DNA of 46,228 bases, taken from the NCBI GenBank assembly GCA_020725195.1, contig DYFL01000016.1:1-46228 (forward strand), given 5' to 3'. The stretch's first letter is position 1. Each line of letters opens with the position of its first letter. The DNA is from Hydrogenophilus sp. Lineage in GTDB: Bacteria > Pseudomonadota > Gammaproteobacteria > Burkholderiales > Thiobacillaceae. The notes below the pieces were generated by a model. That model was not told the DNA's origin and did no database searches. It saw only the letters and a list, made by a program, of their open reading frames with translations. Below, piece after piece: positions 1 to 46,228 of this stretch. The translations under genes and the position numbers were made by a program.

Positions 1-224
1 CATTTCCGGGATGTCGGTCATCTCATTTCACCGTAGGATTTACCGGAAGAGCCCGAATTTCCCATTCTGGCCAGTGGCCCGCATGGGATAGGATCGGTCT
101 GCCTGGGCTGCCCGCGAGGCGCCTGCACAACCCGCAGGGAAGCGGGTGGCCTGTAAGGTGGGCGCGATCCCCCGCGCCGCCATCGGGCAGTACATCAGGA
201 GCAATGAAGAGAGAGGAGGCCACG

Positions 225-737
225 ATGCGTTGGTTGCTGCTTGCCCTCGCCCTGCTCGCCGCCCCGGCCGCGGCCGAGGTGCGGGACCCCCACAGGCATT
301 TCTTCATGCCCAACCTGGGCGACTTCCAGACCGAGCTGGCCGCGGCCAGGCAGGAGGGCAGGAAGGGCATCCTGCTCATGTTCGAGATGGACGAGTGCCC
401 CTTCTGCCACCGCATGAAGAGCACCATCCTCAACCAGTCGGAGGTGCAGGACTGGTACCGCGAGCATTTCCTCATCTACACGGTCGACGTCAAGGGCGAC
501 GCGGCCTTGACGGACTTCAAGGGCAGGCAGACGACGGAGAAGGCCTTCGCCCTGGAGCAGCGCGCCCGGGCCACGCCGGCGTTCATCTTCTACGACCTGG
601 AAGGCAATCCCGTCGCCCGCTACACGGGGGCCACCCAAAGCAAGGAGGAGTTCCTGCTGCTCGGGCGCTACGTGCTGGAGGGCGCCTACAAGTCCGTGCC
701 CTTCAATGTGTACAAGCGCCAGGCCGGCCGGCCGTGA
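225..737 (+). CDS. Periplasmic thioredoxin-fold protein (SoxW-like)
   Basis: Probable exported thiol-disulfide protein of about 170 residues. The N-terminus (about residues 1-18, MRWLLLALALLAAPAAAE) is a clear signal peptide, so it should act in the periplasm. A thioredoxin-type active site CPFC lies at residues 58-61, followed by the cis-proline motif ATPAF and a C-terminal helix. The CxxC is followed by HRMK, as in SoxW/thioredoxin-like proteins of sulfur oxidisers and in DsbC/D-type reductases. I chose the ATG at 225 because a strong ribosome site (AGAGGAGG) precedes it and the signal peptide begins there; an upstream in-frame ATG at 204 lies before that site. The stop overlaps the GTG of the TolC-like gene by 4 bp, so the two are probably translationally coupled. 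The substrate is unknown. Confidence 0.8.
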   Translation: MRWLLLALALLAAPAAAEVRDPHRHFFMPNLGDFQTELAAARQEGRKGILLMFEMDECPFCHRMKSTILNQSEVQDWYREHFLIYTVDVKGDAALTDFKGRQTTEKAFALEQRARATPAFIFYDLEGNPVARYTGATQSKEEFLLLGRYVLEGAYKSVPFNVYKRQAGRP

Positions 738-2074
738 CACGCCTCCTGGCCCTGGCCTGGCTGTGCCTGGCGCCTGCCGCGCTGGCGGCCAGGCCGCTCA
801 CCCTCGAAGAGGTGCTGGCCGCCGCCGAGGCGCCCCACCCCGAGCTCGATGCGTCCGCGGCGCAGCGCGAGCTGGCCGAGGCGGAGGCCGCCCTGGCCGA
901 AAGCCTCAACGACCTGCGCGTCACCCTGGAGGGCAGCCTGCGCAGCGGCCGCAACCGCTATAGCGGCAGCGATTTCGAGCCGGACAACAGCCTGCGGCTC
1001 AACCTGCGCAAGACCCTCCTCGACGGCGGCCGGCGCGAGGCCGGCGCGGCGGCGGCGCGGCAGGAGGCCGCCGCCCGCCACCTGCAGTGGCTGGATGCCC
1101 GGGCCCAGCGCCGGATCGCCCTGATGAGCCGCTACTTCGACGTCCTGCTCACCGACATGAGGTACGCCGCCGACAACGAATTCATGGCGGTGGCCTACGT
1201 CAACTGGGACAACGCCCGCGAGCGCCTGGAGCTGGGGCAGGTCTCGGCCCCCGAGCTGGCCGCCCTGGAGGCCGAGTTCCAGGGCTGGCGCATCCAGCGC
1301 AACGATGCCGAGCGCAAGGCGCGGGAGAGGCGGGCCTGGCTCGCCTCGGCCCTGAACCGGCCGGGGGAGCTGCCCGGCGAGCTGGCCGACCCGCGCCTGG
1401 CGGCCAACGACAGGCCGCTGCCCGGCTTCGAGCCCCTGCTCGCCCGCATGCAGGCGCAGAACCCGGAGCTCCTGGCGCAGAAGCAGCTGCTGGCGGCCTC
1501 GCGGCACCGGCTGGAGGCCTTGCGCGCGGACACCCTGCCCAGCCTGGAATTCGAGGCCGAGGCCGCGAGCTGGAGCCGCGAGGCCGTCACCCGCGACGAC
1601 CTGCGCGCCGGCGTCAACCTGGTCTGGCCGCTCTACCAGGGCCGGCGCGTCGATGCGCGCCTCGCCCGCGAGCAGGCCCGGTTCCATCTGCTCCAGGCCC
1701 AGCACGAGCGCCTGCAGCTCGACCTGCGCCAGGCCCTCTACGAGACCTGGCAGGACATCCAGCAGCTGCGCGAGACCGAGCGCCGCGCCGCCGAGGTCGA
1801 CGCCGCCCACCGGGATCTCGCCCTGGAGAAGGCCCGCGCCGAATACGAGCTGGAGCTCAAGACCAATCTGGGCGCCAGCATGGCGCATACCCAGGGCGCG
1901 GCCCTGCGCCGGCGCGCCGTCGAATACCGGCTGGCCCTGGCCTGGGCGCGCCTGGAGGGGCTTCTGGGTGGCCCTGTCGAAGCCCAGGCGCCGGCACAGC
2001 CCCGGGCAGGTACGGACAGTTCCCTGGCGCAAGGCGAGCCGGGGCCAAGCTCATCAGGGGGCGAAGTGAAATGA
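734..2074 (+). CDS. TolC-family outer membrane protein
   Basis: Outer membrane efflux/secretion channel of about 446 residues. It begins with a signal peptide (VTRLLALAWLCLAPAALAA), then the duplicated OEP repeat with long Ala/Glu/Arg-rich coiled coils. Motifs typical of each half are visible: LTLEEVLAAA near the start, LNLRKTLLDGG in the first beta segment, and VNLVWPLYQGRRVDA in the second. The GTG start at 734 overlaps the preceding stop, and the gene overlaps the next start by 4 bp (ATGA), making a tight three-gene operon. The Pro/Ser/Gly-rich C-terminal tail has no obvious function. It should pair with the downstream HlyD-like adaptor, but the transported substrate cannot be told. Confidence 0.87.
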   Translation: MTRLLALAWLCLAPAALAARPLTLEEVLAAAEAPHPELDASAAQRELAEAEAALAESLNDLRVTLEGSLRSGRNRYSGSDFEPDNSLRLNLRKTLLDGGRREAGAAAARQEAAARHLQWLDARAQRRIALMSRYFDVLLTDMRYAADNEFMAVAYVNWDNARERLELGQVSAPELAALEAEFQGWRIQRNDAERKARERRAWLASALNRPGELPGELADPRLAANDRPLPGFEPLLARMQAQNPELLAQKQLLAASRHRLEALRADTLPSLEFEAEAASWSREAVTRDDLRAGVNLVWPLYQGRRVDARLAREQARFHLLQAQHERLQLDLRQALYETWQDIQQLRETERRAAEVDAAHRDLALEKARAEYELELKTNLGASMAHTQGAALRRRAVEYRLALAWARLEGLLGGPVEAQAPAQPRAGTDSSLAQGEPGPSSSGGEVK

Positions 2075-2814
2075 ACGGGCGGAACGGGTTCATAGGCTTG
2101 CTGATGGCGGGCACTGCGTGGGCGGCCGACCATCCTGCCGAGCTGCACTGGTCCCAGGCCGTCGCGGTGTCCGTGCCGGTGTCCGGCGTCGTCGAACGGG
2201 TCGCGGTCCAGCCGGGCCAGACGGTCAGGCAGGGCGAGCTGCTGCTCGCGCTCGACGCCACCGTGTACCAGGCCGCGGTGCTCGAGGCGCGGGCCGACAT
2301 CGAGCGGCTCACGGAGGACGCGGCCGAGGCCCGGCGGGACCTGGACCGGGTGAAGGAGCTCTACGCCCGCACGGTATCCTCCACCACCGAGCTGGATGCC
2401 GCCAAGTTGCGCCAGGCACGCGCCCAGGCCCAGCTCGCCGCGGCCCAGGCCCGGCTCGAGCGGGCCCGGCGCCAGCTGGCGGAGACCGAGCTGCGCGCGC
2501 CCTTCGATGCGTTGGTGACCGACCGGCAGGCCGAGCCCGGCCTGGTGGTCGCCGCCCAGTGCCAGCCCCCGGCGCTGCTGACCCTGGCGCACGCCGGCGA
2601 GATCCTGGCCCGGGCACGGCTCACCCCCGCCCAGGCGGCCGGGGTGCGCATCGGTGCCGCGGCGAGCGTCCAGGCCGGCGGTCGCAGCCTGTCCGGCCGG
2701 ATCGTGGCCCTGCGCTACGCCGCGGGCGAGCGGCCGGCCTACTGGGTCGAGGTGGCCGTGCCCCGAGCCCCCGGCCTCATGGCCGGGCAGGCGGCCAGCA
2801 TCCGGCTGCCGTAA
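2071..2814 (+). CDS. HlyD/RND-type periplasmic adaptor subunit
   Basis: Short membrane fusion protein (247 residues) that would link an inner-membrane pump to the TolC-like channel. After a signal peptide (to about residue 19, TAWAAD) comes the lipoyl/barrel-sandwich half-motif VSGVVERVAVQPGQTVRQGELLLALD, then an alpha-helical hairpin (about residues 65-140, rich in Ala, Arg and Glu). The second lipoyl half is LRAPFDALVTDRQAEPGLVV, followed by a beta-barrel domain. At under 250 residues it is shorter than the usual 350-400 and lacks a long membrane-proximal domain. The ATG overlaps the tolC-like stop. No transporter gene follows: the next sequence is a hairpin and then an inverted-orientation repeat array. 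The pump may lie elsewhere or left of the window. Confidence 0.83.
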   Translation: MNGRNGFIGLLMAGTAWAADHPAELHWSQAVAVSVPVSGVVERVAVQPGQTVRQGELLLALDATVYQAAVLEARADIERLTEDAAEARRDLDRVKELYARTVSSTTELDAAKLRQARAQAQLAAAQARLERARRQLAETELRAPFDALVTDRQAEPGLVVAAQCQPPALLTLAHAGEILARARLTPAQAAGVRIGAAASVQAGGRSLSGRIVALRYAAGERPAYWVEVAVPRAPGLMAGQAASIRLP

Positions 2815-2820
2815 GGCAAA

Positions 2821-2846
2821 GGGCGCGAGGCTGGCCCCTCGCGCCC
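2821..2846 (+). terminator. Hairpin after the efflux operon
   Basis: Perfect 10-bp stem GGGCGCGAGG / CCTCGCGCCC with a 6-nt loop, starting 6 nt after the adaptor stop codon. No T tract follows, so it is either a weak intrinsic terminator or an RNA 3'-end protecting stem. It also separates the plus-strand operon from the minus-strand repeat array. Confidence 0.5.
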
Positions 2847-2864
2847 CGTGCCGCCGCGGGTGGA

Positions 2865-3343
2865 TCACGCCGCCTGCCGATACCGCTCCTTGGCGGCGCG
2901 GGCCTCGCGCGCCTCTTCCGGCGTGTAGGCCCTGCCCGACCAGAGCATGCGGTAGGCGATTTCTTCGTTGCCGTTTTGGCTCCGGCCGCTTCGCTTAACC
3001 TGGGCTTGCGCCCAGGTTAGCCTGCACCGAAACGGCAACGAAAGCCGCTACGCGGCCGCCGCGTACCGCTCCTTCGCCATGCGGGCCTCGCGCGCCTCTT
3101 CCGGCGTGTAGGCCCTGCCCGACCAGAGCATGCGGTAGGCGATTTCTTCGTTGCCGTTTTGGCTCCGGCCGCTTCGCTTAACCTGGGCTTGCGCCCAGGT
3201 TAGCCTGCACCGAAACGGCAACGAAAGCCGCTACGCGGCCGCCGCGTACCGCTCCTTCGCCATGCGGGCCTCGCGCGCCTCTTCCGGCGTGTAGGCCCTG
3301 CCCGACCAGAGCATGCGGTAGGCGATTTCTTCGTTGCCGTTTT
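2865..3343 (-). repeat. 183-bp tandem array of the 3' end of the downstream gene
   Basis: Three head-to-tail units with a period of exactly 183 bp start at 2865, 3048 and 3231. Each has about 113 bp matching the last ~36 codons and stop of the minus-strand gene at 3231-3683 (segments 2865-2977, 3048-3160, 3231-3343). Identical 70-bp linkers lie at 2978-3047 and 3161-3230. Units at 3048 and 3231 are identical through the coding part; the distal unit at 2865 differs at its end, coding ...AKERYRQAA-stop in place of ...AKERYAAAA-stop. Each linker contains a perfect stem AACCTGGGC-TTGC-GCCCAGGTT and ends with an inverted copy of the gene's own TTCGTTGCCGTTT, so linker plus flank can fold into a long quasi-palindrome. 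The stretch 2847-3230 holds no other gene. Confidence 0.9.
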
Positions 3344-3683
3344 CGCACAGCTCCAGCACCTTCTGGAACAGGGGCTGGAAGGTCTCGGAGCGGTGCGACT
3401 GCTCGTGCTGCTCGAAGGACTGCCAGAAGGTCACGATCAGCGCCTCCTTGTCCTTCAGCGGGCTTTCCACGGCCTGGCCGATGGTGGAGCCCTCGTTGGA
3501 CACCGCGCCGCTGTTCAGGCAGACGAAGCCGCCCACGAAGCCGGTCTCGGAGTGGTAGGTCTTCACGTTCTCGCACAGCGTCGCCACGCGCTCCTCCAGG
3601 TCCTCCACCGCATACCCGGGTTTGAGGATCACGCGGTTGATGGTCACCACACCGTCCGAATCGAAGCCGTTGATCAGCGACAT
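3231..3683 (-). CDS. Small ABM/SOR-fold protein, resembles half of a sulfur oxygenase reductase
   Basis: A 150-residue soluble protein with the look of a ferredoxin-like dimeric alpha/beta-barrel domain (antibiotic-biosynthesis-monooxygenase clan). Compared with sulfur oxygenase reductase (SOR) sequences as I remember them, several SOR motifs recur in order: a Cys at residue 37, GFVG at 48-51, FW at 86-87, and HExxHR at 93-98 (iron ligands in SOR), then a Met-Leu-Trp at 124-126. The third SOR iron ligand, a Glu after the tryptophan, is not at the equivalent place, and the protein is half the SOR length. Function is therefore open. The start is the ATG at 3683, preceded by AAGGAGGAT; an in-frame TTG at 3701 lies upstream of that site. 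The promoter is at 3762-3790. Confidence 0.6.
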   Translation of the reverse strand: MSLINGFDSDGVVTINRVILKPGYAVEDLEERVATLCENVKTYHSETGFVGGFVCLNSGAVSNEGSTIGQAVESPLKDKEALIVTFWQSFEQHEQSHRSETFQPLFQKVLELCENGNEEIAYRMLWSGRAYTPEEAREARMAKERYAAAA

Positions 3684-3733
3684 CACATCCTCCTTCAGCA
3701 AATTAGCAACAACTAATTAACAAGGTCCGAGAA

Positions 3734-3753
3734 GAAGCGCACCACGGCGCTTC
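3734..3753 (-). promoter_or_regulatory. Leader hairpin of the SOR-like gene
   Basis: Perfect 7-bp inverted repeat GAAGCGC-N6-GCGCTTC between the promoter and the start codon of the minus-strand gene. It would form a stem at or near the 5' end of the mRNA, or could be a second protein-binding site. Function is inferred from position only. Confidence 0.4.
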
Positions 3754-3759
3754 ACACCC

Positions 3760-3790
3760 ATACCTTAGTAATCTACTCGGGTATTGTCAA
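3760..3790 (-). promoter_or_regulatory. Sigma-70 promoter with an IscR/Rrf2-like operator between -35 and -10
   Basis: On the minus strand a perfect -35 TTGACA (3785-3790) is followed after 17 bp by TAAGGT (3762-3767). The space between them and the -10 is filled by an imperfect palindrome, ATACCTTAGTA-N3-TACTCGGGTAT (3760-3784), whose arms match at 9 of 11 positions. By eye it agrees with about 21 of 25 positions of the published IscR type 1 consensus. A repressor of the Rrf2 family bound here would block the polymerase. No Rrf2 gene lies in the window. Confidence 0.6.
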
Positions 3791-3842
3791 GCTTGTCTTA
3801 TGGCCCCGCAAGCCGGCCTTATGGCCCCGTCAGGCCGACTGC

Positions 3843-3893
3843 TTGCGCGGCGGGGGCGATCGCTCTATCCTGCCCGAATCGAACGATCGTTCT
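3843..3893 (+). promoter_or_regulatory. Promoter and palindromic SOS-like box of the Y-family polymerase
   Basis: A plausible -35 TTGCGC (3843-3848), 17-bp spacer and -10 TATCCT (3866-3871) are followed at the expected transcription start by the perfect 12-bp palindrome GAACGATCGTTC (3881-3892), inside CGAAC-N4-GTTCT. This resembles the Gram-positive-type LexA box CGAAC-N4-GTTYC more than the E. coli CTGT-N8-ACAG box. It lies about 10 nt before the ATG and covers the place of the ribosome site, for which no good SD is visible. Confidence 0.5.
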
Positions 3894-3901
3894 CTTCATC
3901 C

Positions 3902-5161
3902 ATGCCCCTGCGCGCCCTGCTCCTCGACTTCAATTCCTACTTCGCCTCCGTGGAGCAGCAGCTGCGCCCGGAGCTGCGCGGCCGGCCGGTGGGCATCGTG
4001 CCGGTGCTGGCCGAGACCACCTGCTGCATCGCCGCGAGCTACGAGGCCAAGCGCCGCGGGGTGAGGACCGGCACCGGCGTGGCCGAGGCGCGGCGCCTCT
4101 GCCCGGAGATCGTCTTCGTCCAGGCCCGGCCGCGGGTCTACGTGGAGATGCACCACCGCCTGATGACGGTGGTGGACGGCGTCATCGCCGTGTCCGAGGT
4201 GCTCTCCATCGACGAGGTCGCGTGCGAGCTCACCGGGAGTTGGCGGCAGGAGGCGGTGGTGCGGGAACTCGCCCGCGAGGTGAAGGCGCGGATCCGCGAG
4301 GAGGTGGGCGAGTGCCTGACCTGCTCCATCGGCGTCGGCCCCAACCGCTTCCTCGCCAAGACCGCCTCCAACATGCAAAAGCCCGACGGGCTGACGGTGC
4401 TGCACGAGGCCGACCTGCCCGAGGCCCTGTTTCGCCTGGAGCTCGGCGACCTCAACGGCATCGGGGCGGCCATGCTGGAGCGGCTGCACCGGGCCGGCAT
4501 CCGCAGCGTGGAGGCCCTGTGCCGCTCGAGCCGGGAGCGGCTGCGCCGGGTCTGGGGCGGGGTGGAGGGCGAGCGCATGTACGACAGGCTGCGCGGCGTG
4601 GAGCTGCCCCTGCCGCCCACGCAGCGCGCGAGCCTCGGCCACTCCCATGTCCTGCCGCCGCACCTGAGGAGCGAGGCGGGGGCCTTTTCGGTGCTCTCCA
4701 AGCTCACCCAGAAGGCCGCGGCAAGGCTGCGCGCCTCGGGCTTCCAGGCCGCGCGCCTGGGCGTTCAGGTCGCCTACCGCCACCATGCGCCCTGGCAGGC
4801 CGAGGCCCGCTTCCAGCCCATGGCGGACACCCTGCCCTTCCTGCGCGTGCTCGCCGCCCTCTGGGCCGAGCGGCCCCGGGGCGGGCGGCGCGAGCCGACC
4901 AAGGTGGGCGTCAGCCTCTGGGATCTGAGCACCGAGGCGCAGGCCACGCTGCCGCTCTTCCCCGACGGCACGCGCACCCCCGGGCTGGATGCGGCGCTGG
5001 ACCGGCTCAAGGCCCGCTACGGCAACGGCGCCGTCTACTTCGGCGGCGCCTTCCTGGCCATGGAGGAGGCGCCCATGCGCATCTCCTTCACCCACATCCC
5101 CAACCTCGGGCTGGAGGCCGACACCAAGCGGGACGGGATGGCGCTGTTCGAGTCCTGCTAG
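3902..5161 (+). CDS. Y-family DNA polymerase (DinB/UmuC/ImpB type)
   Basis: Translesion DNA polymerase of 419 residues. The palm carries the catalytic acids: Asp9 in LLLDFNSYFASVEQ and Asp104-Glu105 in SIDE, so the enzyme looks active. The fingers region contains YEAKRRGVRTG, the thumb has helix-hairpin-helix-like LGDLNGIGAAMLERL, and a little-finger domain follows. A canonical beta-clamp-binding motif, QATLPLF, lies at about residues 347-353, so it should be recruited to the replication fork. The family is often labelled ImpB/MucB/SamB. I chose ATG 3902 because the conserved N-terminus starts there; an upstream in-frame extension from 3800 lacks family similarity. It is divergent from the SOR-like gene, and the SOS-like box upstream suggests DNA-damage induction. 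Confidence 0.88.
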   Translation: MPLRALLLDFNSYFASVEQQLRPELRGRPVGIVPVLAETTCCIAASYEAKRRGVRTGTGVAEARRLCPEIVFVQARPRVYVEMHHRLMTVVDGVIAVSEVLSIDEVACELTGSWRQEAVVRELAREVKARIREEVGECLTCSIGVGPNRFLAKTASNMQKPDGLTVLHEADLPEALFRLELGDLNGIGAAMLERLHRAGIRSVEALCRSSRERLRRVWGGVEGERMYDRLRGVELPLPPTQRASLGHSHVLPPHLRSEAGAFSVLSKLTQKAAARLRASGFQAARLGVQVAYRHHAPWQAEARFQPMADTLPFLRVLAALWAERPRGGRREPTKVGVSLWDLSTEAQATLPLFPDGTRTPGLDAALDRLKARYGNGAVYFGGAFLAMEEAPMRISFTHIPNLGLEADTKRDGMALFESC

Positions 5162-5179
5162 CAACGCAGGCCGCTAAAA

Positions 5180-5193
5180 CTGACCTGCGTCAA
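5180..5193 (+). promoter_or_regulatory. FNR/DNR-like box
   Basis: CTGAC-CTGC-GTCAA differs from the TTGAY-N4-RTCAA pattern of FNR/ANR/DNR-type regulators at one position. It lies 64 nt before the GTG of the V4R gene, and a TATCCC at 5221-5226 is roughly where the -10 of a class II activated promoter would sit. Regulation by oxygen or nitric oxide is inferred from this alone. Confidence 0.4.
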
Positions 5194-5256
5194 GGCCGAT
5201 TCCCACGATGACGTCGAGGATATCCCCTTGCGCAAGAAGAACGCCAAGGGGGGAAC

Positions 5257-5739
5257 GTGAACGACAAGGCGAAACAGGTGGGGTTCGAGGCGGTGCGACT
5301 GGAAAACGCGCTCCAGGTGGTGCGCCCCAAGCTCGGCGGGGACATCCCCATCGCCCTGTTCCGCCTGGTGCGCCTCGTGGTGATGGAGGACCTCTTCGGC
5401 CACGCGGCCGACGCCCAGGCCTATCTGGCGGGCAAGCAGCTGGGGGCGAGCCTGGGGATCAAGGACCTGGACCAGTTCCTGGCCCTGTGCGAGGAGCTCA
5501 AGATCGGCATGGTGCAGGTCCGCACGGACGGCCCGGGGCATCTGCACGTGGATGTCCACGAATGCGTGACCTGTTCCGGCTTGACCCCCGTCGGGCGGCC
5601 GCTGTGCGCCTTCGAGGGCGGCCTGATCGCGGGTGTGGTGGAGAGCATCGAGGGGGTGCGCGTACGCGCCCGCGAGGTCACCTGCATCGGCGGCCTGGGG
5701 GATGCCACCTGCGGCTTCGAGCTCACGATCGTGAAGTGA
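5257..5739 (+). CDS. Stand-alone V4R (4-vinyl reductase) domain protein
   Basis: A 160-residue soluble protein consisting almost wholly of one V4R domain. Typical features are the C-terminal VHECVTCSGLTPVGRPLCAFEGGLIAGVVE segment with paired cysteines, and the closing CIGGLGDATCGFEL. V4R domains bind small hydrophobic or tetrapyrrole-type ligands and occur as sensor modules of aromatic-responsive regulators and in bacteriochlorophyll and methanogen proteins. Here there is no attached DNA-binding or enzyme domain, so the role is unknown; it may be a metal- or ligand-binding carrier or sensor. The start is GTG 5257 with the purine-rich CAAGGGGGGAAC before it. It follows the polymerase gene by 95 bp but probably has its own promoter (FNR-like box at 5180). 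Confidence 0.75.
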   Translation: MNDKAKQVGFEAVRLENALQVVRPKLGGDIPIALFRLVRLVVMEDLFGHAADAQAYLAGKQLGASLGIKDLDQFLALCEELKIGMVQVRTDGPGHLHVDVHECVTCSGLTPVGRPLCAFEGGLIAGVVESIEGVRVRAREVTCIGGLGDATCGFELTIVK

Positions 5740-5797
5740 GCGGCAGCGGCTGAGCATCCGGATGGCTGCACGCGGCGCGGTCTGGTCTGCTACGCGA

Positions 5798-5937
5798 GTT
5801 CAACCTGAAGGATGCGGGAGCCTGCGCCGCAACCCGGCCTCGTTGCTTCACGACAAGGCCAGCCGCAGTTCCGGCCGTGCCTTCGGGACTTCGCCTGCGC
5901 TGCGCGCAGGTTCACCCTAAAGGGTACGAGAGCCTTC
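5798..5937 (+). repeat. Imperfect intergenic direct repeats
   Basis: Two ~27-bp related words lie 112 bp apart: GTTCAACCTGAAGGATGCG... from 5798 and GTTCACCCTAAAGGGTACG... from 5910, both running into GAGCCT or GAGCCTT. A third related string, GTACCCTGAAGGGCATAAA, occurs near 28397. They belong to the REP-like, palindrome-cored repeats of this genome. The gap 5740-5959 contains no gene I can support. Confidence 0.45.
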
Positions 5938-5959
5938 ACTGCAATCTCGCCCTGCCGTG

Positions 5960-8219
<2,260 letters not shown>

Positions 8220-8239
8220 CCTGTCGCGTCCTGCCGGCC

Positions 8240-8503
8240 TCAGGCCTGGACTGGGACGACGTTGACCGTGCGGCGCTTGAGGGGGCCCTTGACGGTGTAT
8301 TCGACGACGCCGTCCACCAGCGCGAACAGGGTGTAGTCCTTGCCGACGCCAACGTTGGTGCCGGGATGGAACTGGGTGCCGCGCTGGCGCACCAGGATGT
8401 TGCCCGCCGGCACGAACTGGCCGCCGTAGCGCTTGACGCCGAGCATCTTGGGTTTGGAGTCGCGGCCGTTGCGGGAGCTGCCGCCTGCTTTCTTGTGTGC
8501 CAT
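8240..8503 (-). CDS. rpmA: 50S ribosomal protein L27
   Basis: Ribosomal protein bL27, 87 residues. The N-terminus [28 protein letters not shown] matches the family, whose tail reaches the peptidyl transferase centre. The rest ([32 protein letters not shown]) is full length. It lies 19 bp after rplU, in the usual order, and a strong terminator follows. Confidence 0.98.
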
Positions 8504-8522
8504 GGTGGGTTAACTCCTCGTG

Positions 8523-8834
8523 TCAGGCGGAAATGCCGTCGATGCGCAGTTCCGTGTAGTTCTGGCGGTGGCCCTGGGTCTTGCGGTAGTGCTTGCGGCG
8601 GCGCATCTTGAAGACCATCACCTTGTCGCCGCGGCCGTGGGAAAGCACCGTGGCCTGGACGCTGGCGCCGCTGACATACGGGGCGCCGACCTTGATGCTC
8701 TCGCCGTCGGCGACGAGCAGCACGTCCTTGATCTCGACTGCGCTGCCGACCTCGGCGGGCAGGCTCTCCACCTTCAGTTTGCCGCCGGCAGAGACTTTGT
8801 ACTGCTTGCCGCCGGTTTTGATGACCGCATACAT
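8523..8834 (-). CDS. rplU: 50S ribosomal protein L21
   Basis: Ribosomal protein bL21, 103 residues, binding 23S rRNA. It starts [30 protein letters not shown] and ends with the conserved basic [23 protein letters not shown]. The ATG at 8834 is chosen from the family start; a much longer open frame upstream has no coding support. It is the first gene of the rplU-rpmA unit, driven by the promoter at 8874-8902. Confidence 0.98.
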
Positions 8835-8873
8835 GGTTGTGCTCCAACGCTGGGTTGCTGCAGGAAACGCGAG

Positions 8874-8902
8874 ATTATAGCCATGCCGGCCCGGCGATGC
8901 AA
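8874..8902 (-). promoter_or_regulatory. Promoter of rplU-rpmA
   Basis: On the minus strand TTGCAT (8897-8902), a 17-bp spacer and a perfect TATAAT (8874-8879), 40 bp before the rplU ATG. On the plus strand a TATAGT at 8944-8949 could serve the divergent RDD gene, without a clear -35. Confidence 0.7.
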
Positions 8903-8993
8903 ATGGCGCCGCGCCCGCCCTGTGCCGGCCCGGGCGGCTCCGGTATAGTGCGGCGCTTCGCGGGCCGGTCCCGGTCCCCTGGCGCACGAGACG

Positions 8994-9407
8994 ATGCTCA
9001 CCGATACCCCCAGCCTGAAGCGCCGCTTCGCCTGCATGGTCTACGAGGCGCTGGTCCTGCTCGCCCTGTGGATCGTGGCGGCCTTTCCCTTCGTCGGCCT
9101 CAGCCGCGGGCTCGATCCCGGGCTCGCGCGGCCGCTGCTCCAGGCCTACATGCTCGTCGTGGCAGGGCTCTATTTCGTCTGGTTCTGGCGCCACGGCGGC
9201 CAGACCCTGCCGATGAAGACCTGGCGCATCCGCCTGCTTGCCGCCGACGGCGGGCCGGTGGGCCTCCGGCAGGCCTGGCTGCGTTATGCGCTCGCCTGGC
9301 TGGGGCTCGCCGCCTTCGGCCTGGGCGTGCTCTGGGCCTTGCTCGATCCCGAACGGCAGTTCCTGCACGATCGCCTCGCGGGCACCCGCCTGCGGCGGGC
9401 GGAGTGA
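8994..9407 (+). CDS. RDD-family membrane protein
   Basis: Small integral membrane protein of 137 residues with the RDD-domain signature: an Arg near the first helix ([20 protein letters not shown]), then [14 protein letters not shown] between helices, and the final [10 protein letters not shown] carrying the second conserved Asp. Three to four hydrophobic stretches are visible. RDD proteins have no single agreed function; some are linked to ion transport. It is a single gene between the divergent rplU and the convergent lptG, only 4 bp from the lptG stop, with no sign of an operon. Confidence 0.82.
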
Positions 9408-9411
9408 GGCT

Positions 9412-10485
9412 TCAGCGCCGCTCGGCGTACCAGAGCGAGGCCGCCGCCGCGGCGCCGAAGGCGGTGAGGGGCAGGATGGCGCTCAGGGCGGGGGGCCAGT
9501 CGTAGAGCAGGCCGACGTGGGCGGCGAGGCGGTTGCTCAGGTAGAAGGCCAGGCCGATGAGGATCCCCGCCATGATCCGCGCGCCGATGCCGCCGGCGCG
9601 GGGCTGGGCATAGGCGAAGGGCAGGGCGAGCAGCAGCATGACGGGGGCGGCCAGGGGGTGGCTGAGCTTGTTCCACCGGGCGATCTCGAAGCGGGCCGTC
9701 TTTTGCTTGTTTTCCCTGAGGTGGGCGACATAGGTGTTGAGCGCGCCCAGGGCCATGCGCTCGGGGGGCACCATGAGCGCGGCGAGCAGCTCCGGGTTGA
9801 CGCTGGAGCGCCAGCCGAGGGCGGGCAGGCGCTCGATCGCGATGCCGTCGGCCTCCAGGCGGGTGAGGGTGACCCCCTCCAGGCGCCATTCGCCGGCCGG
9901 GGCCCAGACGCCGCGTTCGGCCGCCAGGATCCGGCGCAGGTGGAACTGCTCGTCGAACTGGAAGACCTTCAGGTTGACGAGGGTGGCGTCCGGGAGCATG
10001 GCCTGGGCGTTGACGAAGCTCTGGCCGTCCTTGGCCCAGAGGCCGGAGCGGAACTCCTGGGCCACCACGCTGGTGGTGGTGCGCAGCTTGAGCTGCTGGG
10101 CGGCGCGCTCCGAGACGGGGGTGAGGTACTCGCCGATCACCAGGATCGCCGCGGCGATCCCCGCGCCCAGGACGACCATGTAGCGGGCCAGCCGCAAGGG
10201 GGAGAGGCCGGAGGCGCGCATGACGGTGAACTCGGAGCTGTCGGCCAGGCGCGCGAAGGCGAACAGCGCCCCGATCACCGCCGCGATGGGCATCAGCTCG
10301 TGCAGCCGGGCCGGCAGGTGCAGCGCCACGTAGAGCAGGGCCTTGCCCAGGGTGTAGGTCCCGGGACGCAGGTCGCCCAGCTCGTCGATCAGGTCGAAGA
10401 AACCGAACAGCAGCAGCAGCACCGCCAGGGCGAGGCCGATGGAGGCCAGGAGCTGGCGCGTGAGGTAGCGGGCCAGGATGCTCAT
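9412..10485 (-). CDS. lptG: LPS export ABC transporter permease LptG
   Basis: One of two inner-membrane permeases of the LptB2FG complex, which extracts lipopolysaccharide from the inner membrane and passes it to LptC. About 357 residues, beginning [36 protein letters not shown], with three N-terminal helices, a periplasmic beta-jellyroll in the middle and three C-terminal helices ([27 protein letters not shown]...). I chose ATG 10485, which overlaps the lptF stop by 4 bp; a GTG at 10494 is possible. The partner genes lptC/A/B lie 20 kb away, a common split. Confidence 0.93.
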
Positions 10486-11561
10486 CGGCGCCACCAGGGC
10501 CTCGGGCCCGCCGAGCGCAGCCAGAAGAGCATGACGAGCAGGGCCAGCATGGGGCCGTGGATCAAGAGGATGCCGGCCGTGCCGCCGAGATGCTGCTGCA
10601 CCACCCAGCCCTCGGAGAGGCCGATGAGGTTGTTGTACACGGCGTAGACGAGCATGGCGAACAGCGCGTTCAGGGAGCGCCCGCTGCGGGGGTTGAAGAA
10701 GCTCAGCGGGACGGCGAAGGCGGCCAGGATCAGGGCGCTGAGCGGGTGCCCCAGGCGCCAGACGAGCTCGGCCTGGTTTTCCGGGATCGGGTTGGCGAAG
10801 AGGTCCGTGGTGGGGCGCGTGCGCGCGAGGTCGGCCCGGGGCCTGGCGGGCCCGATCTCCAGCCTGACGTGGTAGCGCTCGAACTCCACCACCCGGTAGT
10901 CGGGGCTGCCCGGCGTGCCCTCGTAGCGGCGGCCGTGCTCCAGGACCAGGAAGTCGGCGCCGTCCGGCGCGCGCTCGCGATGGCCCTCCCTGGCCACGAT
11001 GATGCCGGTGCGGCCATGGCTCTCGGTGCGGATGAAGACGTTGCGCACCCGCTCCTCCACGGCCTCCAGCGATTCGACGAAATAGACCTTGCGGCCGCCG
11101 CCCGCCTCGATGAACAGGCCCGGCGCGAGGCTGGCGATCTCCTCCCGGCCGGAGAGGTAGCGCTCGTATTCCTGGCGCTTGTCCGCCGCCCAGGGCAGCA
11201 GGGCCAGGCTGAACAGGGCGATGACCAGGGTGACGGGGATGGCGAAGGCCAGCACGGGGCGCAGCCAGTCGACATGGCTCAGGCCCGAGCCGAACCAGAC
11301 CACCATCTCGCTGTCGCGCCAGTAGCGGGTCAGGGTGAGGAAGACCGCCATGAACAGGGCGAGCGAGAGCAGGACCGGCAGCAGGTGCATCAGGCCGAAC
11401 GCGATGAAGGGCGGCACGGCCTCGGTGGCGATGTTGCCCAGGGCGGCGCGGCCCAGGATGCGGGCGACCAGGGTGACCACGACGATGGCGGCCAGGGCGG
11501 CCAGCGCATAGACGCCCGTCTCGCTCATCTCGCGGATCAGGGCTCTTTCGTGGATGCGCAT
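10482..11561 (-). CDS. lptF: LPS export ABC transporter permease LptF
   Basis: Partner permease of LptG in the LPS transporter, 359 residues. It starts MRIHERALIREMSETGVYALAALAAIVVVTLVARILGRAA and has the YjgP/YjgQ layout: three helices, a periplasmic domain (about residues 125-265, with EEIASLAPGLFIEAGGGRKVYFVE), and three more helices ending near FNPRSGRSLNALFAMLVYAVYNNLIG. It is divergent from pepA across a 97-bp gap, the conserved lptFG/pepA arrangement of proteobacteria. Confidence 0.93.
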   Translation of the reverse strand: MRIHERALIREMSETGVYALAALAAIVVVTLVARILGRAALGNIATEAVPPFIAFGLMHLLPVLLSLALFMAVFLTLTRYWRDSEMVVWFGSGLSHVDWLRPVLAFAIPVTLVIALFSLALLPWAADKRQEYERYLSGREEIASLAPGLFIEAGGGRKVYFVESLEAVEERVRNVFIRTESHGRTGIIVAREGHRERAPDGADFLVLEHGRRYEGTPGSPDYRVVEFERYHVRLEIGPARPRADLARTRPTTDLFANPIPENQAELVWRLGHPLSALILAAFAVPLSFFNPRSGRSLNALFAMLVYAVYNNLIGLSEGWVVQQHLGGTAGILLIHGPMLALLVMLFWLRSAGPRPWWRR

Positions 11562-11562
11562 T

Positions 11563-11591
11563 TTGACTTTGGCCGCCTGATTGAAAATAAT
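11563..11591 (+). promoter_or_regulatory. Promoter of pepA
   Basis: TTGACT (11563-11568), 17-bp spacer, AATAAT (11586-11591), ending 67 nt before the pepA ATG. The -10 AATAAT recurs in the erpA promoter at 45359-45387 with the same spacing. Confidence 0.55.
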
Positions 11592-11658
11592 GGGGCGAAT
11601 CCCGGAAAAATCCCGGAAATCGCCCTATTTACTGAAATTTTCCTGCGAGGGGAATGCC

Positions 11659-13146
11659 ATGGAATTTAGCATAAAAAGCGGAAGCCCAGAAAAACAGCGG
11701 GTGGCCTGCGTGGTGCTCGGCGTGTTCGAGAGCCGCAAGCTCACCGAGGCCGGCGCGGCCGTCGACGAGGCCGCCGGCGGCTATCTCTCCGACATCCTGC
11801 GCCGCGGCGACATGGACGGCAGGCTCGGCACGACCCTGCTGCTGCACCATGTCCCCCACGCCCTCCCCGAGAGGGTGCTGCTGGTCGGCCTGGGCAAGGA
11901 GCGCGAGTTCCGCGACAAGGCCTACCGCGACGCCCTGCGCGCGGCGATCAAGACCCTGGACGAGACGGGCTCCATGGAGGCCGCGGTCTACCTCACCGAG
12001 GTGCCGGTCAAGCGCCGCGACCTCGCCTGGAACGTGGAGCAGGCCGTGGTCGTCGCGCAGGAGGCGCTCTACCGCTTCGACCAGCTCAAGAGCAAGCAGG
12101 AGGCGCCGCGCCGGCCGCTGCGCCGCCTGACCCTGGCCGTGTCGCGCCGCGGCGAGCTCGCCCTGGGCGAGGCCGCGGTGCGCCGCGGGCTGGCGATCGC
12201 CAACGGCATGCAGCTCGCCCGCGACCTGGGCAACCTGCCGGGCAACCTCTGCACCCCCGCCTTCCTCGCCGACAGGGCGCGCGAGCTCGGCAAGAGCCAC
12301 GGCCTCGGCATCGAGGTCCTGGAGCAGGCGGACATGGAGCGGCTCAAGATGGGGGCGCTGCTCTCCGTGGCCAAGGGCAGCCGCCAGCCGCCCAAGTTCA
12401 TCGTCCTCCAGCACAGGGGCGGCAACAAGAAACAGAAACCCGTCGTGCTGGTGGGCAAGGGCATCACCTTCGACGCCGGCGGCATCTCGCTCAAGCCCGC
12501 CGCCGAGATGGACGAGATGAAGTACGACATGAGCGGCGCGGCCTCGGTGCTGGGCGCGCTGCAGGCGGCGGCGGAGCTCGCCCTGCCGCTCAACGTCGTC
12601 GGCCTCATCCCCGCCTGCGAGAACCTGCCCGACGGCGCCGCCAACAAGCCCGGCGACGTGGTCACCTCCATGTCCGGCCAGACCATCGAGGTGCTCAACA
12701 CCGACGCCGAGGGGCGGCTCATCCTCTGCGATGCGCTCACCTACGCGGAACGCTTCGAGCCCGAGGCGGTGGTGGACGTCGCCACCCTCACCGGCGCCTG
12801 CGTCATCGCCCTGGGCAACGTGGCCACGGGGCTCCTGGCCAACAACGACGCCCTGGCCCGGGAACTGCTGCACGCCGGCGAGGCGGCCTACGACCGCGCC
12901 TGGCAGCTGCCGCTCTGGGACGACTACCAGGAGCAGCTCAAGAGCAACTTCGCCGACATGGCCAACATCGGCGGCCGCCCGGCGGGCACCATCACCGCCT
13001 CGGCCTTCCTGTCGCGCTTCGCCAGGAAGTACCACTGGGCCCATCTGGACATCGCCGGCACCGCCTGGAAGGGGGGCAAGGAGAAGGGCAGCACGGGGCG
13101 CCCCGTGCCCCTGCTGGTGCACTTCCTGCTGGGGCGCGCAGGCTGA
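11659..13146 (+). CDS. pepA: Leucyl aminopeptidase (M17)
   Basis: Cytosolic hexameric M17 aminopeptidase that removes N-terminal residues from peptides; in E. coli it also acts as a DNA-binding factor in Xer recombination. The 495-residue protein has an N-terminal macro-like domain and the C-terminal catalytic domain with two-metal ligands. Visible motifs are VLVGKGITFDAGGISLKP (metal-binding Lys and Asp) and the M17 signature NTDAEGRL at about residues 347-354. The ATG at 11659 follows GAGGGG at good distance and begins the conserved MEFSIKSG; an upstream in-frame ATG at 11581 has no support. holC, often next in betaproteobacteria, is absent: a hairpin (13165-13187) and the YjgN-like gene follow. 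Confidence 0.95.
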   Translation: MEFSIKSGSPEKQRVACVVLGVFESRKLTEAGAAVDEAAGGYLSDILRRGDMDGRLGTTLLLHHVPHALPERVLLVGLGKEREFRDKAYRDALRAAIKTLDETGSMEAAVYLTEVPVKRRDLAWNVEQAVVVAQEALYRFDQLKSKQEAPRRPLRRLTLAVSRRGELALGEAAVRRGLAIANGMQLARDLGNLPGNLCTPAFLADRARELGKSHGLGIEVLEQADMERLKMGALLSVAKGSRQPPKFIVLQHRGGNKKQKPVVLVGKGITFDAGGISLKPAAEMDEMKYDMSGAASVLGALQAAAELALPLNVVGLIPACENLPDGAANKPGDVVTSMSGQTIEVLNTDAEGRLILCDALTYAERFEPEAVVDVATLTGACVIALGNVATGLLANNDALARELLHAGEAAYDRAWQLPLWDDYQEQLKSNFADMANIGGRPAGTITASAFLSRFARKYHWAHLDIAGTAWKGGKEKGSTGRPVPLLVHFLLGRAG

Positions 13147-13164
13147 GACGCCGCTCCCCGCGTG

Positions 13165-13187
13165 GCCGAGGCATTGTCCGCCTCGGC
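13165..13187 (+). terminator. Hairpin after pepA
   Basis: Perfect 8-bp stem GCCGAGGC / GCCTCGGC with a 7-nt loop, 19 bp after the pepA stop, extendable by GC pairs outside. No T tract follows. Confidence 0.45.
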
Positions 13188-13305
13188 GCGGGCATGCCAC
13201 AATGCGCGAAGATCCATAGGCGGTAAGCAGTATCCGGCCCGATCGGGTCGGGCAGACTAAGAACCGATTGCCGGCATCACGGCAGCGACCAGGGAGGGAA
13301 GCCCG

Positions 13306-14472
13306 ATGACGGCGGCCATTGCATACGAAGCGCCCGCCGCCGCGGCGGCGGGTACGGGATTGCCGGACCGGGTGCGCGAACTCGCGTTGCGTTTCGAAGG
13401 CACGGCAGGCGAGTATTTCAGGATCTGGGTGGTGAACCTGTGCCTCACCCTGCTGAGCCTCGGGGTCTTCTCGGCCTGGGCGAAGGTGCGCAAGAAGCGC
13501 TACTTCTATTCCCGCGCCACCCTGGACGGCACCCCCTTCCAGTACCTCGGCCAGCCCGTCCCCATCCTCAAGGGCCGCATCGTCGCCGTGTGCCTGGCCC
13601 TGCTCTATTACGCCGCGAGCCGCTTCTTCACCTCCCTGCTGCCTTATGTCCTCGCGCTCGGGGCGGTCCTGGCGCCCTGGGTGCTGGTGCGTTCGGCCGC
13701 CTTCAACGCGCGCTATACCGCCTACCGCAACATGACCTTCGGCTTCGATGCCGGCTACCGGGATGCGCTGCGGGCGCTCTACGGCTGGCAGGGGGCGCTC
13801 GCCCTGGTGCTGGCGGTCATCGCCTTCGCCACCACGGCGGAGGCCGAGGCGAAGCAGGCCATGGTCTACGGCGCCGTGGCGCTGGTCTTCGGCCTGACCT
13901 TTCCCTGGTGGCTGCGCCGGTACAAGCACTTCCTCGTCAGCCGCTCCGTGTTCGGCGGCCGCTACGGGGACCTGTCCGCGACGGGCGGGCAGTTCTTCAG
14001 GATCTACCTCCTGGCCGGCCTGCTGTTCGCGCTGGCCGGCGCTCTCGTGGCGGCGCTGGCCGGTGTGCTCGCCGGCCCGCTCATGCCGGCTGCCCGCGCC
14101 GAGGGGGGGATGCTCTTTGCGGGTCTGATGCTGCTGGCCATCTATGCCGTCTATGTCCTCGCCTATGCCTACATGCAGGCCGGGACCGCCAACCTGGTCT
14201 GGAACACCGCCACGCTCGGGGCGGTGCGCTTCGAGTCGACCCTGCGCGCCCGGGGGCTGGCGAAGCTCTATCTGAGCAACGCCCTCGGCATCCTCGGCTC
14301 CGCAGGCTTCCTGATCCCCTGGGCGGTGATCCGCACCTTCAAGTACCGGGCGGAGCACCTGCGCGTGATCGCCGTGGACGACCTCGCCGGCTTCCGGGGC
14401 CGGCAGGAAGGCACGGTGCGGGCCGCGGGGGCCGAAGTGGGCGAGTTCTTCGACCTGGATGTCTCCCTATGA
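13306..14472 (+). CDS. YjgN/DUF898 family membrane protein
   Basis: Integral membrane protein of 388 residues, a member of the uncharacterised YjgN (DUF898) family. The N-terminus LRFEGTAGEYFRIWVVNLCLTLLSLGVFSAWAKVRKKRYFYSRATLDGTPFQYLG is the family signature, and a second related copy occurs in the latter half (GGQFFRIYLLAGLLF... and LVWNTATLGAVRFESTLRARGLAKLYLSNALGILGS), so the protein looks internally duplicated. About seven to eight hydrophobic segments are visible. It starts at ATG 13306 after AGGGAGGGAAG and overlaps the M48 peptidase start by 4 bp. YjgN-M48 pairs recur in proteobacteria, which suggests a joint envelope role, not yet defined. Confidence 0.85.
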   Translation: MTAAIAYEAPAAAAAGTGLPDRVRELALRFEGTAGEYFRIWVVNLCLTLLSLGVFSAWAKVRKKRYFYSRATLDGTPFQYLGQPVPILKGRIVAVCLALLYYAASRFFTSLLPYVLALGAVLAPWVLVRSAAFNARYTAYRNMTFGFDAGYRDALRALYGWQGALALVLAVIAFATTAEAEAKQAMVYGAVALVFGLTFPWWLRRYKHFLVSRSVFGGRYGDLSATGGQFFRIYLLAGLLFALAGALVAALAGVLAGPLMPAARAEGGMLFAGLMLLAIYAVYVLAYAYMQAGTANLVWNTATLGAVRFESTLRARGLAKLYLSNALGILGSAGFLIPWAVIRTFKYRAEHLRVIAVDDLAGFRGRQEGTVRAAGAEVGEFFDLDVSL

Positions 14473-15494
14473 GCACGGCGACCATCCCCCTGGCCGGCCG
14501 GCACTACGACGGCCATCACCCGCTGGGCAGCGCGGCGACCCTGATGCTGGGCGGGACCGAGGCGGCCCTGATCGGCACGCGCATCGCCCAGCGCTATCGC
14601 CTGCAGGAGCTGCGGGTCTCGCCCCGGATCGCCGGGGCCGCCCGCTTCGTCGTCCTGCCCGACGGCGGCCAGTTCGAGTGCGCCGACAGCGCGGCGCTGG
14701 ACCGGCTGCCCCAGGAGGGGCGCTCCGAAGGCGTCGTGGCCTGGCTGGAGCAGCGCCTGGCCGTGGCGGTCGCCGCCGTCGTCGTGATCGTCGCGGCGGC
14801 CCTGGGCGGTTATCTGTACGGGATTCCTGCCGCCGCGGAACGGCTGGCCCCGCGCATCCCCATGCACACCGAGCGGGTGCTGGGCGACCAGGCGCTCGCC
14901 TGGCTGGACGGCCGGGGCTGGTTCCAGCGCACGCAGCTGGATGCGGGCCTGCAGGACCAGATCCGCCAGGGCTTCGGCCTGCTGCACAGCGGCCTGCCCC
15001 TGGCGGCCCACTACCGGCGCGAGTTCCGGAATGCCCCCGAACTGGGGGCCAATGCCCTCGCCCTGCCGGGCGGGGCCATCGTCATCACCGACCAGATGGT
15101 GGGCCGGGCGCAGTCCCCGGAGGAGGTGCTCGCCGTGCTCGCCCACGAGATCGGGCACGTCGAGCTTCGCCATGCCATGCGGCACGTGCTGCAGGATTCG
15201 GCCGTGGCCGTCGCGGTGTCGGCCGTCACCTCCGATGCGGCCTCCCTCGGGGTGGCCGTGTCGGGCCTGCCGGTGGTGCTGGCCCAGGCCAGGTACTCGC
15301 GCGAGTTCGAGTCCGAGGCGGACGCCTTCGCTTTCCGGCTGCTGCGCCGGCACGGGCTGTCGCCCCATGCCTTCGCCGATCTGATGGAGCGCCTGCAGGG
15401 GCCGGGCCCGGACCACGCGCAGGCCTATGCCTTCTTGTCCAGCCATCCCGTCACCGCCGAGCGGGTGCGCCGCGCCCGTGCGGCGGCGCAGTGA
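14469..15494 (+). CDS. M48-family zinc metallopeptidase
   Basis: Membrane-anchored zinc protease of 341 residues. The N-terminal ~90 residues are a soluble DUF-like domain; one transmembrane helix follows (about 98-120, LAVAVAAVVVIVAAALGGYLYG), then the peptidase domain. The zinc motif is HEIGH at residues 226-230, with the third ligand likely the Glu in FESEADAFAFRLL. Its relatives are BepA/Oma1/LoiP-type envelope quality-control proteases. The topology suggests the catalytic domain is periplasmic, but this is inferred. ATG 14469 overlaps the stop of the YjgN-like gene, so the two are co-translated; the peptidase may process or regulate its partner. Confidence 0.88.
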   Translation: MSTATIPLAGRHYDGHHPLGSAATLMLGGTEAALIGTRIAQRYRLQELRVSPRIAGAARFVVLPDGGQFECADSAALDRLPQEGRSEGVVAWLEQRLAVAVAAVVVIVAAALGGYLYGIPAAAERLAPRIPMHTERVLGDQALAWLDGRGWFQRTQLDAGLQDQIRQGFGLLHSGLPLAAHYRREFRNAPELGANALALPGGAIVITDQMVGRAQSPEEVLAVLAHEIGHVELRHAMRHVLQDSAVAVAVSAVTSDAASLGVAVSGLPVVLAQARYSREFESEADAFAFRLLRRHGLSPHAFADLMERLQGPGPDHAQAYAFLSSHPVTAERVRRARAAAQ

Positions 15495-15508
15495 CTTAGA
15501 TCGAGCAG

Positions 15509-15606
15509 TTTCCGCAGGTGCGCGCGGATTCCCACAGACGGGTCGGGCAAGGGCCTGACGCCGTAGGGTTTCATCTGCGTGCATCTGCGTCATCTGCGGA
15601 TTCCGG
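15509..15606. repeat. 'CAGATG'-word inverted element, copy 1
   Basis: The right arm (15572-15601) reads CATCTGCGTGCATCTGCGTC, then ATCTGCGG. The left arm (from about 15511) is a decayed complement, CCGCAGGTGCGCGCGGATT. It lies between the convergent M48 peptidase and nadB. Copies 2 and 3 are at 25478-25606 and 40868-41012. Confidence 0.6.
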
Positions 15607-15608
15607 GA

Positions 15609-17183
15609 TTACTCCTTGAAGGGCGGCGCCAGTACGGTGTCGCCGGCCTCGGGCAGCGTATCCGGGTAGTCCCGGGAGGTGTGCAGCCCGCGGCTCTCGT
15701 GCCGCCGCATGGCGCAGGCGACGATGAGGTCGGCGACGAGCACCAGGTTCCTGAGCTCGATGAGGTCGTTGCCGACCCGGAAGTTCGAGTAGTACTCGTC
15801 GATCTCCTCGGCGAGCAGCTGGATGCGGCGTGCGGCGCGCTCCAGGCGCCGGTTGGTGCGCACGATGCCCACGTAGTCCCACATGAAGCGGCGCAGCTCG
15901 TGCCAGTTGTGGGCGATGACGATCTCCTCGTCGGCGTCGGTCACCCGGCTCTCGTCCCAGGCGGGCAGCGCCCGCTCGGGGGCGGGCTCCGCCCCGGCGA
16001 TGTCGGCGGCCGCGGCGCGGCCGTAGACCACGCACTCCAGCAGCGAGTTGCTCGCCAGCCGGTTGGCCCCGTGCAGCCCCGTGCAGGTGGTCTCGCCGAC
16101 GGCGTAGAGGTTGGCCAGATCGGTGCGTCCGCCGCGGTCCGTGATGACGCCGCCGCAGGTGTAGTGGGCGGCCGGGGCCACCGGGATCCACTCCCGGGTG
16201 ATGTCGATGCCGTACTCCCTGCAGCGCTCGTAGATGGTGGGGAAGTGCTCGACGATGAACTTCGCCGGCTGGTGGGTGATGTCCAGGTACACGCAGTCGA
16301 GGCCCCGCTTCTTCATCTCGAAGTCGATCGCCCGCGCCACCACGTCCCGCGGTGCGAGCTCCGCCCGCGCGTCGTGCCCGGGCATGAAGCGCGTGCCGTC
16401 GGGCAGCCTCAGCACCGCGCCCTCGCCGCGCATGGCCTCGGTGATGAGGAAGGACTTGGCGCGCGGGTGGTAGAGGCAGGTGGGGTGGAACTGGATGAAC
16501 TCCAGGTTGGCCACCCGGCAGCCCGCCCGCCAGGCCATGGCGATGCCGTCGCCGGTGGCGGTGTCGGGGTTGGAGGTGTAGAGGAAGACCTTGCCCGCGC
16601 CGCCGGTGGCGAGCACGGTGAAGCCGGCCGAGAAGGTCTCGACGTGCCCGGTCGCGTTGTTCAGGACATAGGCGCCGTAGACCCGGCTGTCGTCCAGGCC
16701 GAACTTGCGCCCGGTGATGAGGTCGACGGCGAGGTGCCGGGTGAGCAGGGTGATGTTGTCCGCGGCCCCGAGCCGCTCGCGCAGGGTGTCCTGCACCGCC
16801 TTGCCGGTGGCGTCCGCGGCATGGAAGATGCGGCGGTGGCCGTGGCCGCCTTCGCGGGTGAGGTGGAAGTGCGCGCCCTCCCGGTCGAAGGGCACGCCGG
16901 CGTCGATGAGCCAGCGCAGGGCGGCGGGGCCCGCCTCGATCACGTGGCGCACCACGGCCTCGTCGCACAGCCCCGCGCCCGACACCAGGGTGTCCCGGAC
17001 GTGGGCATCGAGGCTGTCGTCCTCGCCGAAGACCGCGGCGATGCCCCCCTGTGCCCAGTAGCTGGCGCTGTCCTCGTATTCCTTCTTGGCCAGGAGCGCG
17101 ATGCGCAGCCGGCCCGGCAGGCTCAGGGCCAGGGTGGCGGCGGCGAGGCCGGCGCCGATGATGAGGACGTCGTAGCGATGCAT
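15609..17183 (-). CDS. nadB: L-aspartate oxidase
   Basis: FAD enzyme that oxidises L-aspartate to iminoaspartate in the first step of de novo NAD synthesis. About 524 residues. It begins [20 protein letters not shown] (dinucleotide-binding motif), then [13 protein letters not shown] (flavin contact), [46 protein letters not shown], the catalytic-region FHPTCLYHP and [10 protein letters not shown], and [24 protein letters not shown]. The C-terminal helical domain is complete. I placed the start at ATG 17183 because the conserved Rossmann strand begins there; an in-frame GTG at 17261 would add a low-complexity Pro-rich leader. No good SD is seen before 17183, so the exact start is uncertain. 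It is divergent from rpoE, the arrangement known in many gamma- and betaproteobacteria. Confidence 0.94.
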
Positions 17184-17283
17184 GGGCTCGAAAGACACGG
17201 ATCTGGGTGTGGGAACTTCGGGCGCGATCGGCGGGTCACTAGGGCGAACAGGCCGCGACACGCGAAGCCCGCTCCCTGGCGGT

Positions 17284-17289
17284 TATACT
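17284..17289 (+). promoter_or_regulatory. -10 element upstream of rpoE
   Basis: GGCGGTTATACTAGCC contains a good sigma-70 -10 (TATACT), 52 nt before the rpoE ATG. I see no clear -35 and no convincing sigma-E-type autoregulatory GAACTT/TCNNA pair. Confidence 0.4.
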
Positions 17290-17340
17290 AGCCCGTAATG
17301 CGATTGGGAAGTCTGGCGGGGATCGGAGGCCCCGGGACCG

Positions 17341-17943
17341 ATGAGCGAGCGGGAGATCGACCGGCAACTGGTGGAGCGTGCGCGGGCCGGCGACAAGCGG
17401 GCTTTCGAGCTGCTGGTCGAGAAGTATTGGCGGCGGCTCACGCGCCTGCTTGCGCGCATGGTGCGCGACCCCGACGAGGTCGAGGACATCGCCCAGGAGA
17501 CCTTCATCAAGGCCTACCGGGCGCTGCCCCAGTTCCGCGGCGATGCGGCCTTTTATACCTGGCTCTACCGCATCGGGGTCAACACCGCGAAGAATTACCT
17601 GGCCGCCCGGGGCAAGGCCATGCAGACGGTCAGCGATCAGGCCCTGCCGGACGAGGATGAGGGCGTCGAGGAACGGCTGGCCGTGCAGGACATCAGCACG
17701 CCGGAGTCGGAGCTGCTGTCCAAGCAGGTGGCCATGGCTGTGAACGAGGCCGTGGAGGCGCTCCCCGAGGAGCTGCGCACGGCCATCACCCTGCGAGAGA
17801 TCGAGGGATTGAGTTATGAGGAGATCGCCAATCTGATGGGGTGCCCGATCGGTACCGTGCGCTCGCGCATCTTCCGCGCCCGCGAGGCCATCGCGGCGAA
17901 GCTCAGGCCGATCCTGGGCACTTCCCAGGAAAAGAGGTGGTAA
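17341..17943 (+). CDS. rpoE: RNA polymerase sigma-E factor (RpoE/AlgU)
   Basis: ECF sigma factor of 200 residues for the envelope stress response. Region 2 shows FELLVEKYWRRLTRLLARMVRDPDEVEDIAQETFIKAYRALPQFRGDAAFYTWLYRIGVNTAKNYL, and region 4 shows LPEELRTAITLREIEGLSYEEIANLMGCPIGTVRSRIFRAREAI with its helix-turn-helix. Close to AlgU/RpoE throughout. It heads the rpoE-rseA-rseB-rseC-mucD operon, so its activity is expected to be held at the membrane by RseA and released by proteolysis when outer-membrane proteins misfold. The start ATG 17341 has GGAGG 12 bp upstream, a little far. Confidence 0.97.
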   Translation: MSEREIDRQLVERARAGDKRAFELLVEKYWRRLTRLLARMVRDPDEVEDIAQETFIKAYRALPQFRGDAAFYTWLYRIGVNTAKNYLAARGKAMQTVSDQALPDEDEGVEERLAVQDISTPESELLSKQVAMAVNEAVEALPEELRTAITLREIEGLSYEEIANLMGCPIGTVRSRIFRAREAIAAKLRPILGTSQEKRW

Positions 17944-17948
17944 GCACT

Positions 17949-18440
17949 ATGCAGCAGACCCAGACAGCCCAAGCACAAGAAACCCCGGACGGCTGGCTCT
18001 CCGCCCTGCTGGACGGCGAGATGCCCGACGCGGAGAGCGATGCCCTGCTGCGTCGCCTCGCCCGTGACGACGACCGGATGGCGCGATGGTCGGAATACTG
18101 CCTCATCGGCGACGCCCTGCGCGGCACGCCATGCCCGCCGGAGCGCATCCGGCAGCGCATCCATGCGGCCCTGGCCCAGGAGCCCACCGTCCTGGCGCCC
18201 GTGCCCAGGCGCGCGAAGGCGCAGCCCGTGCTCTGGCTGACGGCCGCGGCCACCGTGGCTGCGGTGACCTGGCTGGTCCTGAGCGCCGCGCCGGACCCGG
18301 GCGATCCGGTCGAGATCGCCGGCGACGTGAACGTCCTGCCCTACCTCGCCGCGCATCAGGACTACGCCCAGGGCCTGACCAGCGGCGCCGAGATGCGCTT
18401 TACGCGCGTGGCCTTGACGGCCCCGGAGGCCCATCGATGA
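17949..18440 (+). CDS. rseA: Anti-sigma-E factor RseA/MucA
   Basis: Inner-membrane anti-sigma factor of 163 residues. The N-terminal cytoplasmic domain (DGWLSALLDGEMPDAESDALLRRLARDDDRMARWSEYCLIGDALRG, about residues 13-60) is the RseA sigma-binding domain. A single transmembrane helix follows at about 97-115 (VLWLTAAATVAAVTWLVLS), then a short periplasmic tail for RseB binding and site-1 cleavage. ATG 17949 lies 5 nt after the rpoE stop, with GAAAAGAGG overlapping the end of rpoE. Its stop overlaps the rseB start by 4 bp. Confidence 0.92.
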   Translation: MQQTQTAQAQETPDGWLSALLDGEMPDAESDALLRRLARDDDRMARWSEYCLIGDALRGTPCPPERIRQRIHAALAQEPTVLAPVPRRAKAQPVLWLTAAATVAAVTWLVLSAAPDPGDPVEIAGDVNVLPYLAAHQDYAQGLTSGAEMRFTRVALTAPEAHR

Positions 18441-19453
18441 GCCCCCAGTCTTGTCGGGGGTGTCGGGTCGGTGCGGGGTTGCGGAGGGGGCTGGTGCGGG
18501 CGAGGTCGGTGCTGGGCCGGGCAGCGGGGCCCGCGCTGGCCGCCGTCCTCCTCGCCCCGCCGGCCTGGTCCGCGGAGACGCTGTCCCAGGAGGCGGCGGC
18601 CGACTGGCTGCAGAAGGTGTCCGAGGCCCCGCGCCGCCTGAGCTACGAAGGCGTCTTCGTCTACCGCCACGGCGAGTCCATGCAGACCTACCAGATCACC
18701 AACCGTGTCTCGGCCGCCGGCAAGGAAAGCCGCCTGGTGGCCCTGGACGGGTCGCATCGCGAGGTGCTCTGCACCCAGGGGGGTTCCGTCAGCCTGTCCT
18801 CCGACGGCGGCGAGAAACGCCTGGAGCGGCGCCTCAGCAGCCGGCATTTCCCGGACCTGTTCCCGCCCAACGCCGAGCGGCTGAACGCATGGTACACGGT
18901 CAAGCTGGGCGAGATCACCCGTGTGGCCGGCCTCGATTGCCGCGAGGTGGTGCTCGTGCCCAAGGACCAGTACCGCTGGGGGCATGTGCTGTGCAGCGAG
19001 AAGGAGACGGGGCTGCCCTTGAAGGCGGCCATGGTCAACGAGCGGGGGCAGCCGCTGATGCAGTACGCCTTCACCGAGGTCCAGATCGGTCCGGCCGCGC
19101 GCACCGCCGCCCTGCCCAGGATGCCCGCCGCGCCCGCGCTGCAGCCGATCGAGAACGGGGCGCTGGCGCTCAAGGCCCTGCCGCCCGGCTACGCCCGCGT
19201 GATCGCGGTCAAGCGCAAACTGCCGAACCGCCCCGAGGACGTGGAGCACTGGGTGTTCAGCGACGGGCTGACCCACATCTCGCTCTTCATCGAGCCGGCC
19301 GCCAAGCGGGTGGAGACCGTGAAGGGCGAAAGCCAGCGCGGCATGGTCAACATGCTCACCCGGCAGGTCGGCTCCCGGCAGGTGACCGTCATCGGCGAGG
19401 CGCCCTGGCCGGCCGTGGAGGCCATCGCCATGAGCGTGGTGGAGCGGCCCTGA
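18437..19453 (+). CDS. rseB: Sigma-E regulatory protein RseB/MucB
   Basis: Periplasmic protein that binds RseA and shields it from cleavage, also sensing lipoprotein/LPS signals in the model organisms. About 338 residues, with an Arg-rich leader and signal peptide ending near PPAWSAE. The N-terminal lipoprotein-localisation-like domain (AADWLQKVSEAPRRLSYEGVFVYRHGESMQTYQITNRV) and the smaller C-terminal domain (ALPPGYARVIAVKRKLPNRPEDVEHWVFSDGLTHISLFIEP) are both complete. ATG 18437 overlaps the rseA stop. The mature protein begins only around residue 46, so the signal peptide is unusually long; an internal GTG could be the real start. Confidence 0.92.
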   Translation: MSPQSCRGCRVGAGLRRGLVRARSVLGRAAGPALAAVLLAPPAWSAETLSQEAAADWLQKVSEAPRRLSYEGVFVYRHGESMQTYQITNRVSAAGKESRLVALDGSHREVLCTQGGSVSLSSDGGEKRLERRLSSRHFPDLFPPNAERLNAWYTVKLGEITRVAGLDCREVVLVPKDQYRWGHVLCSEKETGLPLKAAMVNERGQPLMQYAFTEVQIGPAARTAALPRMPAAPALQPIENGALALKALPPGYARVIAVKRKLPNRPEDVEHWVFSDGLTHISLFIEPAAKRVETVKGESQRGMVNMLTRQVGSRQVTVIGEAPWPAVEAIAMSVVERP

Positions 19454-19586
19454 GGGCGCGAGGGGGCCTTGAATAGGCCGGCTGGGCGCGAAGGGCGCAA
19501 GGCGGTCCGCAAGCCGGCCCCGGGTGCAGCAAGAGTCCCCCCGTAATGCCCGGTGTGCCTTTGAGGTTGCAGACGAGGTTTCCAGG

Positions 19587-20096
19587 ATGAACGAAACGCT
19601 GGCCCGGGTGGTGCGCGTGGAGGGCGAAACCGCCTGGGTGCGGGTGGAGGCCCCGGCGTCCTGCGGGGCCTGCGGCGGCCGGGGCTGCGGCTCGACCTCC
19701 GTCTTCGGGCAGCTCTTCAATCCGCGGCCCGCCGAATACCCGGTGGACAACGGCCTCGGCGCCCGGGTCGGCGAGGCCGTGGTGGTGGGGGTGCCCGAGG
19801 GCGCCGTCCTGCGCTCGGTGTTCAGAAGCTACGTCCTCCCCCTGCTGCTGCTGCTGGCCGGGGCCGTGCTCGGCATGCAGGCCGGGGGCGAGCCCCTGGC
19901 CATGGCCGGTGCCGGCCTGGGGCTGGCGCTGGGTCTGGTGTTGCTGCGCGGTGCGCGCGGCGGGCAGCCGGTCATCGTGCGGCGCGGCGAGGGGCATGAG
20001 GTTTCGGCGCAGGCCGGGGGTTGCGCAGCCGGGGCCGGGCCGCGGTGCGGCGGCCGCAAGCAGGGTGCTTGTCACAACGAGGATGCGGAGAGGTAG
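19587..20096 (+). CDS. rseC: SoxR-reducing system / RseC family protein
   Basis: Inner-membrane protein of 169 residues. RseC modulates sigma-E and is related to RsxC-type SoxR-reducing proteins. The N-terminal cytoplasmic region has the family's cysteine cluster (CGACGGRGCG, about residues 26-35). Two adjacent membrane helices follow (VLPLLLLLAGAVLGMQAG and PLAMAGAGLGLALGLVLL). The C-terminal tail is odd: it holds three further cysteines in a Gly/Arg-rich stretch (GGCAAGAGPRCGGRKQGAC) and may bind metal. ATG 19587 follows a weak SD; the 133-bp gap after rseB contains no gene. It lies 3 bp from mucD. Confidence 0.88.
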   Translation: MNETLARVVRVEGETAWVRVEAPASCGACGGRGCGSTSVFGQLFNPRPAEYPVDNGLGARVGEAVVVGVPEGAVLRSVFRSYVLPLLLLLAGAVLGMQAGGEPLAMAGAGLGLALGLVLLRGARGGQPVIVRRGEGHEVSAQAGGCAAGAGPRCGGRKQGACHNEDAER

Positions 20097-20099
20097 CCG

Positions 20100-21482
20100 A
20101 TGAAGATGCTCAGCGAAGCGGTCGTGGCCAGGACGGGTTTCCTGCTCCTTGCGGCCTTCGTCTATCTGGTGCCCCATGCCCGGGCGCAGGGCCTGCCGGA
20201 CTTCACCGGGCTGGTGGAGCGGCAGAGCCCGGCCGTGGTCAACATCACCACCATCCAGGAGCCTCGTCGCGGCCTCAGCCCCGGCATGCCCGATCCCGAC
20301 GAGATGCACGAGTTCTTCCGGCGCTTCATGCCGCCCGGCGGCCAGCCCTTCATGCCGCCGCGGCGCGGCCAGGGCTCGGGCTTCCTCATCAGCGCCGACG
20401 GCGACATCCTGACCAACGCCCACGTCGTGGACGGGGCCGCCGAGGTGCTGGTCAAGCTCCACGACAAGCGGCAGTTCCGCGCCAAGGTGATCGGTGCGGA
20501 CGCGCGCACCGATGTCGCGCTCATCAAGATCGATGCCGACGGCCTGCCCCGGGTCAACGTGGGCGACCCGGACAGGCTCAAGGTGGGCGAGTGGGTGGTC
20601 GCCATCGGCGCGCCCTTCGGCTTCGAGAACTCGGTCACCGCCGGCATCGTCTCCGCCAAGGGGCGCTCGCTGCCCTCGGAGACCCTCGTGCCCTTCATCC
20701 AGACCGACGTGGCCGTGAACCCCGGCAATTCCGGCGGCCCGCTGTTCAACATGAGGGGCGAGGTGGTGGGGGTGAACTCCCAGATCATCTCCCGCTCCGG
20801 CGGCTTCATGGGCCTGTCCTTCGCCATCCCCATCGACGTCGCCATGGACGTGGCCGAGCAGCTCAAGGCCGGCGGCAAGGTCCGGCGCGGCCGCCTCGGG
20901 GTCCTGATCCAGGAGGTCACGGCCGACCTGGCCGAGTCCTTCGGCCTGGAGCGCCCGCGCGGCGCCCTCATCGCCGCCGTCGAGCCCGGCAGCCCGGCCG
21001 AGAAGGCGGGGCTTCAGGCCTCCGACATCGTGCTCGGGTACGACGGCAAGCCGGTCGCGGAGTCCATCGACCTGCCCCGCCTGGTGGGGGCCACCCAGCC
21101 CGGCAGCCGCGTCACCCTGCAGGTCTGGCGCAAGGGCCAGGCCAGGGACGTGGCGGTGACGGTGGGTGAGCTCGCGGAGGAAAAGGCCGCGCAGAAGGCC
21201 GACGCCAGGCCCGCCAACCGGGCCGGCCTGGCCGTGAGCCCGCTCACCGCGGAGCAGAAGCGCGCCCTCGGGATCGACTCCGGCGTCCTGGTCGAGGACG
21301 CCACGGGCCTGGCGGCCCGGGCCGGCGTGCAGCCGGGCGACGTGATCCTCGCCGTCAACAACCAGTCGGTGACCAGCGCCGAGGAGCTGTCGAGGCTGCT
21401 CAACGAGCCCAGGCGCAAGAGCGTGGCCCTGCTGGTGCGGCGCGGCGAGGGCAGCCTCTACATCCCCCTGCGCCTTGACTGA
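20100..21482 (+). CDS. mucD: Periplasmic serine protease MucD/DegP (HtrA family)
   Basis: Do-type periplasmic protease and chaperone of 460 residues. A signal peptide (to about residue 30, HARAQ) precedes the trypsin-like domain with a complete triad: His108 in TNAHVVD, Asp138 in TDVALIKI, Ser211 in GNSGGP. Two PDZ domains follow (about 265-350, RGRLGVLIQEV; and 375-455, LAVSPLTAEQKRALGI). It removes misfolded envelope proteins and closes the sigma-E regulatory loop in the alginate-type operon. ATG 20100 follows GGAGAGG at 4-5 nt. Confidence 0.95.
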   Translation: MKMLSEAVVARTGFLLLAAFVYLVPHARAQGLPDFTGLVERQSPAVVNITTIQEPRRGLSPGMPDPDEMHEFFRRFMPPGGQPFMPPRRGQGSGFLISADGDILTNAHVVDGAAEVLVKLHDKRQFRAKVIGADARTDVALIKIDADGLPRVNVGDPDRLKVGEWVVAIGAPFGFENSVTAGIVSAKGRSLPSETLVPFIQTDVAVNPGNSGGPLFNMRGEVVGVNSQIISRSGGFMGLSFAIPIDVAMDVAEQLKAGGKVRRGRLGVLIQEVTADLAESFGLERPRGALIAAVEPGSPAEKAGLQASDIVLGYDGKPVAESIDLPRLVGATQPGSRVTLQVWRKGQARDVAVTVGELAEEKAAQKADARPANRAGLAVSPLTAEQKRALGIDSGVLVEDATGLAARAGVQPGDVILAVNNQSVTSAEELSRLLNEPRRKSVALLVRRGEGSLYIPLRLD

Positions 21483-21702
21483 GCGGCTCATGCTCTACGG
21501 CCGGCGGGACTGCCCGCTGTGCGAGGAGATGGGGGCCGGCCTCGAGGCCCTGGGGGTGGGCTTCGACTTCGTCGACATCGATGCCGACCCCGCACTCCGG
21601 GCGCGCTACGACTGGGACGTGCCCGTGCTGGGCGGCGCGGCCGGGGAGGTCTGCCGGCATCGCCTCGATCCCGGGGCGGTGCGCGCCTATCTGTCCCGTT
21701 GA
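21475..21702 (+). CDS. Glutaredoxin-like (DUF836) thiol protein
   Basis: Small cytosolic thioredoxin-fold protein, 70-75 residues. The active site CPLC sits just after the first strand (LMLYGRRDCPLCEEM), and VPVLGG supplies the usual cis-Pro segment. This matches the short glutaredoxin-like family often found between mucD and lepA. The start is uncertain: a TTG at 21475 overlaps the mucD stop and gives the family-like MTERLMLYG, while the ATG at 21490 would cut into the first strand. No good SD is visible for either, so translation is probably coupled to mucD. Confidence 0.8.
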   Translation: MTERLMLYGRRDCPLCEEMGAGLEALGVGFDFVDIDADPALRARYDWDVPVLGGAAGEVCRHRLDPGAVRAYLSR

Positions 21703-21756
21703 GCCCCGCCCTCGAGACCCGCCGAAAAGCAGCGCCTGTGCCGGCCCGTTTTAGGC

Positions 21757-21811
21757 TAAAATCCCCCCTGATTTCAAATCCTTAACGGGCGCGATCGGCG
21801 CCCGTTTGTTT
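21757..21811 (+). promoter_or_regulatory. lepA promoter and leader hairpin with T-rich end
   Basis: A -10-like TAAAAT at 21757-21762 is followed by a short leader with a perfect 8-bp stem ACGGGCGC-GATCG-GCGCCCGT (21785-21805). TTGTTT comes next, then the lepA ATG at 21812. It looks like an intrinsic terminator or attenuator placed where a ribosome site should be; no SD sequence is seen before lepA. It may also end the rpoE-mucD operon. Confidence 0.6.
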
Positions 21812-23608
21812 ATGCAGAATATCCGCAACTTCTCCATCATCGCCCACATCGACCACGGCAAGTCCACCCTCGCCGACCGGCTCATCCACCGCTGCGGCGG
21901 GCTCACCGACCGGGAGATGGAGGCGCAGGTGCTCGACTCCATGGACCTGGAGCGCGAGCGCGGCATCACCATCAAGGCCCAGACCGCCGCCCTCACCTAC
22001 AGGGCCCGCGACGGCCAGGAGTACCGCCTGAATCTCATCGACACCCCGGGGCACGTGGACTTCTCCTACGAGGTCTCCCGCTCGCTCTCCGCCTGCGAGG
22101 GGGCGCTGCTGGTGGTGGACGCCTCCCAGGGCGTGGAGGCCCAGACCGTGGCCAACTGCTACACGGCCATCGACCTGGGCGTCGAGGTGATCCCGGTGCT
22201 CAACAAGATCGACCTGCCCTCGGCCGACCCCGAGCGGGTGATCCAGGAGATCGAGGACATCGTCGGCGTGCCGGCCGACGACGCCGTGCGCTGCTCGGCC
22301 AAGACCGGCGTGGGCATCGAGGACGTGCTGGAGACGGTGGTGGCCCGCGTGCCGCCGCCGGTGGGCGACCCCGAGGCCCCGCTCAAGGCCCTGATCACCG
22401 ACTCCTGGTTCGACAGCTACGTCGGCGTGGTGATGCTGGTGCGGGTGGTGGACGGCGTGCTCAAGCCCAAGGACAAGATCCGCCTCATGGCCGCCGGTGC
22501 GGACTACCTGTGCGAGCAGGTCGGGGTGTTCACGCCCAAGTCGCTGACCCGGCCGCAGCTCTCCGCCGGCGAGGTGGGCTTCGTCATCGCCGGCATCAAG
22601 GAGCTCAAGCACGCCAAGGTGGGCGACACCATCACCCTCGCCGCCCGGCCCGCCGCCGAGCCGCTGCCGGGCTTCAAGGAGATCAAGTCGCAGGTCTTCG
22701 CCGGGCTCTACCCGGTGGATTCCCACGAATACGACAGCCTGCGCGATGCCCTGGAGAAGCTCAAGCTCAACGACGCCAGCCTGCAGTTCGAGCCCGAGAC
22801 CTCGCAGGCCCTGGGCTTCGGCTTCCGCTGCGGCTTCCTGGGCCTGCTGCACATGGACATCGTGCAGGAGCGCCTGGAGCGCGAGTTCGACCAGAACCTG
22901 ATCACCACCGCGCCGACGGTGGAGTACGAGGTGGTGATGAAGGACGGCACGGTGGTGCTGCTGGAGAACCCATCGAGGCTGCCCGACCCCGGCAAGATGC
23001 AGGAGATCCGAGAGCCCATCATCACCGCCACCATCCTGGTGCCGGAGGAGTACCTGGGCAACGTCATGACCCTGTGCAACCAGAAGCGCGGCGCCCAGGT
23101 GGACATGAAGTACATGGGCCATCAGGTCATGCTGAAATACGACCTGCCGCTCAACGAGGTGGTCATGGACTTCTTCGACCGCCTGAAGTCCACCTCGCGC
23201 GGCTACGCCTCGCTCGACTACGAGTTCAAGGCGTTCCGCGCCGACGACCTGGTCAAGCTCGACGTGCTGGTCAACGGCGAGCGGGTGGACGCGCTGTCCT
23301 TGATCGTGCACCGCTCCACCGCCCAGTACCGGGGACGCGAGCTGGTGGCCAAGATGCGCGAGCTCATCCCGCGGCAGATGTTCGACGTCGCGGTGCAGGC
23401 GGCCATCGGCAGCCACATCATCGCCCGCGAGACGGTGAAGGCGCTGAGGAAGAACGTGCTCGCCAAGTGCTACGGCGGCGACATCACGCGGAAACGAAAA
23501 CTGCTGGAGAAGCAGAAGGAGGGCAAGAAGCGCATGAAGCAGGTGGGCAACGTCGAGATCCCGCAGGAGGCCTTCCTCGCCATCCTCCAGGTGGGGGAGA
23601 GCAAATGA
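21812..23608 (+). CDS. lepA: Elongation factor 4 (LepA) GTPase
   Basis: Ribosomal GTPase that acts on stalled or incorrectly translocated ribosomes and in initiation; 598 residues. The G domain has G1 AHIDHGKS, switch 2 DTPGHVDF and G4 NKID. The EF-G-like domains II, III and V are followed by the LepA-specific C-terminal domain ending [45 protein letters not shown] 21812 begins the conserved [17 protein letters not shown]; a TTG two codons upstream is less likely. It overlaps lepB by 4 bp in the standard lepA-lepB-rnc-era order. Confidence 0.97.
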
Positions 23609-24411
23609 ACTTCGCCCTGATCCTCTTCGTCGCCCTGGTCGTCACCGGCGCGATCTGGCTCTTCGATGCCCTCTTCACCGGCCGCGGCCGGCCCAGGGAC
23701 GCCAAGCTGCCCTGGCTGGTGGACTACGCCAAGAGCTTCTTCCCGGTGATCCTGGTGGTCTTCCTGCTCAGGTCCTTCCTGGTCGAGCCCTTCAAGATCC
23801 CCTCGGGCTCCATGCTGCCCACCCTGGAGATCGGCGACTTCATCCTGGTGAACAAGTACGAGTACGGCATCCGCCTGCCCATCGTCAATCAAAAGGTCAT
23901 CGAGGTGGGCAGCCCGCAGCGGGGCGACGTCATGGTCTTCCGCTATCCCAAGGACCCCGCCCTCGACTACATCAAGCGGGTGGCGGGCCTGCCGGGCGAC
24001 GTGGTGGAATACCGCGACAAGCGGCTCTTCGTCAACGGCGAGGCGGTCCCCATGGAGGCCGTCGGCGAGTACCAGTACGTGGCCAGCGGCCTCAACTACA
24101 TCAGCGCCCAGGTCTACCGGGAGCGGCTGGACGGACGCCAGCACACCGCCATGATCCAGCGCGACGCGCCGCCGGTGATCCTGCACCAGGTCGAGGAGGA
24201 TTTCCCCTACCGGGACAACTGCACCTACAATGAGCAGGGCTTCAGGTGCCGGGTGCCCGAGGCGCACTACTTCATGCTGGGCGACAACCGGGATGCCAGC
24301 AACGACAGCCGCTACTGGGGCTTCGTGCCGGACCGCAACATCGTCGGCCGCGCCTTCATGATCTGGTGGAATTTCGACGACCTGGGCCGCATCGGACGGT
24401 TCATCGACTAG
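23605..24411 (+). CDS. lepB: Signal peptidase I
   Basis: Membrane-bound serine-lysine protease that removes signal peptides from exported proteins; 268 residues. Two N-terminal transmembrane helices (about 2-22 and 44-58) are followed by the periplasmic catalytic domain. The nucleophile is Ser69 in PSGSMLPTL, and the general base is Lys124 in [11 protein letters not shown]. Box [18 protein letters not shown] is intact. ATG 23605 overlaps the lepA stop, with GGGGGAGAGC as ribosome site. Confidence 0.97.
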
Positions 24412-24424
24412 AGGGGGGAGGGCC

Positions 24425-24793
24425 ATGCGCAGGCAAGCGGGGATGACCTTGATCGGAATGATGATGCTCGCCGCGGTGGGGGGCTTTCTTGCCTATGCGG
24501 CCCTGCGCGTCGCGCCCCTGTACATCGAGTACTACACCGTCGAGAGCGCGCTGCAGAGCGTGGCGGAGGAGGCCAGGATGGAGAAGCTCTCCAGCCCGGA
24601 GGTGCGCACCCGCTTCGACAAGGTGCTGGACGTCAACGGCATCACCGTCGTCAGCGCGCGCGACCTCGTCATCGAGCCCGGCCCTACGGGCACCACCCTC
24701 AGCGTGAGCTACTCCAAGTGCGCGCCCCTGGTCCATCGCCTGAAGATCTGCGGCGACTTCGAGGCGCGGCGCAGCTACCAGCCGCCGGAGTGA
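24425..24793 (+). CDS. DUF4845 membrane protein
   Basis: Uncharacterised protein of 122 residues with one N-terminal hydrophobic helix ([21 protein letters not shown]) preceded by RRQAG, a start reminiscent of type IV pilin-like leaders. A small soluble domain follows, with [13 protein letters not shown] typical of DUF4845. The family sits between lepB and rnc in many beta- and gammaproteobacteria, so it is probably tied to the envelope or to signal peptidase expression, but no function is established. ATG 24425 lies 13 bp after lepB with GAGGGGGGAGGG between; its stop overlaps the rnc ATG by one base (TGATG). Confidence 0.85.
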
Positions 24794-25470
24794 TGCAGGC
24801 CGAACTTCAGCGTCTCGAATCCAGGCTGGGGCACCGCTTCCAGCGCCGCGAGCTCTACGCCCAGGCCCTCACGCACCGCAGCTACAGCGCCAACAACAAC
24901 GAGCGCCTGGAGTTCCTCGGCGACAGCGTGCTCAACTGCGTCGTCGGGCTCATGCTGTTCAGCCGCTTCCCCGCCCTGCAGGAAGGCCAGCTCTCCCGTC
25001 TGCGCGCCAACCTGGTCAACCAGCAGAGCCTGTGCGACATCGCCCGCGGGCTCGAACTGGGCGGCTTTCTGCTGCTGGGCGAGGGGGAGCTGAAAAGCGG
25101 CGGCGCCGACCGGCCCTCCATCCTGGCCGACGCCCTGGAGTCGCTCATCGGCGCGGTGATGCTGGACGCCGGCTTCGAGGCCGCGCGCGCGGTCGTCGAG
25201 CGCCTGTTCGCCGGCGCGATCGCCGCGATCGACACCGGCACCCACGGCAAGGATGCCAAGACCCTGCTCCAGGAATGGCTGCAGGCGCGCCGCAAGGGCC
25301 TGCCGCAGTACAGCCAGGTCGGCGTCAGCGGCCAGGCCCATGCCCAGACCTTCACCGTGGAATGCCGCATCGAAGAGCTGGGGGTGTGCACCCGGGGCAC
25401 GGGCGGCAACCGCAAGACGGCAGAGCAGGAAGCGGCCAAGCTCGCCTACGCGCGGCTGACGTCCATCTAG
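24793..25470 (+). CDS. rnc: Ribonuclease III
   Basis: Double-strand-specific endoribonuclease for rRNA processing and mRNA turnover; 225 residues. The catalytic signature [13 protein letters not shown] is intact, with the second acidic cluster at [21 protein letters not shown]-terminal dsRNA-binding domain is present ([23 protein letters not shown] ... [21 protein letters not shown]). The start ATG 24793 is inside the TGATG junction with DUF4845, implying coupling. In E. coli RNase III cuts its own leader; nothing comparable can be confirmed here. Confidence 0.97.
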
Positions 25471-25477
25471 GAAATCC

Positions 25478-25606
25478 ATTTGATCCACAGATTGCGCAGA
25501 TTCACACAGATGATTCAAAGCATTTCGAGCCGCCGGTCCCACATGAGCGGCAAAGGCCTATCGTCGATTTCCATCTGCCCTCATCTGTGTCATCTGCGGA
25601 TGAGGA
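25478..25606. repeat. 'CAGATG'-word inverted element, copy 2
   Basis: The left arm (about 25484-25513) has the words CACAGATTGCGCAGATTCAC and ACAGATGATT; the right arm (about 25580-25603) has CATCTGTGTCATCTGCGGAT. The arms are complementary in type and enclose about 65 bp of unrelated sequence, so the whole can fold back on itself. It fills most of the rnc-era gap and ends 11 bp before the era ATG. Confidence 0.65.
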
Positions 25607-25613
25607 AAACACG

Positions 25614-26783
25614 ATGACCTTCCGCACCGGCTTCATCGCCGTGGTGGGGCGCCCCAACGTGGGCAAGTCCACCCTGGTGAACCTCCTGGTCGGCGCCAAG
25701 ATCAGCATCACCTCGGCGAAGCCCCAGACCACCCGCCACCGCATCCTCGGCGTGCGCACCCTGGAGGATGCCCAGTTCGTCTTCGCCGACACGCCCGGCT
25801 TCCAGACCCGCCACCGCAGCGCGCTCAACCTGGCCATGAACCGGGCCGTGCGCGAGGCCCTGCAGGAGATGGACGCCGTGCTCTGGGTGGTGGAGGCGCT
25901 GAAGTACACCCCCGGGGACGAGGAGGTGCTCGGGCTCCTGCCCCGCAACCGGCCGGTGGTCCTGGTGGTGAACAAGGTCGACCAGGTGCCGGACAAGGCT
26001 GCGCTCCTGCCCTATCTGGAGGCGATGGCCAAGCGCTTCGTAGAGGCATCGGCGCGCAGCGCCACACCGTCCCTCTCCCCCCTTGGGGGAGAGCAAGGAG
26101 AGAGGGCCGAGGCATCGGCGCGCAGCGCCACACCGTCCCTCTCCCCCCTTGGGGGAGAGCAAGGAGAGAGGGCCGAGGCATCGGCGCGCAGCGCCACACC
26201 GTCCCTCTCCCCCCCCGGGGGAGAGCAAGGAGAGAGGGCCGAGGCATCGGCGCGCAGCGCCACCGCATCCCTCTCCCCCCCCGGGGGAGAGCAAGGAGAG
26301 AGGGCCTTCGCCGCCATCGTCCCCGTGTCCGCCCTGAACCCCAAGGACGCAGCCTATCTGCTCGATGTGCTCAAACCCCTCCTGCCGCAGATGCCGCCGC
26401 TGTTCGAGGCGGAGTCCATCACCGACCGCAGCGAGCGGTTCCTCGCCGCCGAGATCCTGCGCGAGAAGGTGTTCCGGCTCACCGGCGACGAGATCCCCTA
26501 CGCCGTGGCGGTGACCGTGGAGCGCTTCGAGGAGGAGCCGCCGACGCGGCCGGAGGCGGAGCGGGGCCTGATCCGCATCGACGCGGTGATCTGGGTCGAC
26601 CGCGAGGGCCACCGGCCCATCCTCCTCGGGCACAAGGGCGAGCGCATGAAGCGCATCGCCACCGAGGCGCGCCAGGACATGGAGCGCCTGTTCGGTGCCA
26701 AGGTGTTCCTGAGCACCTGGGTCAAGGTGAAGAGCGGCTGGACCGACAGCGCCGCGCTGCTGAAGCGCATGGGGTATGAGTGA
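25614..26783 (+). CDS. era: GTPase Era with a four-copy repeat insertion
   Basis: Essential GTPase that binds the 3' end of 16S rRNA during 30S maturation. The frame codes 389 residues against about 300 normally. G1 GRPNVGKST, switch 1 TTRHRILGV, G3 DTPGFQ and G4 NKVD (VVLVVNKVDQVPDK) are normal, as are G5 (IVPVSALN) and the C-terminal KH domain with GHKGERMKRI. Between G4 and G5, residues 144-231 are four tandem 22-residue repeats (EASARSATPS...GGEQGERA) coded by 66-bp units; without them the protein would be 301 residues. The insertion lies in the loop before the strand that carries G5, so the fold may tolerate it. Start ATG 25614 begins the conserved MTFRTGFIAVVGRPN. Confidence 0.95.
   Translation: MTFRTGFIAVVGRPNVGKSTLVNLLVGAKISITSAKPQTTRHRILGVRTLEDAQFVFADTPGFQTRHRSALNLAMNRAVREALQEMDAVLWVVEALKYTPGDEEVLGLLPRNRPVVLVVNKVDQVPDKAALLPYLEAMAKRFVEASARSATPSLSPLGGEQGERAEASARSATPSLSPLGGEQGERAEASARSATPSLSPPGGEQGERAEASARSATASLSPPGGEQGERAFAAIVPVSALNPKDAAYLLDVLKPLLPQMPPLFEAESITDRSERFLAAEILREKVFRLTGDEIPYAVAVTVERFEEEPPTRPEAERGLIRIDAVIWVDREGHRPILLGHKGERMKRIATEARQDMERLFGAKVFLSTWVKVKSGWTDSAALLKRMGYE
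26043..26306 (+). repeat. Four in-frame 66-bp tandem repeats inside era
   Basis: Units start at 26043, 26109, 26175 and 26241 with a period of exactly 66 bp, 264 bp in all. Units 1 and 2 are identical; unit 3 has CCCCCCCCGGGGG where the first two have CCCCCCTTGGGGG; unit 4 has that change plus GCATCC for CCGTCC. Each contains a 9-bp stem, CTCTCCCCC / GGGGGAGAG, the core of a common type of intergenic palindrome. The array is open on both strands. Confidence 0.97.
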
Positions 26784-26814
26784 GCGTCCCGGAACCCTTC
26801 GGGTGTAGCCCCCC

Positions 26815-27516
26815 ATGCGGGTCGACGGCGAGCAGGGCTACATCCTGCATACCCACGCCTACCGGGAGACCAGCCTCCTGGTGGAGGTCTTCACCCTCCA
26901 TCGCGGCCGGGTGAGCCTGGTCGCCCGCGGCGCGCGGCGGCCCCATTCGGCCATCCGGGCCCGGCTCCTGGCCTTCCAGCCCCTGTGGCTCTCCTGGTTC
27001 GGCAAGGGCGGGCTGCGCACCCTGCATGCGGCCGAGTGGCAGGGCGACGGCGGCTCGCTCTCCGGGGCGGCCCTGATGTGCGGCTTCTACCTCAACGAGC
27101 TGCTGCTGCGCCTGCTGCCCCAGGACGACCCCCACGAGGGGCTCTACGGGCACTATGCCCAGGCGCTGCGCGATCTGGCGGACGGAGCCGAGGCCGAGCC
27201 GGTGCTGCGCCGCTTCGAGCTCGCCCTGCTGTCCGAGCTGGGCTATGCCCAGACCCTGACCCATGTGGCCGGGAGCGGGGAGGCGGTGCGGCCCGCGGGA
27301 CACTACGGCTATGTCCTGGAGCGGGGCGTCGTCGTCGACCCGGAGGCGGGTCCGGTCTTCGCGGGCAGGACCCTGCTCGCCATGGCCGCGGGCGACTATT
27401 CCGACCCGCGCACCCTGGCCGAGGGCAAGCTGCTCATGCGCCTGCTGCTCGCCCACTACCTGGGCGACAAGCCGCTCGCCACCCGCCAGCTGCTCGTCGA
27501 CCTGCAGAGGATTTGA
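26815..27516 (+). CDS. recO: DNA repair protein RecO
   Basis: Recombination mediator of the RecFOR pathway: with RecR it displaces SSB and loads RecA on single-stranded DNA. 233 residues. The N-terminal OB fold (GYILHTHAYRETSLLVEVFTLHRGRVSLVARGARRPHSAIRARLLAFQPLWLSW) and the helical C-terminal domain with FYLNELLLRLLPQDDPHEGLY are both recognisable. The zinc-type cysteines of some RecO proteins are missing, as usual in proteobacteria. ATG 26815 lies 31 bp after era, in the conserved era-recO-pdxJ order. Confidence 0.93.
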   Translation: MRVDGEQGYILHTHAYRETSLLVEVFTLHRGRVSLVARGARRPHSAIRARLLAFQPLWLSWFGKGGLRTLHAAEWQGDGGSLSGAALMCGFYLNELLLRLLPQDDPHEGLYGHYAQALRDLADGAEAEPVLRRFELALLSELGYAQTLTHVAGSGEAVRPAGHYGYVLERGVVVDPEAGPVFAGRTLLAMAAGDYSDPRTLAEGKLLMRLLLAHYLGDKPLATRQLLVDLQRI

Positions 27517-27611
27517 TGGGCAGTGGGCAGTAGGGAGCGGGGCGTGGATATTGTGCGCTGCGCGCGGTTTCTTTTACTCTCCTCTCTCCACTCCCCACTC
27601 CACCACTCCCC
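27517..27611. repeat. G-word / C-word element between recO and pdxJ
   Basis: The left part has GGGCAGTGGGCAGTAGGGAG words; the right part has CTCCACTCCCCACTCC and ACCACTCCCC words, running right up to the pdxJ ATG. The arms are partly complementary. No gene and no ordinary SD for pdxJ can be seen in it. Confidence 0.5.
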
Positions 27612-28334
27612 ATGAAACTCGGCGTCAACATCGACCACGTGGCCACCCTGCGCCAGGCGCGGGGCACGCCCTACCCCAGCCCCGTCCAGGCCGCCCTCGC
27701 GGCGGAGTCCGCCGGGGCGGATGCCATCACCCTGCACCTCAGGGAGGACCGCCGCCACATCCAGGACGCCGACGTCGCCATCCTGCGCGCCTGCCTCGCG
27801 ACCCGCATGAACCTGGAGATGGCGGTGACCGAGGAGATGCTCGGCATCGCCCTGGAGGTCCGGCCCCAGGACGTCTGCCTGGTGCCCGAGCGGCGCCAGG
27901 AGCTCACCACCGAGGGCGGGCTCGACGTGGCCGGGCAGCTCGACCGGGTGCGCGAGGCCTGTCGGCGCCTGGGTGAGGCGGGCATCCGGGTGTCACTCTT
28001 CGTCGACGCCGAGCCCCGCCAGCTGGAGGCCGCCCGCGCCGCGGGCGCGCCGGTGGTGGAGATCCACACCGGCCGCTACGCCGAGGCGAAGTCGCAACAC
28101 GAGGCCGTGCAGGAACTGGAGCGCATCCGCCAGGCCGTGGCCCTGGGCCTGGAGCAGGGGCTGCAGGTCAACGCCGGCCACGGCCTCCACTACCACAACG
28201 TCCAGGCCGTGGCCGCCATCCCCGGTGTGGCCGAGCTCAACATCGGCCACGCCATTGTCGCCCAGGCCCTGTTCACGGGCTGGGAGGCGGCGGTGCGCGA
28301 GATGAAGCGGCTGATGCTGGAGGCGGCCCGCTGA
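27612..28334 (+). CDS. pdxJ: Pyridoxine 5'-phosphate synthase
   Basis: Last step of the deoxyxylulose-dependent vitamin B6 pathway: condenses aminoacetone phosphate with deoxyxylulose 5-phosphate to pyridoxine 5'-phosphate. A TIM barrel of 240 residues. It starts [28 protein letters not shown], with [40 protein letters not shown] and [36 protein letters not shown], all typical. It closes the block; acpS, often next, is absent, and a REP cluster follows. Confidence 0.97.
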
Positions 28335-28344
28335 GGGCCCGCCG

Positions 28345-28463
28345 TGGGAGCGCCTTCAGGCGCGAATCATCGCTGGGCCATGAACCCGTAGGAGGCCCGT
28401 ACCCTGAAGGGCATAAATCCCCGGGCCGAATTTTCGCGGCCGGGAGGCCGCTCCTACAGCGGT
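28345..28463. repeat. REP-like palindrome cluster
   Basis: Three REP-type units lie in the pdxJ-antiporter gap. A forward unit (28345-28367) reads GTGGGAGCGCCTTCAGGCGCG plus AA. A weaker one reads GTAGGAGGCCCGTACCCTG and on to GGGCATAAA (28389 on). An inverted unit reads TTCGCGGCCGGGAGGCCGC and on to TCCTAC (28434-28458). The GTAGGAGCG-type head and the small palindrome match the REP style of Pseudomonas-like genomes. Both flanking genes end here (convergent), the usual REP location. Confidence 0.75.
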
Positions 28464-28489
28464 ATCTCGGGGCGCTTCGATAGGCCGGC

Positions 28490-30454
28490 TCACCCCCCGC
28501 CCAGCACCGTCTCCACCGCCGACAGGGCCTCGGGGCTGCCGCGCAGGATGAGCACGTCGCCGGCCTCCAGCCGCGTCTCGGGGTCGGGGTCGGAGCCGCG
28601 GATGCCGTGGCGGCGCACCGCGACCACCGTGACGTTCAGCTCCTCCAGCCCCAGTTCCCCGAGCCGCTTGCCGGTGCCCGGCAGGCCGGCCTCCAGGCGC
28701 AGCGGCAGCAGGCGCTCCTGCTCGTCGGGGGTGGCCGATTCGGCATCGGTCAGGCCGCCGTAGAAGCCGCGCAGGGTGCTGTAGCGCTGCTCGCGCATCT
28801 GGCGGATGCGCCTGAGCACGCTGGCGAGCGGCACGCCGGCCATGAGCAGGGTCTGCGAGCCCAGCATCAGCGCACCTTCCAGCACCTCGGGCACCACCTC
28901 GGTGGCGCCCGCCTCCTTCAGCCGGTCCAGGTCCGCCTCGTCGATGGTGCGCACGATCACCGGCAGGCCCGGCTTCATCTCCCGGGCGAGGGCGAGGATC
29001 TTCAGCGCCGAGGGCGTGTGCGCGTAGGTGACGGCCACGGCCCGGGCGCGGTGGAGGCCGGCGGCGAGCATCACCTCCGGCCGGGTGGAGTCGCCGAACA
29101 CCACGTTGTCCCCGGCCGCCGCGGCAGCCTTCACCCGGGCGAGGTCGTGGTCGAGGGCGATGAAGGGGATGCCCTCGGACTCCAGGATGCGCGCCAGGCT
29201 CTGGCCCGTGCGGCCGTAGCCGCAGAGGATCACGTGGCGCGACACCCCGAAGCTCTTCACCGCGATGGCGTGCACGTCCTGGGCGCGGCGCAGCCACTCG
29301 CCGCCGGCGACGCGCTGGACGATGTGCTGGCTGTAGTCGATGAGGAAGGGGGCGGTCATCATGGACAGCAGCATGGCGGCCAGGGCGATCTGCTGGGCCT
29401 CGGCGGAGACGAGGCCGTGCTGGCTGCTCAGGGCGAGGAGCACCAGGCCGAACTCGCCCGCCTGGGCGAGGCCCAGGCCGGTGCGCAGGGCCGTGGCCGG
29501 GGGCTGGCGCAGGGCCCAGCCGAGCCCGGCGACGAGCGCGAGCTTCGCCGCGACCAGGGCGGCGAGGGCGAGGAGCACGTCCCCCCAGCGGTCCGCCACG
29601 ATGCCCACGTCCAGCATCATGCCCACGGAGATGAAGAACAGGCCCATGAGGACGTCCCGGAAGGGCCGGATGTCGCCCTCCACCTGGTAGCGGAACTCGG
29701 TCTCCGAGATCAGCACCCCCGCCACGAAGGCCCCCAGGGCCAAGGAGAGGCCGGCCTGCTCGGTGACGTAGGCGAGCCCCAGGGTGATGAACAGCACGTT
29801 GAGCATGAAAAGCTCGGCCGATTTGCGCCGGGCGACGATCTGGAACCAGGGCCGCAGCAGCCTCTGGCCCAGCACCAGGATGAGCCCCAGGGTGATGGCG
29901 GCCTTGAGGCCGGCGGTGGTCAGCGCCCCCACCATGTCGCCGCCCGAGGCGAGCGAGGGGATGAAGATGAGCAGGGGCACCACGGCCAGGTCCTGGAAGA
30001 GCAGGGCGCCGAAGACGAGCTTGCCGTGGGGCTGGTCCAGTTCGTTGCGCTCGGCGAGCATCTTGCTCACGATGGCGGTGGAGGACATGGCCAGCGCGCC
30101 GCCCAGGGCGATGCCCGCCGCCCAGCCGAGGCCGAGCATGATGCCCGCCGCCAGCCCCAGGAGCATGGTGAGCGCGACCTGCAGGCTGCCGAAGCCGAAG
30201 ACCTGGAAGCGCATCACCCGCAGCTTGGCCAGCGAGAACTCCAGGCCGATGGAGAACATCATGAAGACGATGCCGAACTCCGCCAGGTGGCGGGTCTCCA
30301 GGGTGTCGGGGGCGAGCCCCAGGGCCGAGGGCCCGGTGATCACGCCCAGGGCGATGTAACCCAGCATGGCCGGCAGGTGCAGGGCGCGGAACAGCGCCGT
30401 GGTCAGCACGGCCGCGGCCAGCAGGAAGACGATCAGGCCCAGGGTCGTATGCAT
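28490..30454 (-). CDS. CPA2-type monovalent cation:proton antiporter with RCK domain
   Basis: Inner-membrane K+/H+ or Na+/H+ antiporter of the KefB/KefC/YbaL type, 654 residues. About 12 hydrophobic segments fill residues 1-380, with the family's FSIGLEFSLAKL and LGGALAMSSTAIVSKML motifs. An RCK/TrkA-N Rossmann domain follows (HVILCGYGRTGQSLARILESEGIPFIALDHDLARV), and then a TrkA-C domain (about 565-650). The acidic residue after the second strand of the Rossmann domain suggests NAD+ binding. It is divergent from kdsD, a gene pair conserved in betaproteobacteria. Whether it is gated by glutathione adducts like KefC is unknown; no KefF/KefG gene is near. Confidence 0.9.
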   Translation of the reverse strand: MHTTLGLIVFLLAAAVLTTALFRALHLPAMLGYIALGVITGPSALGLAPDTLETRHLAEFGIVFMMFSIGLEFSLAKLRVMRFQVFGFGSLQVALTMLLGLAAGIMLGLGWAAGIALGGALAMSSTAIVSKMLAERNELDQPHGKLVFGALLFQDLAVVPLLIFIPSLASGGDMVGALTTAGLKAAITLGLILVLGQRLLRPWFQIVARRKSAELFMLNVLFITLGLAYVTEQAGLSLALGAFVAGVLISETEFRYQVEGDIRPFRDVLMGLFFISVGMMLDVGIVADRWGDVLLALAALVAAKLALVAGLGWALRQPPATALRTGLGLAQAGEFGLVLLALSSQHGLVSAEAQQIALAAMLLSMMTAPFLIDYSQHIVQRVAGGEWLRRAQDVHAIAVKSFGVSRHVILCGYGRTGQSLARILESEGIPFIALDHDLARVKAAAAAGDNVVFGDSTRPEVMLAAGLHRARAVAVTYAHTPSALKILALAREMKPGLPVIVRTIDEADLDRLKEAGATEVVPEVLEGALMLGSQTLLMAGVPLASVLRRIRQMREQRYSTLRGFYGGLTDAESATPDEQERLLPLRLEAGLPGTGKRLGELGLEELNVTVVAVRRHGIRGSDPDPETRLEAGDVLILRGSPEALSAVETVLGGG

Positions 30455-30481
30455 GCTGTGGAGGGGTGTCCCGCTTATCGT

Positions 30482-30487
30482 TATACT
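30482..30487 (+). promoter_or_regulatory. -10 element of the original kdsD promoter
   Basis: TATACT in CGTTATACTGACGG, 5 bp before the first copy of the 16-bp direct repeat. Without the inserted element it would lie about 11 bp before the start codon, suggesting a leaderless or short-leader transcript ancestrally. No strong -35 is seen. Confidence 0.4.
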
Positions 30488-30491
30488 GACG

Positions 30492-30603
30492 GCCCATTAT
30501 GACATTGGAGCCGTAGGAGCGCCTTCAGGCGCGAATTGCCGTTGTGCCAGGCCGGAGCCTGATATTCGCGGCTGAAGCCGCTCCTGCGCCCATTATGACA
30601 TTG
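30492..30603. repeat. REP pair flanked by 16-bp direct repeats
   Basis: The direct repeats GCCCATTATGACATTG lie at 30492-30507 and 30588-30603, 96 bp apart and identical. Between them are two REP units in opposite orientation, GTAGGAGCGCCTTCAGGCGCG plus AA (30513-30536) and TTCGCGGCTGAAGCCGCTCC (30566-30585). The second direct repeat contains the kdsD start codon (ATG 30595). The arrangement looks like an insertion with a target-site duplication. Confidence 0.85.
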
Positions 30604-31581
30604 CCTGCAAACAGCACCGAGGAAATCCTCGCCATCGCCCGCCGGACCCTGGAGATCGAGGCGGCGGCCGTGTCCGCGCTGGCCGGGCGGGTGGACGGCG
30701 CCCTGGTGCAGGCGGTGGACCTGATCCTCGCCTGCAGGGGACGGGTGGTGGTGAGCGGCATGGGCAAGTCCGGCCACATCGGCGGCAAGGTCGCCGCCAC
30801 CCTGGCCTCCACCGGCACCCCCGCCTTCTTCATGCACCCCGCCGAGGCGAGCCACGGCGACCTCGGCATGATCACCGGCAGCGACGTGGTGCTCGCCCTG
30901 TCGAACTCGGGCGAGAGCTCGGAGCTCGTCTCCATCGTGCCGCTCATCAAGCGCCGCGGCGCCAAGCTCATCAGCATGACGGGCAACGCCGCCTCCACCC
31001 TGGGGCGGGAGTCCGACCTGCACCTGGATGCCAGCGTCGCCATGGAGGCCTGCCCCCACAACCTCGCGCCCACCGCCAGCACGACGGCGGCGCTCGCCCT
31101 GGGCGACGCCCTGGCCGTGGCGCTGCTCTCGGCGCGCGGCTTCAGCGCGGAGGACTTCGGCCGCACGCATCCGGGCGGCGCCCTGGGGCGGCGCCTGCTG
31201 GTGCACGTGCGCGACGTGATGCACGCGGGCCCCGCCCTGCCGGTGGTGGAAGAGGCCGCCAGCATGAAGGAGGCCCTCCTGGAGATGACCCGCAAGGGCC
31301 TGGGCATGACCGCCGTGGTCGACGCCGGCGGGCGGCTCGTCGGCGTGTTCACCGACGGCGACCTGCGCCGCTGCCTGGACCGCGGCGCGGATCTGCACGC
31401 CACCGGGATCGCGGAACTGATGACCCGCAACCCCATCACAGTATTCCAGGATGCCCTGGCCGCCGAGGCCGTGCATCTCATGGAGGAACGCAAGATCAAC
31501 GGCGTGCTGGCCGTCGATGCGGACGGGCGGCTCACGGGTGCGCTCAACATGCACGACCTGCTGCGCGCCGGGGTGGTGTAG
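30595..31581 (+). CDS. kdsD: D-arabinose 5-phosphate isomerase (KdsD/KpsF)
   Basis: Interconverts ribulose 5-phosphate and arabinose 5-phosphate, the first step to Kdo for LPS core. 328 residues, the same as E. coli KdsD. The SIS domain (RVVVSGMGKSGHIGGKVAATLASTGTPAFFMHPAEASHGDLGMI) is followed by two CBS repeats in the C-terminal half (MHAGPALPVVEEAASMKEAL and LMTRNPITVFQDAL). ATG 30595 fits the family start (MTLPANSTEEIL); an in-frame extension to 30544 would run through the REP pair. The ribosome site is replaced by REP sequence, so initiation may be altered. Confidence 0.95.
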   Translation: MTLPANSTEEILAIARRTLEIEAAAVSALAGRVDGALVQAVDLILACRGRVVVSGMGKSGHIGGKVAATLASTGTPAFFMHPAEASHGDLGMITGSDVVLALSNSGESSELVSIVPLIKRRGAKLISMTGNAASTLGRESDLHLDASVAMEACPHNLAPTASTTAALALGDALAVALLSARGFSAEDFGRTHPGGALGRRLLVHVRDVMHAGPALPVVEEAASMKEALLEMTRKGLGMTAVVDAGGRLVGVFTDGDLRRCLDRGADLHATGIAELMTRNPITVFQDALAAEAVHLMEERKINGVLAVDADGRLTGALNMHDLLRAGVV

Positions 31582-31651
31582 CCAGCACCGAGCGACGAGT
31601 GACGAGGACCGAAGGGGAGATGGACGTGGAGCAATACGGCGAGGCGAAGGC

Positions 31652-32182
31652 ATGAGCCTGGACGACGCCTACGCGCGCGCGCGGGACGTGAAGATGCTCA
31701 TCTTCGACGTGGACGGCGTGCTCACCGACGGCACCCTCTTCTACGGCGACGACGGCCAGGAATACAAGGCCTTCAACTCCCGCGACGGCCACGGCATCAA
31801 GATGCTGCGGGCCGCCGGCGTGGAGGCCGCCATCATCACCGGCCGCACCTCCAGCGTGGTGCTGCACCGGGCGCGCAACCTGGGCATCCACCGCATCTTC
31901 CAGGGCGCGGACGACAAGCTCGACGTCTACGAGCGGCTGCTGGCCGAGACCGGGCTCGAGGCCCGCGAGACCGCCTACATGGGCGACGATGTCGTGGACC
32001 TGCCGGTGCTGCGTCGCTGCGGTTTCGCCGTCACCGTGCCGGGGGCGCCGGAACTGGTGTCCTCCCAGGCGCATTACGTGACTCGGGCGCTGCCCGGCCA
32101 CGGCGCGGCGCGCGAGGCCTGCGAGCTCATCATGCGCGCCCAGGGCAGCTGGGAAGCGCAGATGGCGCTCTACAACCGGTGA
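31652..32182 (+). CDS. kdsC: 3-deoxy-manno-octulosonate-8-phosphatase
   Basis: HAD-family phosphatase that turns Kdo 8-phosphate into Kdo. 176 residues with no cap domain, as is typical. The catalytic Asp pair is Asp19/Asp21 in MLIFDVDGVLTDG, with ITGRTSSVV as motif 2 and YMGDDVVDLPVL as motif 4. It lies 70 bp after kdsD; that gap contains a GACGAGTGACGAGG-type short repeat. It is followed by lptC, linking Kdo synthesis with LPS export. Confidence 0.95.
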   Translation: MSLDDAYARARDVKMLIFDVDGVLTDGTLFYGDDGQEYKAFNSRDGHGIKMLRAAGVEAAIITGRTSSVVLHRARNLGIHRIFQGADDKLDVYERLLAETGLEARETAYMGDDVVDLPVLRRCGFAVTVPGAPELVSSQAHYVTRALPGHGAAREACELIMRAQGSWEAQMALYNR

Positions 32183-32207
32183 GCGCGGGACCGTCCCGGG
32201 GCGCACG

Positions 32208-32789
32208 GTGCTGAACCGCACGGCACAGGCCGTCCCCTGGCTGCCCCTGGCGCTGGCCGGCGCGCTGGCGGCGCTGACCTTCTGGGTCGGCCGGCTCGGG
32301 CAGCTCTCCCTGCCGGGGGACATGGGGGGCTTCGGCCACGACCCGGACTACATCGTCGAGCACTTCAAGGCCACGGCCTTCGACGCCAAGGGCTGGCCGC
32401 GGCACGTGCTCAGCGCCGACAGGCTGACGCACTACATGGACGACGACACGGCGCGCATCGAGGCGCCCGTCTACACCCAGTACACGGCGGACCGGCCTGC
32501 GGTGAGCGTGACCTCCAGGCGCGCCCTGGTGAGCCCGGGGGGCGAGCACGTCTACTTCCTCGACGACGTGCGCCTGGTGCGCGAGGCGACGCCCGACCGG
32601 GCGGAGATGGTCCTCGCGACCGAGTACCTGCACGTCACCCCCGACGCCCGGCGCATGCAGACCGACCGGGGCGTCACCGTACACCAGGCCGGGTCGCGCA
32701 TCGCGGCCGGTGCTATGCTGCTCGAGGGCCAGGAGAGCACCGTCGTGTTCAGCCAGCGGGTAAGGAGTCGTTATGAGAGTGCGCATTGA
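32208..32789 (+). CDS. lptC: LPS export protein LptC
   Basis: Single-span inner-membrane protein that receives LPS from LptB2FG and hands it to LptA. 193 residues: one N-terminal helix (about 10-30, WLPLALAGALAALTFWVG), then the periplasmic LptC jellyroll (DYIVEHFKATAFDAKGWPRHVLSADRLTHYMDDDTARIEAP). The start GTG 32208 is preceded by weak purines. It overlaps lptA by 17 bp. Confidence 0.92.
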   Translation: MLNRTAQAVPWLPLALAGALAALTFWVGRLGQLSLPGDMGGFGHDPDYIVEHFKATAFDAKGWPRHVLSADRLTHYMDDDTARIEAPVYTQYTADRPAVSVTSRRALVSPGGEHVYFLDDVRLVREATPDRAEMVLATEYLHVTPDARRMQTDRGVTVHQAGSRIAAGAMLLEGQESTVVFSQRVRSRYESAH

Positions 32790-33320
32790 ATCCACGCTTT
32801 TTGCCCTGCTGGCGGCGGCACTGGCGCTGCTGCCCGCCCTGCCGGCCCATGCCGAGCGGGCCGACCGGGACAAGCCCGTCCATGTCGAGTCGGATACCCT
32901 GCGCGTGGACGACGTCAGGAAGACCGCGGTCTACGAAGGCAACGTCATCCTGACCCAGGGCACCCTGCTGCTGACCGCAGACCGGATCGAGGTGCGCCAG
33001 GACGAGCGGGGCTTCACCTCCGGGCTCGCCGTCGGCACGAGCAAGCCGGTGTACTTCCGCCAGAAGCAGGAGGGGCGCGACCAGTACGTCGAGGGCACCG
33101 GCAATCGCCTGGAATACGACGCCAGGGCCGAGACCGTGAAGTTCATCGGCGCGGCGCGGCTGAAGCGGGGCGAGGAGGAGGTGCGCGGCAACGTCATCAC
33201 CTACGACGCCCGCAGCGAGACCTACCAGGCCCAGGGCGCCACCCCCGAGGGGGTCCCCGGCCGGGTGCGCGCGATCATCCTGCCCAAGAAGGAATCGGGG
33301 GAGAGGGCCCCCGCCAGGCC

Positions 33321-33324
<4 letters not shown>
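32773..33324 (+). CDS. lptA: LPS transport periplasmic protein LptA
   Basis: Bridge protein carrying LPS across the periplasm. 183 residues: signal peptide to about residue 27 (ALPAHAER), then the OstA-like jellyroll ([44 protein letters not shown] ... [39 protein letters not shown]). ATG 32773 follows GGTAAGGAG. The stop overlaps lptB's ATG. Confidence 0.95.
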
Positions 33325-34043
<719 letters not shown>

Positions 34044-34081
34044 CCTTCCCCCCGCCCCGATCCCGACAGCCGGCATCCGCC

Positions 34082-35479
34082 GTGAAGCAAAGCCTCCAAC
34101 TCAAGCTCCACCAGCAACTGGCCCTGACGCCGCAACTGCAGCAGTCCATCCGCCTGCTGCAGCTCTCCACGCTGGAGCTGCAGCAGGAGATCGGCCAGAT
34201 GCTGCAGGACAACCCGCTCCTGGAACGGGTCGAGGGCGAGGCCGGCGAGGACTACGGGCCGGCCGAGGCCCCGGGCGCGGACGAGTCGCCCGGCGATGCG
34301 GGCGAGGTCTATGCCGAGCTCGCCTGGGGCGACCGCGCCGTCTCCGGGCCCGCGGGCGAGGACGAGGACGAGCCCGGCTTCCAGCAGGCCGACGCGAGCC
34401 AGGCCGGCCTGCGCCAGCACCTGCTCGACCAGCTCCTGCTCATGCCCCTGCCCGGGCGCGACCGCGACCTCGTGGCGCTGCTCATCGACGCCCTGGACGA
34501 GGACGGCTACCTCACCGCCAGCCTGGAGGAGCTGGCGGCCATGCTGCCCGCCGACCGGGAATACGAGCCGGAGGAGCTGGCCGTGGCCCTGAAGCTCCTG
34601 CAGAGCTTCGACCCCGTCGGCGTGGGCGCGCGCGACCTGGGCGAGTGCCTGCGGCTGCAGCTCGACGCCCTGCCCGCGGACACCCCCTGGCTGGCGCAGG
34701 CCAAGGCCGTGGTGCTGGGGCATCTGAAGATGCTGGCCGAGCACGAGTACGGCAAGCTGAAGAAGCTGCTGGGCATCGCCTCCGACCGCGACTTCCAGGC
34801 CCTGCGCGCCCTCATCACCGGCCTGAACCCGCGCCCCGGGGCGCGCTTTGCGCCGGCGAGCGCCCAATACGTGGTGCCCGACGTGCGGGTGCGCAAGGTC
34901 GGCGGACGGTGGAGCGCGAGCCTCAACCCGGACGCCATGCCCCGGCTGCGGATCAACGAGATGTACGCCGGCATCCTGCGCCAGAACCGGGAGGGCGGCG
35001 GCCTCGCCGCCCAGCTGCAGGAGGCGCGCTGGCTGATCAAGAACGTGCAGCAGCGCTTCGAGACCATCCTGCGGGTGGCCCAGGCCATCGTCGAGCGCCA
35101 GCGCCTCTTCTTCGAGCACGGCCCCGTGGCCATGCGCCCCCTGGTGCTCAGGGAGATCGCCGAGACCCTGGGCCTGCACGAGTCCACGGTCTCCCGCGTG
35201 ACCACCCAGAAGTACATGCTCACCCCGCGCGGGCTCTACGAATTCAAGTACTTCTTCAGCAGCGCCCTCGACACCGAGGAGGGCGGGGCGGCCTCCAGCA
35301 CGGCCATCAAGGCCCTGGTCAAGCAGGCGATCGAGGCCGAGGACCGGGCCAAGCCCCTCTCCGACAGCGCCATTTCGGCTATGCTGGGGAGGCAAGGCTA
35401 TGTCGTCGCCCGCCGCACGGTTGCCAAATACCGCGAACAGATGCAGATTCCCCCCGCCAACCAGCGCAAGTCGTTCTGA
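34082..35479 (+). CDS. rpoN: RNA polymerase sigma-54 factor
   Basis: Alternative sigma factor for enhancer-dependent promoters; 465 residues. Region I is Gln/Leu-rich (LQLKLHQQLALTPQLQQSIRLLQLSTLELQQEI) and binds activators. Region II is acidic (residues about 50-110). The core-binding domain follows, then the helix-turn-helix (LREIAETLGLHESTVSRVTTQKYM) and the RpoN box ARRTVAKYRE that reads the -24 element. The start is GTG 34082, which gives the family start MKQSLQLKL. The gene is single in this window, and enhancer-binding activators are not nearby. Confidence 0.97.
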   Translation: MKQSLQLKLHQQLALTPQLQQSIRLLQLSTLELQQEIGQMLQDNPLLERVEGEAGEDYGPAEAPGADESPGDAGEVYAELAWGDRAVSGPAGEDEDEPGFQQADASQAGLRQHLLDQLLLMPLPGRDRDLVALLIDALDEDGYLTASLEELAAMLPADREYEPEELAVALKLLQSFDPVGVGARDLGECLRLQLDALPADTPWLAQAKAVVLGHLKMLAEHEYGKLKKLLGIASDRDFQALRALITGLNPRPGARFAPASAQYVVPDVRVRKVGGRWSASLNPDAMPRLRINEMYAGILRQNREGGGLAAQLQEARWLIKNVQQRFETILRVAQAIVERQRLFFEHGPVAMRPLVLREIAETLGLHESTVSRVTTQKYMLTPRGLYEFKYFFSSALDTEEGGAASSTAIKALVKQAIEAEDRAKPLSDSAISAMLGRQGYVVARRTVAKYREQMQIPPANQRKSF

Positions 35480-35505
35480 CGGCGCATTTTCCCAGGAGCA
35501 TGTTC

Positions 35506-35838
35506 ATGAACCTCACCATCACCGGCCACCATCTGGACGTCACCCCCGCCCTGCGCGGCTATGTCGAGGACAAGCTCAAGCGCGTCACGCGCCATTTCGA
35601 CAACGTCATCGACGTCGGCGTGATCCTGTCCGTGGACAAGCTGCAGCAGAAGGCCGAGGCCAACGTCCACGTCAGCGGCAAGGCCCTCTACGCCGAGGCC
35701 GTCGACGCCGACCTGTATGCCGCCATCGACGCCCTGTCGGACAGGCTGGACCGCCAGATCGTCAAGCACAAGGAAAAGACCGGCGACGTGCACCGCGAGG
35801 CCGGCGGCCTCAAGCGCCAGGGCGCCGAGCTGGGTTGA
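35506..35838 (+). CDS. hpf: Ribosome hibernation promoting factor
   Basis: Short HPF/YfiA-type protein of 110 residues that binds the 30S subunit in resting cells. MNLTITGHHLDVTPALRGYVEDKLKRVTRHFDNVIDVGVILSVDKLQQKAE matches the family. It lacks the long C-terminal dimerisation domain, so it is the short form. I chose ATG 35506, 8 nt after AGGAG; the ATG at 35500 is too close to that site. It follows rpoN as in most proteobacteria. Confidence 0.95.
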   Translation: MNLTITGHHLDVTPALRGYVEDKLKRVTRHFDNVIDVGVILSVDKLQQKAEANVHVSGKALYAEAVDADLYAAIDALSDRLDRQIVKHKEKTGDVHREAGGLKRQGAELG

Positions 35839-35876
35839 GGACGGCGCCGCCCCCGCGCGGCAGAAAACCCCTTGCC

Positions 35877-36332
35877 ATGAGTCTCATCAGCACACTGCTC
35901 AAGCCGGAAGACGTCCTGGCCGACTTCGAGGTCGGCAGCAAGAAGCGCCTGTTCGAGCAGGCGGGCCAGATCTTCGAGGCCAGCCAGGGCATCTCGGCGC
36001 ACGAGGTCTTCGACAGCCTGTTCTCCCGGGAGAAGCTGGGCTCCACCGCCCTGGGCTACGGCATCGCCATCCCCCACGGGCGGATCAAGGGCCTCAAGGA
36101 CACGGCCTGCGCCTTCATCCGCCTGAAGGCGCCCATCGACTTCGACGCCCCGGACGGCATGCCCGTGGACCTGGTGTTCGTGCTCCTGGCGCCGGCCGCG
36201 GCCACCGACCTGCACCTGCAGATCCTCGGGGAGCTGGCGCAGATGTTCAGCGAGAAGGCCATGCGCGATCGCCTGCGCGCGGCCCCGGACGCGGCCGCCC
36301 TGCACCGCCTGATCTGCGAATGGACGCCCTGA
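35877..36332 (+). CDS. ptsN: Nitrogen PTS EIIA protein PtsN
   Basis: EIIA-Ntr of the nitrogen phosphotransferase system, 151 residues. It is a regulatory rather than sugar-transport protein, and affects potassium homeostasis and sigma-54-linked genes in model species. The phosphorylated histidine is in GIAIPHGRIKGL (about residue 66). MSLISTLLKPEDVLADFEVGSKKRLFEQAGQIF is the typical start. It overlaps hprK by 13 bp. EI-Ntr (ptsP) and NPr are not in the window. Confidence 0.95.
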   Translation: MSLISTLLKPEDVLADFEVGSKKRLFEQAGQIFEASQGISAHEVFDSLFSREKLGSTALGYGIAIPHGRIKGLKDTACAFIRLKAPIDFDAPDGMPVDLVFVLLAPAAATDLHLQILGELAQMFSEKAMRDRLRAAPDAAALHRLICEWTP

Positions 36333-37279
36333 CGCCGTTCATCACCGTCGCCGATCTCATCGAGCGGATGGGCGGCCGGCTCGGCCTCAAATGGGTCGCG
36401 GGCCGCTCCGGCAGCGACCGGTACCTGACCTCGGACACGGTGCAGAAGCCCACCCTCGCCCTGATCGGGCACCTCAACTTCGTCCATCCCAACCGGGTCC
36501 AGGTCCTCGGCTGCGCCGAGATGGACTACCTGCGCAGCCTCTCGCCCGAGGGGCTCAAGCAGGCCGTCGAGCGCCTCTACGCCACGGAACTCGCCGTGGT
36601 GATCGTGGCGAACGACGAGCCGGTGCCCGAGGCCCTCGTCGAGGCGGCCGAGCGCACCCGCACGCCCCTGCTCTCCTCGCCCGAGCCCAGCCCCGGCCTC
36701 ATCCGCCTCCTCGGCCACTTCATCACCCAGGCCCTGGCCCCCTCGGTGACCCTGCACGGGGTGTTCCTGGAGGTGTCGGGGCTGGGGGTGCTCGTCACCG
36801 GCGACCCGGCCACGGGCAAGAGCGAGCTCGCCCTGGAGCTCATCACCCGCGGCCACCGCCTGGTCGCCGACGACGTGCTGGAGGTCTACGCCGTGGCGCC
36901 CGACACCCTGGAGGGGCGCTGTCCGAGCCTGCTGCAGGACTTCATGGAGGTGCGCGGCCTCGGGGTGCTCAACATCCGGCGCCTCTTCGGCGAGACCGCC
37001 GTGAAGGTGAAGAAGAACCTCAAGCTCATCATCCGCCTCACCCCGGCGGAGCTTTGGCAGGACGTGGACCGGCTGTCCATGCAGGCGGGCAGGCAGGCCA
37101 TCCTCGGCATCGAGATCCCCGAGGTGCACATCCCCGTGGCGGCGGGCCGCAACCTGGCGGTGCTGGTGGAGGTGGCGGTGCGCAACCACATCCTCAAGCT
37201 GCGCGGGCTCGACTCGACCTCCGAATTCGTGGAGCGCCAGCGCCAGGCCATGGAGGAGGGCTCCAGCCTTGGGGCGTAG
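36320..37279 (+). CDS. hprK: HPr kinase/phosphorylase
   Basis: Bifunctional serine kinase/phosphorylase acting on HPr; 319 residues. The N-terminal DRTGG-like domain is followed by the kinase domain with Walker A GDPATGKS (residues 161-168) and the HprK signature LLQDFMEVRGLGVLNIRRLFGETAV. In betaproteobacteria it works with PtsN and HPr in regulatory PTS control. It starts inside the ptsN 3' end and is followed closely by rapZ. Confidence 0.96.
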   Translation: MDALTPFITVADLIERMGGRLGLKWVAGRSGSDRYLTSDTVQKPTLALIGHLNFVHPNRVQVLGCAEMDYLRSLSPEGLKQAVERLYATELAVVIVANDEPVPEALVEAAERTRTPLLSSPEPSPGLIRLLGHFITQALAPSVTLHGVFLEVSGLGVLVTGDPATGKSELALELITRGHRLVADDVLEVYAVAPDTLEGRCPSLLQDFMEVRGLGVLNIRRLFGETAVKVKKNLKLIIRLTPAELWQDVDRLSMQAGRQAILGIEIPEVHIPVAAGRNLAVLVEVAVRNHILKLRGLDSTSEFVERQRQAMEEGSSLGA

Positions 37280-37300
37280 GCAGGAAGGGCCGCGCTGAGC

Positions 37301-38134
37301 ATGCGCCTGGTGGTCATCACCGGCCTGTCCGGCTCCGGCAAGAGCGTCGCCCTCAAGGCGCTGGAGGACGCCGGGCTGTACTGCATCGACAACATCCCGG
37401 CCTCCCTGCTGCACGAGGCCGTGGCCGCGCTCGAGGCGGACGGCTGCCAGGATGCGGCGCTCAGCATCGACGCGCGCAGCGGCGGCGGGCTCGCCGGGCT
37501 GCCGGAGGCGTTCGCGCGGCTCAAGGCCCGCCTGGACCTGCGCGTCATCTACCTCGACGCCAAGGACGACGAGCTGGTGCGGCGCTACTCCGAGACCCGG
37601 CGGCGCCACCCCCTCTCCACCGGCGAGCGCTCCCTGGAGGAGTGCATCCGCGAGGAGCGCGAGCTGCTCGAGCCGCTCGCGACCCTGGGGCACCACATGG
37701 ACACCAGCGACCTGTCCGCCAATGCGCTGCGCAACTGGATCCGGGACACGCTCGCCCTCGGCTCGGCCTCCTTCACCCTGGTGTTCGAGTCCTTCGGCTT
37801 CAAGCACGGCATCCCCCTCGACGCCGACCTGGTCTTCGACGTGCGCTGCCTGCCCAACCCCCACTACGACCCCTACCTGCGCCCCTTCACCGGCCGCGAC
37901 GCCCCCGTGGTCGCCTTCCTCCAGGCCGAGCCCCTGGTGGCGGAGATGCTCGCCGACATCCGCGCCTACGTCGAGAAATGGCTGCCCGCCTACCTCCGCG
38001 ACAACCGCGCCTACTTCACCGTGGCCCTGGGCTGCACCGGCGGCCAGCACCGCTCGGTCTACTTCGCCGAGACCCTGGCCGGCCACTTCCGCGACCGGCA
38101 GCAGGTGCTGGTGCGCCACCGGGGGCTGGCATGA
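37301..38134 (+). CDS. rapZ: RNase adapter RapZ (nucleotide-binding)
   Basis: P-loop protein of 277 residues; in E. coli it guides RNase E to the GlmZ RNA and thereby tunes glucosamine-6-phosphate synthase. Walker A GLSGSGKS begins at residue 8. The C-terminal RNA-binding domain includes SFGFKHGIPLDADLVFDVRCLPNPHYDP and ALGCTGGQHRSVYFAE, with the conserved Cys and His. It overlaps the next gene by 4 bp. Confidence 0.96.
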   Translation: MRLVVITGLSGSGKSVALKALEDAGLYCIDNIPASLLHEAVAALEADGCQDAALSIDARSGGGLAGLPEAFARLKARLDLRVIYLDAKDDELVRRYSETRRRHPLSTGERSLEECIREERELLEPLATLGHHMDTSDLSANALRNWIRDTLALGSASFTLVFESFGFKHGIPLDADLVFDVRCLPNPHYDPYLRPFTGRDAPVVAFLQAEPLVAEMLADIRAYVEKWLPAYLRDNRAYFTVALGCTGGQHRSVYFAETLAGHFRDRQQVLVRHRGLA

Positions 38135-38490
38135 GGGATCTCAAGCCCCTGCGCCCCGGCGACTGGGGCATCCTCTGCCTGGGCGGCCTGCTGGTCGCCT
38201 GGCTCATGGCCGCCGGCCCCGGAGGGGGCGATCGGGTGGTCGTCAAGCAGGCCGGCCGGGTCTTCCTGGAGGCGAGCCCCCGGCTCAACCGGATGGTCGC
38301 CGTGCCCGGCCCGCTCGGCGAGACGCAGATCGAGATCCGGGACGGCCGGGTGCGGGTCGCGGCCGACCCCAGCCCCCGCCAGCTCTGCGTCCGGCAGGGC
38401 TGGATCAGGCCTGGCGAGGCGGCCGTCTGCCTGCCGAATCGGGTGAGCGTGGAATGGGGCCAGGCGCGCTATGACAGCCTCAACTATTAA
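38131..38490 (+). CDS. NusG domain II-containing protein
   Basis: Small protein of 119 residues with one N-terminal membrane helix (about 12-28, WGILCLGGLLVAWLMAA) and a NusG domain II-like beta fold (VVVKQAGRVFLEASPRLNRMVAVPGPLGETQIEIRDGRVRVAADPSPRQLCVRQGWIRPGEAAVCLPNRVSVEW), which contains two cysteines. The family occurs next to the Gx transporter gene in many bacteria, including Firmicutes, and its role is not known. It overlaps rapZ by 4 bp and the Gx gene by 20 bp. Confidence 0.8.
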   Translation: MRDLKPLRPGDWGILCLGGLLVAWLMAAGPGGGDRVVVKQAGRVFLEASPRLNRMVAVPGPLGETQIEIRDGRVRVAADPSPRQLCVRQGWIRPGEAAVCLPNRVSVEWGQARYDSLNY

Positions 38491-39034
38491 GTTTCCGGCC
38501 TCCGCCGAGGACCGGCGCATCGCCGCCCTGGCGGCCGTGGGCGTCGGGCTGACGGTGGCCGAGGCGGCCATCCCGCTGCCCGTCCCGGGCATCAAGCCCG
38601 GGCTCGCCAACATCATCACCCTGGTGGTCCTCTACCGCTACGGCGTCGGGGCGGCCGTCTGGGTCTCCCTGCTGCGCATCGTGGCCGGGGCCCTGGTGCT
38701 GGGTACCTTCCTCACGCCCACCTTCGTGCTGAGCCTGTCGGGCGGGGTGGTCAGCCTGGCCGTGCTCGTGCTGGCAGCGCGCCTGCCCCGGGCCTGGTTC
38801 GGTCCGGTGGGGCTGTCCCTGCTCGCGGCCTTCGCCCACATCGCCACCCAGTTGTGGGTCGTCGACCTCTGGCTCATGCCCGGGCTGAGCATCATGGGCT
38901 GGCTGCCGGTGTTTCTGGGCGCGGCCTGGCTGACGGGCCTCGCGAACGGCCTGGTCGCGGCACGCATGCTGAGGGACAGGCCGGCATCGGCCCCGGCAGC
39001 AGCCCATGCGCCACTCATGCGGGGGCCGCTGTGA
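38471..39034 (+). CDS. Gx transporter family membrane protein
   Basis: Integral membrane protein of 187 residues, with five to six hydrophobic segments. It belongs to the family labelled Gx transporter or heptaprenyl diphosphate synthase component I; the second label comes from old annotation. Motif IPLPVPGIKPGLANIITLVVLYRYGVGAAVWVSLLRIV is characteristic and resembles ECF-type substrate-binding proteins. A transport role, perhaps for a vitamin or isoprenoid-type compound, is an inference. Its start lies in the NusG_II gene and its stop overlaps the ubiX-like GTG. Confidence 0.8.
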   Translation: MTASTIKFPASAEDRRIAALAAVGVGLTVAEAAIPLPVPGIKPGLANIITLVVLYRYGVGAAVWVSLLRIVAGALVLGTFLTPTFVLSLSGGVVSLAVLVLAARLPRAWFGPVGLSLLAAFAHIATQLWVVDLWLMPGLSIMGWLPVFLGAAWLTGLANGLVAARMLRDRPASAPAAAHAPLMRGPL

Positions 39035-39681
39035 GCGCAGCGCACGTCCGGGGCGGCAGCCCGGCCGGGGCCCGGCGCATCGCGCTCGCCTGGACCGGCG
39101 CCTCGGGCATGGCCTACGGCGTGCGCCTGCTGGAGTGCCTGCTGCAGGCCGGCTGCCGGGTGGAGCTGCTCGTCTCCCAGGCGGCGCGCATCGTGGCCAA
39201 GCAGGAGCTCGATCTGGCCCTGCCGGGCTCGGCCGCAGAACTGGCCGAGTATCTCCATGCCCGCTTCGCAGGCCACGCGGGCGAGGTGGTGGTCTACGGC
39301 CGGGAGGAGTGGTTCGCGCCGGTGGCCTCCGGCTCCAATGCCCCCTCGGCCATGGTCATCTGCCCCTGCACCATGGGCACCCTGGCCGCAGTGGCCCAGG
39401 GGCTCGCCGACAACCTCATCGAACGGGCGGCCGACGTGATGCTCAAGGAGCGCCGCCCGCTCATCCTGGTGCCCCGGGAGACGCCCTTCTCGCTCATCCA
39501 TCTGCGCAACATGACCGCGCTGGCGCAAGCCGGGGCGACCATCCTGCCGGCCAATCCGGGCTTCTATCACCGGCCCGGCAGCGTGGAGGCCGTCGTGGAC
39601 TTCGTCGTCGCACGCGTCCTCGACCAGCTGGGGGTGGAACATGCCCTCATGCGGCGCTGGGGCGAGGATGCGGGCGAGTAG
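39031..39681 (+). CDS. ubiX: UbiX/Pad1-type flavin prenyltransferase
   Basis: Makes prenylated FMN, the cofactor of UbiD-type decarboxylases, from FMN and dimethylallyl phosphate. About 216 residues with the flavoprotein fold: RIALAWTGASGMAYGVRLLECL, APVASGSNAPSAMVICPCTMGTLAAVAQGLADNLIERAADVMLKERRPLILVPRETPFS. These are the classic UbiX motifs, including the CPCTMGTLAA loop. The start is GTG 39031, giving a ~15-residue N-terminal extension, and overlaps the Gx stop by 4 bp. ubiD is not in the window. Confidence 0.9.
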   Translation: MSAAHVRGGSPAGARRIALAWTGASGMAYGVRLLECLLQAGCRVELLVSQAARIVAKQELDLALPGSAAELAEYLHARFAGHAGEVVVYGREEWFAPVASGSNAPSAMVICPCTMGTLAAVAQGLADNLIERAADVMLKERRPLILVPRETPFSLIHLRNMTALAQAGATILPANPGFYHRPGSVEAVVDFVVARVLDQLGVEHALMRRWGEDAGE

Positions 39682-39702
39682 GGGCAGCCGGGAACGTCCG
39701 CC

Positions 39703-40275
39703 GTGGAACTGCCGCTCTTTCCCCTGAATACGGTGCTGTTCCCGGGCGGCCTGCTGCGGCTCAAGGTCTTCGAGGCCCGCTACGTGGACATGACGGCGGC
39801 CTGCCTGCGCGACCAGACGCCCTTCGGCGTGTGCCTGATCCGGGAGGGCGGCGAGGTGGGCGAGCCCGCCGTGCCCGAACCGACGGGCACCCTGGCGCAT
39901 ATCCGGGTGGCGGACATGACGGAGCCCGGCATCTTCCAGCTGGAGGTGGAAGGCGGGCAGCGCTACCACATCGAATCCACCCGGGCAGGGGCCAACCACC
40001 TGCTCATCGGCGAGGTCCGGCTCAAGGCGGAAGAGCCGGCAGTCCCCGTGCCCGAGTCCTGCCGCCCCTGCCTGGCCCTGCTGGAGCACTTCGCCAGCCG
40101 GCTGCCCCAGCCGAAGCTCGGCCCCCTGCGCGACGAGGCGGCCTGGGTCGGTTACCGGCTCTGCGAGCTGCTGCCCTTCGTGGCCTCGGCGCGCCAGGCC
40201 CTGCTGGAGCTGGACGATCCGGTCAGGCGCCTGGAGATCATCCTGGACTACCTGCGCCGGCAGGGGCTGGTCTGA
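39703..40275 (+). CDS. LON substrate-binding domain protein
   Basis: Protein of 190 residues made of the LON N-terminal (substrate-binding, PUA-like) domain without ATPase or protease. It starts LPLFPLNTVLFPGGLLRLKVFEARYVDM, the family signature, and has LLPFVASARQALLELDDPVRRLEIILDYL near the C-terminus. The start is GTG 39703. Such stand-alone proteins are common in proteobacteria with no agreed role. It lies 21 bp after ubiX and 12 bp before the PNPOx-like gene, probably one operon. Confidence 0.85.
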   Translation: MELPLFPLNTVLFPGGLLRLKVFEARYVDMTAACLRDQTPFGVCLIREGGEVGEPAVPEPTGTLAHIRVADMTEPGIFQLEVEGGQRYHIESTRAGANHLLIGEVRLKAEEPAVPVPESCRPCLALLEHFASRLPQPKLGPLRDEAAWVGYRLCELLPFVASARQALLELDDPVRRLEIILDYLRRQGLV

Positions 40276-40287
40276 AAGGGATCGCGC

Positions 40288-40848
40288 ATGGCCAGGTTCT
40301 TCGAACAACTCACGCCCGAACTCACCGCCTTCATCGGGCGGCAGCGCCTCTTCTTCGTGGCCACCGCCCCGAGGGAGGGGCGGGTCAACGTCTCGCCCAA
40401 GGGCATGGACAGCCTGCGGGTGCTGGATGCGAAGACCGTGGCCTATCTGGACCTCACCGGCAGCGGCGCGGAGACCGCCGCCCACGTGCAGGAGAATGGC
40501 CGCCTCACCCTCATGTGCTGCAGCTTCGAGGCCGAGCCGCTGATCCTGCGCCTCTACGGCCGCGGCGAGCTGCTGCGGCCGGACCTGCCGAGCTGGGCGG
40601 CGCTCAAGGCCCGCTTCCCCGATCACCCCGGGGCGCGCCAGATCGTCGTCCTGCACGTCGAGGCGGTGCAGACCTCCTGCGGCTTCGGCGTCCCCCTCTA
40701 CGACCATGCCGGCGAGCGGGGCGAGCTCGCCGCCTGGGCGCAGCGCAAGGGCGAGGCGGGGCTGCGCGAATACCGGCGGCAGAAGAACGCCCTGAGCATC
40801 GACGGCCTGCCCACGGGCCTGGGCGCGGAAGAACCCGATGCCGTGTGA
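40288..40848 (+). CDS. Pyridoxamine 5'-phosphate oxidase-like FMN protein
   Basis: 186-residue split-barrel flavoprotein. MARFFEQLTPELTAFIGRQRLFFVATAPREGRVNVSPKGMDSLRVLD and the later CSFEAEPLILRLYGRGELL are typical of the PNPOx-like family with FMN or F420 binding. The substrate is unknown; the protein differs from true PdxH. ATG 40288 has AAAGGGATCG before it. It closes the run starting at rapZ. Confidence 0.82.
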   Translation: MARFFEQLTPELTAFIGRQRLFFVATAPREGRVNVSPKGMDSLRVLDAKTVAYLDLTGSGAETAAHVQENGRLTLMCCSFEAEPLILRLYGRGELLRPDLPSWAALKARFPDHPGARQIVVLHVEAVQTSCGFGVPLYDHAGERGELAAWAQRKGEAGLREYRRQKNALSIDGLPTGLGAEEPDAV

Positions 40849-40867
40849 AGCGTCCTGTAAGTCCTGA

Positions 40868-41012
40868 AATCCGCAGATGACGCAGATGCACGCAGATGAA
40901 AACCCCGTGGCATCAGGACGTCGCCGGGTATTCCTGGGGCACCGCCGTGGTGTCCCAGCTGCAAGCGCAGGCCTTTGAAACATCTGCGTAAATCTGCGTG
41001 CATCCGCGGATG
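40868..41012. repeat. 'CAGATG'-word inverted element, copy 3
   Basis: The left arm (40868-40900) has ATCCGCAGATGACGCAGATG and CACGCAGATG; the right arm (40980-41012) has CATCTGCGTAAATCTGCGTG and CATCCGCGGATGG. The arms are about 80 bp apart and largely complementary. The most complete of the three copies; it fills the gap before coq7. Confidence 0.7.
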
Positions 41013-41066
41013 GCGGTTTTTTCTGGATAATTGGGCTGTTTCGTATCCGTTTGCCGAGGTTTCACC

Positions 41067-41696
41067 ATGCTGCCCGTCCCCGACGCCCTCATCCTGCAGT
41101 TCGACCGCGCCCTGCGCACGGTCTTCGCCCCGGCCGCCAGCCGCCGCCCGCATCCCGACCAGGGACTGCCCGAGGCCGAGCTGGGCGAGGCCGAGAAGCG
41201 CCATGCCGCCGGCCTCATGCGCGTGAACCACAGCGGCGAGGTCTGCGCCCAGGCGCTCTACCAGGGCCAGGCCCTCACCGCCCGCGACCCCGGGGTGCAG
41301 CAGGCGCTCGAGGCGGCCTCCGAGGAGGAGACCGAGCACCTGGCCTGGTGCGAGCGGCGCCTCGGTGAGCTGGGCAGCCACAAGAGCCTGTTGAACCCCC
41401 TCTGGTACACCGGCTCCTTCGCCCTGGGGGCGCTGGCGGGCGCCCTGGGCGACAAGTGGAACCTGGGCTTCCTGGCCGAGACCGAGCGCCAGGTGGAAGG
41501 GCACCTGAACGGACACCTGGATGCCCTGCCCGAGCAGGACGCCAGGAGCCGGGCCATCGTCGAGCAGATGAAGGCCGACGAGGTGAAGCACGCCGAGACC
41601 GCCCTGGCCCACGGCGGCGCGCCGCTGCCGCTGCCGGTGAAGCTGGCCATGCGGCTCAGCGCCAAGGTGATGACCCATACCGCCTATCGGATCTGA
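41067..41696 (+). CDS. coq7: Ubiquinone hydroxylase Coq7
   Basis: Di-iron monooxygenase that hydroxylates demethoxyubiquinone in ubiquinone synthesis, the route used by most betaproteobacteria in place of UbiF. 209 residues. The iron ligands lie in [47 protein letters not shown] and [13 protein letters not shown]. It starts at ATG 41067 ([13 protein letters not shown]) and is followed 2 bp later by the DUF2322-like gene. Confidence 0.95.
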
Positions 41697-41698
41697 GC

Positions 41699-42010
41699 AT
41701 GGCCTTCGCGGACAACCTGGCGGCCCTGCCCGCCGCAGACCGCGTCGCGCGCATCGAGCTCACCGGACCGGCCGGCGGCGTGGAGCATATCGAGAACAGG
41801 CCGGGCAGCGCCGGCTCGGTGCGGGTCTATGCCTATCTGGCGGGAAAGTACGGCGATATCGACGCGGAGGCGGCGGAAGAGGGGCTCGCGCTCTACGCCG
41901 AGCACACGGCCGACGCCCGCGCCCATCCCGGCAAGCATCCAAACATCGACCGGCTGCTGCGGGTGCTGGACGAGGGCGTGCGCTACGGCGTCCGGGTTCA
42001 GGCGGCCTGA
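41699..42010 (+). CDS. Small conserved protein (DUF2322-like)
   Basis: Soluble protein of 103 residues: MAFADNLAALPAADRVARIELTGPAGGVEHIENRPGSAGSVRVYAYLAGKYGDIDAEAAEEGLALYAEHTADARAHPGKHPNIDRLL. I recognise the DUF2322 pattern, a family of small beta- and gammaproteobacterial proteins of unknown role. The ATG lies 2 bp after the coq7 stop, so it is co-transcribed. Its 3' end overlaps the convergent OsmC-like gene by 13 bp. Confidence 0.75.
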   Translation: MAFADNLAALPAADRVARIELTGPAGGVEHIENRPGSAGSVRVYAYLAGKYGDIDAEAAEEGLALYAEHTADARAHPGKHPNIDRLLRVLDEGVRYGVRVQAA

Positions 42011-42429
42011 GCGCCTTCCTCCACGATCTCGAAGTCGTGGGTGATCTCGGCGCTCTGCGCCAGCATGATGGTCGCCGAGCAGTATTTCTCCGCCGAGAGC
42101 TTGATCGCCCGGTCCACCGTCTCGGCCTTGAGGCCGCGGCCCTTCACGATGAAATGGAAGTGGATCCGGGTGAAGACCTTGGGATGATCCTCGGCGCGGT
42201 CTGCTTCCAGCACGACCTCGCAGCCGGTGACCGCCTGGCGGCCCTTCTTCAGGATCATGACCACGTCCACCGAGGTGCAGCCTCCTGCACCCAGCAACAG
42301 CATCTCCATGGGGCGGGGGCCGAGGTTGCGGCCGCCGATGTCCGGCGCACCGTCCATGACGACGGCGTGGCCGCTGCCCGTCTCGCCCATGAAGCAGACG
42401 TCCTCGATCCATTTGACGCGGGTTTTCAT
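41998..42429 (-). CDS. OsmC/YhfA-family protein
   Basis: 143-residue member of the OsmC fold, closest in look to YhfA. MKTRVKWIEDVCFMGETGSGHAVVMDGAPDIGGRNLGPRPMEMLLLGAGGCTSVDVVMILKKGRQAV contains the first peroxidatic-type Cys (GGCTS), and EKYCSATIML holds the second Cys typical of the family. OsmC proteins reduce organic peroxides, but the YhfA branch is less defined. It starts at ATG 42429 after AGGAGA. It is convergent with, and overlaps, the DUF2322-like gene. Confidence 0.88.
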   Translation of the reverse strand: MKTRVKWIEDVCFMGETGSGHAVVMDGAPDIGGRNLGPRPMEMLLLGAGGCTSVDVVMILKKGRQAVTGCEVVLEADRAEDHPKVFTRIHFHFIVKGRGLKAETVDRAIKLSAEKYCSATIMLAQSAEITHDFEIVEEGAQAA

Positions 42430-42446
42430 GCGTTCTCCTAAATGTG

Positions 42447-42463
42447 AGCGTCGCGGAGCGACG
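42447..42463 (-). terminator. Hairpin between the YdcF-like and OsmC-like genes
   Basis: Perfect stem GCGTCG-CGGAG-CGACGC in the 61-bp gap after the YdcF-like gene (minus strand). No T tract, so only a weak terminator candidate. Confidence 0.35.
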
Positions 42464-42490
42464 CCTTGTGCCGGGTCGAGCGTCCCGGCG

Positions 42491-43237
42491 TCAGTTGCGC
42501 AGCCGATACCAGATGATGCCGATGGCCTCGTGGAAGGCCAACTGGCTGTTCTTCAAACCCTCGGCGGAGGGCAGGAAGTCCAGGGGCGTGAGCGGCTCCA
42601 TGCCCGCGTAGCCCATGCCGGCGGGCAGCACCGCGAGGCCAGCCCGCTCGAACTCGGGCACGGCCCGGGGCAGGTGCCAGGCGTGGGTGACCAGATAGAT
42701 GCGGCGCACGCCCGCCGCCTTCAGCAGGGGCGCTGAGAGGCGCGCGTTCTCCCGGGTGTTGCGCGCGAGGTCCTCCACCCAGGCGACAGGCACGCCGAAC
42801 TCCCGGGTCAGGGTGTCGCGCATGAGCCGGGCCTCGGGCCGGCCGCCTCTGGGGTTGCCGCCGGTCACCAGGACGGGCTTGCCGGTCCGGCGCTGCAGCC
42901 AGGCCCCGTAGCGCAGCCGCTCCAGCGTGTAGCGGCCGAGGCTGTCGCCGCCGTACTCGGGCGCATCGAGCCGGGTGCCGCCGCCGAGGATCACGATGGC
43001 CTCGGCCTCGTCGCCGCGGATCGCCTGGTGCGGGGGCTGGAGCAGGGCGAGCAGGCGCTCGGCCGCCAGCGGCGTGGACAGCAGCCACAGGCCCGCCAGG
43101 GCGAGGAAGACGAGGCCGCGGCCCAGGGCCGGCCGGCGGCGGCCGAGGATCCAGCCGGCCGCCGCGACGAGCAGCAGGCCGAGCGGGGGCAGCAGCAGGG
43201 CGGCGCCGAGGTGGGTGGCGAGCCAGGTGACGTCCAT
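42491..43237 (-). CDS. YdcF/SanA/ElyC-family membrane protein (DUF218)
   Basis: 248-residue inner-membrane protein. Two N-terminal helices (about 8-27 and 37-56) are followed by the DUF218 domain: AEAIVILGGGTRLDAPEYGGDSLGRYTLERLRYGAWLQRRTGKPVLVTGGNP, then DLARNTRENARLSAPLL and IYLVTHAWHLPRAVPEFERAG. These are the ElyC/YdcF motifs. ElyC is linked to peptidoglycan and enterobacterial common antigen in E. coli; here only an envelope role is suggested. I chose ATG 43237 over an in-frame extension to 43312 because the first helix follows directly. Confidence 0.88.
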   Translation of the reverse strand: MDVTWLATHLGAALLLPPLGLLLVAAAGWILGRRRPALGRGLVFLALAGLWLLSTPLAAERLLALLQPPHQAIRGDEAEAIVILGGGTRLDAPEYGGDSLGRYTLERLRYGAWLQRRTGKPVLVTGGNPRGGRPEARLMRDTLTREFGVPVAWVEDLARNTRENARLSAPLLKAAGVRRIYLVTHAWHLPRAVPEFERAGLAVLPAGMGYAGMEPLTPLDFLPSAEGLKNSQLAFHEAIGIIWYRLRN

Positions 43238-43283
43238 GCCGGCATTATCCCGGCAAAGCGGGCCGGCCGGAACCAAAAGCGGT

Positions 43284-43313
43284 TTGACACCGTTTCCGGA
43301 TATTGCATACAAT
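43284..43313 (+). promoter_or_regulatory. Promoter of rplM-rpsI
   Basis: Perfect TTGACA (43284-43289), 18-bp spacer, TACAAT (43308-43313), 34 bp before the rplM ATG. A strong sigma-70 promoter, as expected for ribosomal proteins. Confidence 0.8.
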
Positions 43314-43347
43314 CCGGCTCTTTCCGAGTTCGACCCCTGGAAACGCC

Positions 43348-43776
43348 ATGAAAACCTTTTCCGCCAAGCCGCACGAAGTCGAGCACGGCTGGTACGTCGT
43401 GGACGCCAACGACAAGGTGCTGGGCCGCCTGGCGTCCGAGATCGCCCGTCGGCTGCGCGGCAAGCACAAGGCCATCTACACCCCCCACGTGGACACCGGC
43501 GACTACATCGTCGTGGTGAACGCCGAGAAGCTCCGCGTGACCGGCAACAAGGCCCTGGACAAGAAATACTACCGCCACACCGGCTTCCCCGGCGGCATCC
43601 ACGAGACCAACTTCACCGACCTGCAGGCCAAGCACCCCGGCCGCGCGCTGGAGAAGGCGGTGAAGGGCATGCTGCCCAAGGGCCCGCTGGGCTACGCCAT
43701 GATCAAGAAGCTGAAGGTCTATGCCGGTGCCGAGCATCCCCATGCCGCCCAGCAGCCCCAAGCTCTTGAAATTTAA
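43348..43776 (+). CDS. rplM: 50S ribosomal protein L13
   Basis: Ribosomal protein uL13 of 142 residues, an early assembly protein of the large subunit; in E. coli it also regulates its operon. [83 protein letters not shown] is fully typical. Followed by rpsI after 30 bp. Confidence 0.98.
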
Positions 43777-43806
43777 CCTGGGCCTTGGAAATTTGAGGAT
43801 CGAGTC

Positions 43807-44199
43807 ATGATCGGTGAGTACTACTACGGCACGGGGCGGCGCAAGAGCTCCGTCGCGCGCGTCTTCGTCAAGGCCGGCAAGGGCCAGATCGTGGTCAACG
43901 GCAAGCCCGTGGACCAGTACTTCGCCCGCGAGACCGGCCGCATGATCGTGCGTCAGCCGCTCAAGCTGGTGGACAAGGAGTCCAGCCTGGACATCATGGT
44001 GAACGTGGACGGCGGCGGCGAATCCGGCCAGGCCGGCGCGGTGCGCCACGGCATCACCCGCGCCCTGATCGAGTTCGACCCGGCCCTCAAGCCCGCGCTC
44101 AAGCAGGCCGGCCTGGTCACCCGCGACGCCCGCGAGGTGGAGCGCAAGAAGGTCGGTCTGCACAAGGCCCGCCGGCGCAAGCAGTTCTCCAAGCGCTGA
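43807..44199 (+). CDS. rpsI: 30S ribosomal protein S9
   Basis: Ribosomal protein uS9 of 130 residues; its C-terminal Lys/Arg tail ([17 protein letters not shown]) reaches the P-site tRNA. The start [39 protein letters not shown] matches the family. A strong terminator follows. Confidence 0.98.
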
Positions 44200-44212
44200 T
44201 CGGCTGCATCCC

Positions 44213-44243
44213 GCAAAAAGCCGCCTTCTGGGCGGCTTTTTGC
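44213..44243 (+). terminator. Rho-independent terminator after rpsI
   Basis: GCAAAAAGCCGCC / GGCGGCTTTTTGC with a 5-nt loop: a 13-bp perfect stem whose ascending A-run and descending T-run make it bidirectional. It starts 13 bp after the rpsI stop. Confidence 0.92.
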
Positions 44244-44295
44244 ATTCCGGGGGTTATCATCGCCGGATTGGCATCAACGTTCGAAAGGTAGAGAC

Positions 44296-45324
44296 ATGAT
44301 CAAGGCAGGCATCGTCGGCGGCACCGGCTACACGGGGGTGGAACTCCTGCGGCTGCTCGCCCAGCACCCCGAGGTGGAACCGGTGGCCATCACCTCGCGC
44401 AAGGAGGCCGGCATGCCGGTGGCCGACATGTTCCCCAGCCTGCGCGGGCGGGTGGAGCTGGCCTTCAGCACGCCGGACGAGGCGCCGCTGAAGAGCTGCG
44501 ACGTGGTCTTCTTCGCCACCCCCAACGGCGTGGCCATGCAGCAGACCCGCGAGCTGCTCGACGCCGGCGTCAAGGTCATCGACCTCGCGGCAGACTTCCG
44601 CATCCAGGACGTGGCCGAATGGTCCCGCTGGTACGGCATGGAGCACGCCTGCCCCGACCTCGTGGCCGAGGCCGTGTACGGCCTGCCCGAGATCAACCGC
44701 GAGGCCATCCGCAAGGCGCGCCTCGTCGCCAACCCCGGCTGCTATCCCACCGCGGTGCAGCTGGGCTTCCTGCCGCTCGTCGAGGCCGGCGTGGTGGACA
44801 CCTCCTGGCTCGTCGCCGACTGCAAGTCGGGGGTGTCCGGCGCCGGGCGCAAGGCCGAGACCCATATCCTCTACGCCGAGGCCAGCGACTCCTTCCGCGC
44901 CTACGCCGTGCCGGGCCACCGCCACTGGCCCGAGATCCGCCAGGGCCTGGGCCGCATGGCAGGCCGGGACGTGGGGCTCACCTTCGTGCCCCACCTCACC
45001 CCCATGATCCGCGGCATCCACGCCACGCTCTACGCCCGGCTGACCCAGGAGGTGGACCTGCAGGCGCTGTACGAGGCGCGCTACGCCGACGAGTACTTCG
45101 TCGACGTGCTGCCGGCCAAGGCGCACCCGGAGACGCGTTCGGTGCGCTCGGTCAACCTCTGCCGCATGGCCGTGCACCGGCCGCAGGGGGGCGACACCGT
45201 GGTGGTGCTCTCGGTGATCGACAACCTGGTCAAGGGCGCCTCCGGCCAGGCCGTGCAGAACATGAACCTGATGTTCGGCCTGGATGAGCAGATGGGTCTG
45301 ACCCAGATCGCCGTCTCGCCTTGA
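44296..45324 (+). CDS. argC: N-acetyl-gamma-glutamyl-phosphate reductase
   Basis: Third step of arginine synthesis: NADPH-dependent reduction of N-acetylglutamyl phosphate. 342 residues, with [28 protein letters not shown] (Rossmann), the catalytic Cys in [16 protein letters not shown], and [13 protein letters not shown] with the catalytic His. ATG 44296 follows GAAAGGTAGAGAC. It stands alone after the rpsI terminator, the common rplM-rpsI-argC-erpA order in betaproteobacteria. Confidence 0.97.
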
Positions 45325-45358
45325 ACCTCCGGGCCCCGAACCCATATCGGAGGCATGG

Positions 45359-45387
45359 TTGACGGGAACTTTACCCGCCCCAATAAT
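45359..45387 (+). promoter_or_regulatory. Promoter of erpA
   Basis: TTGACG (45359-45364), 17-bp spacer, AATAAT (45382-45387), 37 bp before the erpA ATG. AAAGGAG, a good ribosome site, lies at 45412-45418. Confidence 0.6.
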
Positions 45388-45424
45388 GCCTACGTTGCAA
45401 TCGGTTTTTTAAAGGAGTCTCGCG

Positions 45425-45772
45425 ATGAATGCCGCGACCGAAATGTCCCCCCTGGTTTTCACCGACAGCGCTGCCAACAAGGTCAAGTCGCTCATCGAGG
45501 AAGAGGGCAACCCCGACCTGAAGCTGCGCGTGTTCGTGAACGGCGGCGGCTGCTCCGGCTTCCAGTACGGCTTCACCTTCGACGAGGCGGTGAACGAGGA
45601 CGACACCGTGCTGGAGAAGAACGGCGTCACCCTGCTGATCGATCCCATGAGCCTGCAGTACATGGTCGGCGCCGAGATCGACTACAGCGAAGGCCTGGAA
45701 GGCGCCCAGTTCGTGATCAGGAACCCCAACGCCGTGTCCACCTGCGGCTGCGGCTCTTCCTTCTCGGCCTGA
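45425..45772 (+). CDS. erpA: Iron-sulfur cluster insertion protein ErpA
   Basis: A-type carrier that delivers Fe-S clusters to apo-enzymes; 115 residues. The three conserved cysteines are in [12 protein letters not shown] and STCGCGSSF. The N-terminus [30 protein letters not shown] is typical. It has a good SD and its own promoter, with a terminator directly behind. Confidence 0.97.
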
Positions 45773-45790
45773 GCGGGAACGGATTGAAAG

Positions 45791-45815
45791 AAAGGCGGCG
45801 CAAGCCGCCTTTTTT
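45791..45815 (+). terminator. Rho-independent terminator after erpA
   Basis: AAAGGCGGC-GCAA-GCCGCCTTT followed by TTT: 9-bp stem with a T tract, 19 bp after the erpA stop and 13 bp before the yacG ATG. Confidence 0.88.
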
Positions 45816-45827
45816 CTTTGATTCAGG

Positions 45828-46025
45828 ATGAAGCAGAAATACCGCACCGTCACCTGCCCCACCTGCGGCAAGGCCGTGGAGTGGCGGCCGGAGAACAAGT
45901 TCAAGCCCTTCTGCAGCGAGCGCTGCAGGCTCATCGACCTGGGGGAATGGGCCGCGGAGAAATACCGCGTCGCGGCCGAGGACGAACCCCTGAGCGGGGA
46001 GGCCGGAGCCGGTCGCCCCGAGTGA
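45828..46025 (+). CDS. yacG: DNA gyrase inhibitor YacG
   Basis: Small zinc protein of 65 residues that binds GyrB and blocks DNA binding by gyrase in E. coli. The zinc site CPTCGK ... [20 protein letters not shown] is complete: two Cys in CxxC and two in CxxxC. It begins [19 protein letters not shown]. Its short leader lies directly after the erpA terminator; a separate promoter is not apparent. Confidence 0.92.
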
Positions 46026-46032
46026 GTGCTAG

Positions 46033-46228
46033 CTAGCGGGTGAGCGTCTGCACGCCTTCGGGCGTGCCCATGAGGCAGACGTCGGCGCCGCGGCGGGCGA
46101 ACAGCCCGTTGGTGACCACGCCGACGATCTGGTTGATCTCGCCCTCCAGGGCGACGGGGTCCAGGATGTGGAGGCCGTGCACGTCGAGGATGACGTTGCC
46201 GTTGTCGGTGGTGAAGCCGGCGCGCAGC
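46033..46228 (-). CDS. rpiA: Ribose-5-phosphate isomerase A (3' end)
   Basis: C-terminal 65 codons of RpiA, running off the right edge. The reading frame gives [18 protein letters not shown], then [23 protein letters not shown], matching the family end that holds the phosphate-binding loop. RpiA interconverts ribose 5-phosphate and ribulose 5-phosphate; the product ribulose 5-phosphate also feeds KdsD. It is convergent with yacG across 7 bp; the end contains the palindrome GCTAGCTAGC (46028-46037). Confidence 0.92.

Follow-up and report, generated by a model that had tools for sequence, protein, structure and literature searches.

An in-frame array of four dispersed palindromes in the essential gene era, probably an insertion of the triplex-motif type, and a possible role of DUF559 nucleases in its spread

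The window, the whole stretch of DNA analysed here, comprises 46,228 nucleotides of a Thiobacillaceae-like draft genome (2.84 Mb in 108 contigs). It contains era on the forward strand at 25614 to 26783, an ORF of 389 residues for which the ORF call, Pfam and alignment give a GTPase domain, a KH domain and an insert of 88 residues. The insert lies between the motifs NKVD (25971 to 25982) and SAL (26328 to 26336), which we take to be the G4 and G5 motifs of Era. It is encoded by four 66 bp units on the same strand: unit 1, EASARSATPSLSPLGGEQGERA, at 26043 to 26108; unit 2, identical to unit 1, at 26109 to 26174; unit 3, two bases different from unit 1, at 26175 to 26240; and unit 4, five bases different, at 26241 to 26306. 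TRF describes the array (26043 to 26306) as having a period of 66, 4.0 copies, 97% matches and 0% indels (score 479), and every unit encodes 22 residues and is free of stops. TRF and translation therefore agree with the original prediction of four in-frame units of which the first two are identical, and translation and alignment agree with it that they lie between the two GTPase motifs. The product has a computed mass of 42.3 kDa; without the units a recount gives 301 residues, as had been claimed, and 33.8 kDa. The insert is rich in Ala (19%), Ser (18%), Glu (14%) and Gly (14%). There is no second normal era in this 2.84 Mb, 108-contig draft, where the four other matches are at 31–34% and are confined to the G domain.

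There are two palindromic structures in each unit. The upstream one is a hairpin, GGCGC-GCA-GCGCC, which lies at 26051 to 26063 in unit 1 on the forward strand, recurs every 66 bp and was recognised from the sequence and from covariation with other copies in the genome. The other is the palindrome core CTCTCCCCC/GGGGGAGAG, which pattern searching places at 26073 to 26093 (unit 1), 26139 to 26159 (unit 2), 26205 to 26225 (unit 3) and 26271 to 26291 (unit 4); the two halves, separated by any three bases, are found in 4/4 units with 0 mismatches. The arms of the unit continue from GGGGGAGAG through three bases to GGAGAGAGGG, the middle arm being shortened.

The site of the insert was compared at 109 Era loci, 80 from named genomes and 29 from the taxonomic family. 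There is no insert of any kind in 108 of these and the remaining one has a run of N at this point. The repeat is found in 0/108 readable homologues, which rules out an old conserved domain of Era, an alternative that the original prediction had itself raised. Relatives from the nearest genus read KRF-D-FAAIVPVSA in the alignment where this Era reads KRF-V-(88 residues)-FAAIVPVSA. Identity to the six nearest aligned relatives is 77–80%, and the closest named Era, from a Thiobacillus MAG, is at 71%. No target-site duplication is visible at era, the one site compared, against five relatives; a further relative (L114) was aligned to the wrong place and was excluded.

Judged from the standard fold topology, the insertion point presumably lies at that end of the G domain which faces away from the nucleotide. 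In comparison with E. coli Era (1EGA), the insert falls between residues 145 and 147, after helix alpha4. In an AlphaFold2 model (mean pLDDT 77, pTM 0.60) the helix preceding the insert extends to residue 150, a weak helix is modelled at 205–218, and pLDDT is below 50 at 31–40, 154–204 and 221–226. The insert is therefore predicted by the model to be mostly disordered.

Searching the genome with the array identified seven further matching places (E 1.3e-9 to 1.8e-4), several of which share the upstream hairpin, spacer and arm layout of era. The era-unit pattern, at up to 3 mismatches, has 81 forward-strand matches in the genome (some of them overlapping by two bases) against 2 for the reversed control, and the commonest form of the palindrome has 80 against 0. 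With their shortened purine (middle) arm the era units fall outside the exact pattern behind the count of 80, so their membership of the family rests on the array matches, the mismatch-tolerant pattern counts and the shared layout; the same arm layout as in Era is present at the copies L002, L004, L005 and L007. A third purine arm, of mirror type, accompanies 54/68 elements in this genome and 54/56 elements in the one-contig genome of a sister genus (G045), in each case on one flank and not the other, compared with 3/136 when the flanks are shuffled. The tetramers 5' of the 54 elements of this genome include GTCC (11) and CGTC (2), and CGTC precedes the core in the Era unit. A pyrimidine arm and two mirror-related purine arms place the family, as read from its sequence, with the intrastrand triplex motif (TM/PIT) type. 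The exact form is present in 85/117 genomes with a patchy distribution, and the count is highest in the genome studied here.

The upstream five-pair hairpin is present in a subset of family copies, Era included. In an alignment of ten copies, hand-picked for three-base loops (L005 and L189, whose loops are different, were omitted, as were L002 and L201, which repeat the same stem), 90% of cells are paired, there are compensatory changes and the covariation score is 0.373 against 0.089 (0/500 shuffles). Under a strict definition, GC triloop hairpins were not enriched next to palindromes (3/78 versus 10/148), whereas a looser hairpin motif was enriched (9/68 versus 10/255, p 0.0075). Because the strict test failed and the looser one passed, we regard the hairpin as the mark of a subfamily only.

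Family members are also located within other genes. Fifty-one of the 80 exact palindromes, those among the matches listed, were examined by a frame test that used codon usage trained on six genes of the window (1893 codons), and 15 of them lie in frame within genes, in a single frame that scores best for coding on either side and stays open throughout. By Pfam, the hosts are an EPSP synthase (aroA), a ManC-type guanylyltransferase (manC, two palindromes), an FAD-binding protein, a MetG-type synthetase (metG), an aminotransferase, a CobQ-type protein (cobQ, two palindromes), a UvrD-type helicase (three palindromes), a kinase-like protein, a RAMP protein and a DNA methylase (two palindromes). 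The palindrome breaks the Pfam profile into two or three stretches in EPSP synthase, nucleotidyl transferase, FAD_binding_4 and IGPS; it lies just past the domain in the RAMP protein, Pfam covers only the first 48 residues of the DNA methylase, and some hits fall between domains. Beyond the 51, copies were seen in MnmC-type, IGPS, DNA polymerase I, UvrA-type and DUF3108 proteins. The same frame test places 5/52 palindromes of G045 within genes, one of them, by eye, at about the same place in a helicase gene as in the present genome. The array in era is no isolated accident: about 15 other genes of the same genome have copies of the family within an open coding frame.

In the recG gene of this genome (L191), an in-frame DUF559 domain lies between two palindromes, and we therefore tested the flanks of DUF559 loci in general, using the pattern relaxed to accept CCCTCCCCC variants carrying one substitution in each arm. 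Of 30 loci from the taxonomic family (the best-scoring among the matches listed, one per genome), 20 have a palindrome within 150 bp on either flank, eight on one flank and two on neither. The corresponding figures for 29 Era control loci are 0, 4 and 25, and random placements within the same DUF559 loci gave two-sided flanks in 0/880. Within 300 bp, the DUF559 loci have palindromes on both sides in 23, on one side in six and on neither in one, and random placements have them on both sides in 2/880. In the 20 two-sided pairs the third arms, by eye, point inward and the flanking copies face each other. At 28 DUF559 loci outside the taxonomic family, the pattern is found within 200 bp on both sides in 13, on one side in 10 and on neither in five, and the inverted-repeat score of the flanks exceeds the highest of 204 controls (14) in 17/28, a score that is no proof of orientation as the core reads alike on both strands. 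One of these loci, L281, is flanked by a long inverted repeat (score 98 versus the control maximum of 14) and is a candidate for a recently moved element. A nuclease gene bounded by copies of a repeat, as in an insertion sequence with MITE-like derivatives, is what these loci display. That the protein is a nuclease is supported by a solved relative, the 'Endonuclease-Like Protein' structure 3HRL, and by a relative from Caulobacter (PMC12907096).

The number of palindromes in a genome also follows the number of DUF559 genes. Across 117 genomes Spearman's rho is 0.73 for DUF559 and 0.32 for Y1_Tnp. DUF559 is found in 21 of the 22 genomes with at least 20 palindromes and in three of the 61 with at most two, while Y1_Tnp is found in 19 and 39 of them, respectively; DUF559-positive here means the 44 genomes with matches of at least 87 bits, the other seven of 51 having weaker matches and being excluded. 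A second set covered the phylum (247 genomes, this genome and G045 being left out). There, strong DUF559 matches occur in 28/35 genomes with at least 10 palindromes and in 30/212 others (Fisher 1e-14), with 60 of the 86 DUF559 genomes counted and the weaker ones excluded. The genomes in these statistics are related, and their independence is overstated. The phylum set has counter-cases of both kinds, seven palindrome-rich genomes with no strong DUF559 match and 30 DUF559 genomes that are not rich. In the E. coli control genome the profile search gave no DUF559 match, although TM motifs exist in E. coli. Position and co-occurrence suggest that DUF559 may be the mobiliser of the family.

DUF559 might instead be a passenger, collecting in the same permissive places as the palindromes or acting on structured DNA at palindromes that are spread by a RAYT-type Y1 transposase or by errors of replication and repair. 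Genes for Y1_Tnp do exist (two in this genome) and have their weak correlation with palindrome number, the seven palindrome-rich genomes of the phylum set point the same way, and the accessible text on a Caulobacter DUF559 protein calls it Vsr-like (PMC12907096). However, there was no palindrome at any of the four Y1_Tnp loci examined, compared with 28/30 DUF559 loci with one within 150 bp, and the flanking copies of the 20 DUF559 pairs face each other. The passenger role is quite possible without being likely. A RAYT as the obvious mobiliser was rejected on the 0/4 loci and the weak correlation.

DUF559 also occurs in frame within host proteins. By Pfam, the host parts on either side of it belong to radical SAM proteins (Radical_SAM_N and DUF3362) in five genera, to RecG in two, and to an MmeI and a phosphoribosyltransferase in one genus each. 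We take the radical SAM host with Radical_SAM_N and DUF3362 to be YgiQ, and the phosphoribosyltransferase to be CobT. In the radical SAM proteins at L256, L251, L255, L259 and L268, DUF559 follows approximately profile position 200 of 301 of Radical_SAM_N. The recG gene at L191 (G000:C65:13770-18200, at 1069-3858; G000 is the present genome) carries the palindrome-DUF559-palindrome insert close to its N terminus, and ahead of SATPIPR it has another insert of palindrome type. The pair of palindromes flanking its DUF559 did not pass the codon-frame test and was not counted with the 15; Pfam finds the frame continuous. The RecG of G047 (L271) likewise contains DUF559, and because the site is common to both genera it looks inherited rather than recent. 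DUF559 is also seen beside what seems, by eye, to be the same gene in two genera, at L179 (G000:C58), L258 (G045) and L264 (G046); this gene is presumably dnaB, and the site appears to be old and inherited. In nine DUF559-host proteins Pfam gives, between the host parts, DUF559 and mostly a weak MTES_1575, and no splicing domain at E 1e-5. An intein with a homing endonuclease would have such a domain around the nuclease.

These data make it probable, in our judgement, that the era array arose by in-frame insertion of a dispersed palindrome of the TM/PIT type that was later multiplied to four head-to-tail copies, with DUF559 as the spreader of the family. A copy would have entered the loop that follows helix alpha4, a place in which an Ala/Ser/Glu/Gly-rich linker of 88 residues would do little harm. 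Slippage or unequal recombination between units could then have raised the copy number, selection on the frame would have retained multiples of three, and the insert would be translated as part of Era. The family would spread by means of DUF559; the gene of this Vsr-like nuclease has copies of the same palindrome on its flanks and itself stands in frame in host genes, and the solo palindromes may be non-autonomous derivatives of the DUF559 element. The entry of a dispersed-type palindrome into a tolerant loop of era and its amplification in frame had been proposed in the original prediction, and this part is supported; what it described as an event in one gene proved to be wider, extending to about 15 other genes of the genome and to a family that tracks DUF559. 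More generally, DUF559 with flanking triplex-motif palindromes could be a class of mobile element that is widespread in the phylum and so far undescribed. It would insert in frame, be translated within the host protein without splicing and seed solo palindromes, which would turn into linkers of conserved enzymes; the Era array would be an extreme product. We advance this general form tentatively, as close to an even call.

The effect of the insert on Era is most likely near neutral. The original prediction had also allowed for a variable linker and for mRNA hairpins that slow translation, and an adaptive array, a linker or an RNA element tuning Era translation or ribosome binding, would be in keeping with the strong predicted RNA fold of the array (−146.6 kcal/mol, z −3.7, 0/200 shuffles) and with four clean copies in an open frame. 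The predicted fold makes a brake on the translation of era possible. Yet the array is missing from 108/109 Era homologues, and the presence of the family in many unrelated genes speaks for tolerance and against adaptation, so we consider an adaptive array unlikely.

It is more doubtful still that the four copies, or the insert as a whole, are absent from the living genome and arose in assembly or binning. The count of four rests on a draft of 108 contigs, and as units 1 and 2 are identical, short reads could miscount the copies. Against an artefact, the frame and the flanking coding sequence are intact on either side of the insert, and there are similar in-frame inserts in other genes and in the single contig of G045. 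Least credible is a local minisatellite, expanded from the sequence of era itself and resembling the dispersed palindromes by chance, for although the array is a clean tandem repeat, the seven places elsewhere match it with the hairpin-spacer-arms layout and the empty site of the relatives has no such sequence.

Returning to insertion of a dispersed palindrome, several known systems resemble it in part. The TM(ECO)/PIT motif of E. coli MG1655 has 23 members; as far as the accessible text goes, it is 'always located intergenically' and is not found with high-mobility elements, and no enzyme is named for its spread (Holder et al., 2015, PMC4666352). Palindromes with triplex motifs are known to be abundant and tied to genome instability. 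The present family has the same arms (CCCTCTCCC ... GGGAGAGGG ... GGGGTGAGGG), is likewise dispersed and has some members in inverted pairs. In contrast with the motif as that text describes it, it is not intergenic only (15/51 copies in open frames), it stands four times in tandem in era, and it is linked to DUF559. Rickettsia palindromic elements (RPE) are similar in being in-frame palindromes within unrelated conserved proteins; on the descriptions available they are set apart by a length of approximately 150 bp, compared with 66 bp GC-rich units and a candidate nuclease here (PMC10969869, PMC2229807). The GTAG and CGTC REPs are also short palindromes with intragenic members, some of them in coding regions including repair genes and with clusters that encode 43 to 82 amino acids; to judge from the available part of that paper, their stems are different and their tags apparently so, and ours go with DUF559 (Di Nocera et al., 2013, PMC3733652). 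The palindrome-flanked RAYT that accompanies such REPs was not seen at the four Y1_Tnp loci. The gene that is bracketed here belongs to DUF559 (PF04480), the PD-(D/E)XK Vsr-like nucleases, which include, by the accessible description, Caulobacter VsrA (PMC12907096) and the structure 3HRL.

Intragenic palindromes are already known from RPE and REP, so the kind of element is a known one. The accessible parts of the DUF559 literature contain no link to palindromic repeats or to in-frame insertion that we could find. Within the reach of that search, three things are new: members of a triplex-motif family lie inside genes, Era contains an array of four units, and the family is tied to DUF559. This tie, being both positional and by copy number, makes the question of the spreading enzyme directly testable. 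Such elements can enter core genes in frame (era, aroA, metG, polA, uvrA and recG), and their inserts are a natural experiment in insertion tolerance and a way in which new linkers and extra domains can arise.

There are other repeats in the window. A second dispersed repeat (TCATCTGCGGAT and relatives) is present in the spacer between rnc and era (25480 to 25614) and also at 15590 to 15601 and 40869 to 40880; the 12-mer of this type has three exact copies in the window, where 0.21 would be expected at one mismatch. Finally, there is a 183 bp tandem repeat (2.5 copies, 98% matches) at 2881 to 3343, which overlaps the 3' end of an ORF on the minus strand (3231 to 3701).
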